A stretch of DNA of 64,000 nt from Mayamaea pseudoterrestris. Its lineage: Eukaryota; Bacillariophyta; Bacillariophyceae; Sellaphorales; Sellaphoraceae. The stretch's first letter is position 1. The number at the start of each line of letters is the position of its first letter. The stretch is from positions 248,001 through 312,000 of the forward strand of contig BROI01000026.1 of assembly GCA_027923505.1 (NCBI GenBank), written 5' to 3'. Under the pieces are notes generated by a model. The model ran no database searches, was not told the DNA's origin, and worked only from the letters and a program-made list of their open reading frames with translations. Of the stretch, positions 1 to 64,000 are shown one piece after another. Made by a program: the position numbers and the translations under genes.

Positions 1-850
1 TTACTTTGGCATCCTTGCAGAACCGAAAGAGTTCCATTGCCTCCATCATGTATTCCTTGGCACGTGACCGCTTGCTTTCGTCAAAGTATGCCACGAGGCT
101 CCAAAGGTCGCTCATGTAAAAGTACAGGTGCGCCAAAAGGTTCGAGTGTAAAAGTTCAGACTGCACTTGCTGCACAGACTTTTCGTTGCGAGGAATGCTG
201 GCGAGTTGCTTGCGGTGCACTTGGACGGCCTGCTCCAAGGCATTCATTGATTGATCCGTTAGCAAGTTCACTCGTTTCATGTCAAAAGTTGCAGATTGGC
301 CACTCGTTTGTCGATACTCGTCACACTCTTCCATGTACTCCTGCAGTAGCGCCTGATGCGCAAGGCCAATGGTGATCAAGACTTGTGCATGATCCGTTGG
401 GGTCACAGTTTGACGCACTTGCTTAGCGTTGAACTCGAGTCGAATGAGACTGGAAGAAATGTCGTAAGGATATTGTGCATATGGCTTGTTGTATCGAACG
501 CGACCAATCGTAATGCCATTGACGTCGTGAGTGAAGGTGGATGAAGGTGGTGTCGCTGTCTGTTGTTCTTCGTGCCTCTTGTCGTTCCATCGAACATTTT
601 CTGTCAGGAATACTTCTGCCTTCACGCATACAGACTCATCATTCACTGTCAGACAATCTTCTAGCTTTAGTTTCTTGTTGTGTTTGCTATTCATTTGCTC
701 CGAATTGAGAGTGAAGCTGCAAGTGATGGATCCGTCCTCGGCGGATCGACAGTCGAATGACTCAATTCGTGTCATCTCGGATGCAGTGACACAAATTCGA
801 GCCAGAGCAAGGAATAGACCTATTGAACCTCTTTTTATTTTCGTCGGCAT
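1..850 (-). CDS. Partial secreted protein of unknown function (3' end outside window)
   Basis: Reading leftwards from an ATG at 850, the frame stays open to the window edge (283 codons). The protein starts MPTKIKRGSIGLFLALARIC, a short basic stretch then a hydrophobic core, which looks like a signal peptide. The mature part has several cysteines and acidic/polar stretches. Its last visible portion (from about residue 180) is predicted helical and resembles alpha-helical repeats, with no motif I can name. It lies head to head with Ku70, with about 250 bp between the two ATGs. I do not recognise the family. The long open frame with no stop and the signal-like N-terminus are the evidence that it is real. 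Confidence 0.6.
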   Translation of the reverse strand, partial: MPTKIKRGSIGLFLALARICVTASEMTRIESFDCRSAEDGSITCSFTLNSEQMNSKHNKKLKLEDCLTVNDESVCVKAEVFLTENVRWNDKRHEEQQTATPPSSTFTHDVNGITIGRVRYNKPYAQYPYDISSSLIRLEFNAKQVRQTVTPTDHAQVLITIGLAHQALLQEYMEECDEYRQTSGQSATFDMKRVNLLTDQSMNALEQAVQVHRKQLASIPRNEKSVQQVQSELLHSNLLAHLYFYMSDLWSLVAYFDESKRSRAKEYMMEAMELFRFCKDAKV

Positions 851-1097
851 CATCTTGTGTCGTGTAGAACAAACAGAGCGCCAATCAAGAGTCTATATCG
901 TTCATCTTTCGTGATAATTTGACGAGAGCAAACGCGATGAGCCACTTTGAGTACCGGTACATCCTCGCACCGGTATTCGTTGGATACTGCTTCGCGCTTC
1001 GCAGATTTCGACCATGGCAGAACCGCAGAGATTTGGGGCAGCGGAGCAACTCATGTCATGGATTGCTTTTGCAGTTTGTGATTGAGACACTCGAAAA
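851..1097. promoter_or_regulatory. Divergent promoter between secreted protein gene and Ku70
   Basis: This 247-bp gap separates two head-to-head ATGs. It holds a perfect 10-bp palindrome GTACCGGTAC at 951-960 and a second ACCGGTA at 969-975. ACCGGT cores also occur in other 5' regions of this window (39803-39808, 50322-50327, 53967-53972). A regulatory role is inferred. Confidence 0.4.
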
Positions 1098-3619
1098 ATG
1101 GATGATGATGACATTGCCGAGCTTTGGGGAGAGGAGGTGAGAAGATTGGCTTGCTAGCAACACTTGAACCTTTAGTGGAAGAGAGTCATGCGCCGAAATG
1201 CATGTTCAATCCTTCTCATCTTGAGGCAATTTGTTTCATATCGTATCATCTTCCTCACGCTTTTAAACTTGTTCAGCCCGACTGGGTTCGCGAATTTAAA
1301 GCGACTTCCGAGGATGACGATGAAGCAACCGGAGAGGATGAGGATGCGGACGAATTAGCTCCGGCCCAGCACGTCATGGTGCTCATTGACTGCGCTCCAT
1401 CCATGTTTCAAGACTTGAATGCAACGAATGATGCCGACAATGCTCAAACTGATTTTGACTCCACAAGGACTAGTATGACTGCCATGGACTGGAGCCTCCA
1501 GGCGTTCAAGCAACTTTATCGCGACGCCATGAAGTCGGCAGTCATTCACAAAGCCGGCAAGCGGAATGGAATTGGCGCTCTTTTGTACAATACTCGCGCC
1601 AGAGAGCCTCTCGTCATGGATCAAGTCAAAAAGAAGCTACTTGTAAAGGAAGAAAAGGCAGAGCATGATGAAAGTGACGACACGGACGACGATGACTATG
1701 ACAGCTCCATTTCAAGGATTGATACAGTGCATGAACTCGTACCACTAGACATTCCAAACACGCCCATGCTCCAGCGAGTCTTGGCTACATTGCCGGATCA
1801 AATCACCCATGAACGTCGAATCGATATAGCGGCAGAATTTGGACATGTCACGAGCGACCATGTCGATGATGACGATGACTGCAAGTATGACTCTCATGTG
1901 CAGCTGCCCATTTATCGAGGCCTCGAACAAGCCAAAAAAATTCTTGATGCGGCCAAATGCGTTCGACACAAGCCGAACAAGGTCAAGGGCAAAATGACTA
2001 TGCCACCCGACTCGATGCAGATTTGGATACTTACGAATCAAGACAAGAACCCTTGCCATGGTGATGCGGAAATGTTGGCCAAAATCAAGGAGCGCATTGA
2101 AGAGTTGGATCCGATCAAGGTCTACATTTGGCAGCTACCGACGATCGAAATGATGGTGCCGGATATTGCAGAAGATATGGAGGACGCGACTGAGCACGAG
2201 TGCGCTGATCTTGTCTGCAAGCTGATTCCTAATCCATTCTTTACAAACGTTGGAATGGTTCGACCGAGGCAGTCTGAGGAGACGCCCCTGGATCAGGACA
2301 ATTTCACTCGCGTCACTTTTCGTCTCAACTTGAACCTCCGACCCTCGTTCAGTGTCCCGTTGCTTCTGCCGAATTGGAAAAGTAACCCAGATTACCCTGG
2401 AATCCAGCTTGACTTGTACAAAATTGTCAAAAAGGCATCCAAGCCGACTGCGTTGCGCTTCCATAACGAGACTGGACAATTGATGGCGCGCACCACCAAG
2501 ATTACGACGGAGAATGAGCTCATTGAGGTTGGCGAGTCGATTACTGGACACGGCTATCGTCAAATTCTGCCGGAGGATCGGATTAAGCTGTTTGCACCAT
2601 TGCGCGGCGGCAAGGACAATCCACTTTACGTGGAGATGCGTCCGAACGACCTTGTTGTTATGAAACGAGCATGCAATGGCAATCCTGACTTTGCTAGTCT
2701 TGTTCTCAGTGGATTCAAGCCGCGTGATCGGGTTCGGTTCTTTGATTCCATTGGCGAATGCTACTTTATGTACCCGCAAGAGTCCAAAGTCGCTGGCAGC
2801 AGCAAAGCCTTTGCGCAACTTTTTTACGCAATGCAGCGAAAGAATGTTTTGGCTGTTGGCGAAATGTTGACACGCGTGTCAGCCACGTCTCGTTGCGTCG
2901 CCTTTTGGCCCGTCACTAATGACGGAACTTCGAACCTGCCGCCTCAAGAAGGAATGGTTATGGTGTATCTGCCGTTTCAAGATGAGTGTCGCACCTTGCC
3001 CCCGGATAAAGATTACGCGGCTCGTATGAGCAGCGGCCGCCAGTTGGATGCGATGGATGTCGATGGACCTGATCCAGTGGTTAGCCATGACGTGGCTTTG
3101 TCGTCATCATCCGCTCCTGCCTTCGTATCAAGTGCACTAGTGGATGCGACGGTTGAATTAATCAAGAAGCAGTCTTTGAATGACCGTGTCTTGGGCGTGG
3201 ACTTTGAGAATGCTTACATTACCGAATTTTACAACTACTTGGAGAGCCAATCTCTTGGCACCCATTGGGAGCCGACCAACGATTACGATACGATTATGAC
3301 GGAGGAGCACGAACGAGCTATTCTGGATGCAGTTGGCGAACAAATCGAGGCTATCAAGAATCTTTTACCCGACGACGAAAAGGCGACTGGCAAGCGGAAG
3401 TCTGTGGTGTCGGCCGATCCCGACGCGGGTGATACTGGCATTGACTGGGAGCAGGAGTTTGATGACGGGCGAATCGGCAAGGTCACTGTCCCCAATTTGA
3501 AAAAGTACTGCCAAGCGCATGGCTTGACTCGAACGGGCAACAAAGGTGATCTTGTCCAACGTGTGTGCGACCATATTGCTGAGCGTCGAGCGGCGTACAA
3601 GGCAGTCAAGCAAGAATGA
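1098..3619 (+). CDS. XRCC6: Ku70 (XRCC6), DNA end-binding subunit, two exons
   Basis: Predicted exons are 1098-1136 and 1277-3619 (793 aa). The first exon reads MDDDDIAELWGEE, then a GTGAGA donor at 1137 and a pyrimidine-rich acceptor ending at 1276. The frame also stays open across the intron by chance, but that read-through has no ATG start. Domains in order are an N-terminal von Willebrand A-like fold from about residue 44 (VMVLIDCAPSMF), the Ku core beta-barrel from about residue 356 with the Ku70-type stretch GFKPRDRV...YPQES, the C-terminal arm, and a SAP DNA-binding domain at about residues 745-778. The SAP domain marks Ku70 and not Ku80. In the known family it pairs with Ku80, binds double-strand break ends and starts non-homologous end joining in the nucleus; it also acts at telomeres. 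Acidic insertions enlarge the vWA region beyond the roughly 600 aa of animal Ku70. Confidence 0.9.
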
Positions 3620-3768
3620 GGGACTTCTAGACGGTTCCATGCTTTGCAAGTAAAATTGAAGGTGGATGTTGCCGGCTGTTGGGACAAGACCAATTTGGTC
3701 GAGTAGTTTGCAACGACAGAGAGTTGGCGTAATATACAAAGGTTCATTTCATTATATACAAGTAATTT

Positions 3769-4959
3769 CTACCTTTTGCGCATGACCGCAAGATAGCCCT
3801 CATCGTTGTCTTTGATGGAACCATCGACAGCCGGTGCCACAACTAGTTCAAGCCCAACGCTCTCGCCATAGTTGGCAAGCTCATGCTCATCTGGAAGCTT
3901 CCTCTTAACAAGAACAGGATTTGCTTCAGCCTGCTTGGCGACATGGATGCCACCCTGCGGGTGGACAACTACCAACGTTCCGTTTGTTCGCAGCAGACTT
4001 GCAGCTTTGCCGAGTGCGGCTAGTGGATCAGGAAAGTCATGGAGCGCTGCGCAAAAGATAATGCCATCATATTTTGCACTGCTTGCATATTCATGGACAA
4101 AGTCTGCGGCGTGAAACTCAACGTTTGGATAGAGCTCTTGCGCATTGCGAATCATTTCTTCACTCAAATCGACGCCGCATATTTGCGCTGGCTTCATATT
4201 CGCCTTCGTTAGATGCGGAACAAGAGCACCATATCCGCAACCAACGTCGAGACATTTCGCATTGTCGCTTCCGACGATTGATTCGGCCAAGACAGCGCAG
4301 GCCCGATCAACTCGTTGCGCAATGTCACTCGGCATGCTTCCAATGATACTCCGGGCAGCCTTTGCATCGGCGGATGCGTCCCACGTAGCTCTTTGTAACG
4401 CATTGTGAATATCGTCTTCGGTGATGGAATGCTCCGCTAAAAGCTCGGCCAGCATTGCTTTGGCCCGATGCGAGACTTGTAATTCCTGCTCGTTCATGCT
4501 CGCTTGTTGAAGGAGCGAGAGTCTCGCCATTTGTGCATCCCATTGCTTGATTTGCTTATATAATTGCACTGCCATGTTCATGTGAGGTGGCAGACTTTGA
4601 ATAGTATGTTCGATGCGTCTTTGGGTCGATTGAGCAATTTCCTGTGACGACGTTCCACCGTATGTTTTCTGAAGCTTCTTCAAGATGGCTTGTTTCGATG
4701 GTGGCTTGGATTTTTGAGAATCTCTTGACCCAAAACCACTAGGTTTCGCTCCAGCAAAGCCTTTGGCATTTAATCTTGTCGACAAATCATTAGTTGGTTG
4801 TCGTAAGGGATGGTAAGGGGTATAAAGTTGGTTGGCAAAGGCCGCAAAATTCGTCGTTTGTGTTCGTCCTTGACAATAAAATGCACTAGCAGCTGAAACG
4901 ACTGCATAGAACCAAACAGTAAACCATAATGTTACTCTTTCAACTTGACAAGCTTGCAT
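3769..4959 (-). CDS. Plastid-targeted class I SAM methyltransferase
   Basis: This 396-aa protein begins with a hydrophobic signal sequence followed by SAASAFYCQ. The ASA-F cleavage context is the signature of secondary red plastid import in diatoms and relatives; the Ser/Thr/Lys-rich region after it fits a transit peptide. A middle helical region precedes a methyltransferase fold. Motif I, CLDVGCGYG, lies at about residue 236, and the acidic residue after the next strand (GVDLSEEM) would bind the SAM ribose. A later DGIIFCAALHDFPDP matches motif IV/post-I features of the UbiE/COQ5-like Methyltransf_11/25 group. The substrate cannot be read from sequence. It converges on Ku70, with 149 bp between the stops. 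The fold and plastid routing are well supported; the specific function is unknown. Confidence 0.82.
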   Translation of the reverse strand: MQACQVERVTLWFTVWFYAVVSAASAFYCQGRTQTTNFAAFANQLYTPYHPLRQPTNDLSTRLNAKGFAGAKPSGFGSRDSQKSKPPSKQAILKKLQKTYGGTSSQEIAQSTQRRIEHTIQSLPPHMNMAVQLYKQIKQWDAQMARLSLLQQASMNEQELQVSHRAKAMLAELLAEHSITEDDIHNALQRATWDASADAKAARSIIGSMPSDIAQRVDRACAVLAESIVGSDNAKCLDVGCGYGALVPHLTKANMKPAQICGVDLSEEMIRNAQELYPNVEFHAADFVHEYASSAKYDGIIFCAALHDFPDPLAALGKAASLLRTNGTLVVVHPQGGIHVAKQAEANPVLVKRKLPDEHELANYGESVGLELVVAPAVDGSIKDNDEGYLAVMRKR

Positions 4960-5540
4960 AGTATACGTGCTTGATTGACATTTAGAATCGCTTTTCTTTT
5001 TTTTTTATGTTTGGCGTCGCTACCCGAGAGTGTGGAAATGCCTCGGATGTCGTCATGAGTATCCGGCTTAGAGCGGATGCATTGAGGAGCCCGCCCTAGG
5101 GACACCTGTAGATTCCTACAGGTACACAGAGAGCCACAGTCACATCATGGATGACGCAGGCAATAGCCGCTGCGACAGTAGTTGGAGGCGTCTCCACCGA
5201 CTTGCACCGCAGCAGCCATTCCCTTCGGATCAGCTCTTGTAACCAATAGCTTCTCCGTTTTGCTCCCGCCCACCCACCCGGGTTGTGGATAATCCTGCGC
5301 AGCAGGATTCTCCTCAGGCGTCATCCATGACGTGTCTTTGGCTTTGGGAACCCGGAGCTACGCTCCGCGCTCCCTGAGACCATGCGACCTGACATCTCGA
5401 CCCCTGATCGCAAGCAAGTCTGACTGCGCCATACCGCGCCCATTCGGGAAACACACAAGCAGCTGAACGACGGAGGGCAATCTGCACTCGTGCAGATTGC
5501 CGGCTGGAGTCTTTTAAGAACCGGTTTGAATTATTGCGGT
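4960..5540. other. Gene-free, hairpin-dense segment bordering the satellite
   Basis: No credible gene is seen. The stretch holds several inverted repeats: CCTGTAG/CTACAGG with a 4-nt loop at 5105-5122, AATCCTGC/GCAGGATT with a 3-nt loop at 5291-5309, an 11-bp stem GGCAATCTGCA with a CTCG loop at 5476-5501, and a distant 13-bp pair (5145-5157 with 5318-5330). It is richer in G+C than the satellite that follows. It could be a worn non-autonomous element or a structured RNA locus; neither can be decided here. Confidence 0.5.
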
Positions 5541-8500
5541 AGCTAGTGATGAATGCATTGCAATTTTGACATGACATCATGAAACAATGCCTGTTAACTG
5601 CCAGCTATAAATATACACCCCTCTGGCTGCTGGAGTGGGTTATGGCAGCCAGATACTGTGGACAAGCCTGGGGACACGAAATTCTGGCAGTCCTTGTTGA
5701 AGAACTTGGAGACTACACGGACTAGTGATGAATGCATTGCACCTTTGACATCATGACACAATGCCTGTCAACTGCCAGCTATCAATTTACACCTTACTGG
5801 CAGTTCGAGTGGGTTATGGCAGCCAGCTACTGTGGACAAGCCTGGGGACATGAAATTCTGGTAGTTCCTGTCACAGAACTTGGAGACTTCATGGGCTAGT
5901 GATGAATGCATTGCACCTTTGACATTATAACACAATGCCTGTCAACTGCCAGCTATCAATTTACCCCTCTCTGGTGGTTCGAGTGGGATATGGCCGCCAG
6001 CTACTGTGGACAAGCCTTGGGTTAAAAAATTCTGGCAGTCCCTGTTGCAGAACTTGTAGACTACATGGGCTAGTGATGAATGCATTGCATTTTTGACATC
6101 ATGAAACAATGCCTGTCAACTGCCAGCTATCAATTTATACCTCTCTGGCTGCTGGAGTGGGTTACGCCAGCCAGCTACTGTGGACAAGCCTGGGGACACA
6201 AAATTCTGGTAGTCCCTGTGGCAGAACTTGTAGACTACATGGGCTAGTGATGAATGCATTGCACTTTTGACATCATGACACAATGCCTGTCAACTGCCAG
6301 CTATCAATTGATACCTCTCTGGCTGCTGGAACGGGTTATGGCAGCCAGCTACTGTGGACAAGCCTGGGGACACGAAATTCTGGTAGTCCCTGTCGCAGAA
6401 CTTGGAGACTACATGGGCTAGTGATGAATGCATTGCACTTTTGACATCATGAAACAATGCCTATCAACTGCCAGCTATCAATTTATACCTCTCTGGCTGC
6501 TGGAGTGGGTTACGGCAGCCAGCTACTGTGGACAAGCCTGGGGACATGAAATTCTGGCAGTCCCTGTCGCAGAACTTGGAGACTACATGGGCTAGTGATG
6601 AATGCATTTCAATTTTGACATCATGAAACGATGCCTGTCAACTGCCAGCTATCAATTGATGCCTCTCTGGCTGCTGGAGTGGGTTACGGCAGCCAGCTAC
6701 TGTGGACAAGCCTGGGGACACGAAATTTTTATAGTCCCTGTCGAAGAACTTGGAGGCTACATGGGCTAGTGATGAATGCATTGCACTTTTGACATCATGA
6801 AACAATGCCTGTCAACTGCCAGCTATCAATTGATACCTCTCTGGCTGTTGGAGTGGGTTATGGGAGCCAGTTACTGTGGACAAGCCTGGGGACACAAAAT
6901 TCTGGCAGTCCCTGTCGCAGAACTTGGAGACTACATGGGCTAGTGATGAATGCATTGCACTTTTGACATCATGAAACAATGCCTGTCAACTGCCAGCTAT
7001 TTATTTATACCTCTCTGGCTGCTGGAGTGGGTTACGGCAGCCAGCTACTGTGGACAAGCCTGGGGACACAAAATTCTGGCAGTCCCTGTCGCAGAACTTG
7101 GAGACTACATGGGCTAGTGATGAATGCATTTTAATTTTGACATCATGAAACAATGCCTATCAACTGCCAGCTATCAATTGATACCTCTCTGGCTGCTGGA
7201 GTGGGTTATGGCAGCCAGCTACTGTGGACAAGCCTGGGGACACGAAATTCTGGTAGTCCCTGTCGCAGAACTTGGAGGCTACATGGGCTAGTGATGAATG
7301 CATTGCACTTTTGACATCATGACACAATGCCTGTTAACTGCCAGCTATCAATTGATACCTCTCTGGCTGCTGGAATGGGTTATGGCAGCCAGCTACTGTG
7401 GACAAGCCTGAGGACACGAAATTCTGGTAGTCCCTGTCGCAGAACTTGGAGACTACATGGGCTAGTGATGAATGCATTGCACTTTTGACATCATGAAACA
7501 ATGCCTATCAACTGCCAGCTATCATTTGATACCTCTCTGGCTGCTGGAGTGGGTTACGGCAGCCAGCTACTGTGGACAAGCCTGGGGACACAAAATTCTG
7601 GCAGTCCCTGTCGCAGAACTTGGAGACTACATGGGCTAGTGATGAATGCATTTCATGAATGAAATGCCATTGCCAGCTATCAATTGATGCCTCTCAGACA
7701 ATGCCTGTCGCAGAACTTGGAGACTACATGGGCTAGTGATGAATGCATTGCACTTTTGACATCATGATACAATGCCTGTCAACTGCCAGCTATCAATTTA
7801 TACCTCTCTGGCTGCTGGAGTGGGTTACGGCAGCCAGCTACTGTGGACAAGCCTGGGGACACGAAATTCTGGTAGTCCCTGTCACAGAACTTGGAGACTA
7901 CAACATGGGCTAGTGATGAATGCATTGCACTTTTGACATCATGAAACAATGCCTGTCAACTGCCAGCTATCAATTGATACCTCTCTGGCTGCTGGAACGG
8001 GTTATGGCAGCCAGCTACTGTGGACAAGCCTGGGGACACGAAATTCTGGCAGTCCCTGTCGCAGAACTTGGAGACTACATGGGCTAGTGATGAATGCATT
8101 GCACTTTTGACATCATGAAACAATGCCTATCAACTGCCAGCTATCATTTTTACCTCTCTGGCTGCTGGGGTGGGTTATGGCAGCCAGCTACTGTGGACAA
8201 GCCTGGGGACACGAAATTCTGGCAGTCCTTGTCGCAGTACTTGGAGACTACATGGACTAGTGATGAATGCATTGCACTTTTGGCATCATGAAACGATGCC
8301 TGTCAATTGCCAGCTATCAATTGATGCCTCTCTGGCTGCTGGAGTGGGTTACGGCAGCCAGCTACTGTGGACAAGCCTGGGGACACGAAATTTTTATAGT
8401 CCCTGTCGAAGAACTTGGAGGCTACATGGGCTAGTGATGAATGCATTGCACTTTTGACATCATGAAACAATGCCTGTCAACTGCCAGCTATCAATTGATA

Positions 8501-11500
8501 CCTCTCTGGCTGCTGGAGTGGGTTATGGCAGCCAGCTACTGTGGACAAGCCTGGGGACACAAAATTCTGGCAGTCCCTGTCGCAGAACTTGGAGACTACA
8601 TGGGCTAGTGATGAATGCATTGCACTTTTGACATCATGAAACAATGCCTGTCAACTGCCAGCTAACAATTTGTACCTCTCTGGCTGCTGGAGTGGGTTAT
8701 GGCAGCCAGCTACTGTGGACAAGCCTAGAGACACAAAATTCTGGCAGTCCCTGTCGCAGAACTTGGAGGCTACATGGGCTAGTGATGAATGCATTGCACC
8801 TTTGACATCATGAAACAATGCCTGTCAACTGCCAGCTATCAATTTATACCTCTCTGGCTGTTGGAGTGGGTTATGGCAGCCAGCTACTGTGGACAAGCTT
8901 GGGGACATGAAACTCTGGCAGTCCCTGTCCCAGAACTTGTAGACTACATGGGCTAGTGATGAATGCATTGCATTTTTGACATCATGAAACAATGCCTGTC
9001 AACTGCCAGCTATCAATTGATACCTCTCTGGCTGCTGGAGTGGGTTACGGCAGCCAGCTACTGTGGACAAGCCTGGGGACACGAAATTCTGGTAGTCCCT
9101 GTCACAGAACTTGGAGACTACAACATGGGCTAGTGATGAATGCATTGCACTTTTGACATCATGACACAATGCCTGTCAACTGCCAGCTATCAATTGATAC
9201 CTCTCTGGCTGCTGGAACGGGTTATGGCAGCCAGCTACTGTGGACAAGCCTGGGGACACGAAATTCTGGCAGTCCCTGTCGCAGAACTTGGAGACTACAT
9301 GGGCTAGTGATGAATGCATTGCACTTTTGACATCATGAAACAATGCCTGTCAACTGCCAGCTATCAATTTATACCTCTCTGGCTGCTGGAGTGGGTTATG
9401 GCAGCCAGCTACTGTGGACAAGCCTGGGGACACGAAATTCTGGCAGTCCCTGTCGCAGAACTTGTAGACTACATGGGCTAGTGATGAATGCATTTCAATT
9501 TTGACATCATGAAACGATGCCTGTCAACTGCCAGCTATCAATTGATGCCTCTCTGGCTGCTGGAGTGGGTTACGGCAGCCAGCTACTGTGGACAAGCCCG
9601 GGGACAGTAAATTTTTATAGTCCCTGTCACAGAACTTGGAGGCTACATGGGCTAGTGATGAATGCATTGCACTTTTGACATCATGAAACAATGCCTGTCA
9701 ACTGCCAGCTATCAATTGATACCTCTCTGGCTGTTGGAGTGGGTTATGGGAGCCAGTTACTGTGGACAAGCCTGGGGACACGAAATTCTGGCAGTCCTTG
9801 TCGCAGAACTTGGAGACTACATGGGCTAGTGATGAATGCATTGCACTTTTGACATCATGAAACAATGCCTGTCAACTGCCAGCTATTTATTTATACCTCT
9901 CTGGCTGCTGGAGTGGGTTACGGCAGCCAGCTACTGTGGACAAGCCTGGGGACACAAAATTCTGGCAGTCCCTGTCGCAGAACTTGGAGGCTACATGGGC
10001 TAGTGATGAATGCATTGCACTTTTGACATCATGAAACAATGCCTGTCAACTGCCAGCTATTTATTTATACCTCTCTGGCTGTTGGAGTGGGTTATGGCAG
10101 CCAGCTACTGTGGACAAGCCTGGGGACATGAAATTCTGGCAGTCCCTGTCACAGAACTTGTAGACTACATGGGCTAGTGATAAATGCATTGCATTTTTGA
10201 CATCATGAAACAATGCCTGTCAACTGCCAGCTATCAATTGATACCTATCTGGCTGCTGGAGTGGGTTATGGCAGCCAGCTACTGTGGACAAGCCTGGGGA
10301 CACGAAATTCTGGTAGTCCCTGTCGCAGAACTTGGAGGCTACATGAGCTAGTGATGAATGCATTGCACTTTTGACATCATGAAACAATGCCTGTCAACTG
10401 CCAGCTATTTATTTATACCTCTCTGGCTGCTGGAGTGGGTTATGGCAGCCAGATACTGTGGACAAGCATGGGGACACAAAATTTTGGCAGTCCCTGTTGC
10501 AGAACTTGGAGACTACATGGGCTAGTGATGAATGCATTTCAATTTTGACATCATGAAACAATGCCTGTCAACTGCCAGCTATCAATTGATACCTCTCTGG
10601 CTGTTAGAGTGGGTTATGGGAGCCAGTTACTGTGGACAATCCTGGGGACAAGCATGGGGACACAAAATTCTGGGAGTCCCTGTCACAGAACTTGGAGACT
10701 ACATGGGCTAGTGATGAATGCATTGCACCTTTGACATCATGAAACAATGCAAGTTAACTGCCAGCTATCAATTGATACCTCTCTGGCTGCTGGAGTGGGT
10801 TACGGCAGCCAGCTACTGTGGACAAGCTTGGGGACATGAAATTCTGGCAGTCCCTGTTACAGAACTTGAAGACTACATGGGCTGGTGATGAATGCATTGC
10901 ATTTTTGACATCATGAAACAATGCCTGTCAACTGCCAGCTATCAATTGATACCTCTCTGGCTGCTGGAGTGGGTTATCGCAGCCAGCTACTGTGGACAAG
11001 CCTGGGGACACGAAATTGTGGCGGTCCTACAGGCAGAACTTGGAGACTAAATGGGCTAGTGATGTATGCATTGCACTTTTAATATCATGAAACAATGCCT
11101 GTCAACTGCCAGCTATCAATTTATACCTCTCTGGCCATTGGAACGGGTTATGGCAGCCAGCTTCTGTGGACAAGCCTGGGGACAGGAAATTCTGGGAGTC
11201 CCTGTCGCAGAACTTGAAGACTACATGGGCTGGTGATGAATGGATTGCACCTTTGACATCATGAAACAATGCATGGCAACTGCCAGCTATCAATTAATGC
11301 CTCTCTGGCTGTTGGAGTGGGTTATGGCAGCCAGCTACTGTGGACAAGCTTGGGGACATGAAATTCTGGCAGTCCCTGTCGCAGAACTTGTAGACTACAT
11401 GGGCTAGTGATGATTGCATTGCACTTTAACATCATGAATCAATGCCTGTCAATTGCCAGCTATCAATTGATACCTCTCTAGCTGCTGGAACGGGTTATGG

Positions 11501-14500
11501 CAGGCAGCTACTGTGGACAAGCCTGGGGACACAAAATTCTGGCAGTCCCTGTCACAGAACTTGTAGACTACATGGGCTAGTGATGAATGCATTGCACTTT
11601 TGACATCATGAAACAATGCCTATCAACTGCCAGCTATCAATTTATACCTCTCTGGCTGCTGGAGTGGGTTACGGCAGCCAGCTACTGTGGACAAGCCTGG
11701 GGACACGAATTCTGGCAGTCCCTGTCGCAGAACTTGGAGACTACATGGGCTAGTGATGAATGCATTTCAATTTTGACATCATGAAACGATGCCTGTCAAC
11801 TGCCAGCTATCAATTGATGCCTCTCTGGCTGCTGGAGTGGGTTACGGCAGCCAGCTACTGTGGACAAGCCTGGGGACACGAAATTTTTATAGTCCCTGTC
11901 GCAGAACTTGGAGGCTACATGGGCTAGTGATGAATGCATTGCATTTTTGACATCATGAAACAATGCCTGTCAACTGCCAGCTATCAATTGATACCTCTCT
12001 GGCTGCTGGAGTGGGTTATGGCAGCCAGCTACTGTGGACAAGCCTGGGGACACGAAATTCTGGCAGTCCCTGTCACAGAACTTGGAGACTACATGGGCTG
12101 GTGATGAATGCATTGAACTTTTGACATCATGAAACAATGCTTGTCAACTGCCAGCTATCAATTTATACCTCTCTGGCTGCTGGAGTGGGTTATGGCAGCC
12201 AGATACTGTGGACAAGCATGTGGACACGAAATTTTGGCAGTCCCTGTTGCAGAACTTGGAGACTACATGGGCTAGTGATGAATGCATTTCAATTTTGACA
12301 TCATGAAACAATGCCTGTCAACTGCCAGCTATCAATTGATACCTCTCTGGCTGCTGGAGTGGATTATTATGGCAGCCAGCTACTTTGGACAAGCCTGGGG
12401 ACACAAAATTTTTATTGTCCCTGTTGCAGAACTTGGAGGCTACATGGGCTAGTGATGAATGCATTGCACTTTTGACATCATGAAACAATGCCTGTCAACT
12501 GCCAGCTATCAATTGATACTTCTCTGGCTGTTGGAGTGGGTTATGGCAGCCAGTTACTGTGGACAAGCCTGGGGACAAGCCTGGGGACACGAAATTCTGG
12601 CAGTCCCTGTCGCAGAACTTGGAGACTACATGGGCTAGTGATGAATGCATTGCACTTTTGACATCATGACACAATGCCTGTCAACTGCCAGCTATCAATT
12701 GATACCTCTCTGGCTGCTGGGGTGGGGTACAGGCCACCTGCTATTGTGGACAAGCCTGGGGACACGAAATTCTGGCAGTCCCTGTGGCAGAACTTGGAGA
12801 CTACATGAGCTAGTGATGAATGCATAGCACTTTTGACATCATGAAACAATGCCTGTCAACTGCCAGCAATCAATTTACACCTCGCTGGCTGCTGGAGTGG
12901 GTTACGGCAGCCAGCTACTGTGGACAAGCCTGGGGACATGATATTCAGGCAGTCCCTGTGGCAGAACTTGGAGACTACATGAGCTAGTGATGAATGCATA
13001 GCACTTTTGACATCATGAAACAATGCCTGTCAACTGCCAGCAATCAATTTACACCTCGCTGGCTGCTGGAGTGGGTTATGGCAGCCAGCTACTGTGGACA
13101 AGCCTGGGGACATGAAATTCTGGCAGTCCCTGTGGCAGAACTTGGAGACTACATGAGCTAGTGATGAATGCATTGCACTTTTGACATCATGAAACAATGC
13201 CTGTCAACTGCCAGCAATCAATGTATACCTCTCTGGCAGCTGGAGTGGGTTCCGGCAGCCTGCTATTGTGGACAAGCCTGGGGACACGAAATTCTGGCAG
13301 TCCCTGTGGCAGAACTTGGAGACTACATGAGCTAGTGATGAATGCATTGCACTTTTGACATCATGAAACAATGCCTGTCAACTGCCAGCAATCAATGTAT
13401 ACCTCTCTGGCTGCTGGAGTGGGTTACGGCAGCCTGCTATGTTGGACAAGCCTGGGGACACGAAATTCTGGCAGTCCCTGTGGCAGAACTTGGAGACTAC
13501 ATGAGCTAGTGATGAATGCATAGCACTTTTGACATCATGAAACAATGCCTGTCAACTGCCAGCAATCAATGTATACCTCTCTGGCAGCTGGAGTGGGTTC
13601 CGGCAGCCTGCTATTGTGGACAAGCCTGGGGACACGAAATTCTGGCAGTCCCTGTGGCAGAACTTGGAGACTACATGAGCTAGTGATGAATGCATAGCAC
13701 TCTTGACATCATGAAACAATGCCTGTCAACTGCCAGCAATCAATGTATACCTCTCTGGCAGCTGGAGTGGTTATGGCAGCCAGCTACTGTGGAAAAGCCC
13801 GGGGACACAAAATTCTGGCAGTCCCTGTCGCAGAACTTGTTGACTACATGGGCTAGTGATGAATGCATTGCACTTTTGACATCATGAAACAATGCCTGTC
13901 AACTGCCAGCTATCAATTGATGCCTCTCTGGCTGCTGGAGTGGGTTACAGCAGCCAGCTACCGTGGACAAGCTTGGGGACATGAAATTCTGGCAGTCCCT
14001 GTCGCAGAACTTGGAGACTACATGGGCTAGTGATGAATGCATTGCACTTTTGACATCATGACACAATGCCTGTCAACTGCCAGCTATCAATTGATACCTC
14101 TCTGGCTGCTGGAACGGGTTATGGCAGCCAGCTCCTGTGGACAAGCCTTGGGACACGAAATTCTGGCAGTCCCTGTCACAGAACTTGGAGACTACATGGG
14201 CTAGTGATGAATGCATTGCACTTTTGACATCATGAAACAATGCCTGTCAACTGCCAGCTATCAATTTATACCTCTCTGGCTGCTGGAGTGGGTTATGGCA
14301 GCCAGATACTGTGGACAAGCATGTGGACACGAAATTTTGGCAGTCCCTGTTGCAGAACTTGGAGACTACATGGGCTAGTGATGAATGCATTTCAATTTTG
14401 ACATCATGAAACAATGCCTGTCAACTGCCAGCTATCAATTGATACCTCTCTGGCTGCTGGAGTGGGTTATTATGGCAGCCAGCTACTTTGGACAAGCCTG

Positions 14501-16530
14501 GGGACACAAAATTTTTATTGTCCCTGTTGCAGAACTTGGAGGCTACATGGGCTAGTGATGAATGCATTGCACTTTTGACATCATGACACAATGCCTGTCA
14601 ACTGCCAGCTATCAATTGATACCTCTCTGGATGTTGGAGTGAGTTATGGCAGCCAGTTACTGTGGACAAGACTGGGGACAAGCCTGGGGTCACGAAATTC
14701 TGGCAGTCCCTGTCACAGAACTTGGAGACTACATGGGCTAGTGATGAATGCATTGCACTTTTGACATCGTGAAACAATGCCTGTCAACTGCCAGCTATCA
14801 ATTTATACCTCTCTGGCTGCTGGGGTGGGTTATGGCAGCCAGCTACTGTAGACAAGCCTGGGGACACGAAATTCTGGCAGTCCTTGTTGCAGTACTTGGA
14901 GACTACATGGGCTAGTGATGAATGCATTGCACTTTTGACATCATGAAACAATGCATGTCAACTGCCAGCTATCAATTTACACCTCTCTGGCTGTTGGAGT
15001 GGGTAAAGGCAGCCAGCTACTGTGGACAAGCATGGGGACACAAAATTGTGGCGGTCCTACAGGCAGAAATTGGAGATTACATAGGCTAGTGATGAATGCA
15101 TTGCACTTTTGACATCATGAAACAATGCCTATCAACTGCCAGCTATCAATTTATACCTCTCTGGCTGCTGGAGTGGGTTACGGCAGCCAGCTACTGTGGA
15201 CAAGCCTGGGGACACGAAATTCTGGCAGTCCCTGTCGCAGAACTTGGAGACTACATGGGCTAGTGATGAATGCATTTCAATTTTGACATCATGAAACGAT
15301 GCCTGTCAACTGCCAGCTATCAATTGATGCCTCTCTGGCTGCTGGAGTGGGTTACGGCAGCCAGCTACTGTGGACAAGCCTGGGGACACGAAATTTTTAT
15401 AGTCCCTGTCGCAGAACTTGGAGGCTACATGGGCTAGTGATGAATGCATTGCACTTTTGACATCATGAAACAATGCCTGTCAACTGCCAGCTATCAATTT
15501 ATACCTCTCTGGCTGTTGGAGTGGGTTACGGCAGCCAGCTACTGTGGACAAGCCTGGGGACACGAAATTCTGGCAGTCCCTGTCGCAGAACTTGTAGACT
15601 ACATGGGCTAGTGATGAATGCATTGCACTTTTGACATCATGACACAATGCCTGTCAACTGCCAGTTATCAATTGATACCTCTCTGGCTGTTGGAGTGGGT
15701 TATGGGAGCCAGTTACTGTGGACAAGCCTGGGGACACAAAATTGTGGTAGTCCCTGTCGCAGAACTTGGAGGCTACATGGGCTAGTGATGAATGCATTGC
15801 ACCTTTGACATCATGAAACAATGCCTATCAACTGCCAGCTATCAATTTATACCTCTCTGGCTGCTGGAGTGGATTACGGCAGCCAGCTACTGTGGACAAG
15901 CCTGGGGACACGAAATTCTGGCAGTCCCTGTCGCAGAACTTGGAGACTACATGGGCTAGTGATGAATGCATTTCGATTTTGACATCATGAAATGATGCCT
16001 GTCAATTGCCAGCTATCAATTGATGCCTTTGGCTGTAGGGCACCTACTCGAAGCTTGGGGACACGAAATTTTTATAGTCCCTGTCAAAGAACTTGGAGGC
16101 TACATGGGCTAGTGATGAATGCATTGCACTTTTGACATCATGAAATGCCTGTCAACTGCCAGCTATCAATTGATACCTCTCTGGCTGTTGGAGTGGGTTA
16201 TGGGAGCCAGTTACTGTGGACAAGCCTGGGGACACAAAATTCTGGCAGTCCCTGTCGCAGAACTTGGAGACTACATGGGCTAGTGATGAATGCATTGCAC
16301 TTTTGACATCATGAAACAATGCCTGTCAACTGCCAGCTATCAATTGATACCTCTCTGGCTGCTGGAACGGGTTATGGCAGCCAGCTACTGTGGACAAGCC
16401 TGGGGTCACAAAATTCTGGCAGTCCCTGTCGCAGAACTTGGAGGCTACATGGGCTAGTGATGATTGCATTGCACCTTTGACATCATGAAACAATGCCTAT
16501 CAACTGCCAGCTATTTTTTTATACCTCTCT
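5541..16530. repeat. Tandem satellite array, 174-bp monomer, about 63 copies
   Basis: Successive TAGTGATGAATGCATT landmarks lie 174 bp apart (for example 6071, 6245, 6419, 6593), and the pattern runs for almost 11 kb. Monomers are mostly above 90% alike by eye. The copies at the left edge are the most diverged. Short monomers occur near 7640-7715 and 16000-16060, and some units carry an extra internal 14-bp duplication (near 10640, 12565 and 14665). Most monomers contain the perfect 12-bp palindrome TATCAATTGATA and an 8-bp inverted repeat CTGGCTGC/GCAGCCAG around a 14-nt loop. The unit is near nucleosomal length and near the size of many centromeric satellites. The array ends directly against the first LTR of a copia element. 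A centromere or heterochromatin role is an inference. Confidence 0.97.
12720..13790. repeat. Homogenised satellite subfamily block within the 174-bp array
   Basis: About six adjacent monomers share a private set of variants: GAGCTAG in place of GGGCTAG, GCATAGCAC in place of GCATTGCAC, CAGCAATCAA in place of CAGCTATCAA, and a CGGCAGCCTGCTATTG version of the central region. They are more like each other than like the rest of the array, as expected from recent local amplification by unequal exchange. Confidence 0.8.
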
Positions 16531-16859
16531 TGACACAATATTATTGAGTTGAGTTGACCTGCGTCTCATGACAAGACGGTTAGCTACCTGTGTTTTGTAT
16601 GCATTTAATCCTGTGCAGGGTTGAGTCACACTTGTGACCGAATCCTCACATACATGAGTGAAATCGCTGACGATCGAGGCGTGAACCTCGACCGTGAACC
16701 CAGTGAGAACGAGAAAGAAGCGCACGAGTAGAGTAGCGAGTAACATGCACTATTCTAGCAATTGAGTTTGTTTGTTTGCTTTACGCTGGACGAAGAGGTT
16801 GATCGCTCCTAGTCCATTGTAGTCGCTGGAATAAAGGTTCGTCTGATATTATCGTGTCA
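16531..16859 (+). repeat. LTR 1 of the copia element
   Basis: This 329-bp repeat has TGACAC...GTGTCA ends and abuts the 174-bp satellite directly. By eye it is identical to LTR 2. Confidence 0.93.
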
Positions 16860-19800
16860 GATTAACAGTCTTGCTAGCTTGTCTTGACCTGAGAGAGCTG
16901 TGCGAAAGAGAGAGAGTGAAAGAATCGAGAAATTGAGAGAGAAAGAGCAGATTCCTTGCGGCGTCGTCAATCCGAATACTTGGCACGAGCGCGTAGAACA
17001 GGATCGTATAAGGCTCGACCGCATTGAGAGCGGTTGTTGTGTGAGAAAGGACTTGCGGAAAGCGAGGTATTCACTATCATGGTTGCGATTACTGCGGAAG
17101 CCTTGCAGCTTCTCTGCACGAACGTTTTCGGACGAGACATCCAAGAAGCGTTCTTGTTTTGGAATGTAACCACCACGACCCAGATGTTGAGATTGACCAA
17201 GGAGCAACTTGAAGCCCCCTACTGGGTCGACAGAGCCGCCATCCCAGCTGGCGTTGAGCAAGAAGAAGGCGCGCAACTCGACGATGCGCCGCCGGACGAC
17301 GAGCCGGCCGAAGAACCGGCCGAAGAACAAGAAGCCGCCGTCCCAGAACGATACGAAGCGACATTAGCACCAGTCTACGTGAACCTTATCCTCGATGCAT
17401 GTGAATGGTTCAACATGCACGACGGACCCCCGAACACCAGGAAGTGGGCGTTGCTTGATTTAGGCAAGCTCGAGCGATTCCAAGAGAAACTCGCCGAACA
17501 AGAAGTCGGTCGAAAGCGTGAAGAAGGACGCTACGTCCTCGAGGCCAAGAAGAAGCAAGCCGAGCTACTTGCCAAGCAACTCGAAAATGAGACCATCAAG
17601 GCTGAGAAGGCCGAAAAGGAAGAAGATGCCAAGGGTCGTTTCTCGAACCTCAAGACGAAACGAGACTACAAGGACTACAAAACGTTCCAACATCCCCACG
17701 CGTGGTTGAGTTGGAGCGCGTCTACCAAGGCAATCGCCAAGCTCCATGGCTGTTCTAACGTGCTCGACAGCAAGTACGTACCAGTCACGGAAGAAGAGAA
17801 ATTAGAGTTCGAGAATCAGCAAGTCTTCATGTACACTGCGTTTCGCAATTGTCTCGAAGTCCCTGGACACCAGTCGCTCCTGATGAAGTACGGCGACAAG
17901 TCTGACGCTCAAAGCGTCTATCGCGAACTCGCGACCAAGTTTGGTTCCGGCGAGTTAGCTACCATCCAAGCGAACGAACTGCAGGCCAAGCTTGCGACGA
18001 TTCGCCTAGATTCGACCTGGACGAAAGGACACTACAAGTTCCTAAACTACATCGAACAGCTCATGAAGAATCTCGAAGAGTTCCGTCCTGGAGTGACGGA
18101 TGACAAGAAGAAGTACTACTGGCTCCGAGCTGCAGTGGAGGGCGACGAAGAATTCGGCCCCACGTGCACGACGTTCGACCAGCACCTGTTATTTGAACGA
18201 CGACGCATCATTAGTGCAAACGGTGACCCAGACGCCGTCGTGACGGAAGATTATGACTATCTTTTCGACATGTTGTCGCAGCAGGCTTTGCGCGTCGACA
18301 ACAAGAACGCCAAGTTGAACAAGGGCAAGAAGAACGCCGACCGCCAAGCGAACAACGCGAACACTTCCGGGCAAGGACGTGGTAATGGACGCGGTTCCGG
18401 TCGCGGCGGAGGACGCGGCGGCCAAGGCGGACGCGGCGGTGGACGAGACGGTGGACGTGGCACCCAATCGGGGCGCGGTTCCGGAGGACGAGGCTCTTCC
18501 GCGCCACTACCAGCAGCCGGTACGCAAGCGCATCGGGAACGATTCCCTGGCGATTATCTGAACTTTGAACAGTTGTTACAGAACCCCTGGTCGTACATGT
18601 GTCGACTCGGCCGACTTAACGAGGACGAATACGCTCAGCTCATGGCTCGACGCGAAGCCGTCCCAAGACCCGCCACCACAAGACGCGCGAACAACGGTAA
18701 CCGCGCGAATAACCAGCAGTCACAAGCGGCTGCCTCGGTGCCTGGTACAATCTTGTATCAGAATGACGCTGTCTCGATCGCCCCGACGACAGCCACTCAA
18801 GGTGCACCGGATGACATGATTAGATCTTTCCTTGCGAACGCCGCGTCGTCTCGCACTCAAGCTGCGAATAACACCCAGCAAGAGTTTATGGGAAGCGACG
18901 GCCGTCGGTACCGCGCAATGGTATTGGTGCGCTACACTGTGAATCGAGCTCGCAGCAACGAGACCCGCCAAGGATCGCTGATTGACGGCGGTGCGAACGG
19001 TGGACTCGCTGGAAGCGATATGAGAATCTTGAGTACTACCAACCACACGTGTAACGTGACAGGTTTGAGCGACCACACGGTTCGCGACCTCCAAGTCGGA
19101 ACTGGCGTCGCATTGATTGAGACTCGGACTGGACCCATTATCGGTCAGTTCAACCAGTATGCTTTGTACGACGGTGCTGAATCCATTCATGCTCCATCGC
19201 AGCTTCGTTCGTTCGGCCATCTGATCGACGACGTCGCTCGCTCCCAGAATGGAGCACAAGCCATTGTCACCAGTTGTGGCAAGACCATCCCCTTGGCGAT
19301 CCGTGACGGCTTGCCTCGTATGGATATCGTCCGCCGACGGGACGCAGAGTTGGAAATGTATCCGACGGTCATTTTCTCTCGCGGACACCCTTTGGGATCC
19401 GCGCTGGATAATGAATGGAGCGAAGAAGAACTTGAGTTTAATCGTCCGACGACGGTGGAAGAAACCCGCGGTTTCGTCGACGCCCGCATGGAGACTGGCG
19501 ACGCCACCTACCGGAACAACATGAATTCAGTGGAACGTGTGGTGCAGTATGTCGATCCGCAATCAGGCTGTCCGACCGCCAAGCCAATGCACACCCGCAT
19601 AATGCCACAAGAACCTGACTCCAGCCCGACCCTACCTTGGCCACGCCACTTGAACGAGTCAAGCGCACCATTAAGAATACGACACAGCTTTTCCGTGCAT
19701 CGGCACACACCCCATTTCGCCACACTTTAAGTCGCGATTCCCGCCGCCAATGTGGTTCGTTTCCATGACGATCCGGCGACAGATACCTGGTTTTCAAGGA

Positions 19801-21446
19801 AGCCGCCTTTAACGACGGAATCCCGGCCATGGCGGATGCAAGATGATGCAACTGTTCGTCGGCAAGAAGAGTCTGCTGACGAGGATACCCACTGAGAACC
19901 CGAGTGACATGCCCATGGCGCTCGAAGACTTCATTCGAGACATTGGTGCTCCCGACTTGCTCATTAGCGATAACTCGCGAGTGCAGCTCGGGAAGCAAGT
20001 TGAAACCTTGTTGCGATTCTACGCGATTCGTGACCAACAGAGCGAGCCGGATACCAGAACCAGAACCCTGCCGAGCGCGTGCATCCAGAAGTCAAGTCAT
20101 CAGTCCAGAACATCATGAACCGTGGGCGGGCGCGCCGGCTGGAGCCTGGCTCCTATGCGCGCTGTACGTAATCGCCTTATTTAACAATCTGGCAACCGAG
20201 TCCCTCAACTGGAAGACCCCTACTGAAGCCGCCTTCAACCGAGTACCCGACATTTCGCCGTTCCTGCAGTTCAAGTTCTGGGAACGAGTCCTGTACGAAG
20301 CTGGAGCCGACGAGCCGCCGACATTTCCTAACACCAAGGAAGCAGCAGGACGCTGGGTCGGCATTGCAGAGAACAAGGGTGACATCCTCACGTACCAAGT
20401 CCAATCCGATCGGACTGGAATGATTGTTGTCCGATCCAACGTTCGCCCCTTCTCCGAAGGGCGTAACCTACGCGCTGAAGCTGAAAGCGCTCCTGAACCC
20501 GAGTCCGAACGACCGCTGTTCGGACCTGTCTTCGCGCGCGCCCGCGCGCGAACGAGTCCAAGTCGAAACTGTCGACGAGTTTGGACGATGATTATGACCT
20601 AGTCGGTCCGGTGTTTGAACCGACCTTACACCGACCCCAGCGCCTGATTCTGGGGAACCGTGGATGAACGCATTCACGTTGGAAAGCGCTGCCGAGTTAG
20701 CCGGTTTGGATCCCGACGGACCCATGCCGTCCTTTACTCCGGCTGAACTGATGGGACGCACTGTCCTTCTTGACGAGGAAGACGGCTCCACGCGACGTTA
20801 CAAGGTTATCGAGCAACTGAACGATTGCGATGAAGCTAACCACAAGATTATCAAGTTCCGATTGAGTCTCGGCGACGGCGACGTCGACGAGCTTATTACC
20901 TACAACGAACTAGCCGACCTGTGCGAGCGGCAAGATTCTTTACGACTGGGGGACGATGACAACGACGACCAGTACTACAAGTTTGATTTCATTGACGGAC
21001 ATGAAGGTCCACTGACACAAGCCGACACTACGTATCGCGGCTCATCCTACAACTTGCTCATCCAATGGGCAAATGGCGAGAAGACCTGGGAGCCACTCGC
21101 ATTGATCATCAAGTCCGACCCTGTGACTGTTGCCGAGTATGGCAAGCGCAAGGGTATGCTGGAAAAGGATGGATGGAAGCGCTTGAGGCGCATGGCAGGA
21201 CGCACTAAAATGTTTAACCGCATGTGCAAGGCTGCAAAGAAGAACCGTGTCCAAGAAGCGCGTTTCAAGTTTGGCGTTCAAGTTCCAAAGCGGGCCCGCC
21301 CACCGCTGAAACACACGTGGGCGACCCGTCAAGACTGAGACGGAGCAGCTACGAAGTACGACACTTTCATCGACAAGGGCATCGGTGCCTTCATGGAAAG
21401 TGACTGGAAGCGCATCAACGCGCATCTTGTTTTCGACTGCAAGAAC

Positions 21447-21775
21447 TGACACAATATTATTGAGTTGAGTTGACCTGCGTCTCATGACAAGACGGTTAGC
21501 TACCTGTGTTTTGTATGCATTTAATCCTGTGCAGGGTTGAGTCACACTTGTGACCGAATCCTCACATACATGAGTGAAATCGCTGACGATCGAGGCGTGA
21601 ACCTCGACCGTGAACCCAGTGAGAACGAGAAAGAAGCGCACGAGTAGAGTAGCGAGTAACATGCACTATTCTAGCAATTGAGTTTGTTTGTTTGCTTTAC
21701 GCTGGACGAAGAGGTTGATCGCTCCTAGTCCATTGTAGTCGCTGGAATAAAGGTTCGTCTGATATTATCGTGTCA
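21447..21775 (+). repeat. LTR 2 (middle) of the copia element
   Basis: The same 329-bp repeat lies between the two internal regions. The sequence just upstream is not purine-rich, unlike that ahead of LTR 3. Confidence 0.93.
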
Positions 21776-24700
21776 GATTAACAGTCTTGCTAGCTTGTCT
21801 TGACCTGAGAGAGCTGTGCGAAAGAGAGAGAGTGAAAGAATCGAGAAATTGAGAGAGAAAGAGCAGATTCCTTGCGGCGTCGTCAATCCGAATACTTGGC
21901 ACGAGCGCGTAGAACAGGATCGTATAAGGCTCGACCGCATTGAGAGCGGTTGTTGTGTGAGAAAGGACTTGCGGAAAGCGAGGTATTCACTATCATGGTT
22001 GCGATTACTGCGGAAGCCTTGCAGCTTCTCTGCACGAACGTTTTCGGACGAGACATCCAAGAAGCGTTCTTGTTTTGGAATGTAACCACCACGACCCAGA
22101 TGTTGAGATTGACCAAGGAGCAACTTGAAGCCCCCTACTGGGTCGACAGAGCCGCCATCCCAGCTGGCGTTGAGCAAGAAGAAGGCGCGCAACTCGACGA
22201 TGCGCCGCCGGACGACGAGCCGGCCGAAGAACCGGCCGAAGAACAAGAAGCCGCCGTCCCAGAACGATACGAAGCGACATTAGCACCAGTCTACGTGAAC
22301 CTTATCCTCGATGCATGTGAATGGTTCAACATGCACGACGGACCCCCGAACACCAGGAAGTGGGCGTTGCTTGATTTAGGCAAGCTCGAGCGATTCCAAG
22401 AGAAACTCGCCGAACAAGAAGTCGGTCGAAAGCGTGAAGAAGGACGCTACGTCCTCGAGGCCAAGAAGAAGCAAGCCGAGCTACTTGCCAAGCAACTCGA
22501 AAATGAGACCATCAAGGCTGAGAAGGCCGAAAAGGAAGAAGATGCCAAGGGTCGTTTCTCGAACCTCAAGACGAAACGAGACTACAAGGACTACAAAACG
22601 TTCCAACATCCCCACGCGTGGTTGAGTTGGAGCGCGTCTACCAAGGCAATCGCCAAGCTCCATGGCTGTTCTAACGTGCTCGACAGCAAGTACGTACCAG
22701 TCACGGAAGAAGAGAAATTAGAGTTCGAGAATCAGCAAGTCTTCATGTACACTGCGTTTCGCAATTGTCTCGAAGTCCCTGGACACCAGTCGCTCCTGAT
22801 GAAGTACGGCGACAAGTCTGACGCTCAAAGCGTCTATCGCGAACTCGCGACCAAGTTTGGTTCCGGCGAGTTAGCTACCATCCAAGCGAACGAACTGCAG
22901 GCCAAGCTTGCGACGATTCGCCTAGATTCGACCTGGACGAAAGGACACTACAAGTTCCTAAACTACATCGAACAGCTCATGAAGAATCTCGAAGAGTTCC
23001 GTCCTGGAGTGACGGATGACAAGAAGAAGTACTACTGGCTCCGAGCTGCAGTGGAGGGCGACGAAGAATTCGGCCCCACGTGCACGACGTTCGACCAGCA
23101 CCTGTTATTTGAACGACGACGCATCATTAGTGCAAACGGTGACCCAGACGCCGTCGTGACGGAAGATTATGACTATCTTTTCGACATGTTGTCGCAGCAG
23201 GCTTTGCGCGTCGACAACAAGAACGCCAAGTTGAACAAGGGCAAGAAGAACGCCGACCGCCAAGCGAACAACGCGAACACTTCCGGGCAAGGACGTGGTA
23301 ATGGACGCGGTTCCGGTCGCGGCGGAGGACGCGGCGGCCAAGGCGGACGCGGCGGTGGACGAGACGGTGGACGTGGCACCCAATCGGGGCGCGGTTCCGG
23401 AGGACGAGGCTCTTCCGCGCCACTACCAGCAGCCGGTACGCAAGCGCATCGGGAACGATTCCCTGGCGATTATCTGAACTTTGAACAGTTGTTACAGAAC
23501 CCCTGGTCGTACATACGACTCGGCCGACTTAACGAGGACGAATACGCTCAGCTCATGGCTCGACGCGAAGCCGTCCCAAGACCCGCCACCACAAGACGCG
23601 CGAACAACGGTAACCGCGCGAATAACCAGCAGTCACAAGCGGCTGCCTCGGTGCCTGGTACAATCTTGTATCAGAATGACGCTGTCTCGATCGCCCCGAC
23701 GACAGCCACTCAAGGTGCACCGGATGACATGATTAGATCTTTCCTTGCGAACGCCGCGTCGTCTCGCACTCAAGCTGCGAATAACACCCAGCAAGAGTTT
23801 ATGGGAAGCGACGGCCGTCGGTACCGCGCAATGGTATTGGTGCGCTACACTGTGAATCGAGCTCGCAGCAACGAGACCCGCCAAGGATCGCTGATTGACG
23901 GCGGTGCGAACGGTGGACTCGCTGGAAGCGATATGAGAATCTTGAGTACTACCAACCACACGTGTAACGTGACAGGTTTGAGCGACCACACGGTTCGCGA
24001 CCTCCAAGTCGGAACTGGCGTCGCATTGATTGAGACTCGGACTGGACCCATTATCGGTCAGTTCAACCAGTATGCTTTGTACGACGGTGCTGAATCCATT
24101 CATGCTCCATCGCAGCTTCGTTCGTTCGGCCATCTGATCGACGACGTCGCTCGCTCCCAGAATGGAGCACAAGCCATTGTCACCAGTTGTGGCAAGACCA
24201 TCCCCTTGGCGATCCGTGACGGCTTGCCTCGTATGGATATCGTCCGCCGACGGGACGCAGAGTTGGAAATGTATCCGACGGTCATTTTCTCTCGCGGACA
24301 CCCTTTGGGATCCGCGCTGGATAATGAATGGAGCGAAGAAGAACTTGAGTTTAATCGTCCGACGACGGTGGAAGAAACCCGCGGTTTCGTCGACGCCCGC
24401 ATGGAGACTGGCGACGCCACCTACCGGAACAACATGAATTCAGTGGAACGTGTGGTGCAGTATGTCGATCCGCAATCAGGCTGTCCGACCGCCAAGCCAA
24501 TGCACACCCGCATAATGCCACAAGAACCTGACTCCAGCCCGACCCTACCTTGGCCACGCCACTTGAACGAGTCAAGCGCACCATTAAGAATACGACACAG
24601 CTTTTCCGTGCATCGGCACACACCCCATTTCGCCACACTTTAAGTCGCGATTCCCGCCGCCAATGTGGTTCGTTTCCATGACGATCCGGCGACAGATACC

Positions 24701-27634
24701 TGGTTTTCAAGGAAGCCGCCTTTAACGACGGAATCCCGGCCATGGCGGATGCAAGATGATGCAACTGTTCGTCGGCAAGAAGAGTCTGCTGACGAGGATA
24801 CCCACTGAGAACCCGAGTGACATGCCCATGGCGCTCGAAGACTTCATTCGAGACATTGGTGCTCCCGACTTGCTCATTAGCGATAACTCGCGAGTGCAGC
24901 TCGGGAAGCAAGTTGAAACCTTGTTGCGATTCTACGCGATTCGTGACCAACAGAGCGAGCCGGATACCAGAACCAGAACCCTGCCGAGCGCGTGCATCCA
25001 GAAGTCAAGTCATCAGTCCAGAACATCATGAACCGTGGGCGGGCGCGCCGGCTGGAGCCTGGCTCCTATGCGCGCTGTACGTAATCGCCTTATTTAACAA
25101 TCTGGCAACCGAGTCCCTCAACTGGAAGACCCCTACTGAAGCCGCCTTCAACCGAGTACCCGACATTTCGCCGTTCCTGCAGTTCAAGTTCTGGGAACGA
25201 GTCCTGTACGAAGCTGGAGCCGACGAGCCGCCGACATTTCCTAACACCAAGGAAGCAGCAGGACGCTGGGTCGGCATTGCAGAGAACAAGGGTGACATCC
25301 TCACGTACCAAGTCCAATCCGATCGGACTGGAATGATTGTTGTCCGATCCAACGTTCGCCCCTTCTCCGAAGGGCGTAACCTACGCGCTGAAGCTGAAAG
25401 CGCTCCTGAACCCGAGTCCGAACGACCGCTGTTCGGACCTGTCTTCGCGCGCGCCCGCGCGCGAACGAGTCCAAGTCGAAACTGTCGACGAGTTTGGACG
25501 ATGATTATGACCTAGTCGGTCCGGTGTTTGAACCGACCTTACACCGACCCCAGCGCCTGATTCTGGGGAACCGTGGATGAAGGCATTCACGTTGGAAAGC
25601 GCTGCCGAGTTAGCCGGTTTGGATCCCGACGGACCCATGCCGTCCTTTACTCCGGCTGAACTGATGGGACGCACTGTCCTTCTTGACGAGGAAGACGGCT
25701 CCACGCGACGTTACAAGGTTATCGAGCAACTGAACGATTGCGATGAAGCTAACCACAAGATTATCAAGTTCCGATTGAGTCTCGGCGACGGCGACGTCGA
25801 CGAGCTTATTACCTACAACGAACTAGCCGACCTGTGCGAGCGGCAAGATTCTTTACGACTGGGGGACGATGACAACGACGACCAGTACTACAAGTTTGAT
25901 TTCATTGACGGACATGAAGGTCCACTGACACAAGCCGACACTACGTATCGCGGCTCATCCTACAACTTGCTCATCCAATGGGCAAATGGCGAGAAGACCT
26001 GGGAGCCACTCGCATTGATCATCAAGTCCGACCCTGTGACTGTTGCCGAGTATGGCAAGCGCAAGGGTATGCTGGAAAAGGATGGATGGAAGCGCTTGAG
26101 GCGCATGGCAGGACGCACTAAAATGTTTAACCGCATGTGCAAGGCTGCAAAGAAGAACCGTGTCCAAGAAGCGCGTTTCAAGTTTGGCGTTCAAGTTCCA
26201 AAGCGGGCCCGCCCACCGCTGAAACACACGTGGGCGACCCGTCAAGACTGAGACGGAGCAGCTACGAAGTACGACACTTTCATCGACAAGGGCATCGGTG
26301 CCTTCATGGAAAGTGACTGGAAGCGCATCAACGCGCATCTTGTTTTCGACTGCAAGAACATTGACGTACGGCGATCGCCGACTGCCTTCTCGGCGATCGA
26401 ACCATAGCACTGTTAGCTGAACTGAACGACCTCAAGTTTTGGGCTGCCGATGTCGGTAACGCCTACCTCGAGGCCAAGACCAAGGAAAAGGTCTACATTG
26501 TTGCCGGTCCCGAGTTTGGACCATTGGAAGGCCATACCTTGGTCATCTACAAGGCACTTTACGGATTGCGCACTTCTGGCGCGCGTTGGCATGAGCACTT
26601 TGCCGACACACTCCGCGACATTGGATTCTACCCAAGCTACGCGGACCCTGACGTCTGGATGAAAGACTGTGGCACTCACTACGAGTACGTCGGCGTGTTC
26701 GTCGACGATCTGGGTAACATGAAAGATCCACAAGCCTTCACAGACCTCCTCAAGGACAAGTACAAGTACAAGTTGAAGAGCGTCGGTGACATCAAGTACC
26801 ACCTTCGAGCCAACTTCTATCGTGATCCCGATGGAACCCTCTGCATGGCGCAAGACCTACGTCGTTCGCGTGCTAAGAACTACGAAACCATGTTTGGCGA
26901 GAAGCCCCAGCGCAAGTCACCGCTTGACGACGGGGACCACCCCGAACTTGACCTTACCGAAGAGCTGGATGCCCGTGGCATTCAACAGTACCAGTCTCTT
27001 ATCGGTGCCCTCCAGTGGGCAGTGACCCTATGTCGACTTGACATTCATTGTGTCGTAATGACACTTGGCCGATTCCGCTGCGCCCCGCGCCGCGGTTTAC
27101 CTGGACCGAGCCAAAGCGAGTCTGCGGTTACCTAGCTGAGTACCCTGATGCGGCGATTCGTTTCCGGACGAAGATCGTCAAACACGGGGAACCTACCAAG
27201 TATGATTGGTTGCAATCGGTCTACGGCAACTCAAGCGAAGAGCTTCCGTGGAACATGCCGATCCCGAAGGGCAAGCCTGTGCAACTAACTACCTTTATGG
27301 ATGCGAACCTGTACCATGATTACACTACTGGACGTTCCGCAATGGGAGTCCTGCATTTCCTGAACCAGACGCCTGTCGAATGGTATGCTCGTGGCAGCGC
27401 GACGGATGGAAGCGCTGACAGCGCTGCAGGACACACGAAGACTGTTTAACCGCATGTGCAAGCTGCGAAAAGCAATGTTCTGTACTTTGAGCACATCTTC
27501 GGCAAGCAGAACGTCGCCGACGTTCTTACCAAGTTCTTGCCGCATGCCACGTTCCAACCCCTGATCATTCCGATTCTTTTCTGGAAGGGTGATACGGCAA
27601 ACCGATTGTTGTCACAAGCCTAGATCAAGGGGGA

Positions 27635-27963
27635 TGACACAATATTATTGAGTTGAGTTGACCTGCGTCTCATGACAAGACGGTTAGCTACCTGTGTTTT
27701 GTATGCATTTAATCCTGTGCAGGGTTGAGTCACACTTGTGACCGAATCCTCACATACATGAGTGAAATCGCTGACGATCGAGGCGTGAACCTCGACCGTG
27801 AACCCAGTGAGAACGAGAAAGAAGCGCACGAGTAGAGTAGCGAGTAACATGCACTATTCTAGCAATTGAGTTTGTTTGTTTGCTTTACGCTGGACGAAGA
27901 GGTTGATCGCTCCGAGTCCATTGTAGTCGCTGGAATAAAGGTTCGTCTGATATTATCGTGTCA
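27635..27963 (+). repeat. LTR 3 of the copia element
   Basis: The 329-bp repeat differs from LTR 1 at about one position by eye. It is preceded by a purine-rich tract ATCAAGGGGGA that fits a polypurine tract, and is followed at once by the 168-bp satellite. Confidence 0.93.
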
Positions 27964-29075
27964 AGTGGTGCCTTCTAGGCAGATGGCCCTTCAACTGGCA
28001 CTCAAAAGGATTTTCCTACTTGCCGTCAATGAGCTACTTGGATGCCATAGAGGGGTTTCACCACACCAAATGAGCATATGGGACAAAGGTTTGGCCATGC
28101 AGGTGCTCATAGGATGCTCCATTGGTGAATCAGTGGCACCTTCTAGGCAGATGGCCCTTCATCTGGCGCTCAGAAGGTTTTTCCTTCTCGCCAAAACTGA
28201 GCTACTTAAATGCCATGGAGGGGTTTCACCCCACCAAATGAACATACAAGACAAGGGTTTGGCCATGCAGGTGCTCATAGGATGCTCCATTGGTGCACCA
28301 GTGGCGCCTTCTAGGCAGATGACCCATCAAGTGGCGCTCAGAAGCATTTTCCTTATCGCCGTCACTGAGCTACTTGGATGCCATGGAGGGGTTTCACCAC
28401 ACCAAATGAACGTACGGGACAAGGTTTTGGCCATGCAGGTGCTCATAGGATGCTCCATTGGTGCGCCAGTGGCAACTTCAAGGCAGATGGCCCTTCAACT
28501 GGCGCTCAGAAGCATTTTCCTTCTCGCCATCACTGAGCTACTTGGATGCCATGGAGGGAATACACCACACCAAATGATTATATGGGACAAGGGTTAGGCC
28601 ATGCAGGCGCTCATAGGATGCTCCATTGGTGCACCAGTGGCACCTTCTAGGCAGATGACCCGTCAAGTGGCGCTCAGAAGGTTTTTCCTCCTCGCCATCA
28701 CACTTGGAAGCCATGGAGGGGTTTCACCAGACGAAATGAACATACAGGACAAGTGTTTGGCCATGCAGGTGCTCATTGGATGCTTCATTGGTGCACCTGT
28801 GGCGCCATCTAGGCAGATGATGTCCCTTCAACTGGTGCTCTGAAGGTTTTACCTTCTCGCCGCCACTGAGCTCGCGATGGCATGGAGGGATATACACCAC
28901 GCTATTGGTGTATATGGACAAGGTTATCCAGATGCAGGTGTCAATAGGATGCTCCATTGGTGCCACCAGATGGCGAGTTCTGGCAATTATATGACCATGG
29001 CTTATAGCATCAGCAACCGCATCAGTGTTAAGGTTTTGCTTCTCACCATCACTGAGCACGGGAAGCCACAGGTTT
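27964..29075. repeat. Second tandem satellite, 168-bp monomer, about 6-7 copies
   Basis: AGTGGCGCC-type landmarks lie at 27964, 28132, 28300, 28468 and 28636, exactly 168 bp apart, then decay in shortened copies to about 29075. I see no similarity to the 174-bp satellite on either strand. Monomer junctions carry a 10-bp palindrome TGGTGCACCA. One frame stays open for several units because 168 is a multiple of 3, but differences between units are mostly amino-acid changing, which argues against a protein. An internal hairpin, ATATACACCA/TGGTGTATAT, lies at 28890-28915. Confidence 0.93.
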
Positions 29076-29245
29076 CAACGACAAGAAAGCCGTTCATTTT
29101 GCATGTGGTGGCAGCCCCTTTAAACGACTGAACTTATCAATGACACCAAAGTCATGACGCAACGACTATTTGGGCGGATTTCCTGATACTCACAGAACAG
29201 TCTTCCAAGCAGCATGGCTACTTTAAACATTGTTCTACGCAAAGT

Positions 29246-29992
29246 TCAGCTTGCAGGAGCCACGTTCGCCGTTGCCGCCTGTTTAGCCTTAAGCTTTGTG
29301 CGTTTCTTGGCATTCTTCTTCCGACGCTTTTCCTGTTCTTCTGTTGACGGCAGTGCATCACTTACTTCCTTGTCACCATTGCCGTTTGGTGCACCCAGTC
29401 CTTGTGTTGGTGGCTTAGAATCAACCGCTCGTTGGCGAGAGGAAAGGTTCATCTTCGCAGCCGCCGCCGTGACTGCTTTTGTTTCAGCCTCTTGACGAGC
29501 TCGATCAGCTATAGCAAAAGCGTCTCCGATACTTCCATCAAACAAGTGTATATAATTCGTTTTGTTGTAAGCTGCTGACTCATCAGCAAGCCTTCGTCGC
29601 TCCGTATCAGTTGCAATCATTCCACCAGTGGTCACCTCGTCGCTGGACATGAAAGATTGAATTCCCTGAATAATTGAAGAAACAGACCACGTAGGCGACC
29701 AACTTTCAGGATGGAACGACGACATGGAAAGGCAAAGCTTCTTATTGATATCAAATCGACCCGATGGAGTGAGCATGTAAATGTCTGGAGCCTTCATCGG
29801 ATAATCGCTTGGAAATTTAAGCTTGCCAACGTAGATGCCTTTCTCGAAAGGAGTTTCGGATGGTCCGCAAAGAGCGTAAAACCAGACTAGAATGTCAGAT
29901 TCCTTGGGCTCAGCAATTATGCCAGGCGGAGGATCTTGCTGTAGCTTGAGCAGCTCCTTGCGTAGTCGATTGGCTGCGATTGCAGACGCCAT
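29246..29992 (-). CDS. UBE2J: UBE2J/Ubc6-type ubiquitin-conjugating enzyme E2
   Basis: The ATG at 29992 gives 248 aa starting MASAIAANRLRKEL; the frame is open further upstream but without another ATG. The UBC fold spans about residues 5-125. The active-site cysteine is Cys87 in KKLCLSMSSFHPESW, the hallmark of the UBE2J/Ubc6 branch, which has a serine-containing active site instead of the usual HPN. Family members work in ER-associated degradation and are usually held in the ER membrane by a C-terminal tail anchor. Here the tail is Lys/Ala-rich and ends ATANVAPAS with no hydrophobic anchor, so it may be soluble, or a last exon may have been missed. The gene is the first one right of the satellite/retroelement block. 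Confidence 0.88.
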   Translation of the reverse strand: MASAIAANRLRKELLKLQQDPPPGIIAEPKESDILVWFYALCGPSETPFEKGIYVGKLKFPSDYPMKAPDIYMLTPSGRFDINKKLCLSMSSFHPESWSPTWSVSSIIQGIQSFMSSDEVTTGGMIATDTERRRLADESAAYNKTNYIHLFDGSIGDAFAIADRARQEAETKAVTAAAAKMNLSSRQRAVDSKPPTQGLGAPNGNGDKEVSDALPSTEEQEKRRKKNAKKRTKLKAKQAATANVAPAS

Positions 29993-30488
29993 TTTACGAT
30001 AGTTGCTGCTTTTGCTTGGAAACGACTGGTTATTTCTAACCAGCAATTCTAAGTTACAGTAATATTCTCACTACAGTGTCCAGTGCAGTTGAAACACCAG
30101 AAGAATGGATATGACGCTGGGCATCAGCTGTGGTGAACGCACGTCATAGCGTATTATAGTAGGCCACTTCGCAGGCGCTTTGTCCGAAGTCGCAACATGA
30201 CCCATAACGCCCAAAGGGTTTCAAACATTGTTGGTTGACATTAGAGCTGGCATTACTATAGATTTTATTGTACTAATGTAATCGTTTTTGACCGTCATTA
30301 TTCACGAAGTCCTTCGTTTGACAAGATTCAGTCATTCATCCATGCACTCGCCGTCAGTCAACTTGAGTGATCGAACCCGACAAAAACTCGAGCCGTTCAT
30401 CGCCTTACTAGACAAAAACATTGAAATACATACAGGTCTGCGATACGAGGCACGGGGCAAGGTAGCAGAAAGTAGCGTATAATTGGTC
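29993..30488. other. Intergenic, 5' regions of E2 and trypsin gene
   Basis: No gene, RNA or clear repeat is seen. The region lies between two divergent gene starts. Confidence 0.5.
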
Positions 30489-30909
30489 ATGAAGATTGTC
30501 GCATAGACAGTGAACGCTGCATCGGTTCTCCTTGTAGTGGTTGCTCGTTTCAGCCATGCAATACAACATGATGAAACAAACAACACAGACCCCCCTTTCG
30601 GTCACATCAGGAATCGAGTGCTGACGACAGCTGCAGAAGTGACTTCTCAAAATGGAACCAACCTTAATCGAGAATTGGCAACGTCGGCTGATACTGACAG
30701 AACTGCACGCATCATTGGAGGACAGAACGTTGCTGTCGGCGATTACCCCTTCTACGTCCAAGGCCGTGGGTGCGGCGGTAGCATGATATGGAAGGACATA
30801 TTGCTCACGGCAGCGCACTGTAACGGGTCGCCATGGACTGGCGACGTCATTGTCGGCGCTGACCGCTACAAGACTGTTTCCGATGGCGCAGAACTTATCC
30901 GATACTGTC
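30489..30909 (+). pseudogene. 5' part of trypsin-like (S1) protease gene, interrupted
   Basis: The frame beginning MKIVA at ATG 30489 meets an in-frame TAG at 30504-30506, then continues as TVNAASVLLVVVARFSHA. Together these form one signal peptide with a nonsense codon inside it. After that come a propeptide, the activation site ARIIGGQ, and the histidine motif LLTAAHCNG of S1 proteases. The frame then runs into unrelated sequence and stops at about 30924. The rest of the protease lies about 1 kb downstream after a TPR segment, starting with a second copy of the 120 bp around the histidine motif. TAG is used as an ordinary stop by other genes here, so read-through is not expected. This part is probably dead. 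Confidence 0.75.
30776..30895 (+). repeat. 120-bp direct repeat, copy 1 (S1 protease histidine region)
   Basis: It matches 31854-31973 at about 116 of 120 positions by eye. The two copies flank the TPR segment. Similar GGGTGCG sequence just upstream of both may be microhomology from the rearrangement. Confidence 0.9.
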
Positions 30910-32878
30910 ATGCGAATGACGACTAGCAAGTCACTGCTGCAGCGCCTGCTGCGTCGTGGCAATTGCAAGCAGCTGCGGCAGTCGCAGCGAACCATGGAAA
31001 CGACAAGCATGCACTTTGCAGCAACCACTGCTGCCGATCCAAATTGTCACGCTGCTGCTGCAGTTCGCCCAATGCCGAGTATGCTGGGAGAGGATGATTA
31101 TGCAAATGATTACTACCATGCTTCAAGTCCATGTCGATTCGCAGCAACAACACGATCATCATTATCACCTGCCATTCCTTACGAAATTTCCATTCCAAGT
31201 GACTCTTTGCACACTGATGGCGACGATCAGTACTGGGAGCAGCTTGCGTCGCTTGATTCCAGTTGCGAACTGTCACCCGTTGAAACTGCCTATGGCAACG
31301 CGCTCGACTGTTTCGACGCGCAAGAATATGAGCAGGCACTGGAGCAGGTGCAGATTGGAGTCACGGCGCTGCATGAGCATGAAAATGATGAAAATGACGA
31401 CTTGCGATGCAAACTGCTCCTCGTGCAGGCGGAAACACTGGAGAAGCTGGAGCGCTACGCACAAGGCTTGGAGTGCTATCAGCAGGTGCTTGACTATTGC
31501 ACGAACAAGAAGAAGCATCATGCAACGAGCGCCTCCGAATCACTATTGGATTGCGCCAATTTATATTGCACGTGTGGCCGCGTGGCAGCCCGCGCGAAGG
31601 ATTACGAGCAGTCGATATACTACTTTGAGCAGGGACTTGCATTGATTGCGGCAAGTAGTAACAGCAGCAATGCCGCCATGGCCGCGCTCCTTTACCACGA
31701 GCTTGCCTTGGTCTATCGCAACGCTTATCCACAATTGCAACGACGGCGTGCAAATGCTGACAGAACTGCCGCATGCGATTCGAAGGACAGAAGCGCTGGA
31801 TCAAGCGCATCATTGCAACTGCTGCTCGTCCAACGCTCGCTGGGTGCGCCACGCGGTAGCATGATATGGAAGGATATATTGCTCACGGCAGCGCACTGTA
31901 ACGGGTCGCCATGGACTGGCGACGTCATCGTCGGCGCTTACCGCTATAAGACTGTTTCCGATGGCGCAGAACTCATAGGTGTTAAAGGACAATTTTTGCA
32001 TCCAAAGTGGGGAGGAATATATAATTATAGATACGATTTCATGGTTGTCGCACTGAACAGCAAAGCTGCCAACATCAATGGCAGGACTGTGAGCAAGCTA
32101 TCCAGTGGAAGACCAGCTCGAGGGGAAGTACTAACCACACTTGGAATGGGGACGGTGACGGAGGGCAAGCCATACCTATTTCCTGCCGTACTGCAGGAGG
32201 TCAACGTGGCATATGTTCCAACAAGTCAATGCGCGAGGCAGTATGGCTCCAACTTTATTTACGGAGATACAATGATATGCGCCAGTTCACCAAACAAGGA
32301 TTCTTGTCAAGGCGACAGTGGAGGTCCGTTGCTGAGATCGAATGGGCATCAAGTGGGAATCGTCTCTTGGGGTATTGGGTGCGCTTTAGCAAGATATCCT
32401 GGTGGTAAGTGCAGTATCCGAGCGTAGCGCAAAAACGCATGGCCACTTTTCTGACTTATAATTCTCATCACGACCACTCTATTCCACTTTGAATTCAGTG
32501 CACTCCCTCGTTCCTGCCGCTCGCGACTGGATCAATGAACAAATTTGCATCTACTCCCGATCACCCCCAGCAACGCGATGTGCCCGATGCCGGAGAAGGA
32601 GAAGAAGACGAAGAAGAAGCAAAAGACAGAGACTTGGACAACGGATGATGCTGGATGCTCCAAGCACTAGCAACATCAACAATACGACTGGAAAGACTTG
32701 TTTCGACTCGAACGAAACGTTTGACCTTCTGGATGATCAAATTTTGGACAAGAATTGCATTTGGTTGCAAGCAAATCGGTACGCCATCGCAGGCGAGGAG
32801 GATCTTTGCGACTGGCTGCATATCTCCTACCGGTGTCCAAACACATGCGGAAGCCGCGATGCGTTCCCTGAACGTTGA
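30910..32878 (+). CDS. Chimeric TPR / trypsin-like protein, two exons
   Basis: The exons are 30910-32404 and 32499-32878 (about 624 aa). The GTAAGT donor at 32405 and the AG at 32498 restore YPGV, the canonical S1 C-terminal motif, followed by AARDWINEQIC. Residues 1 to about 315 are not protease: they hold a low-complexity leader and TPR-like helical repeats (for example YEQALEQVQIG, YAQGLECYQQV, YEQSIYYFEQG). An S1 domain without its N-terminal beta-barrel start follows: GSMIWKDILLTAAHC (His), YRYDFMVVAL (Asp) and DSCQGDSGGPLL (Ser). The triad is complete, but the activation peptide and signal peptide are missing. The tail after an Arg-rich tract has a cysteine module (CFDSNETFDLL...CPNTCGS) like the ShK-type modules on secreted stramenopile proteins. 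Whether this chimera is expressed is unknown; it may be a rearranged pseudogene. Confidence 0.55.
31854..31973 (+). repeat. 120-bp direct repeat, copy 2
   Basis: This is the second copy of the protease segment at 30776-30895. It continues without a break into the rest of the S1 domain, so it is the original-context copy on the 3' side. Confidence 0.9.
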
Positions 32879-33418
32879 TGACCAGCACACAATCAGGTAT
32901 AATACTTACTGTATTGCACAGGTTGATGGCTTACGCTTGATTTAATACTATTGTGCAGCCACACCCAACACCATTAACGGAGCTACTATGTATGTCTGAC
33001 TAGAAGCCAATACGTGTAGAATGCTTAAAACTTACTGCTAGTCCAACCTGTTTGCGTCGCGCTCCCGCTGCAGGTCCATCTGCACCTTTTCACCTCAAGC
33101 TGCAATTCCGACAATTCATGATTTTTGCATAGGCCTTCTGCATCATTGCATATCCATGCAGAAGGCCAATGGGCAAACTAAATATAACGGCAGAGTAGCA
33201 AGATTGCCTGGAGTACCGTTACGACCTCGTTTGAAAGAAAACGGCAACTGTGACGAGGCGTTGACAAGACTGAAAGAACCCGGTGATGTGTTTTGGACGC
33301 TCTTTCGAAAAAGGCAATCAACGCCCGCACTTCTTGTTCGGAACGAATCATTGCGGATCTTTGAGTCTGGTGATTGACTGATTGTTGCGCGAGTAGCTTC
33401 ACTTTTCGCAAGTACACC
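32879..33418. other. Intergenic with a perfect 12-bp-stem hairpin
   Basis: No gene is seen. An exact inverted repeat GGCCTTCTGCAT (33132-33143) / ATGCAGAAGGCC (33156-33167) around a 12-nt loop lies about 250 bp before the next ATG. It may be an RNA hairpin or a protein-binding dyad. Confidence 0.6.
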
Positions 33419-35572
33419 ATGATGCGCTTTATCAATCTCTTGTTACTCGTGCTATCCATCAGCAAGTCTGTGAGCGGCCAGTTCAAATGCACTTTGAACG
33501 CGTCGGATGAAGACACTTGCCTCAAAACCGTCGGAGACGATGATGCTCACTGCGCATGGTGTTCGCTCGGAGGCTTTGCTTTTTGCATGAGTGAGCAAGC
33601 GGCCGAAGCAATGGAGCAGACGTTGCATGCGGAATGTGAACGATTTGGTGATAATGACGATGACGACAGCAAGAAGAGCGATGATGATCGCGTGGTTCCA
33701 CCGGGAGCGGACGATGTTTTTCCTTCCACGGACGATCAAGCTGCCGCGGATGATGACAAGCACAAGCCGAAATCCGATGACGACGCAGTAACTCCAACAG
33801 ATGATAATGTTCCTGACAACTTCTGGACTTGCTTGCAGGAAAAGGATCAGACGAAATGCGACAATCAAGGATGCGTTTGGTGCACGGCCAAGTCGGCTGG
33901 ATTTAGTCTGTGCATGGCTGGTCCGGCTGCGGAGCAAGCGGAAGGAAGCGACTTTTTTGAATGTGACAATAAGAACATTGCTGATGAGACTGTTATATTC
34001 GCTGTCGACCGTCTTGCTACAAGTCTTACTGATACTGCATCAGATCCGTTTGATGCCACATGCGTGAAAGCTTTTTTGGAGGAGCAAACCGAGGAAGCTT
34101 GCACATCAACGAGCGACCAGGATGGAGACTATTGCAAGTGGTGTTCGCTTGCTGGCATGACGAACCTTTGCTTGACGCCGGAGCAAGCCGACAAGGGACA
34201 AGCGTTGGGAATCACCTGTTTGGATTTTGACGCGAGTTTAGTCGCGCGCGGAGAATCAGAGCAAGCTATTCCTGCGCTATCAGCTCCACTGTACGACACT
34301 GCCTGCATGATGGCGCTTTTGCAGGATCATTCTGCAAGTGGTTGTGCTTCTGCAGTTGACTCTGATGGATCTCCGTGCGAATATTGCCCCATTTTGCAAG
34401 GCTCGCTCGACTTGTGCTTGACCTCGGACCAAGTATCGTTGCTCGAGCAGTCGGGCGTGTCTTGTGAGGCAAGTGAGGTTGAAATGCTGCATGATGATCC
34501 TTACGACACCTCCTGCATTGTGTCATCTTTGTCGGGCGCTAACAAGGATGCTTGCATCTCGACGATGGACGATGGTGGCAAGGCTTGTCGATACTGCAGC
34601 GTTGGCGGCGTCGCTTCAATTTGTTTGACGGATGCGCAGGCGGAATTGGCGGGTGGATATGGGCTTGAATGTGACGAAAATACTGCCGCTGGTCAGCTCC
34701 AAGACAATCCGTATGATGCATCATGCATTATGGCGTATTTGCAGGACCAATCGGAGGAGAGCTGCGTTTCAGCCTTGGATGAGGATGGTGACGCTTGTCA
34801 GTACTGTACCTTGCAGGGCGCTGTCAATTTGTGCTTGACTCCGTCGCAGGCGGACATTGCTGGTGGGTTGGGTGTTGAATGCAATGGTCGAAGTGTTGAT
34901 GCGGCTGCCATGGCGCAGGATACCCCATTGGAAGCGAATGATATCTTCGACATGACATGCGTCAAGGCCTACCTCAATGACCAGTCGAAGGATTTTTGCC
35001 GATCGACGATGGACGGGGATGGAGCAGTCTGCAAGTGGTGTCATACGCCGCAATCGGGAGACATTTGCTTCACGGAGACGCAGGGCGATATTGCAAGTCA
35101 GATTGGTATGTGGTGCGACGATGACGAGATGACTGCACCAGATAATTCGCAGGTCGACATTCCCGATGACTTTTGGACTTGTCTCCAAAACTTTGACGAG
35201 ACTGGTTGTAGCTCAAGCTGTACTTGGTGTGACACTAGTGTCGGCATGGGATTTTGCCTGTCTACGCCGGTGGCGCAATCGACCAAGGAATGCACATTCT
35301 TTGACTGCAATTTCAAGGGCGAGGAAACGGTAGAAGCGAACGAGTTGGTTGTTGCCTCTAGCGATCTTTATGACCCAACTTGCTTGGGCGCGGGCATGGG
35401 ATCAGATGACGCTGAAAGTGTCTGCAACTCGACAATGGACAGCTCTGGAAGTAGGTGCGTCTGGTGCAATGTTGCGGGTGTATTTGGTGTTTGCGTTTCG
35501 GATGACCAAGCTTCCATGATGGGAGACTATCTACAATGCAACTCTGCGACGCCTTTGATCGCTGTCGCATGA
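33419..35572 (+). CDS. Secreted nine-module cysteine-rich repeat protein
   Basis: The ATG at 33419 (a second ATG follows directly) gives 717 aa starting MMRFINLLLLVLSISKSVSG, a clear signal peptide. The rest is nine modules of about 55-65 residues, each with six cysteines in the order C-x(10-14)-C-x(6-11)-C-x2-C-x(7-9)-C-x(13-17)-C. The central CxWC/CxYC pair is the best conserved (CAWC, CVWC, CKWC, CEYC, CRYC, CQYC, CKWC, CTWC, CVWC). An aspartate-rich linker rich in DDD/SDDD lies between modules 1 and 2 (about residues 75-135), and the whole protein is strongly acidic. Modules 2 and 8 are a shorter variant starting with DxFWTCLQ. I do not recognise the family. Secretion, many disulphides and acidity suggest a cell-wall or extracellular protein, perhaps cation binding, but that is inference. 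Confidence 0.85.
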   Translation: MMRFINLLLLVLSISKSVSGQFKCTLNASDEDTCLKTVGDDDAHCAWCSLGGFAFCMSEQAAEAMEQTLHAECERFGDNDDDDSKKSDDDRVVPPGADDVFPSTDDQAAADDDKHKPKSDDDAVTPTDDNVPDNFWTCLQEKDQTKCDNQGCVWCTAKSAGFSLCMAGPAAEQAEGSDFFECDNKNIADETVIFAVDRLATSLTDTASDPFDATCVKAFLEEQTEEACTSTSDQDGDYCKWCSLAGMTNLCLTPEQADKGQALGITCLDFDASLVARGESEQAIPALSAPLYDTACMMALLQDHSASGCASAVDSDGSPCEYCPILQGSLDLCLTSDQVSLLEQSGVSCEASEVEMLHDDPYDTSCIVSSLSGANKDACISTMDDGGKACRYCSVGGVASICLTDAQAELAGGYGLECDENTAAGQLQDNPYDASCIMAYLQDQSEESCVSALDEDGDACQYCTLQGAVNLCLTPSQADIAGGLGVECNGRSVDAAAMAQDTPLEANDIFDMTCVKAYLNDQSKDFCRSTMDGDGAVCKWCHTPQSGDICFTETQGDIASQIGMWCDDDEMTAPDNSQVDIPDDFWTCLQNFDETGCSSSCTWCDTSVGMGFCLSTPVAQSTKECTFFDCNFKGEETVEANELVVASSDLYDPTCLGAGMGSDDAESVCNSTMDSSGSRCVWCNVAGVFGVCVSDDQASMMGDYLQCNSATPLIAVA

Positions 35573-35793
35573 GAATAAAGGTAACTATGATATATGGGCA
35601 AGGACTTATAGACAAGGTTTATATTACGAACGTTACATAGTCAATGAATATGCTTTGTAGTTTCATACTATACTTGGCGGTAATTGCCTCCGTCTATTAT
35701 GTCATTATAAAATTATGTAAAAGGTGCGAAGTGCAGCGTATCTCGAACGCAACGAGGAAGACCCAGGCGTGTATATTCCAATGCACTCCTCGA

Positions 35794-36157
35794 TTATTCG
35801 CGCTTTATCACTTCAACCTTGACCAATTGATCGCCAGGAACCATTGCTTGCTGTAACTTTCGAACGACTTGTTGTTTTATAGGGCTGTCACTCGCCAGAT
35901 AATCACTGGAATCAATCGTTCTCTCTTCGCGACAATCACACAGAATAATATTCTTACTGAAATAATTGTACGACAGCAAATAAAGTAATCAGATATCAGA
36001 GAAGTAGGCCTTATTCAAAATGGTTAACTTACAGTCTATCCATGCATACAAATGTACCCGTCACGCGACGACCGTCCGCGAGAGTACATTTGAATCGCTG
36101 CCCCAACAGCTTTTGCATCTTCGCTTGTGCCTCTGTAAGATCATCAAACTGCGACAT
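35794..36157 (-). CDS. NAA38: NAA38/LSMD1-like LSM protein, NatC auxiliary subunit, two exons
   Basis: The exons are 36033-36157 and 35794-35956 (95 aa), joined across a 76-bp GTAAGT...CAG intron. The spliced protein begins MSQFDDLTEAQAKMQKLLGQ. The LSM fold is seen in FKCTLADGRRVTGTFVCMDR (Sm1, with the DGR turn), then NIILCDCREE (Sm1 end) and AMVPGDQLVKVEV (Sm2). The Sm2 AMVPG-x2-x-V-x2-EV pattern matches NAA38/LSMD1 closely and not the U6-type LSm proteins. In the known family it is the small auxiliary subunit of the NatC N-terminal acetyltransferase, with NAA30 and NAA35, in the cytosol. The gene is too small and split to show as a long open frame. Its stop lies about 220 bp from that of the cysteine-rich protein, with which it converges. 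Confidence 0.82.
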
Positions 36158-36415
36158 AATAAAGCTTAAGCTATAAGCGTTTTAGCGCCGTGGTCGCAAT
36201 GTACACCAACTCTATACTCGCGATTGATTGTCATTTGAAGACTGCAGAAAATCTCCATGGTGATGGATGCGCGACGGCGGAACAAACACTCGAATACCGG
36301 AAAGGCATTGCTACTACTTTAAAGCTCACCAACAAATTCCCTACCTGGTTAGTTCGAAGTCGGCCTATAATCAAGTAATAACATAACTAATGCAAAGCCA
36401 TAAGTCTAAATACAT

Positions 36416-39400
36416 CTAACGTTCTACCGTTGGCGGAAGTCGCACAGATTTTTTGCTAGAGGCAGAGAAATAACCCACGGCTTCCTCGCCCTCGGCAATA
36501 GGTTGTGTGTCGCTTGAACGTCGCATCGATGTCACCTTTACTGTATCATCTGGTAGTGATATATCATATGTCACAGGCTGTGGTGCCCATATAGAGCTGA
36601 ATTGGCGGCGCGTCCACTGAGCATCCGGGGCTGGATTCACACCACCTACATCCAATGGATGGGCAGGCTTCGAGTGCAACGAGAAAACATTTACACCTGC
36701 AGCGACGAAATAGTCGGCGCGAGACAACTCTTCCATGAGTGGACGCCGCGATCTGTCACGTCTCAAGCACATCTTGATCATACTTCGAGCGTGCGAGTCC
36801 ACGTGAGACGCGTGCTTGTCGGCGAAGAGTGGGTCGGCATCATCTGCCGCATCGTCGCGTACATTGAAGTTGACAATAGTTTGACGCGTCGCATCGTCGT
36901 CAGCTTCAAAAAACGGCGGTCGTCCTGTGAGGCACTGGTAGGTAAGGCACCCCAGCGCCCACGTGTCAGCCTGCTTAGTCGGCACTGCTCCCATTACAAC
37001 TTCCGGCGGAAGATACGAGGTGGTGCCTTCAATACGGTCATCTTCTTCGCTCTCTTCCAGGTCGTTCTCAGTCAACGATTTACCCTTCATTGTACCGCGC
37101 CCTTGTGGCTTCCAGTCACCGTCGCGTAGATTCGTTAAAAGGCCTTTTGCAATTGATCGAACCATCGCCTTTGCCTCATGCGTGACTGGTCGGCAGCCAC
37201 CAAAGTCGGTAATTTTAATATGACCAGTCTCTGTGATCAATATGTTCTCAGCTTTAAGATCACTGTATACCAGCCCGATGTCATGTATACTCATCAACGC
37301 CGCAATGACAGATCCAACAACGTATCGAGTCGACGGGTCGTCCAGCGAGCCGTGTCTTCGAAGCAGCGAATGCAAATCTCCCCGACTGGCATACTCAAGA
37401 ACCAAGTAGGCACCATCTTGGAAGCGGAAGCTCGAAATCAACCGAGCAATACCAGGATGCGACAAAATGCGAAGAACAGCAATCTCCCGTTGCACCGACG
37501 ATTCATACCCGAGCTCTCTGATCTTTTCTGTCGAAATTACTTTGACAGCATATTCAGGCCAATAGGATCGAGTCGTAGTCTTGTCAATCAAGCGGGCATA
37601 CCGAACCTTGCCAAAAGCACCTTGTCCCAAGTCGTGACCAAACACTAGGTCATGAAACTTTAAATCCGGTAGCAATGTTGGCGTCTCGGCCATTTGGACT
37701 TTGCTCCAAGACGATGCGCCTGTCTCTTCCTCTGGCGGTTTCATTGCATCCATGTACTGTTTAACATATTCTAGCCCTGACAACGTCGCGTGTGTAGCCG
37801 CCTGTTCATTTGATTCATTCACCGAGGAAGGCGCAATCGGCCGCTTGTGCCTCAATGACGCACCAACTACGGGCGGTACTGACTTTACTGCCCACGGTGC
37901 TACGCCAGTAATAGTAGATGGTGGGTTGACTCTACCAGCAGTTGACGTAGCCCACGGTGCTACGCCGGTAACAGTCAATGGCGGCTGCGAGCCGCCACTT
38001 GCACACGGAGATTTGCCGCGATCAATCTGGCTGCGTGCCGCTGGAGGAGGCATCATTGGCGACGATTGGCCAGGCGGTTTCCATGATCCCATGCCAGCCT
38101 TGAGCGAAGTGTCCAGAATAACAGTTTCCTGTGGACCAGTCGGAAAAATGCGCGTTGGCTCCCTTGACGTGTGGGCACCACTTAATGTGCTGTTCAGAGC
38201 CATTTCGGCGAAGAGCAAATTTGCAACTTGCTCAAATATTCGTTCGTTCTGCTTTTGCAAATCCTTCAGGACATGGTAAGTCATTTTCCTTACAGTTGGA
38301 TTCCAAGACGGCTGTTGTCTCACCAGGGCAGGAAGCAGTATTTCGATTGACGCTTGGTAATGTCTTGCGATTATACGCTGAAAGCTTTTGTTCTTGAAAA
38401 ATTCTAGAGCTCGCTCGGCTACTCGTGAATGATCCGACGTCATGCATCGTTTCAGAACAGTCAAGAACTTGTCCAACCAAGCGATCGTGCATTCATCATC
38501 CTCGCTCCACAAGCTCATATACGTATCCACTTCATGTAGCAGCAATACTTGTTTGGGTGTATTACCAACCAGCGGAAATATGTCAGTGTGTAACAAGGCG
38601 ACAATCGTCAGTGGTACCAACGACCTTTTCTTTTGCAACAAAATGGCCGTGCACTTGACGAGCGGCTCATGATACAGTTCCAGCACAGATACTTGATCGC
38701 GCCAAAGTACCATGGCATCCGGTTTGTGCAAAGGTATCAGTAACTGTACAAGTAGCTGCTCGTGCGAATCTTGAACCTTCGACACACCCAGCAAAATCCG
38801 AAGCAAGACTTGGAGCGTGATTCGAATCCCCGCTGCCCGTGTATTTTCCTGCCGCAATCCGGACGACGTCGCGGTAGTCGAGTAAATATACTGCGTCCAG
38901 ACTTGTCCCAGCAGCTTTCTGCATACTAGGCGTTGCGTAGCACTGGATACAAGGTAGATATGCCCGCACACCCTTTCTAATTCCTGCATGTGCTGGTCCC
39001 ATTCATGTTGGAAGCGCTGAGTGACAGTTTGCGCAAGCGTATACTGCTCGAGGCGAGATTTTGGATCGGAAAGCTCCGTCGTCGCTGGTTGTTGCGTCTT
39101 GCTCCCAGCAAGTGATACTATTGCGTTAGCCTTTGTCAATGACTGTGTGAATGAATTCATTTGCGACTGCAGAAAGGGCAAGTTTTGAATGTATTTAAAG
39201 AGAGCCTTGATGATTGCAGTGTCGCCCAGACGCAGTAAATGGGCGAAGAGTCCACTGCAATAAATTGCATCATCATAATCATTATATTTTGTCGTAACAT
39301 TAACAGGATCGACGCTCGCAGCTTCAGCTTCTGAATTCTTCATGTTAAGATCCATCCAATAGACGAGCCATTGCGTCGCTCGAACGGCATCCAATATGTT

Positions 39401-39685
39401 TGGCAAAGAAATCTCTTGGGCGCTCAAACTTGATTCTACAAAGGGATTCGCTCTTGTCAGCGTCATGGATGCCGCATCATTTGGACTATAAACGTTGACA
39501 ATCCAATCAATGATGCTTTGGTAGGTTTCCCGAGAAAGTGGAGCAGAGTCTTCGACGGTGGTTCCTTGGTAGTTGACATTGTCGTCGTTGCAGCCGAGCC
39601 AGTTCTCAAAGCATTGCATGACATCCTGCGACTCGGGAACGTATACTCCAACCGTTTCGAGTATTTCAATTAGATGCTGCTGCAT
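36416..39685 (-). CDS. PP2A B56-like repeat region fused to a Ser/Thr protein kinase
   Basis: This is one uninterrupted 1089-aa frame. Residues from about 140, and most clearly 300-495, match the HEAT-like B56 (PPP2R5) regulatory subunit family: LLIPLHK, LYHEPLVKC, HEVDTYMSL, VAERALEFFKN and WNPTVRKMTYHVLK line up in order. A low-complexity linker (about 495-670) contains two copies of TGVAPWA. Residues 677 to about 993 form a protein kinase. Its parts are the glycine loop GQGAFGKV, VAIK-equivalent YAVKVIS, catalytic loop VYSDLKAENI (Asp kept, HRD replaced by YSD) and DFGG. It also has an acidic insert in the activation segment and GTTSYLPPEV. The kinase is nearest PDK1/AGC-like enzymes by eye. 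B56 proteins normally target PP2A phosphatase to substrates, so this one chain may join a phosphatase-targeting module to a kinase. Divergent neighbour is dapA. Confidence 0.85.
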   Translation of the reverse strand: MQQHLIEILETVGVYVPESQDVMQCFENWLGCNDDNVNYQGTTVEDSAPLSRETYQSIIDWIVNVYSPNDAASMTLTRANPFVESSLSAQEISLPNILDAVRATQWLVYWMDLNMKNSEAEAASVDPVNVTTKYNDYDDAIYCSGLFAHLLRLGDTAIIKALFKYIQNLPFLQSQMNSFTQSLTKANAIVSLAGSKTQQPATTELSDPKSRLEQYTLAQTVTQRFQHEWDQHMQELERVCGHIYLVSSATQRLVCRKLLGQVWTQYIYSTTATSSGLRQENTRAAGIRITLQVLLRILLGVSKVQDSHEQLLVQLLIPLHKPDAMVLWRDQVSVLELYHEPLVKCTAILLQKKRSLVPLTIVALLHTDIFPLVGNTPKQVLLLHEVDTYMSLWSEDDECTIAWLDKFLTVLKRCMTSDHSRVAERALEFFKNKSFQRIIARHYQASIEILLPALVRQQPSWNPTVRKMTYHVLKDLQKQNERIFEQVANLLFAEMALNSTLSGAHTSREPTRIFPTGPQETVILDTSLKAGMGSWKPPGQSSPMMPPPAARSQIDRGKSPCASGGSQPPLTVTGVAPWATSTAGRVNPPSTITGVAPWAVKSVPPVVGASLRHKRPIAPSSVNESNEQAATHATLSGLEYVKQYMDAMKPPEEETGASSWSKVQMAETPTLLPDLKFHDLVFGHDLGQGAFGKVRYARLIDKTTTRSYWPEYAVKVISTEKIRELGYESSVQREIAVLRILSHPGIARLISSFRFQDGAYLVLEYASRGDLHSLLRRHGSLDDPSTRYVVGSVIAALMSIHDIGLVYSDLKAENILITETGHIKITDFGGCRPVTHEAKAMVRSIAKGLLTNLRDGDWKPQGRGTMKGKSLTENDLEESEEDDRIEGTTSYLPPEVVMGAVPTKQADTWALGCLTYQCLTGRPPFFEADDDATRQTIVNFNVRDDAADDADPLFADKHASHVDSHARSMIKMCLRRDRSRRPLMEELSRADYFVAAGVNVFSLHSKPAHPLDVGGVNPAPDAQWTRRQFSSIWAPQPVTYDISLPDDTVKVTSMRRSSDTQPIAEGEEAVGYFSASSKKSVRLPPTVER

Positions 39686-40085
39686 TTCTTAAAGCGTGCA
39701 ATGGATGTAGAATGTAGGCAGTCGTCGAAGGCAGCAGGGCCGCTTTGGCGCTATACTAGTAGGAAAATTTCAGCCTTTTGAACTGAATTGAGTGTTCGAT
39801 GTACCGGTGGCAGATATTCTGCGAGTGTAATAAAGTCGGGACGGTAGGACGCTTGAGACTTGTTACTTGCGATGGATTCGTTTCGATCTTTTGCGCCGAG
39901 AACCGCTGCGGGTCTTGCCTAAATCTTCCGTCTGTCCATGGACCGTCTGCCGCGCCATCGCGCCAGCCGACCTTGACCGATGTCCACGAAAGGAAAACGC
40001 ATCTCGTCGACGACCGACCGCTTCATCGTCTACCTGGTAGCCTGGTAGCATACTCGCTACTCGTAACAGCAATTAATCGTGAAGA
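39686..40085. promoter_or_regulatory. Divergent promoter between B56-kinase and dapA
   Basis: This 400-bp gap separates head-to-head starts. It includes GTACCGGTGG at 39801-39810, sharing the ACCGGT core with other 5' regions here. No other gene is seen. Confidence 0.35.
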
Positions 40086-41500
40086 ATGATACGAAGGACG
40101 ATAACACAACATTTGCTGTTCCTTTGGGCTGCGATTTCGTCGATTGCGCAAGGTAAGATCCTGCTGCTGGTCGATTCTTGTGTCTCGTCGGCTCGTCGCT
40201 CGTCGTCGGCTGTCACACGCGTCGGAATGCTCCCCTTTTTTCGTTTTACACATTATGGCGAAATTAGATTTTGATATTGTAGAAGCTTTTTGAAAGCCGA
40301 GAGATGAAGGCGCCGATTTTGATTCTTACTCGACAGTCAGTTATCGTCAGCTTTCGGTTAGGTCCACGCTCTCACAATGTATTTTCCTTCCGATAATTGT
40401 TACAGGATTTACTTTTCTCTCCACGTGTGACAGATCAATACAAAGACGGACAGCTCTAAGGGCAAGCAATGCAAATGAATTTGTAAGTATTTTGATTGAC
40501 AGCGCAGTGACGTGCTCACCATGCCTTTGCAGTAGTATTCGTCGTCTTCGTGCGTCCTCCTGCATTCTGGCACGCTTCTAACAATTCAGTCGTCACTTTA
40601 TTACAGATCACTCTTCGACAAGGATCCACAGTTGCTCTTATAACGCCATTCACCGAGGCCGGTGCTGTCGACTATGTAGCCTTGGGTCGACTACTCGATT
40701 TTCACGTCGAAGCTGGGACCGACAATCTTTGCATTCTTGGAACAACTGCCGAAAGCGCTACCATGACCAAGGAAGAACAGAAGAAAGTCATGAAACTGGT
40801 TGTTGATAAGGTAAAGGGCCGAATTCCGATCATGGTTGGAACGGGAACGATAAATCCGGAGTCAGTCAAGGAAATGACCTTGCAGGCTATGGACATGGGT
40901 TGCGATGCTGCGCTCATTGTTACACCATATTATGTCAAGCCGCCGCAGAGAGGACTTGTAAAGCACTATTGGGCCATGGCCGACTTGGGCATGCCCGTTA
41001 TAATTTACAATGTACCGGGACGAACTGGCATTAACATTTTCGACGAAAGCATCGTGCTCGCATCCGAACACGAAAATATTGTAGGACTCAAGGATGCGAC
41101 TGGAGATTTGGCGAGATTGGATAGCATGCTCGAACTACTGGGCGAGAAGAAAAAGGAGTTTTTACTCTACAGTGGAGACGATGGAACGACTGCCGAATAT
41201 GTTTTAAAGGGAGGTGATGGTTGCATATCAGTGACGGCCAACCTGGCGCCGAAGGAAATGCATGACATGGTTGCAGCTGCGCTAGCAGGAGATGCTGACA
41301 CTGCGAAGGCAATAAACGATCGGTTAGACGGTCTGCACACAAATCTGTTTTGCGAAAGCAATCCCATGCCGACCAAGTGGGCGGCCAAGGAGCTTGGACT
41401 AATTGACACTGCATACTGTCGACCGCCTCTTGACGTTTTTGACGAGGCAAACCTCGGATTAAAAGTTACAGATGCATTAAGGAAAGCCGGCTTAGTCTAA
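40086..41500 (+). CDS. dapA: 4-hydroxy-tetrahydrodipicolinate synthase (DapA), plastid, three exons
   Basis: The exons are 40086-40152, 40406-40482 and 40607-41500 (345 aa); both introns have GTAAG donors and CAG acceptors and all phases fit. Exon 1 encodes a signal peptide, MIRRTITQHLLFLWAAISSI, ending AQG. Exon 2 then starts with Phe and a Ser/Thr/Arg-rich stretch (FTFLSTCDRSIQRRTALRAS), the bipartite layout for secondary-plastid import. Exon 3 is a full DapA TIM barrel. GTTAES holds the catalytic Thr94-Thr95, YNVPGRTG holds Tyr182 and the substrate-binding Arg, and GLKDATGD holds the Schiff-base Lys210. The enzyme condenses pyruvate with aspartate semialdehyde in the first committed step of the diaminopimelate route to lysine. 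Family enzymes are often lysine-inhibited tetramers. The N-terminus given here is an inference from splice signals; the catalytic exon is certain. Confidence 0.9.
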
Positions 41501-41593
41501 AGTTCCAATTCATTTCTATATTTCAATCAACTAACATACACTTTTGTCTCTTTCGCAACCTCCGTTTCACTGCACGTCAACGTCCGTCTTTTA

Positions 41594-43198
41594 TTATTTG
41601 GCTAGCAGCTTTTTGGGATAGTCTGCCTTGTCAAGCCCCTTTAGAGAATATAAACGAGCAGCTCGTTCTTTTAAAGAGCCACCGCACTTGACTCCCATCG
41701 CCGTCAGTGCGCCCTTCAGTTTCTCTAGTCCGAGAGTTTCAAGTTGCTCAGCTGACTCATATTCGTCGAGTTTTAGGGGTTCAATTGCAAAATCAGCACC
41801 CGCGATACTTCCCGGCGCTCGTGAAAGTTCATTGACGTTTGCTTCTGCTTTTAGGATCTCTAACGATGATGCATCTGGATCTATCGTTCCAAAGGACAAA
41901 TTCGAGTCCTTGTCGGGGTTATCGTAAGTTTCCTTCGCAAGCAACGTCCCGACGATGACAGCATCATCGTGTCTATACTGCGTTTGGTCCGACAAAAACC
42001 GGAGCTCAGTAATCTCGCCAGGATTACAGCTGATTGCGGGGTAAATATGAAAGGCACCTCTATTCGCCTTAATCTGGTATGCCACACCAAGATCCTTGCC
42101 ATTCAGCGAAAAAGATACTTCACCAGTATCGCCATCATATAGGCAGCCAACAACATCGCCCGCCTTGAAATCTTCCGAACCATACGGAGTATTCCTTTCT
42201 CCAAACAGCTTGATTCGCCGGCTCGGATCATACGCCCAACTGTACAAGTCGTCTCCCACGCCGTCACCAGTCGAAGAATCTGGCGAAAAGCCTGCCGTGG
42301 CCCAACCAATTTGGCAAATGCCACCAGTTAGTAACCGCGCTTCGTAGTAGAGTATAAATTTACTGCTAGCATCAGTATTTTGTTCAAGTAAAATACCGAC
42401 AGTGCAAAAGTTGGAAGGACTCTGCATGCACCAACATCCATCTTCCAATGCCAAAACGACATCACCCGACAAGGTGATTAATGCCTCTGGTGGAGCAATG
42501 TCTTGCGTCTTTTGGCGCTTGGAAGCTCTTAAACCTTCCTGCAGTGCACTAAGCGTATTCTGCGAGGCCTTCACTGAAAGTTGATCAGCGCGATCCACAT
42601 ACTCGTGCACTTGTCGATCAATCGCCTCTTTTGCCTGCTCCTTTGCAGACTTCTCCGCATCCAATTCTCTTTTCCATGCATGGAACTGCTTGTGCATTTG
42701 TGACTGTTGCTTCTTTTGCGATACCTCCGCCCAGCTAGGTAGTTGCAGATACCAACCCGGCGCACCGACGCTCGATTTCATTAATGCCTTGGCCATATCC
42801 TCCTTTGTGGCAACTCCGGCTTGTATCTTATCATTCCAATCCTTCCATTCTTGATAGGCAACTTGATCGTTTACGTGCTTGAGTCGGCGACCCTGCAGAT
42901 CGCGGCAGGCGCCAAAGTCAGTTGTTGCTTTGGCACCTGCCTGCTTGGCCGCCCCCTTTAGAAGCGTTCCAAAACCTCCCTTGCCACCTCGAATGCAAGA
43001 AACAATGTTAACTGAATAAAATGAGCATGGTGACAATGCTAATGATTGCGATTTGCTAATTGAGAGAGTCAGGAATTGTCGAGGCCAGTGTGTCTCACGA
43101 CAAACTCGGTCGAGGACGGATTCTGTCGTCGGGCATTCAGACGATGAAAATACAAGGGTCCTGCTCTGAAAGCTAACCAAGATATCGTTTCGGCGCAT
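41594..43198 (-). CDS. SDE2: SDE2-like genome maintenance/splicing protein with SPRY and SAP domains
   Basis: The ATG at 43198 gives 534 aa. Residues 1-72 form a ubiquitin-like domain that ends in the processing site CIRGG/KGGFGTLL, the unmistakable mark of SDE2. Deubiquitinases are known to cut after the double glycine (here Gly71-Gly72) and release a Lys-starting C-terminal part. The next block, FGACRDLQGRRLKHVND...YQEW, is the conserved SDE2 region. A coiled-coil-like charged stretch (about 160-215) follows, then a SPRY domain (about 230-410; GGICQIGWAT, YSWAYD, GDVVGCLYD, VSFSLNGKDLG). The C-terminus has a SAP motif (LKGALTAMGVKCGGSLKERAARLYSL), as in animal SDE2. Known roles are intron-specific splicing in yeast and PCNA/replication-stress control in mammals. 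The inserted SPRY domain is not part of the human protein. Confidence 0.88.
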   Translation of the reverse strand: MRRNDILVSFQSRTLVFSSSECPTTESVLDRVCRETHWPRQFLTLSISKSQSLALSPCSFYSVNIVSCIRGGKGGFGTLLKGAAKQAGAKATTDFGACRDLQGRRLKHVNDQVAYQEWKDWNDKIQAGVATKEDMAKALMKSSVGAPGWYLQLPSWAEVSQKKQQSQMHKQFHAWKRELDAEKSAKEQAKEAIDRQVHEYVDRADQLSVKASQNTLSALQEGLRASKRQKTQDIAPPEALITLSGDVVLALEDGCWCMQSPSNFCTVGILLEQNTDASSKFILYYEARLLTGGICQIGWATAGFSPDSSTGDGVGDDLYSWAYDPSRRIKLFGERNTPYGSEDFKAGDVVGCLYDGDTGEVSFSLNGKDLGVAYQIKANRGAFHIYPAISCNPGEITELRFLSDQTQYRHDDAVIVGTLLAKETYDNPDKDSNLSFGTIDPDASSLEILKAEANVNELSRAPGSIAGADFAIEPLKLDEYESAEQLETLGLEKLKGALTAMGVKCGGSLKERAARLYSLKGLDKADYPKKLLAK

Positions 43199-43857
43199 TG
43201 TTTCATATAAAAAGAATATGAAAGGTACGGCAGGCACGCAGGAGTATTGGACGCGTTCAAGTTGTGGTGTGGGGTGCTCGTGTCGATCATCCGAATCATC
43301 CGAATTGATCCATGTCGCAAGGTTAGCCGATGTTTCATACTATAGCCTCGTATGACGTAATTGACACTGGCACTCGTTTCGTATTATAGCCTTGCGACGT
43401 AATTGACACTGGCACTCGTTTCATACTATTGCCTTGTGACGTAATTGACAGTGGCACTCGTTTCATACTATTGCCTTGTGACTTAATTGACACTGGCACT
43501 CGTTTCGTAGTATTGCCTGCTGACGTACTGTATCAGGAATGGTGTACTCGAGTAGTTGAGACCTATTCATCCATTCCATCTCGAATGGTAGTCCAACGCC
43601 ATCATCTTGGTCCCTTGCAACATCAACCATCAGCTAGTCGATATACCATCCCATATTGTGCATCTAGTGTATGAAACGTTCAGGAGTGTCGCTGGTTTTA
43701 ATTTACTTGATGCTTGGAGCTTGTCGATTCGTCGCCTCCTTTCGACCAGCACTTGTTACTTGTTCCATCCGTTCGTCCAACCAAACTTATTAGAGTACCG
43801 GCACACTTACAATCAGCCGCAACGAGTAGCACGGCCAGAATAGTATCAAATAATGAA
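43199..43857. other. Intergenic with minisatellite; no gene
   Basis: Apart from the 42-bp minisatellite listed separately, I see no gene or RNA here. It contains the 5' flanks of SDE2 and of the decayed Sua5 gene. Confidence 0.5.
43333..43530. repeat. 42-bp minisatellite, about 4.5 copies
   Basis: GACGTAATTGACACTGGCAC landmarks or close variants start at 43354, 43396, 43438, 43480 and 43522, exactly 42 bp apart. The unit also contains CTCGTTTCATACTATTGCC. Each unit holds a GACGTAA CRE-like core. It lies upstream of SDE2 on the other strand and of the decayed Sua5 gene. Confidence 0.93.
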
Positions 43858-44352
43858 ATGCAAGCTTGCGCCGACCGCTTGAAAAAGGGCTAGCTCGTGG
43901 CCTTTCCAACCGAAACCGTCTACGGACTCGGGTGTCACGCCCTCGACGCTGCGGCGGTTCACTTGGTGTTTTTGGCCAAGGAGCGACCACTGACGGACCC
44001 ATTGATTGTTCATGTCAGTGATCAGAAGCAAGCGTTTGAACTATGGAAGGTTAATGATCAGGAACGAGCTATTTTGATGGCTTTATGCACAGCATTTTGG
44101 CCTGGTCCATTAACGTTGGTTGCTCGCGCAAACACTGACATTGTACCAGATTGTATCATGGCAAATACAGAGTTTGTCCTGCGCTGGGCCGAACGGGTTG
44201 ATGGAGCGGAAATTGTTTTATTTCCCTTCATGAAAGCAGCGACTGATTCTAGCGATGCACTTTTGATGGCAATCAAGGATCGTTTGATGCGGGCTGCTAG
44301 TGGTGTCGTCGTTGATTCGATACAAGATTTGGAAAGTCGAATACACCGGTAG
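43858..44352 (+). pseudogene. Decayed Sua5/YrdC (threonylcarbamoyl-AMP synthase) gene
   Basis: The frame from ATG 43858 reads MQACADRLKKG, then a TAG at 43891-43893, then LVAFPTETVYGLGCHALD, the canonical YrdC/TsaC opening. The stop falls inside the family signature K-x-G-x-LVAFPTETVYGLG. Further family motifs follow (KERPLTDPLIVHV, AFWPGPLTLV, up to MANTEFV). At that point the protein jumps to a short stretch (LMAIKDRLMRAASG) like the far C-terminal Sua5 domain. The second half of the nucleotide-binding domain, including the PSAN motif, is absent. Working enzymes make the threonylcarbamoyl-AMP used for tRNA t6A37. The nonsense codon and internal loss together indicate a dead copy; a functional gene should exist elsewhere, as t6A synthesis is essential. 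Confidence 0.8.
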
Positions 44353-44466
44353 CATCGGCATGTAGACTGAACTGTTTATTTTATACTACTGCCCTGTAGA
44401 TCGTCTCCCCACATGCCATCGATGAGCAATCAGGTGGTAAATAAAGTTTATTGATCACTCCATTTA

Positions 44467-47400
44467 TCAAACCATTTTTATTGAAATGATCCAATCAGCC
44501 ATGGCTGATACGTCGGGTTTTCGAATGACCACGCTGCTGGTATGAGACGCGTATGTGAAATCGAGCGCGCGGCCTCCTTCGAGCTTGATGGATTTCGGAT
44601 GAGCGTCCACGCCCATAACAACGATTCGCTCAATTGTTCTATCGCCAGCAAGCTTGTCCAAGAACTCAGTCCATCCAGAGCCCACTTTTACAGCATTAGA
44701 GATAGTCCCATCGCTTCCATGCATGTCCGCAGTAAAATTTGAATTGCAGTACTCGTATAACTTGATGTAGCCTAAAGTCTCTTCGTCATCCATATGGAGT
44801 GTGCCTTTGGCTTGTTTGGCGGAGTCTAGAGCGACAAACAATGTATAAGGATCAGACTTCATCAGAAGGGTCGACCGACGCAGACGTAGCTTCCTTGGAA
44901 TGATTGAGCCACCGCGCTGGTACACGGGGATCTTGTCGATTGGAGCAGATACGCGGATTACTTCCATAGACGAAGGTTGCAACGACGTTGCCACTTTGAC
45001 TAGAGTCTCCGCGTCGTACCAAAGGTCATCGGTGGGGAAAACAACCTCGCATTCAGTAACTCCTGCAGCGGTAATGGGTTTGACAAGGAGGTCTGAACCA
45101 ATTAGATACTGGTCCTCAATGCCCAAAAAGTGATCCGTCTTTGGGTAATGCATCCACATCATCCGCATGACTGGCATACCAGAACGTTCAGCCTCCCGAA
45201 AAACTGTATACCAGAATGGAAGCAATGCATAGCGCTCCATTGTGGCTCTCCGAAGTCTATGCATTGTCTCATCCCCGAACATCCATGGTTCTCGTCGCTT
45301 TGAATCATGGTGCGCGTGTCCTCGAAAGAATGGTTGATAGGCGCCAGCCTGCATCCAACGCGTCATTAGTTCCGCGTCGGCATCACCAAAAAAGCCTCCG
45401 ACATCTGCTCCTACAAACGAAAGTGCTGCCAAATTTAAACTCAAGAGCATTGGTGTCGCGATCACAAGATGGCCCCAATCGGCAGTGTTATCGCCAGTCC
45501 AGATGGCGCCATAACGTTGAGATCCTGCAAAAAACGAGCGACTCAATACGAATGGACGAACTTCTTCATTAGAATCGCTGCGTTTCATCTGGCCTTCCGC
45601 CGTGGCACGATGGAAAAGCATGCCGTAGAGATTGTGCCATTCGCGGTGCTCGTGTCCTGCCAAGTTTTTCAAATCCTTTTGCATTGTGACTTCTGGGCCA
45701 TTGAACACCGACGGCTCATTCATGTCGTTCCACGTAAACAAAGTGGACGTTGATCCTTGATAACGGTTGTATTTAAATTGCTCGGCCCACCAGCTGCGAA
45801 CTTTTTCAGCAGTAAAGTCGAGATATGACGATGCGCCTGGCCAGCACCACCCGTCGTAGTCTTTGCTTCCGTCCTTGTCTTTAATGTACCTGCAGGTTGC
45901 CAAGAAAGATCAGTGCTTTGTTTGCCACTTGAAAATAAACTCGCAAATAAATACTTACAGCCCCATTTGCGTAGCCTCCTTGTGGATATAGTAATTGTCG
46001 TCGCGTTTAATGTGCGGATCAACAATAGTCACCATTCGCCGACCTTGCGACGCTAGCTTCTCCTGCATAATCATTGGCTCTGGGAAAGTTGCTTTGTCCC
46101 AAGTGAAATAGCGCTTACCGTCAGTGTGTTCAATGTCTAACCACAAGACGTCATATGGATAATCAAGCTCCTCAAACTTGCCGTGGACTTGGTAAACGTC
46201 ATTCTCGTCCTTGTAGTTCCAACGGCACTGATGATATCCCAAGCTAAACATGGGTGGCAGCGGCGTCTTTCCAGTCAATTGAGCATATTGTCGATACAAG
46301 GTTTCCGGATCGGGGCCTGGCAGAAAAAAGACGTCTAGGACTCCACTTTCACTAATCCAGTGCGACGTTGTTCCGGACGCATCTTGCATTATGTCGACGA
46401 AAGTTTCAGAAGGGTTAAAGTAAAACAAACCAGACGTCCCAGTATCAATACTGTGACTGACAAGCAAAGGAATGCTACCGTAAAGCGCCATTGTCTCATC
46501 CAACTCGTATTCAAAAACGTCCAGGTTGTATAGACGATAGGGTTCCTTGTAGTACGCTCCATCACCTCGCGTCGTCTTCAATGTCGCCGATGACGCGTGC
46601 TCAGGGATTCCGTAAACATGCTGCGACTGTGGGAAATGTACATCGGCACCGACACTCATTGGCCCAAAAGGCTTGCTGTCAGTGTGTGCACCAAACTTTT
46701 CCTCCCACACGCCTTCGTCGTTGGCTTCAGAAAGCTTTCTGTGCTCGCCTTGATGCTCTTCATTTTCCCCGGCATGCTTCTCCACCAGATGTTCTTTCTT
46801 TTCCTCTCGCGATCCGTCTTCGTAAATTGCTAATCCATCTTCCCAGTAGCCAACAATCTTCTTGCCATGGTGCTGAGACGCCTCGTCTTCATTGGGCGCT
46901 TCATCAAGTCGCTGCTCCACACCGCCTTGATCCTTATACCTACGGACTTCGAAATGCATCAATTGTTGCGCTCCCAATTCAATAATCGGCTTGATCTGAC
47001 CGCTATCGACGTCGGCTTGTCGAAAGAGCTTGACGACAAAAGGATCCAACTGTATCAAAAGAATCGTTCCAGGCTTCCCTGGTATGTCTCCATACTCCAG
47101 ACCCATGTAATTGCCAAGGTTCTCATCGGACCCGGCAAGCTTGTGCAAAATACTCCGACCATTCTCTTCATCTGGTTTAATCCAAATGGCGTGATTGGCT
47201 GCTTGCGTTCCGCCTTCGACCAAGACAAGCTCATCGTATGTGACGCGCGCCTGCTCATAGGCTGTTCCAGCTTGTCCGTAGATTTCCGTGACTCGCATGC
47301 GCGCCATGCCATCATTTAAAGCCGAGACTGTAAATTGCAGTTCATGGTTACTATTCGACTGGACAAGTCGGCCTGAAAGTGTTGGAGGAGGACCGCGGAC

Positions 47401-47748
47401 ATAAGGATCCACCAAGCCGCCATTCGCACCATTTGTATTCGCGTCTCCAAGCAAGCGTCGCTGCAAAGACTTCCATACGCTGCCACCTGCCTTTTCCGCA
47501 GCTTGATGCTCCTCCTGCAGTCGCCTCTGCTGCTCAGCATGCTGTTCATCGTTCGCATCGTTCGCATGAAAGGTGACTGAATCGGGCAAGAGTCGAATCC
47601 TTGGAGCTGTAGCCTCGCGATGTCGACGACAAAAGGAGGTTTGCTGGCACGTACGAAACTTGCTACGGTCCACCGCCATGGCAGAACATGCTAATGCAAG
47701 CACCAGCACGTAGTACTGATAATGATGGTACAGACGGAGGGCTCCCAT
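44467..47748 (-). CDS. GANAB: Glucosidase II alpha subunit (GH31), two exons
   Basis: The exons are 45959-47748 and 44467-45889 (1070 aa). The 69-bp intron has a GTAAGT donor and CTGCAG acceptor; splicing turns QMG into GLYIKDKDG and restores the GH31 core. A signal peptide (MGALRLYHHYQYYVLVLALA) is followed by VDRSKFRTCQQTSFCRRHR, the cysteine-rich start typical of glucosidase II alpha. A Glu/His-rich acidic insert lies at about residues 270-350. The catalytic domain holds DVLWLDIEHTDGKRYFTWD, and WNDMNEPSVFNGPE with the nucleophile Asp652. Further GH31 motifs are FVGADVGGFFG and YQPFFRGHAHHDSKRREPW. In the ER, with a beta subunit, it trims the two inner glucoses of N-glycans in the calnexin quality-control cycle. 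Length and motif order match the family. Confidence 0.94.
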
Positions 47749-48040
47749 GGTGCCAGTCGATGATCATGGGTGAAGAGGGACGATGAGAGGCGTCGCGGAA
47801 TCTTTTCCGAGTACGCGAAGTACCGTACCGCGAGAAATGGGGGTGGGGAAGTTGAAACCGATGCGACGTTTTTCACACTCGTTTGATGCACCTTTCTTCT
47901 TCTTGATGCCACAGCAACATCTCAAGTATTTGATGGAACTCACACAATTACTCTTGATGCTGATAGTCCTTATTCACAAAGGACAATCAACATTTATATC
48001 TCGACACATCGGATCGCACCGGAAATTGGTGCTTACAGGC
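47749..48040. promoter_or_regulatory. Divergent promoter between glucosidase II alpha and DUF938 methyltransferase
   Basis: The two genes face away from each other. TACCGTACCG occurs at 47821-47830. The frame upstream of 48041 is open back to an ATG at 47783, so the methyltransferase may start further left and part of this region may be coding. Confidence 0.35.
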
Positions 48041-48949
48041 ATGTCTGTCAGACAAGAATCGCCGTCGGCTGAACGAAACAAATTGCCCATTTGGGACACT
48101 CTCCAATCGAAAGTCCTGCCACAAATGACTATGGACCGACCGCTTCAAGTGCTCGAAGTCGCAGCTGGTGCCGGAGGTGAGTCATAGGGGTGCTGGCTGG
48201 CCATTGTTAACTGTTTTAGCTGATGAGGTCGAGATCACTGGAGAAGGGGAATAAATACACCAACGCTAACACCCATCATTCATACCTGTACGCTGCATGG
48301 CTACTTTGAAACGTCAAGTCCACACTCAATTATTTGCTGAAAAGCTTTTGGAGCTAAAAATTCCTTTTCGATGGACGCCTACAGATCCAGATGCCACGTC
48401 GCTCGCCTCGATTGCCGCGTACGTTCACGACAAAGATAGCGATGAGCGACTGCGAAATTTTGTGGCCGAGCCGATAAAACTCACCTTGAACGAGCATGGC
48501 ATTGCGGAGGAAGAAACGCGAAGCATTCTGGAGGTCTCGACCTATGATGTCATCATTGCAATCAACCTTATTCACATCAGTCCATGGTCGGCAACTCTGG
48601 GATTAATGCGTCTGGCGGGCAAGCACTTGAAGGATGGCGGAAAGCTTTTTCTTTACGGACCGTATCGCATCGACGGAGCATGCGTAGAGTCGAATCTGTG
48701 AGTTTGCGCCACTTGACGGCGTATCGCGCGTATGTTCAAGCCAGCTTTTAACACTCTTCATATCCTGATTGTTCGTCTTCGCTCAGTCGCTTCGAAGATT
48801 GGCTCAAGTCTCTAGATTCATCATTCGGTGTCCGGAACTTGGAAGATGTCATTGATGTTGCTCGGGCGGCTGGTTTAGAGTTTTTGGAACGGATCGAGAT
48901 GCCGGCCAACAATCTCAGTGTTGTGTTCCGAAAGACAGTTCAAAAGTGA
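48041..48949 (+). CDS. DUF938 / METTL26-like methyltransferase, three exons
   Basis: The exons are 48041-48176, 48319-48697 and 48787-48949 (225 aa), with GTGAGT donors and AG acceptors at 48318 and 48786; the phases agree. The protein starts MSVRQESPSAERNKLPIWDT. Next come the SAM-binding motif VLEVAAGAGG (split by intron 1) and YDVIIAINLIHISPWSAT, which aligns with the CINMAHVSP block of METTL26. The closing blocks are GGKLFLYGPYRIDG, FGVRNLEDV and ERIEMPANNLSVVFRK. Length matches the roughly 200-220 aa family. The substrate of the family is not established. An upstream in-frame ATG at 47783 would add a hydrophobic stretch; I chose 48041 because that is where the family's homology begins. 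Confidence 0.85.
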
Positions 48950-49714
48950 CGATGTGCGATGCGCGTACCGTTCATACGACTACATGTCGACGCAAAGCTC
49001 AAACAACGGGGCCGTGAACGAAAGAGACATCGTAGAGCAACTCATCGGTATGGTACGTGTAGATTGAGAGTATAATGCATAACCAAACTTCGTCTCCGTT
49101 TCTTGCACACGTCATTTGTAACGTAGCTACTTGACAATTATCGCGGGCCTTGAGCTGTATGTACAAATCATAACCATCCTTAATTTTGTTTACCCAATTG
49201 CAAACAGCGCCACACTGTATTGAGCCTTCCTGGCAAAATGTTGTGCTGGTGACTTAGCGACGTAAAACTTGGATCAACAGAATGCTTGTTCGTGTCTCAG
49301 TGTAGTTGCTCGAGCAATTTTATCCTACATGTAAATGAGCATGAAATGTTTGCAAGTTTCGGTAAAGATTCAAACATCTGCTCGGTGAGCGACTCACCAT
49401 TTATTAATCGTCGGTCATTGGTCATTCAATACGTTAAAGTGAGCGCGTTGAGAGGTATTGGCGACGTAGCTTCACATCGCGTGAATGTAATGCGTTCCGG
49501 GCGATGGCTACACGGAGATCACCATAGATGACGCTTATAACTGTTGGTGTCCATGCTGGGAGATGGCGGATAAGCGATTGTTATCGGTGTACAGCGACTT
49601 ATCAAAATGATGCAGCAGCAGAGTCGCTGCCTAGGTGAGCATGTTTGCGAAAAACCATTGTAAGGTGACGCTAGGTACTGTAACTCCACATGCAACGTGC
49701 CTTATAAAGATGAA
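48950..49714. other. Intergenic between convergent genes
   Basis: About 765 bp lies between the stops of the DUF938 methyltransferase and the Josephin gene. I see no gene, tRNA-like fold or repeat in it. Confidence 0.5.
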
Positions 49715-50233
49715 TTATGTATCATTTAAACTTTGGGGTTGCCTGACAAGTAGAATGTGCGAGTCGCTGGAGGACGAGTTAAGTAACAGTGCACACTCCT
49801 CGTGAGAACCAACTTCAGCAGGTGCAGACAGCATCGAGTCCAAGTTCACCCACTTATTGTCTGTACAAGTAGTATCAAAGAGCAGCGCAATCCAATGGCG
49901 ACCTCTCAGAATCCATCCCAAAAACGAGGTGGAAGGGACGTTCCAAAGCACGCCGACACAATCTTTCAAATCACTCGCCCGAAGTTCCTTTCTTTGATCC
50001 CACCACTTTACTTCAAAATTTTGTTGTTGCAATATAATGGTAACTACATTGACATCGTAATTGCCAATTCCTAGCAAACTTTTATGTGGATTCACCCAGG
50101 ACGACTCATCGACAATGGCGTGACAGACTTCGTCAAAGGATTTCTTCGTCAACTCCTGGCGCTGCAACAGATTGTTGACGGCATGGACTGCACACAGCGC
50201 TAAACTTTGTTTTTCGTGGTAGAGTGCTGACAT
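49715..50233 (-). CDS. Josephin-domain deubiquitinase (JOSD-like)
   Basis: This 172-aa protein is almost entirely one Josephin domain. YHEKQSLALCAVHAVNNLL holds catalytic Cys14, GNYDVNVV is the conserved middle motif, RGRHWIAL holds catalytic His113, and WVNLDSML gives the third polar residue (Asn130/Asp132). The length and the lack of ubiquitin-interacting motifs match JOSD1/2 and not ataxin-3. The family cleaves ubiquitin from substrates. It lies head to head with the DUF4954-like gene, 256 bp apart. Confidence 0.9.
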   Translation of the reverse strand: MSALYHEKQSLALCAVHAVNNLLQRQELTKKSFDEVCHAIVDESSWVNPHKSLLGIGNYDVNVVTIILQQQNFEVKWWDQRKELRASDLKDCVGVLWNVPSTSFLGWILRGRHWIALLFDTTCTDNKWVNLDSMLSAPAEVGSHEECALLLNSSSSDSHILLVRQPQSLNDT

Positions 50234-50489
50234 TTAACCTAGGAGTTGAGAACTAACTGTAAAGCAGAAATGAACAGCACTCGCCTCGTCGAAACTCGCG
50301 AGTGATTTTCATCTTGTCATTACCGGTACGACATTTATGGATGCTTTTTATTCCCGCTTCATATTGTCACGCTTTTGCACCTCGCCTTCACCTTCACCGC
50401 GCCGACCGAATGCTGTATTGACATCTACCCGATAACAACTGATAGGTGCAAGCGTATAGTCCGCTCTTTCGCCGACATGTTATAATATT
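50234..50489. promoter_or_regulatory. Divergent promoter between Josephin and DUF4954-like genes
   Basis: It contains TACCGGTACG at 50321-50330 (ACCGGT core as in other 5' regions here) and a TATA-like TATAATATT ending at the ATG at 50490. Confidence 0.4.
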
Positions 50490-52598
50490 ATGACATCTGT
50501 TCCTGAACCAAGTGCAAATATACAGAGAGATCTTGATGAATGCGTCCGAAGCCGCCGCCAACACATCGAGTGGACGAATCGTGTTTTTAAACTAGCATCA
50601 TCGACTGCCCCATCGAGTACTCGTCATGAATTGATTCTCGTTGAAAATCGCCTCTGCCTCCGACCCTTGCTTCAATCTGAAGTGCAAGTGCTTGTAACAG
50701 TTTGTCAGTGCAAGGCGCGTGACTGGCATGCGATACGACTCTTGCTGTCGACGGAACACGCTCACCTGGATGCAAGCCATGCACTGCGTCAGCTTGTCTC
50801 GCGTTCTAACTTTCAAGGTTCCGTTGTATTAGTCATGCCTGGAGTCTCCATCATGCTTGAGGAGAGAGAAATGAGCAGAAGTAGCAACGAAAGCAGTCCG
50901 TATCTTTGTCTTGAGCCAGGTGTTCACAACAATATTCTCGTGAAAGATTGCATCCTTCATTTGGACGGCAGAATATATGACAACACGCTAGTCGAGCGCA
51001 CTTTTGTCGGCTCAAACGCTGTTCTTATCAAATGCGGAACTGTTTTTTGCGGAACGAAGCGAATGTTTGGTTCACTGGATGTATCCGTTGGCGCTGAAAG
51101 TGGCGGTGGTCGGAAGCTTGCACTCCACGCAGAGTTTACCATGATTCCAGTCTGCGAGCAATTGACCCAGCAAAATCAAAAGTCATTGAATGACGCACAA
51201 TCGGACGAAACACACTTACGTTCAGGAATGAACATTCTTTGCGCCCATTCATTGCTGTGTAATACGCCCACGGTCGATGGCGTCTTTCTTCTCCCAAAAT
51301 CAACCATTGATTCGGCCACGTGCGTTTCAAACGCCGTCCTCTTTGGCGCCGCCAAGATTCATGCCTCGGCCTCGGCTACCAATGTTATATTGCAATGGCA
51401 CGCTAGCATCTCAAACCAATCAACTGTTTCCGACGCAATGATAATGGAACACGCTCACGTAGGTCCACACTCTCTCGTCACTCAGTCAGTACTTGGACCA
51501 GATGTCCACGTTTCGGCAGGAGAAATTCATGCGAGCGTCGTTGGGCCCAACACTAACGCTCACCACCAGTCGCTTTTGATTGGAGTATTGTGGCCAATGG
51601 GGCGAGGCAACGTTGGCTATGGCGCCAATGTTGGATCAAACCATACCGGCAGACTGCCAGACCAAGAAGCTGTCGCTGGTGAAGGCATATTTTGGGGCTT
51701 GTCAACAGCAATTAAGTTTCCAGTCGACTTTTCGGGAGCTCCGTACAGCATCGTTGCGGCTGGTACGCAGCTTGGTCCACAGCGCATCCGCATGCCCTTT
51801 TCCTTGATTGTTGCCGACGAAGTGAATGGCGGCAATAGCATTATTCCTGGCTGGATATTATACAGCAGTCCGTATACGCTCGCGCGGTCCGAAATTAAAT
51901 ACGCAACGCGTCGTAAAGCAATTCATCATAATTACTATACGGGCTGGAAGATCTTTCGACGCGAAGTGATTGAGCAATGTCTTTGGGCGAGGCAATCGTT
52001 GCGGAACGTCGACGCCACAGTATACATTGCCGACAGAGACGTACCAGGTATTGGAACGGCTCGTTTGACCGAAAAGGCACGACTATCGGGTATCAAGGCG
52101 TACGATGAATGCATCTGTCGGTTCGCACTGCAGGGGCTGCTGGAGTTTGTAGAGCAACACATAGAACATGGGAGTAGGTGTTTAGAGTCTATTGTGGCTA
52201 AAGAGTTTGCATCCGCAGCGTCCTTATCGATCAATGATACTACGAGCGTTGAGTGGAATACCTTTCCTTGGCAGGCTTGCCAGTCTAAAGAATGGAGGGT
52301 TCAAAAGTCGGTTATTGTAAATGAGTATCCAAATGCGGGCGGCTGGGTGAAGTGGACGCTCCGCCTTCTGAAACTTTATGCAACACTCGAGAAAAGCTAT
52401 GCCGCGAACGTTTTTGAATGCAAGTATCGGGACGACATCCGGGGCGCCGAAATAATACCCGGCTATGCAAATGGCCATGTTGCTGCCCAAGACGACGCAG
52501 TGATTAAAGCCACTCGTACTTCGGCTCGCGCTATAGAAGCGAAGGTGGCACGTCTATATGAGAAACTTTGTTTTTCAGTTCCCGAGAGCAAGCTTTGA
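50490..52598 (+). CDS. DUF4954-like left-handed beta-helix protein
   Basis: This is a 702-aa single-exon protein. The middle part shows the irregular hexapeptide spacing of left-handed beta-helix (LbH, acyltransferase/nucleotidyltransferase-type) proteins: repeated short V/I/L-x-x-x-x strands in NTLVERTFVGSNAVLIKCG and later blocks. The block GVLWPMGRGNVGYGANVGSNHTGRLPDQE, followed by GEGIFWGLSTAIKFP and FSGAPYSIVAAGT, is the strongly conserved core I associate with DUF4954 proteins of Bacteroidetes and a few algae. The C-terminus is helical. Molecular function is not known; an acyl- or nucleotidyl-transfer role is guessed from the fold. No targeting sequence is evident. The family name is from memory of the motif and should be treated as probable. 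Confidence 0.65.
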   Translation: MTSVPEPSANIQRDLDECVRSRRQHIEWTNRVFKLASSTAPSSTRHELILVENRLCLRPLLQSEVQVLVTVCQCKARDWHAIRLLLSTEHAHLDASHALRQLVSRSNFQGSVVLVMPGVSIMLEEREMSRSSNESSPYLCLEPGVHNNILVKDCILHLDGRIYDNTLVERTFVGSNAVLIKCGTVFCGTKRMFGSLDVSVGAESGGGRKLALHAEFTMIPVCEQLTQQNQKSLNDAQSDETHLRSGMNILCAHSLLCNTPTVDGVFLLPKSTIDSATCVSNAVLFGAAKIHASASATNVILQWHASISNQSTVSDAMIMEHAHVGPHSLVTQSVLGPDVHVSAGEIHASVVGPNTNAHHQSLLIGVLWPMGRGNVGYGANVGSNHTGRLPDQEAVAGEGIFWGLSTAIKFPVDFSGAPYSIVAAGTQLGPQRIRMPFSLIVADEVNGGNSIIPGWILYSSPYTLARSEIKYATRRKAIHHNYYTGWKIFRREVIEQCLWARQSLRNVDATVYIADRDVPGIGTARLTEKARLSGIKAYDECICRFALQGLLEFVEQHIEHGSRCLESIVAKEFASAASLSINDTTSVEWNTFPWQACQSKEWRVQKSVIVNEYPNAGGWVKWTLRLLKLYATLEKSYAANVFECKYRDDIRGAEIIPGYANGHVAAQDDAVIKATRTSARAIEAKVARLYEKLCFSVPESKL

Positions 52599-52745
52599 CG
52601 AGACAGCGCAACTCAATGCGACAGTAGATACAGAGTAATAATCATGATCCGGTAAATCGTTATTATATTCATTATTGCTTCCTACAACATTATCATTCCC
52701 TATCTCCACTCACTTGCTATACTCGTCGCAAGCAAACCGACACTT

Positions 52746-53946
52746 TCAAGCCAATTCATTTTCCAGCTCGTTATCCAGATCCTCCTGCGTCAAATCAGCC
52801 GCATTGACAATTTCTCCAGCGCCATTAACGGCCACCTCATGCTCTGGAACCGCATACAAAACTGCAAAAAGTTTCTCCACCAACGCGGTGGGATCGCTGT
52901 CTTCTTGCTCCTGATGAACCTGCAGCAAAATTTCGCAGTACCGCAATTTTTCAAAGTAAAAATTACGTTCCTTCTCCGTTTCAGCAATCGCTTTCTCGTA
53001 CTCCCCTACCGTATTATTAAGATCCGTCACTTGCTCCAAAAGTTCTTTATTCTCCTGCGCAAGTCTCTCAGCAGCTGGACTTTTAATCGGCTGTTCCACC
53101 ACGGCGCGTTGCCGGAGGGGTCCACCAGCGCGACCAGCCGCAGCAGCCTCCTGTGCGGCGGAGACGCATGGAGTTGACTTGGGAGCCACGCGAGCCGTCA
53201 TCTGACGGCTAGGTCGCGTCGCAGCCGCAGATTTTGCTATGCCAACCGTCGTGACAGAAAATTGCTGATTGTACTGAGAGCCTCCCTTTCCCTTGGCGCG
53301 AACAGCTGCAGGATTGTATCCTTCCTTGTCCGCCGCACCAGAATGATCGAAGAAGGCTTTGCACCACTGCATAAACTCCAAGTTGTCCTGGTATTTGGCT
53401 CGAATCAGCTTATCGACATCAATGTGACGCTGCACATGATTCTTCGTAAAAGCTTCCTGCAGGAGCTTATAGTTTTGAACATATTCATAGTCATTTCGGG
53501 CGCCCCAATTTACTTTGGACATTTGGATGCAGTTAGGAAACATCATGTCGACGAGCTGACATGCGACATGCCCTGGCGCAGTCTGCTCAATCTTTTGCAA
53601 CTTGAGATCTAGCGTATTATTGATGAACTTAAGAAGCTCGTTGCGTCCAACGAAGTACGCCGGGTCCATCATTCCTGCATGCGATGGAGCGACGAAGGCG
53701 GCACGCAAGTGAGTATATGGTATATCAATGCAAGCGAGAAGACAATGACAAACCAGCAAAATCCATATCATTGACCCACACGCGAGGCATTCACAAATTA
53801 TGATTAGCGGCAGACGATGTACAATCTAATCATGCTGCATACAAGCAAATGGTAATGGATGCATAATTGCTGCATCAATGAATGCGTCACGTCCGTCCTT
53901 TCGACTACTGATACTCACCAACAACGGCATCAGCACTGGGAGCCAT
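52746..53946 (-). CDS. EB1: EB1 (MAPRE) microtubule plus-end protein, two exons
   Basis: The exons are 53919-53946 and 52746-53674 (318 aa). A tiny first exon, MAPSADAVV, is joined through a GTGAGT donor and a GCAG acceptor to GMMDPAYFVGRNELLKFIN, the start of the calponin-homology domain (about residues 12-115; KIEQTAPGHVACQLVDMMFP, WGARNDYEYVQNYKLLQ). A basic Ser/Ala linker follows. The coiled coil and EB-homology domain (about 225-290) contain YFEKLRYCEILLQ, the core that binds SxIP partners. The family tracks growing microtubule ends. The tail is acidic and ends DNELENELA; the EEY/F ending that recruits CAP-Gly proteins in animals is absent. ACCGGT occurs just upstream (53967-53972). Confidence 0.92.
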
Positions 53947-54348
53947 GATAAGATATTGTTGCTTATACCGGTAGTCAACAGCGTGCTGCGTGGAAGGCTT
54001 GCGTCGTGGACAAGGGCGTGTGTGGAATGTGGATTTTGGACCGCCATTGTGGCGAAGAGGCGAAATCATGATGTCGCAACGGTGTAACGGTATCGTTACG
54101 GCTGGTTCCTAGCTATCTTCCATTTGCCTGCGTGCGACGCCGTGTGACGAAGCGAGCCATCATAATAATACACCGGCCCGTTTGCAGTGAAACTGTATGC
54201 GCCATATAGCATGTATCATGATGTGTTCCAAGTTGTGACGCTTCCAAGACTGTAAGCTTCAAAAGTACAACCGTCATTATTTTCAGAACATTGCTCCTCG
54301 TTACAAACAAGAAAGAACATTTATAATCATAGCAGATCCTTGCATTAC
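53947..54348. other. Intergenic, EB1 5' region and 3' region of next gene
   Basis: No gene is seen. It holds ACCGGT at 53967-53972 and a small dyad GTAACG-GTAT-CGTTAC at 54084-54099. Confidence 0.5.
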
Positions 54349-55791
54349 CTACATTCCAGCTAAAAGCGGGGTAGTAGCGGCAGATCGCCACTCGTGTTCT
54401 GTTGCAGCATGGTCATTGTAAATGGACATTTGCTCTCCGTTATTCTCCGCCAGAAATCGAAGCCGCGCCATGGAGCTCAGGCATTGATCCATATAGTCAT
54501 CCATGGACGGGAGGAGACAAGCCTCCAACAAGTCCCACAATCCACAACAGCGAATTGATGAGCCCTGACTCGCATCACGCTGCAAGGTGACAGAATCAAG
54601 AATACGAACTTTGTCATTCCGTGGATTTAGCGCAACAGTAAACTTATGCGAAATTTCAATTGCACCAGGATAGGGCGCCGTCGTGATACCAACTTGGCAC
54701 CTTTGTCTTTCCACAAACATGTGTACTCGCCCATAGCTGGGAAAACCAAAAAAAGTAGCCAGACTCCGGCCTGTTGGATACACACAGCTCGTATGCTTCG
54801 GCGGTATTAATGGCGAGGACGTGGCTTCAATCCATTGACCTTCATATTCGCGATCACCTTCACCATCTCGTGTAGTACTAAAGTTGCGAGGTGATGCCAA
54901 TGCAGCTTCACTCGACCGTGTCACAATCACGTCGCGGACGGCATCGCACCAGAGCGGCAGCATTTCTGGATTGCTAAGAATATCAATCACGTCATGCACA
55001 TTGCAGGATAATGAAGCTATTTCCACTGAAACCGTAAAGGAGCCATCGCCCGTTCGTGTACCAATGGCGCCGGCCAAAGAAGCAAGTCGTCGATCCTCGG
55101 AGCGATGGATTGAACTTTCTGGCCCAGCAGGTATGATTGTTTCAGCAAAGCTGCTAGATTGTCGAGTGAGTAGTGGAGGAGACGAGTAGTTTCCACCGTC
55201 AATATGTTCTCGTTGATTGATATTCGGCGCCCGTAGCCCCAATATTGAAGAGTTGCTGCCATTCCCGAATTCACGAACAATCTCGCCAGACGAAGGAAAG
55301 AATCGCTGCTCCTCAGGCACCGCCGCCAGTCTTGATGAATCTATATTCTCCTGATATGATTCGCTTGCTCGGCGCAAAAGTTGCGAGAATTGAACGCTCT
55401 TTGATGCTGTCTCATGTTCCGAGGTGCAGAATTCTGCAGGCTGCCCTCGATCCGAAGCGGTGGTAGACGACCAAGGTTGCCGCGAGCCAGATCCAAAAGG
55501 AGAATTTGCGGACAGAAGAGAAGCGGCAGCATCTAGGAACTGCGAATTGTCATGAAAAAGCGCCGTCGCTCCCAGTATAGAGCTTTGACTTTTAGTTTCT
55601 TGGCCTTCACTCTGCGTACCGGTAGCTACTTGAGGTAAAGTCTGCTGACAATCAGTCGTGCTGCCACTGTTGCTTAAATTTTCTGCGTTTTCCATATGAT
55701 CACTGCTATGCGTCTCCAATAATGCAAAGGGTAGCTCGTCGTCCTCGTCATCTGGTTCATGGTCGTCTGAGCGTCCATCGTTGCAGTCCAT
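54349..55791 (-). CDS. Hypothetical protein with a C-terminal SRPBCC/START-like domain
   Basis: The ATG at 55791 gives 480 aa, MDCNDGRSDD...; the frame extends upstream without an ATG. The first half is acidic then Ser/Gln/Asn-rich and probably disordered. From about residue 250 there is an ordered domain whose start (FTVSVEIASLSCNVHDVIDILSNPEMLPLWCDAV) resembles the first strand and two helices of SRPBCC (polyketide cyclase / Bet v1-like) proteins. Alternating strands and a final long helix (LLEACLLPSMDDYMDQCLSSMARLRF) complete the fold pattern. Proteins of this fold bind hydrophobic ligands in a cavity. The assignment is weak and the function unknown. Confidence 0.65.
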   Translation of the reverse strand: MDCNDGRSDDHEPDDEDDELPFALLETHSSDHMENAENLSNSGSTTDCQQTLPQVATGTQSEGQETKSQSSILGATALFHDNSQFLDAAASLLSANSPFGSGSRQPWSSTTASDRGQPAEFCTSEHETASKSVQFSQLLRRASESYQENIDSSRLAAVPEEQRFFPSSGEIVREFGNGSNSSILGLRAPNINQREHIDGGNYSSPPLLTRQSSSFAETIIPAGPESSIHRSEDRRLASLAGAIGTRTGDGSFTVSVEIASLSCNVHDVIDILSNPEMLPLWCDAVRDVIVTRSSEAALASPRNFSTTRDGEGDREYEGQWIEATSSPLIPPKHTSCVYPTGRSLATFFGFPSYGRVHMFVERQRCQVGITTAPYPGAIEISHKFTVALNPRNDKVRILDSVTLQRDASQGSSIRCCGLWDLLEACLLPSMDDYMDQCLSSMARLRFLAENNGEQMSIYNDHAATEHEWRSAATTPLLAGM

Positions 55792-56274
55792 GAGCTGCTG
55801 ACGCGATGCAATCACCGCTACAAGTACTGCTGTATCGTTCTTTCGCAAGCACTACCGCCTCGCCTCCTTTTGTCTAAATAAGATGATCGTTTTTATTCAC
55901 TCGCCTTCGTCCAAGCTTCCCACTCTTCACACTGCTGATTCGCACGTTTCGCTGTTAAGAACTCTTGACACGAGAGGAGGGTCTGCCATCATCAATCGTC
56001 GTCGAACTTTGATCCAGAACAGAATTCTGTCCCGAGCGCGCGCGCTTCCGTTGTTCGAAATTTCATGAGACAGCGATGCGACATGTCGTAGCCATTCATT
56101 CTTGCACTAGCCATTTCATTCGCGCTTAACAATTGAGAATTCGACTCTTTGCTACACAGTGTTTAGCAGATTCTACGCGGGACTCACGCACCGCGCAGCG
56201 ACTACACAACATATTATACATTGTCCATCGCCGCAAGAAAGGTACTGTACAAGTTACAATTAGACCTACCAAGC
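55792..56274. other. Intergenic between divergent genes
   Basis: I see nothing beyond presumed 5' regions. The stretch includes a GAGCGCGCGCGC CpG run near 56036. Confidence 0.45.
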
Positions 56275-58662
56275 ATGCCAGCTACAGCACCGCCACAAAG
56301 GACTCGATCAAGCAGTCCATCTTACCAAGCCGTCAGATCGCCTCGGCGTGGAGGAGGAGCTGCGTCGTCTTCATCTTCCTTGTCAAGCCGCAATCGAGGC
56401 GGTGGCAACATTTTCCAACGTGCATTCTCTATGGAGCAAAGTACCGCTCGTCGCCAACGATCATCGACAAGAAGTTTCATGGCGGTGCCTCGTGAGTCAC
56501 AAGAGAACGGTGAGCACGACGAGGAGGACTTTGATGACGACGACCATTCCGACATTTCAGACGAGAATGACGACTTGGAAGATCTGGAGGAGCACATTTA
56601 TGATCGCTTTCCTCCAGTGTCTCGTTGGGGAATGTGGCGAGTCGCTGGCATGGCCGTTTTGGTTGTCTTTCTCGCATTGAGTGTGGCGGCCACTCGACAG
56701 TCTTGGCGAAAGCAGCACGATCGCGAGGAGCAAGCCGCCAAAGAATCGGACCCTGACACCGAATATTGTCAGAATCCCATACAATCACTAATGGATCAAT
56801 CACTCATGCAGGGTGTTCCTAATGGAGCCGTGGCATCGGATCATGCTCTGTGCAGTCAAATGGGAAGGGCGATATTGGAGGATGCTGGAGGTAATGCTGT
56901 TGATGCAGCAGTGACAGTCGCGCTGTGTTTGGGAGTCGCCAATCCGGGGAGCAGTGGGCTAGGTGGAGGTGCATTCATGCTCATTCATGCCAATGCAATA
57001 GACGAGGAGCAACATGACGACAATCTGCCTTCATTTACGGATGCCAGGACGGATGCTTCGCCGAAAGCGACGTCTGGCAAGATTACAGAAGTCATTGACT
57101 GTCGAGAAATTGCACCCGCCAAAGCAACGACAAGCATGTATGACAACAAGCCAGACTGGACAACTGTCATTGGTGGCTTGGCTATTGGCGTTCCTGGTGA
57201 ACTTCGCGGCCTCGAACTGGCGCACTCGAGGCACGGACGTCTGCCGTGGTCTGATGTTGTAGATCCAGTCATGCGACTGGCTATGCGCGGGGTCGAAGTC
57301 AACCCCAACTTGGCGCATGAAATTAAAATAATGGCTAGCAGATTTAATGATTCCAGTATGGACTTTGGCCTGCGGAAACTTTTGTCACGAGGCGATAGTT
57401 GGACAAAGCCATTGCGTGAAGGAGAACTGCTGCAGAACCAAAAATTAGGAGAGCTATTACAGGACATTATGCGCGATGGTTCTAAGGCGCTGTATACAGA
57501 CCGAGCCGACGCTCTGGCTCGGGACATCCAAGCAGCCGGTGGTATTGTGACTGTTGATGACATTCAAAATTACAAAGCTACCATACGATCACCACTTGTG
57601 GCGCATAACGTAAACGGCCACAGCATTGTTGGAGTTCCTCCTCCATCATCGGGAGGGGCTGCCATTATTGGGGCAGTGCGGTTTCTGTCAGGCTATCAAA
57701 CACCACTCGCCAGTTACTCGGATACTCTATCGCGTCACCGACTGGTTGAAGCTTGCAAGCATGTGTTTGCTATTCGCATGTCGCTGAGTGACCCAGCATT
57801 TGACGCAGAGACGGTAGGCCAAGCAGTTGCTGATCTGATTTCCGGCAATTATATGGAAAGCTTGCGGAATATTACCAGCGACGAAGAAGTTTTGGCAGTG
57901 TCAAAGTACGGCGGACCAAAGTGGGCGCAGCTAAAAGATTCCGATGTGAACCACAATGTGACAGACGCCAAGGAAGGTGATCGTCGCCGACGGTTGCGTC
58001 GCCATTTTGGGTACTTGAACGATCATGGTACATCTCATTTCTCCGTCGTAGACAAAGACGGAAACGCTGTAGTAATGACAACCTCGGTGAATACATATTT
58101 TGGCTCGAATGTTGTAAGCAAGTCGACCGGTCTTGTCTTATCAAACACCATGGACGATTTTTCCATACCCGGCAGTCCAAACTACTTTGGTTTAAAGCCA
58201 TCCGTTTCGAATTATATCAAGCCAGGCAAGAAACCATTGTCGTCCATGTCACCGACGCTAGTCTTTCGAAAGACGTCGGAGGAACACTCAAACGTTCTCG
58301 GCACGCTGGTCCTTGCCTTAGGAGCGTCTGGCGGGCCCAAGATTATCACTGCAGTTTTGCAAGTCTTGTTATCCATCACGTTTGAAGGCATGTCGCTTTA
58401 CAAAGCGATTGTGCGACCGCGACTGCATGATCAGCTCCTTTACCATGGAGGGACGGTGACGACGGCGGAAAGCGCCGCACTTGAGACGGGGCCAGCAATC
58501 CAATTGTCGGACAGAACAAAGGATGCTCTTTTGGCACGAGGCCATGTTCTGATTGACATTGACTTTGCCGGCACCGTCCAAGCTGTGTCCTATGATCCAG
58601 AGACCAAACTCCTTTCTGCGGCGTGCGACGTTCGTAAAGGAGGCTCGCCTGACGGCTATTAG
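56275..58662 (+). CDS. GGT: Gamma-glutamyltransferase (GGT), type II membrane protein
   Basis: The ATG at 56275 gives 795 aa. A cytosolic Ser/Arg-rich and acidic N-terminal region is followed by one membrane span (about residues 118-140, MWRVAGMAVLVVFLALSVAA). The catalytic part then faces the lumen or exterior. GGT motifs in order are GVPNGAVASDHALCSQMG, DAGGNAVDAAVT and SSGLGGGAFMLIH, then DDIQNYKATIRSPL and GVPPPSSGGAAIIG. After these comes DHGTSHFSVVDKDGNAVVMTTSVN, with the autoprocessing nucleophile Thr586. The late NTMDDFS and the SSMSPTLV/LALGASGGPKI motifs close the active site. The enzyme hydrolyses or transfers the gamma-glutamyl group of glutathione. It is longer than typical GGTs (about 570 aa) because of the N-terminal cytosolic extension. 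Confidence 0.95.
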   Translation: MPATAPPQRTRSSSPSYQAVRSPRRGGGAASSSSSLSSRNRGGGNIFQRAFSMEQSTARRQRSSTRSFMAVPRESQENGEHDEEDFDDDDHSDISDENDDLEDLEEHIYDRFPPVSRWGMWRVAGMAVLVVFLALSVAATRQSWRKQHDREEQAAKESDPDTEYCQNPIQSLMDQSLMQGVPNGAVASDHALCSQMGRAILEDAGGNAVDAAVTVALCLGVANPGSSGLGGGAFMLIHANAIDEEQHDDNLPSFTDARTDASPKATSGKITEVIDCREIAPAKATTSMYDNKPDWTTVIGGLAIGVPGELRGLELAHSRHGRLPWSDVVDPVMRLAMRGVEVNPNLAHEIKIMASRFNDSSMDFGLRKLLSRGDSWTKPLREGELLQNQKLGELLQDIMRDGSKALYTDRADALARDIQAAGGIVTVDDIQNYKATIRSPLVAHNVNGHSIVGVPPPSSGGAAIIGAVRFLSGYQTPLASYSDTLSRHRLVEACKHVFAIRMSLSDPAFDAETVGQAVADLISGNYMESLRNITSDEEVLAVSKYGGPKWAQLKDSDVNHNVTDAKEGDRRRRLRRHFGYLNDHGTSHFSVVDKDGNAVVMTTSVNTYFGSNVVSKSTGLVLSNTMDDFSIPGSPNYFGLKPSVSNYIKPGKKPLSSMSPTLVFRKTSEEHSNVLGTLVLALGASGGPKIITAVLQVLLSITFEGMSLYKAIVRPRLHDQLLYHGGTVTTAESAALETGPAIQLSDRTKDALLARGHVLIDIDFAGTVQAVSYDPETKLLSAACDVRKGGSPDGY

Positions 58663-58771
58663 AAAATTTTTGCATATTATATATAAAATGGTTATCAAGG
58701 TTTTGAACGAGACACCTCACTGTCAAATTCTATCAGTTTACTGCGAAGGCTATTCAGCAAAGTGTACATAG

Positions 58772-59599
58772 CTACTCTTCCTTCACCAGGACAAATGTCG
58801 TTCCCTTGTTCCCCCTAGATATGCGCAGCCGATCACTCAGCCAAGTAATGTCAATCCATCCTTTGACCCAGTCGCGCAGGAGTGGGAATCGAAAAGGAAC
58901 GGGGTACGGAATCTTGACGTTATTTTGAAAGGCAAAGTTGCCTTCGTCGAAAACGAAATCAATGCGAGAGTTTGCTCGTTCTGGATCGGGCTGCGCTTCG
59001 TCTCCTACCAGCGACACACCCAATATATTGAGCCCCAAAACCTTGCCTGTGGACTTGCGATTCGTCAACTCGGCGAGCGGATATGCCGACGTTGATGCCA
59101 ACGCGTCGACTGACAACTTGAATGAGCTGGAAAACTCTACGACTTGCTTTACGACGAGTTGATCGCTGTCATTAAGAAGAATATCTTGATAGATCGGAAA
59201 AGCCTGTGTGTCAACAGCTTTTCTTTGAATTGGTGAACTCGTGTCGGCGTTTGTCGTGTACAGCAGTCGCCATCGCCCATAAATTTCCTGAGCAATAGCA
59301 GGATCGGCAATGCTCGCGCCTCGCATGGACTCAAGTTGAGTAACGAGATATTCGATACGATCCGAGTTTGCTAGCCGACTTCCTTGGTCTTCAATGGCAA
59401 GAATGAGTTCGTCTTCTAGCTCCTTGGCTCGAGCATTGTTGGTCGGCTTAATCGACAAATTCGGGAAGCTGAACTGCGGGAGTTTCGGAAGCTCAAATTT
59501 TGGTAGCGGACTACTTAATCCTAAAGTCAAGACGAGCAGTTGTGACACTGCAACAAGACAGGGCAAGTACCGGTATGTATATGTGGAAGGCTTGGCCAT
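58772..59599 (-). CDS. PAP/fibrillin (plastid lipid-associated) family protein
   Basis: The ATG at 59599 gives 275 aa. The N-terminus MAKPSTYTYRYLPCLVAVSQLLVLTLGL is a signal peptide, followed by a Pro/Phe/Lys-rich stretch that could be a transit peptide, though no strict ASA-F motif is present. The PAP/fibrillin domain covers about residues 60-270. LEDELILAIEDQG starts it, and YGRWRLLYTT is the family's lipocalin-like W-x-L-x-Y-T motif. It ends with the characteristic ITWLSDRLRISRGNKGTTFVL. Family members coat plastoglobules and thylakoid lipid structures. It converges on GGT with about 110 bp between the stops. Confidence 0.88.
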   Translation of the reverse strand: MAKPSTYTYRYLPCLVAVSQLLVLTLGLSSPLPKFELPKLPQFSFPNLSIKPTNNARAKELEDELILAIEDQGSRLANSDRIEYLVTQLESMRGASIADPAIAQEIYGRWRLLYTTNADTSSPIQRKAVDTQAFPIYQDILLNDSDQLVVKQVVEFSSSFKLSVDALASTSAYPLAELTNRKSTGKVLGLNILGVSLVGDEAQPDPERANSRIDFVFDEGNFAFQNNVKIPYPVPFRFPLLRDWVKGWIDITWLSDRLRISRGNKGTTFVLVKEE

Positions 59600-59827
59600 G
59601 GTCGACGTCAAAGACTGTGTGCGATGGAAAAATGTGACAAAGAATGAATGATGACGCACGATCGCGTGCGGCTTTCAGCTACCAGGGCGGAAGCAAGCAG
59701 CAGCAACAATGCAAATACTTTTACATTACAACACCAGAGGAAAAGCAGAATAAATATTCAAATTCAACAAGTTAATCAGTAATGGTCGACCTTAACGGCA
59801 TCATAGACGGAATCATTTCATCTTACC

Positions 59828-61324
59828 CTACATCCACGAGCTCAACTGATCGACAGACCTTTTGGACCAGTTGGAGATTGCGTTATTTTGAAGAACCATT
59901 TTTTGCATGACAAAGGCAGCCGCCACGACACTCAGTAAATAAAATCCAAAGTTGCCTGGTCCAACCAAAACTTTACCAAAGAGTTTGGTGGCAATAATCT
60001 TTTTGTAAAAGATTTGACCGATCGGACCATGTACTATAAAGATGGGAAAACTCAAGTTTCCGAGCGCCACCAACCAAGGATGCGAAAGAAACTGCACCAG
60101 CGGATCCGTTCCACCACCACTCGCACCACGAACAGTGTTGCGGTGCACCGCCATGAGCAATTGCAAAAAGAGCGGAAGAAAAATGACGCTCCGGTAGAGC
60201 ATGTCACTCATTTCCGGAATCCATTGAAAGCCACGGGCTACCATGGTGCCAATGAGTAGGCTGGCTCGTACCAAAGTCGAGAGTGGAGTCGTTTTGGGAG
60301 CGACAACTTCTCCGTCGGCACCATCCAGCATGACTAGTCGACAAGCAGCCGCGCCTAGCAAGACTTCGGCGACGCAAAACAAGGGCGAGAAGCGCTGCAT
60401 GTTGAAAACGGCCAAGTTGGGATGAGCCTTCGGGCTGAGCAAAATGCCTTCGAACAGACTCCAGGCGTTAAAGTCGTACAAGTATCCCAACTTTGGCAGA
60501 AAGTAAACGACCCACAACCACGCCGTCGTCTTGCGCAAATCCATCTTTTTCAATTTTGCCATTGGCGGTAGTGCAAACGGTAAGATGGCCGTACAAAAGT
60601 TAAGCGAACTGAGAAACCATGTAGGAGCGTTCCAAACTTCTGCGTGCTGTGGAAACCAAGCTTGCGTCAAGGTTGCAGAAATCAATCCATGCATGCTTGC
60701 GACGAACCAGCCATTGTATTTTACGTCTGCGTACAGGAATACCGGCGAAAAGATTGCCAGCGCAACTAGATGAAGCGGCAAGTATCCAAAGATGCGCTGA
60801 AGGATCCACGTTTGTTTGGGTGTTTCCAACAGCTTTGCTGAGGCCAGTCGCTGCTTGTTTTCGGTACTCGTGTAGGCGGCAACGTAGCCACTGAGCGCAA
60901 AGAATGCTCCAACGACAACATTGTGCTGTGAGAAGGTGCGGAGGATTGCTTCCGACGGATTCGCAAATCGCACAAAGTGCCCAAGGACAATGTTGAGAAT
61001 GAGAAAGAATCGCATCGAGTCAAATGCTGAGATGCGAATCTTCTTAGCCTTGGCCGCTGGATCAGCGTCTGACACAGTTGCCTTGACAGCACCTCCACCT
61101 CGTATGGCTTGATTCGTTGACGCCATGATGCTCTGATGCAAGAGTTCCTTGTTGCTGCTTCTTTGCTGGCGTTGCTGATGGATTGTTCTGACAGTGGGCG
61201 GAGCACTGCTAGCAGACAGTGAATTTGGGGCAAAGGCAGCGACGCAGTGAACGTTACTAATGGACGCAGCCACGACCAGATAAGAAAGAATCTTGCTCCA
61301 CCGACGACGATGACAACCCATCAT
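59828..61324 (-). CDS. Plastid-targeted acyltransferase-3 family membrane protein
   Basis: This is a 498-aa protein. The N-terminus has a hydrophobic signal ending HCVAAFAPNSL, the ASAFAP-type bipartite plastid signature, then a Ser/Thr/Gln-rich transit region. From about residue 95, SAFDSMRFFLILNIVLGHF opens an Acyl_transf_3 domain; the His after LG matches the conserved catalytic-type His of the family. About ten membrane spans follow, including NVVVGAFFALSGYVAAY, APTWFLSSLNFCTAILP and LSFPIFIVHGPIGQIFYKK near the end. Family members O-acylate sugars or lipids at membranes. A plastid envelope or outer-compartment location is inferred from the presequence; the substrate is unknown. Confidence 0.85.
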   Translation of the reverse strand: MMGCHRRRWSKILSYLVVAASISNVHCVAAFAPNSLSASSAPPTVRTIHQQRQQRSSNKELLHQSIMASTNQAIRGGGAVKATVSDADPAAKAKKIRISAFDSMRFFLILNIVLGHFVRFANPSEAILRTFSQHNVVVGAFFALSGYVAAYTSTENKQRLASAKLLETPKQTWILQRIFGYLPLHLVALAIFSPVFLYADVKYNGWFVASMHGLISATLTQAWFPQHAEVWNAPTWFLSSLNFCTAILPFALPPMAKLKKMDLRKTTAWLWVVYFLPKLGYLYDFNAWSLFEGILLSPKAHPNLAVFNMQRFSPLFCVAEVLLGAAACRLVMLDGADGEVVAPKTTPLSTLVRASLLIGTMVARGFQWIPEMSDMLYRSVIFLPLFLQLLMAVHRNTVRGASGGGTDPLVQFLSHPWLVALGNLSFPIFIVHGPIGQIFYKKIIATKLFGKVLVGPGNFGFYLLSVVAAAFVMQKMVLQNNAISNWSKRSVDQLSSWM

Positions 61325-61584
61325 GGTTGATCTTGTGGTGGCTGTTTGGATTCGCCAGGCAGATCATGCGAAAGATCCGTGTCAATGACGAGTCTAACAA
61401 AATCGAAGCGGTACTGAAATAATATTTGTCTTTTGAGTGCCGCGCTATTCTCCACTCGGAACCTCACGTGACAAGGGAGCAAGACCCGCAGTGTCGCCAA
61501 AACGACCATGGCAGATGCCGCAGTCAATGCTACAAGCCGAAGGTTCGCCTACTTTTTTACACACTAACGGTAGTCATTTAAGTC
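61325..61584. promoter_or_regulatory. Divergent promoter between acyltransferase-3 and IST1
   Basis: A palindromic TCACGTGA (E-box type) lies at 61464-61471 in this 260-bp gap between two head-to-head genes. Confidence 0.35.
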
Positions 61585-62754
61585 ATGTTTGGAGGTTTCA
61601 ATTCATCCAAGCTGAAGCCTCGTAAGTGCGGCATTGGCATATGCGCAGGCGAGCGCGGTTCAGTCGTCCCTCCACTCTCCACTCACCTCTTCCTCTTTCT
61701 TAATTTTCTCTCACTCGCTCAGAACTGAAAATGGGCGTCAGTCGCATTCAAATCGCGTCTAACAAGAAAAGCGCGCTTTTGAAGCAAAACATGCGCGAAA
61801 TTGCCCTCATGCTATCCGAGGACCCTCCGCGAGAGGAAAAGGCAAAGATTCGAGCGGAAGCACTCATTCGCGACGACAACATGATTGAAGCGTACGAAAT
61901 TCTACAGCTCGAATGCGAGCTACTGCATGAACGCATCAAGCTTATTGAATATTCAAAGCTATGTCCACCTGATTTAGTGTCGGTTGTTTCAACGCTCATG
62001 TGGGCGGCACATCGCGTCGATATTCCAGAGCTCTTGGAGATCCGCAAGCAGTTTCGCGCCAAGTATGGCAAACAGTTTGAGGAGGATGCACTATCAAACG
62101 CTGGGGGAGTTTTAAACGAGCGCGTCGTGACCAAACTCAGCGTGCATCCGCCAGCGGCGTACTTGGTGCAAACGTACTTGGAGCGCATTTGCGAGCAATT
62201 CGAAGTAACCTGGAGCCCAAAGGTCAAGCTCAGTACGAACGAAATGATTGAGCCAATGGCGGCACCGATTGGATATAGTGTCCAGGTGAGTCGACGCAAG
62301 AATGTCTTGTTTAACGTTGAACATCGTTTGACAATTTACGTTTCGTTTCCAATAGGTTGCTCAAGGAACAGGACTGGGTTCAAAGCTTGCACCGCACAAC
62401 TATGCTTACACGGGAAGTGAATCAGGGGCTCCTTCTGGAAGTATACCTTCGCCAATGGATCACTATCACTGGCCAGACGAAAAGAAAGACAATGGAGGCG
62501 GCGGAGGTAGCGGAGGAAATGATTTTGCAGAAGTGGATATCTTCGTACCCAGCGCGCCAAGTGGTCCAGCGACGCCGACAAGCACCATGGCATCACCGAC
62601 GACGGGTAATAACAAGGACGACGACGATCATTATGATAATAACGGTGAAGGACACGACGAACACAACAATGGAGCCTCTGGGGCCGGCTCGTCAGGTAGT
62701 GGTGGAGCAACGTACGATGACTTGGCGGCTCGGTTCCAAATGCTAAAGAAATAA
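61585..62754 (+). CDS. IST1: IST1 (ESCRT-III-related), three exons
   Basis: The exons are 61585-61621, 61723-62285 and 62356-62754 (332 aa). Exon 1 reads MFGGFNSSKLKP and joins through a GTAAGT donor to QLKMGVSRIQIASNKKSALL, giving the usual IST1 N-terminus; starting at the later ATG (61731) would lose helix 1. The IST1 domain covers residues 1 to about 185, with AKIRAEALIRDDNMIEAYEIL, SVVSTLMWAA and LSVHPPAAYLVQTYLERI as family landmarks. The third exon encodes a disordered Gly/Ser/Asp/Asn-rich tail that ends YDDLAARFQMLKK, a C-terminal MIT-interacting motif as in human IST1. The protein regulates Vps4 and ESCRT-III membrane scission on endosomes and in cytokinesis. Confidence 0.92.
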
Positions 62755-63132
62755 AGATTTAGGTTTAGTAATGGAATTGAAACGGATTTTCAGTTGCTGC
62801 GAGTATGATTCTTCCACAGCAACACTTGGGGCGCCAGGTTGCATTTGCAGTTTCCCTATACAATATTGGGATTGAAAGCCTAGGTAGGTAGTCGTCGGGT
62901 GTGACCAAACAGGCTAGGCTGGACGCGCTCGCGATGGTCGAAAAGTTGGCGCGTGCCAGCCGCTGCTCATTTTCCGCGAACAGAAATTTGGATCGAGGGT
63001 CGACTCACCTCATCATCTGCAGCATTCACCTTTTTTGTAGCTTCTTGGCTGTAACTGATTGACTACTCTCTCGTTCAGCGCTCGATCTTTTCGACCGAGC
63101 AATAATCTCCCGATTCTAGGCAAGAAAAGAAC
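62755..63132. other. Intergenic
   Basis: No gene or structured repeat is seen. It holds the 3' end of IST1 and the presumed 5' region of the PhoX-like gene. Confidence 0.45.
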
Positions 63133-64000
63133 ATGAATTCGTCAAATTCAGCAAATGAAACTACAAACGATACACCCGCTAAGGAATTCGGCAGATGCCG
63201 AAGCTTCCGCGATAAACCAGTCGTTTCGGCTGGTCTCCTTCTATTGATAGTTGCTCTAGTCGCTATTGTGGTGACATTGCCGATTGTTCTTCCTCGTGAC
63301 ACATCCGGCACTTCCAAGGACTTATCATCGACGTCGTCACAATCTGAGGCAGGCTTTGATTCAACACAAGCACCTTCGCCGTTGCGAGCATCGGCTGCAC
63401 CAGTGCCACCGTCTGCTTCTATCGCCGACCTCACAGATTCTCCAACAGAATCTCCAATCGAGATAGTCTCAACTTCATCTCCCACACTCGCGGCCACCGC
63501 CGCTGCAACTTCCTCAACTTCAGTGACGTACAGACCTGGAATCATCAGTCCCTCCGCCGAGAATCAACTTTACCTCGCTGAAGGTCTCTCCTCTAAAGTT
63601 ATAGCCAATTCCGGTCAGCCAGTCCAATACCCAACAATAGGCGGCACGTCGGACGAAACTTGCCATTCAAGTTTAGACTTTGGAGCTACTTTTGCGGATC
63701 CCAACAATGACGGCGGTTGGATTTACGTGAGCAACTCGGAAGATTCGCCCGGAGGTGTTGGCGCCTTTACCTTTTCTGCAAATGGGGATGTGATTGATTA
63801 CCGCATGCTCCTTACCGAGTCAACGCAAAACTGCGGGGGTGGCAAGACACCTTGGAATGCCTGGATCACTTGCGAGGAGAAGAAGAACGGACGATGCTAC
63901 CAGGTTGATCCTACGGGACAGCGTGAGGCACAGATCATTACAGTTGGCGAAGAGACGGACGGTGGTATGTTTGAGTCCTTTGCCTATTGGATAAAGGACG
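63133..64000 (+). CDS. PhoX-like (DUF839) protein with N-terminal membrane anchor, 3' partial
   Basis: The frame runs from ATG 63133 to the window edge (289 codons). A short cytosolic N-terminus is followed by one membrane span (about residues 33-53, VVSAGLLLLIVALVAIVVTL) and a Ser/Thr/Pro/Ala-rich stalk to about residue 135. The start of a DUF839/PhoX domain then appears: DPNNDGGWIYVSNSE, GGVGAFTF, LLTESTQNCGGGKTPWNAW, ITCEE, GRCYQVDPTG. PhoX enzymes are Ca/Fe-dependent secreted phosphatases that release phosphate from phosphoesters. Domain order suggests a surface-anchored or secreted type II protein. Metal ligands further on lie outside the window, so activity cannot be judged. Confidence 0.8.
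   Translation, partial: MNSSNSANETTNDTPAKEFGRCRSFRDKPVVSAGLLLLIVALVAIVVTLPIVLPRDTSGTSKDLSSTSSQSEAGFDSTQAPSPLRASAAPVPPSASIADLTDSPTESPIEIVSTSSPTLAATAAATSSTSVTYRPGIISPSAENQLYLAEGLSSKVIANSGQPVQYPTIGGTSDETCHSSLDFGATFADPNNDGGWIYVSNSEDSPGGVGAFTFSANGDVIDYRMLLTESTQNCGGGKTPWNAWITCEEKKNGRCYQVDPTGQREAQIITVGEETDGGMFESFAYWIKD

Follow-up and report, generated by a model that had tools for sequence, protein, structure and literature searches.

A conserved B56–protein kinase fusion in the diatom Mayamaea pseudoterrestris and its relatives, with a candidate in-chain peptide groove

The window, the whole 64,000-nucleotide stretch of Mayamaea pseudoterrestris DNA analysed here, carries on its minus strand a frame that, as an earlier note on this DNA had described, runs uninterrupted for 1089 codons (36416..39685), with an ATG start, no internal stops and no intron, the whole being a single open reading frame. 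A Pfam scan placed both a B56 domain (PF01603, residues 272-489, E=4.6e-27) and a protein kinase domain (PF00069, E=1.3e-51, split into two stretches) on this one chain, bearing out the unusual domain layout that had been proposed. An NCBIfam scan returned no family above cut-off. The features of the gene are as follows.

36416..39685, minus strand: whole coding frame, 1089 aa (stop codon at 36416-36418)
38180..39685, minus strand: B56-derived helical (HEAT-like) module, residues 1-502 (Pfam match at 272-489 and AlphaFold)
38762..39007, minus strand: groove residues 227-308, with Y244, R252, R256, I297 and H308 (alignment to B56gamma)
38681..38719, minus strand: family-specific insert DAMVLWRDQVSVL, residues 323-335 (not in four aligned canonical B56 chains)
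37793..38179, minus strand: disordered linker, residues 503-631 (AlphaFold block pLDDT 30-47 for 501-630)
37949..37984, minus strand: linker repeat 1, PPLTVTGVAPWA, residues 568-579 (repeat count in relatives)
37889..37924, minus strand: linker repeat 2, PPSTITGVAPWA, residues 588-599 (repeat count in relatives)
36707..37657, minus strand: protein kinase domain, non-RD, residues 677-993 (Pfam, profile, conservation)
37028..37186, minus strand: acidic activation-segment insert, residues 834-886 (two Pfam stretches)
36575..36610, minus strand: tail motif RRQFSSIWAPQP, residues 1026-1037 (homologue conservation)
36467..36508, minus strand: tail site 1, TQPIAEGEEAVGYF, an IxE motif, residues 1060-1073 (conservation and pLDDT)
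36422..36439, minus strand: C-terminal LPPTVE, residues 1083-1088 (not strict LxxIxE)

The PF01603 match spans profile positions 189-386 of 413, so it is the C-terminal half of B56 that is matched in the Mayamaea protein. The earlier note had left the B56 identity of residues 300-495 to profile searches, and residues 272-489 do fall within the family; a search of solved structures likewise aligned residues 284-490 with PPP2R5D (2.1e-19) and residues 283-494 with PPP2R5C chains. AlphaFold predicts the module at residues 1-502 to be nearly all helical with mostly high pLDDT, as it does in the model of P0252, a fused homologue whose B56 match covers profile positions 119-390 of 413 (E 7.6e-54). 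The B56 match is longer in non-diatom orthologues than in the Mayamaea protein. Foldseek with the whole model was uninformative on B56, because all 50 of the 50 matches listed were kinases.

Both Pfam domains are present in each of the best 120 of 351 homologue matches, a set that includes the Mayamaea protein itself and 119 others and to which all counts out of 120 refer. Most of these align across 95-100% of the Mayamaea protein. Two further protein searches covered the best 120 of 1983 matches and, for a non-diatom profile search, the best 120 of 1072. The latter rules out a fusion confined to diatoms: it recovered the fusion in the brown algae Discosporangium, Choristocarpus, Scytosiphon and Ectocarpus. 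Fused dinoflagellate-like members were also found (P0240 and P0251, akin to P0192, a record that bears the name Durusdinium trenchii), and because of them the suggestion that the layout is stramenopile-specific is unsupported. The earlier note had also proposed looking for a transcript across the linker, and such spanning records exist in relatives: both domains are carried by MMETSP transcript records labelled as complete (P0069, P0070, P0102). The linker repeat occurs in one to four copies in all 146 rows that hold both of its flanks. Collectively, the single intronless frame, the conserved fusion with its linker repeats and the transcript records refute, for the family, a joining of two neighbouring genes by gene-model or assembly error; we found no point in its favour and consider its probability negligible. 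The B56–kinase fusion is real and old, and is neither chance nor a mis-join.

Two members, P0091 and P0092, have the same domain pair as the Mayamaea protein and bear the source database name 'Protein kinase domain/Protein phosphatase 2A regulatory B subunit (B56 family)'; these names are domain labels alone, and we found no analysis of them. The literature searched, with subscription journals mostly outside it, yielded no paper on an algal B56–kinase fusion. The accessible part of an oomycete kinome paper (PMC3019232) holds no B56–kinase protein, its one 'B56' mention being a reference number, and the single 'B56' mention in a Phaeodactylum paper (PMC9153171) is cytochrome b560.

The kinase had been described as complete; as a correction, an acidic insert of ~53 residues splits the domain between DFG and GTTSYLPPE. 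The catalytic loop does read YSDLKAEN, and the Gly loop, VAIK Lys, alphaC Glu, catalytic Asp/Lys/Asn and DFG are all present. Among the best 120 of 351 matches, K715, E734, D809, K811 and N814 are kept in 120/120 and D827 in 119, the other row being gapped. The HRD arginine is missing: position 808 is S in the Mayamaea protein, and across the same best 120 it is G (49), A (43), S (12), F (7) or V (4), with Arg outside these five commonest residues. The tested catalytic residues are kept, and the kinase is probably active, as the earlier note had thought. By profile the closest solved kinase is PDK1, which scores 183.9 bits where the next family scores 156.3, and which also leads the Foldseek matches listed; a tree with a single PDK1 chain in it gave no clear sister placement to PDK1 (support 55/52). 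When PDK1 was searched against the genome, with kinase loci inspected in part, the best matches were Aurora (159.8 bits) and PKG (156.2) genes, and the fused kinase came 13th at 92.0 bits, scored on one segment, being split by the insert. PDK1/AGC kinases are the closest profile match; the fused kinase differs from them in its non-RD loop, its activation-segment insert and the absence of a PH domain from the Pfam scan.

On the model of the earlier note, the B56 module would still function as a PP2A subunit, binding A and C and so uniting a kinase and an opposing phosphatase in one complex. The homology to B56 is clear, the Pfam match being common to B56/PPP2R5 subunits and the fused module, and in an 18-row subset the C-terminal-half invariants W382, N383, H255 and H264 are kept in 17-18 rows and E344, equivalent to delta E420 near PP2A-C (PMC7072873), in 14. 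The fused module differs from these subunits in its WRDQ-type insert, whose WRDQ is kept in 117 of the best 120 of 351, in being joined to a kinase, and in its acidic loop. The acidic-loop motif was found in 0/124 fused rows, 105 of which are diatom-like with a poorly alignable N-terminal half, against 4/4 canonical chains, and non-diatom fused rows show an alignment gap at about 110-130, the acidic-loop region. In B56 the 110-130 loop touches PP2A-C close to its active site (PMC9398451) and is described as critical to holoenzyme formation (PMC7072873). By these counts the fused module has lost the loop motif that sits on PP2A-C. The Mayamaea genome also has a separate, complete canonical B56 gene. 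With the motif missing, the peptide pocket half kept and a canonical gene elsewhere, PP2A assembly by this module is doubtful. The earlier interpretation stands for the B56–kinase chain, the probable activity of the kinase and the unusual layout, and falters on stramenopile specificity and PP2A assembly.

We aligned the module to the LxxIxE peptide groove of B56gamma, taking residue roles from the accessible part of PMC4930772. Y244, R252, R256, I297 and H308 correspond to B56gamma Y190, R197, R201, I231 and H243. Counted over the 104 of 266 proteins that passed a motif and length filter (the other 162 failed it), Y190, R197 and R201 are kept in 97/97 fused rows, the I231 position is I or V in 104/104, H243 is kept in 73/104 and H187 in 5/97; in a subset, R188 is kept in 0/15 rows and K240 in 1/17. 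Canonical B56/PPP2R5 groove residues Y190, R197, R201 and I231 are thus shared by the fused module, whereas H187, R188 and K240 are mostly missing from it. A complete pocket (H187, R188, Y190, R197, R201, I231, K240, H243) is not kept by the fused module; the genome's canonical B56 keeps 13/13 pocket positions counted. Across the 21 canonical-invariant positions within 180-214, a mean of 34% are kept (18-row subset). In human B56gamma, H187A abolishes BubR1 binding and Arg201 meets BubR1 pSer676, according to the same part of PMC4930772. By sequence, the fused B56 keeps the Ile/Glu half of the LxxIxE groove.

The C-terminal tail carries candidate ligands for such a groove. Neither the conserved linker repeats nor this IxE/LxxIxE-like tail had figured in the earlier note. 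Among the best 120 of 351, site 1 shows I in 111, E in 116, E in 115 and F in 114, and the fourth residue past the Ile, at the place where Arg201 meets pSer676 of BubR1 (PMC4930772), is acidic in 75. The strict pattern [LFM]xx[ILV]xE is absent from the Mayamaea tail, where LPPTVE lies near the position of LxxIxE in many relatives. A strict LxxIxE-type motif was found in 142/247 tails, grouped by signature into 203 IWxPQ-type, 19 IWTVM-type (dinoflagellate-like) and 25 others: it occurs in 125/203 of the first (shuffled mean 13.4, max 24), 0/19 of the second and 17/25 of the third (shuffled mean 2.2, max 6). It sits at site 1 in 4/4 brown algae, and downstream of site 1 in 61/115 among the best 120 rows (shuffled 3.9, max 9). 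Leu is at -3 in 5/5 rows with H187, these five being two lineages, whereas L/F/M stands there in 4/87 without H187. AlphaFold gives pLDDT 95 at 1061-1070, with flanks at 61 and 73, and orders a second tail stretch fairly well (1041-1050, pLDDT 80); in the P0252 model, residues 961-980, which hold LRPIPE, score 90 and 92 with flanks of 70 and 50. The two models largely share an alignment, and pLDDT is silent on the docking place. Mutual information with the tail was -0.15 for the groove against -0.24 for other B56 columns, a value reached by 0.066 of random sets, and 0.17 for kinase columns, clearly above the groove set. An AGC hydrophobic-motif tail was considered and rejected, with no FxxF among the commonest tail residues of the best 120 of 351.

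Alongside these computed results (fusion, spread, catalytic residues, groove conservation, loop-motif loss and tail motifs), the reading we prefer, at a probability of about 0.4, is that an active Ser/Thr kinase, non-RD and PDK1/AGC-like, was fused long ago to a B56-derived HEAT module whose main role is to read motifs within its own chain. The C-terminal IxE motif of the kinase would dock in this B56 groove, the docked tail would fix the kinase in a single state, and partner motifs, either competing or phosphorylated, would release the latched kinase; the strict LxxIxE near the very C-terminus of many diatom relatives may also recruit ordinary PP2A-B56. More tentatively, ochrophytes and probably dinoflagellates may have captured a B56, disarmed its phosphatase-docking loop and turned the groove into an intramolecular latch for an LxxIxE-type tail, with diatoms moving a strict phosphatase-recruiting motif to the C-terminus as the Leu of the latch site disappeared along with its pocket. 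The ordering of the site-1 segment between lower-confidence flanks in two AlphaFold models speaks for a latch. The lack of strict LxxIxE in the Mayamaea tail, all 19 IWTVM-type and 8/25 other tails speaks against it, as do the loss of H187, R188 and K240 in most rows and the higher mutual information of the kinase columns.

A rather unlikely alternative is that the B56 module survives as a structural relic or scaffold that reads no peptide, the tail packing on the kinase like an AGC C-tail. AGC-type PDK1 as nearest kinase by profile, a conserved F at the tail end and the stronger co-variation of tail with kinase columns would fit this, but the FxxF pattern is not among the commonest tail residues, and invariant Y190, R197 and R201 are left without a clear reason. 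The tail motifs might instead work solely in trans and bring canonical PP2A-B56 to the kinase, as BubR1 does, while the fused B56 does something else. We consider this improbable: the strict motifs past site 1 and the intact canonical pocket agree with it, but conservation is higher at site 1 than at the later motif, site 1 has mostly lost its Leu in diatom-like rows, and it is site 1 that AlphaFold orders. Action in trans overlaps part of the latch explanation, and the probabilities behind our wording do not sum to one.

BubR1 and Bub1 are kinase-type proteins, and BubR1 resembles the fused family in having an LxxIxE motif; the fused protein differs in holding a B56-derived module in its own chain. 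We know of no domain kinship between BubR1/Bub1 and the fused protein. BubR1 brings in PP2A-B56 through this motif, as the accessible parts of PMC4930772 and PMC10155811 describe. Since engineered human Bub proteins uniting both activities disturb mitosis, according to the accessible part of PMC10155811, a fusion that is natural and conserved allows the working of such coupling to be tested directly. If the preferred reading is true, the groove with which a major phosphatase reads its targets would have been turned to regulating a kinase, and diatoms and brown algae would have the targeting of kinase and phosphatase wired into a single protein.

The earlier note placed a B56 region and a kinase in a single 1089-codon frame, and Pfam bore this out with a B56 match (PF01603, 4.6e-27, residues 272-489) and a kinase match (PF00069, 1.3e-51, two stretches) in the fused protein. 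Human PPP2R5 chains matched residues 283-494 or 284-490; in M. pseudoterrestris the B56 module has a diverged first half, whose helical character is predicted. An acidic insert of ~53 residues (834-886) in the activation segment splits the kinase domain. The features of this region are:

36416-39685, minus strand: unbroken frame of the fused protein, 1089 residues
37889-37984, within that frame: linker repeats PPxTxTGVAPWA, strikingly conserved, yet disordered by prediction
38681-38719, within that frame: WRDQ insert between two B56 helices, kept in 117/120 rows, with no counterpart in the four canonical B56 chains of the alignment
33374-35572, plus strand: cysteine-rich repeat protein with an apparent signal peptide, by eye
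40550-41500, plus strand: frame resembling dihydrodipicolinate synthase (DapA), recognised by eye
41594-43237, minus strand: frame resembling an SPRY-type domain with a SAP-like C-terminal end, by eye

Both Pfam domains were present in all of the best 120 of 351 homologues found, the fused protein itself being one. Named sources among these 120 are Fistulifera, Cylindrotheca, Nitzschia, Seminavis, Cyclotella, Thalassiosira, Epithemia and others, which we take to be diatoms, and three MMETSP transcript records among them are labelled complete. The best 120 of 1983 matches to the kinase half included Triparma columacea, Triparma retinervis, Phaeothamnion confervicola and Durusdinium trenchii; a profile of non-diatom members returned, among the best 120 of 1072 matches, fused proteins from the brown algae Discosporangium, Choristocarpus, Scytosiphon and Ectocarpus, as well as further sequences with an IWTVM-type tail, which we call dinoflagellate-like because they share this tail with the Durusdinium record. 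The B56 match spanned about two thirds of the profile in five of nine non-diatom proteins scanned; it covered profile positions 119-390 of 413 in the homologue P0252 (7.6e-54) and 117-385 in Choristocarpus (3.6e-50). Three of the nine (P0179, P0196, P0225), whose sequences start late in the domain, had no B56 match. Between the domains, one to four copies of a TGVAPW-type repeat occur in 146/146 rows with both flanks. The B56-kinase join is thus a real, old fusion. The pair is already named by the source in records P0091 and P0092 (Protein kinase domain/Protein phosphatase 2A regulatory B subunit, B56 family), and no paper describing it was among the literature matches listed.

Across 120 aligned rows, the Gly-loop residues G687, G689, F691 and V694 are invariant, as are K715, E734, D809, K811 and N814, and D827 is kept in 119. 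The HRD arginine position (808) is occupied by G (49), A (43), S (12), F (7) or V (4), Arg falling outside the five commonest residues; from its sequence, the kinase appears active and non-RD. We call it PDK1/AGC-like rather than PDK1, because PDK1 is the nearest solved family by profile (183.9 bits; RSK next, 156.3) and heads the Foldseek list for the fused-protein model, but a tree with one PDK1 chain did not place the fused kinase firmly (support 55/52), and a PDK1 chain searched against the source genome matched Aurora (L014) and PKG (L015) genes first. That genome (G000) also holds two similar kinase loci, AGC-like by eye, ~40 kb apart on one contig (C6:75877-76764 and C6:115585-116477), and two identically scoring kinase matches on another (C24:417032 and C24:429528), either a recent copy or an assembly duplication.

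Two B56 matches were found in the source genome. One is complete and canonical (546 bits, profile positions 2-413) and keeps all 13 pocket positions counted; the other is the fused one. According to the report on the B56gamma-BubR1 crystal structure (PMC4930772), the LxxIxE Leu is surrounded by H187, S173, I227, T184 and E226 and the Ile by H187, I231, Y190 and S230, H243 and K240 contact the Glu, the peptide backbone is held by R197, and R201 is proposed to contact pSer676. Groove counts were taken over 104 fused rows aligned to B56, from 266 proteins of which the remaining 162 failed the filter. Y190, R197 and R201 (Y244, R252 and R256 in the fused protein) are kept in 97/97 covering rows, which stands out because canonical-invariant positions within 180-214 are on average just 34% kept in an 18-row fused subset. 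Position 231 is I or V in 104/104 rows and H243 is H in 73/104; H187 is kept in 5/97 covering rows, and R188 and K240 in 0/15 and 1/17 of the 18-row subset.

The earlier note suggested that a single protein could couple opposing activities on the same target; in this model the B56 module is a working PP2A subunit on a kinase. Retention of E344 (delta E420) in 14/18 fused rows speaks for this model; against it, the acidic-loop motif was found in 4/4 canonical control chains and in 0/124 fused rows with enough N-terminus, although 105 of these are diatom-like with a poorly aligned N-terminal half, where "motif absent" is a safer description than "loop deleted". As loop 110-130 is described as contacting PP2A-C close to the active site (PMC9398451) and as critical for holoenzyme formation (PMC7072873), PP2A assembly by the fused module seems doubtful on sequence grounds, and we consider the model rather unlikely.

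Behind the kinase domain, RRQxSxIWxPxP is followed by a conserved motif, IxE-x-x-E...F (site 1; I 111, E 116, E 115 and F 114 of 120). A pattern derived from site 1 matches 242/247 tails (mean 18.3 after shuffling), a partly circular count; the strict B56-binding pattern [LFM]xx[ILV]xE is independent of the fused family. With the 247 tails grouped by the letters behind IW, the strict pattern occurs in 125/203 PQ-type tails, from diatoms and Triparma (mean 13.4 after shuffling, max 24), 17/25 other tails (2.2, max 6) and 0/19 TVM-type, dinoflagellate-like tails (2.1). The eight other tails missing it are P0054, P0062, P0066, P0245, P0246, P0247, P0249 and P0250. Of the 17, 16 carry the strict pattern at site 1 itself, the four brown algae among them:

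Scytosiphon: LVTITE
Ectocarpus: LAIIVE
Choristocarpus: MMPIEE
Discosporangium: MSVVEE (one register on)

In diatom-like rows the Leu of site 1 is mostly lost and a strict motif, typically LxxISE, lies downstream, close to the C-terminus; strict motifs after site 1 occur in 61/115 among the first 120 rows (3.9 when shuffled, max 9) and in 59/108 other non-TVM rows (3.1, max 9). The M. pseudoterrestris tail has no strict motif and carries LPPTVE at the C-terminus, the protein's sole strict match being LIEILE at residue 5, inside a predicted helix. The site-1 Leu is present in 5/5 rows keeping H187, and L, F or M in 4/87 rows without it, a pairing that is suggestive only, the five rows representing two lineages. 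By mutual information, the tail columns score -0.15 with the groove set, -0.24 with other B56 columns (0.066 of random sets reach the groove value) and 0.17 with kinase columns.

In the AlphaFold model of the fused protein, residues 1061-1070 (QPIAEGEEAV) have a mean pLDDT of 95, with 61 in the preceding segment and 73, then 40, in those that follow, and residues 1041-1050 also reach 80. In P0252, from another lineage, residues 961-980, which include LRPIPE at 964-969, reach 90 and 92, with 37 and 70 in the segments ahead and 50 in the one behind, although overlapping alignments make the two models non-independent. A short confident segment amid less confident flanks looks, in these models, like a docked motif. 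Given the motif and the retained groove, we infer that it docks in the B56 groove; alternatively, the tail could dock on the kinase domain itself.

We prefer to read the fused B56 module as an in-chain reader of IxE-type motifs in the kinase protein. The tail would latch into the B56 groove, thereby controlling the kinase, and would be freed by phosphorylation or by competing motifs. Many diatom relatives carry a C-terminal LxxIxE, which may additionally recruit ordinary PP2A-B56. Engineered human Bub proteins uniting kinase and PP2A-B56 are reported to disturb mitosis (PMC10155811), which makes this natural fused version worth testing.
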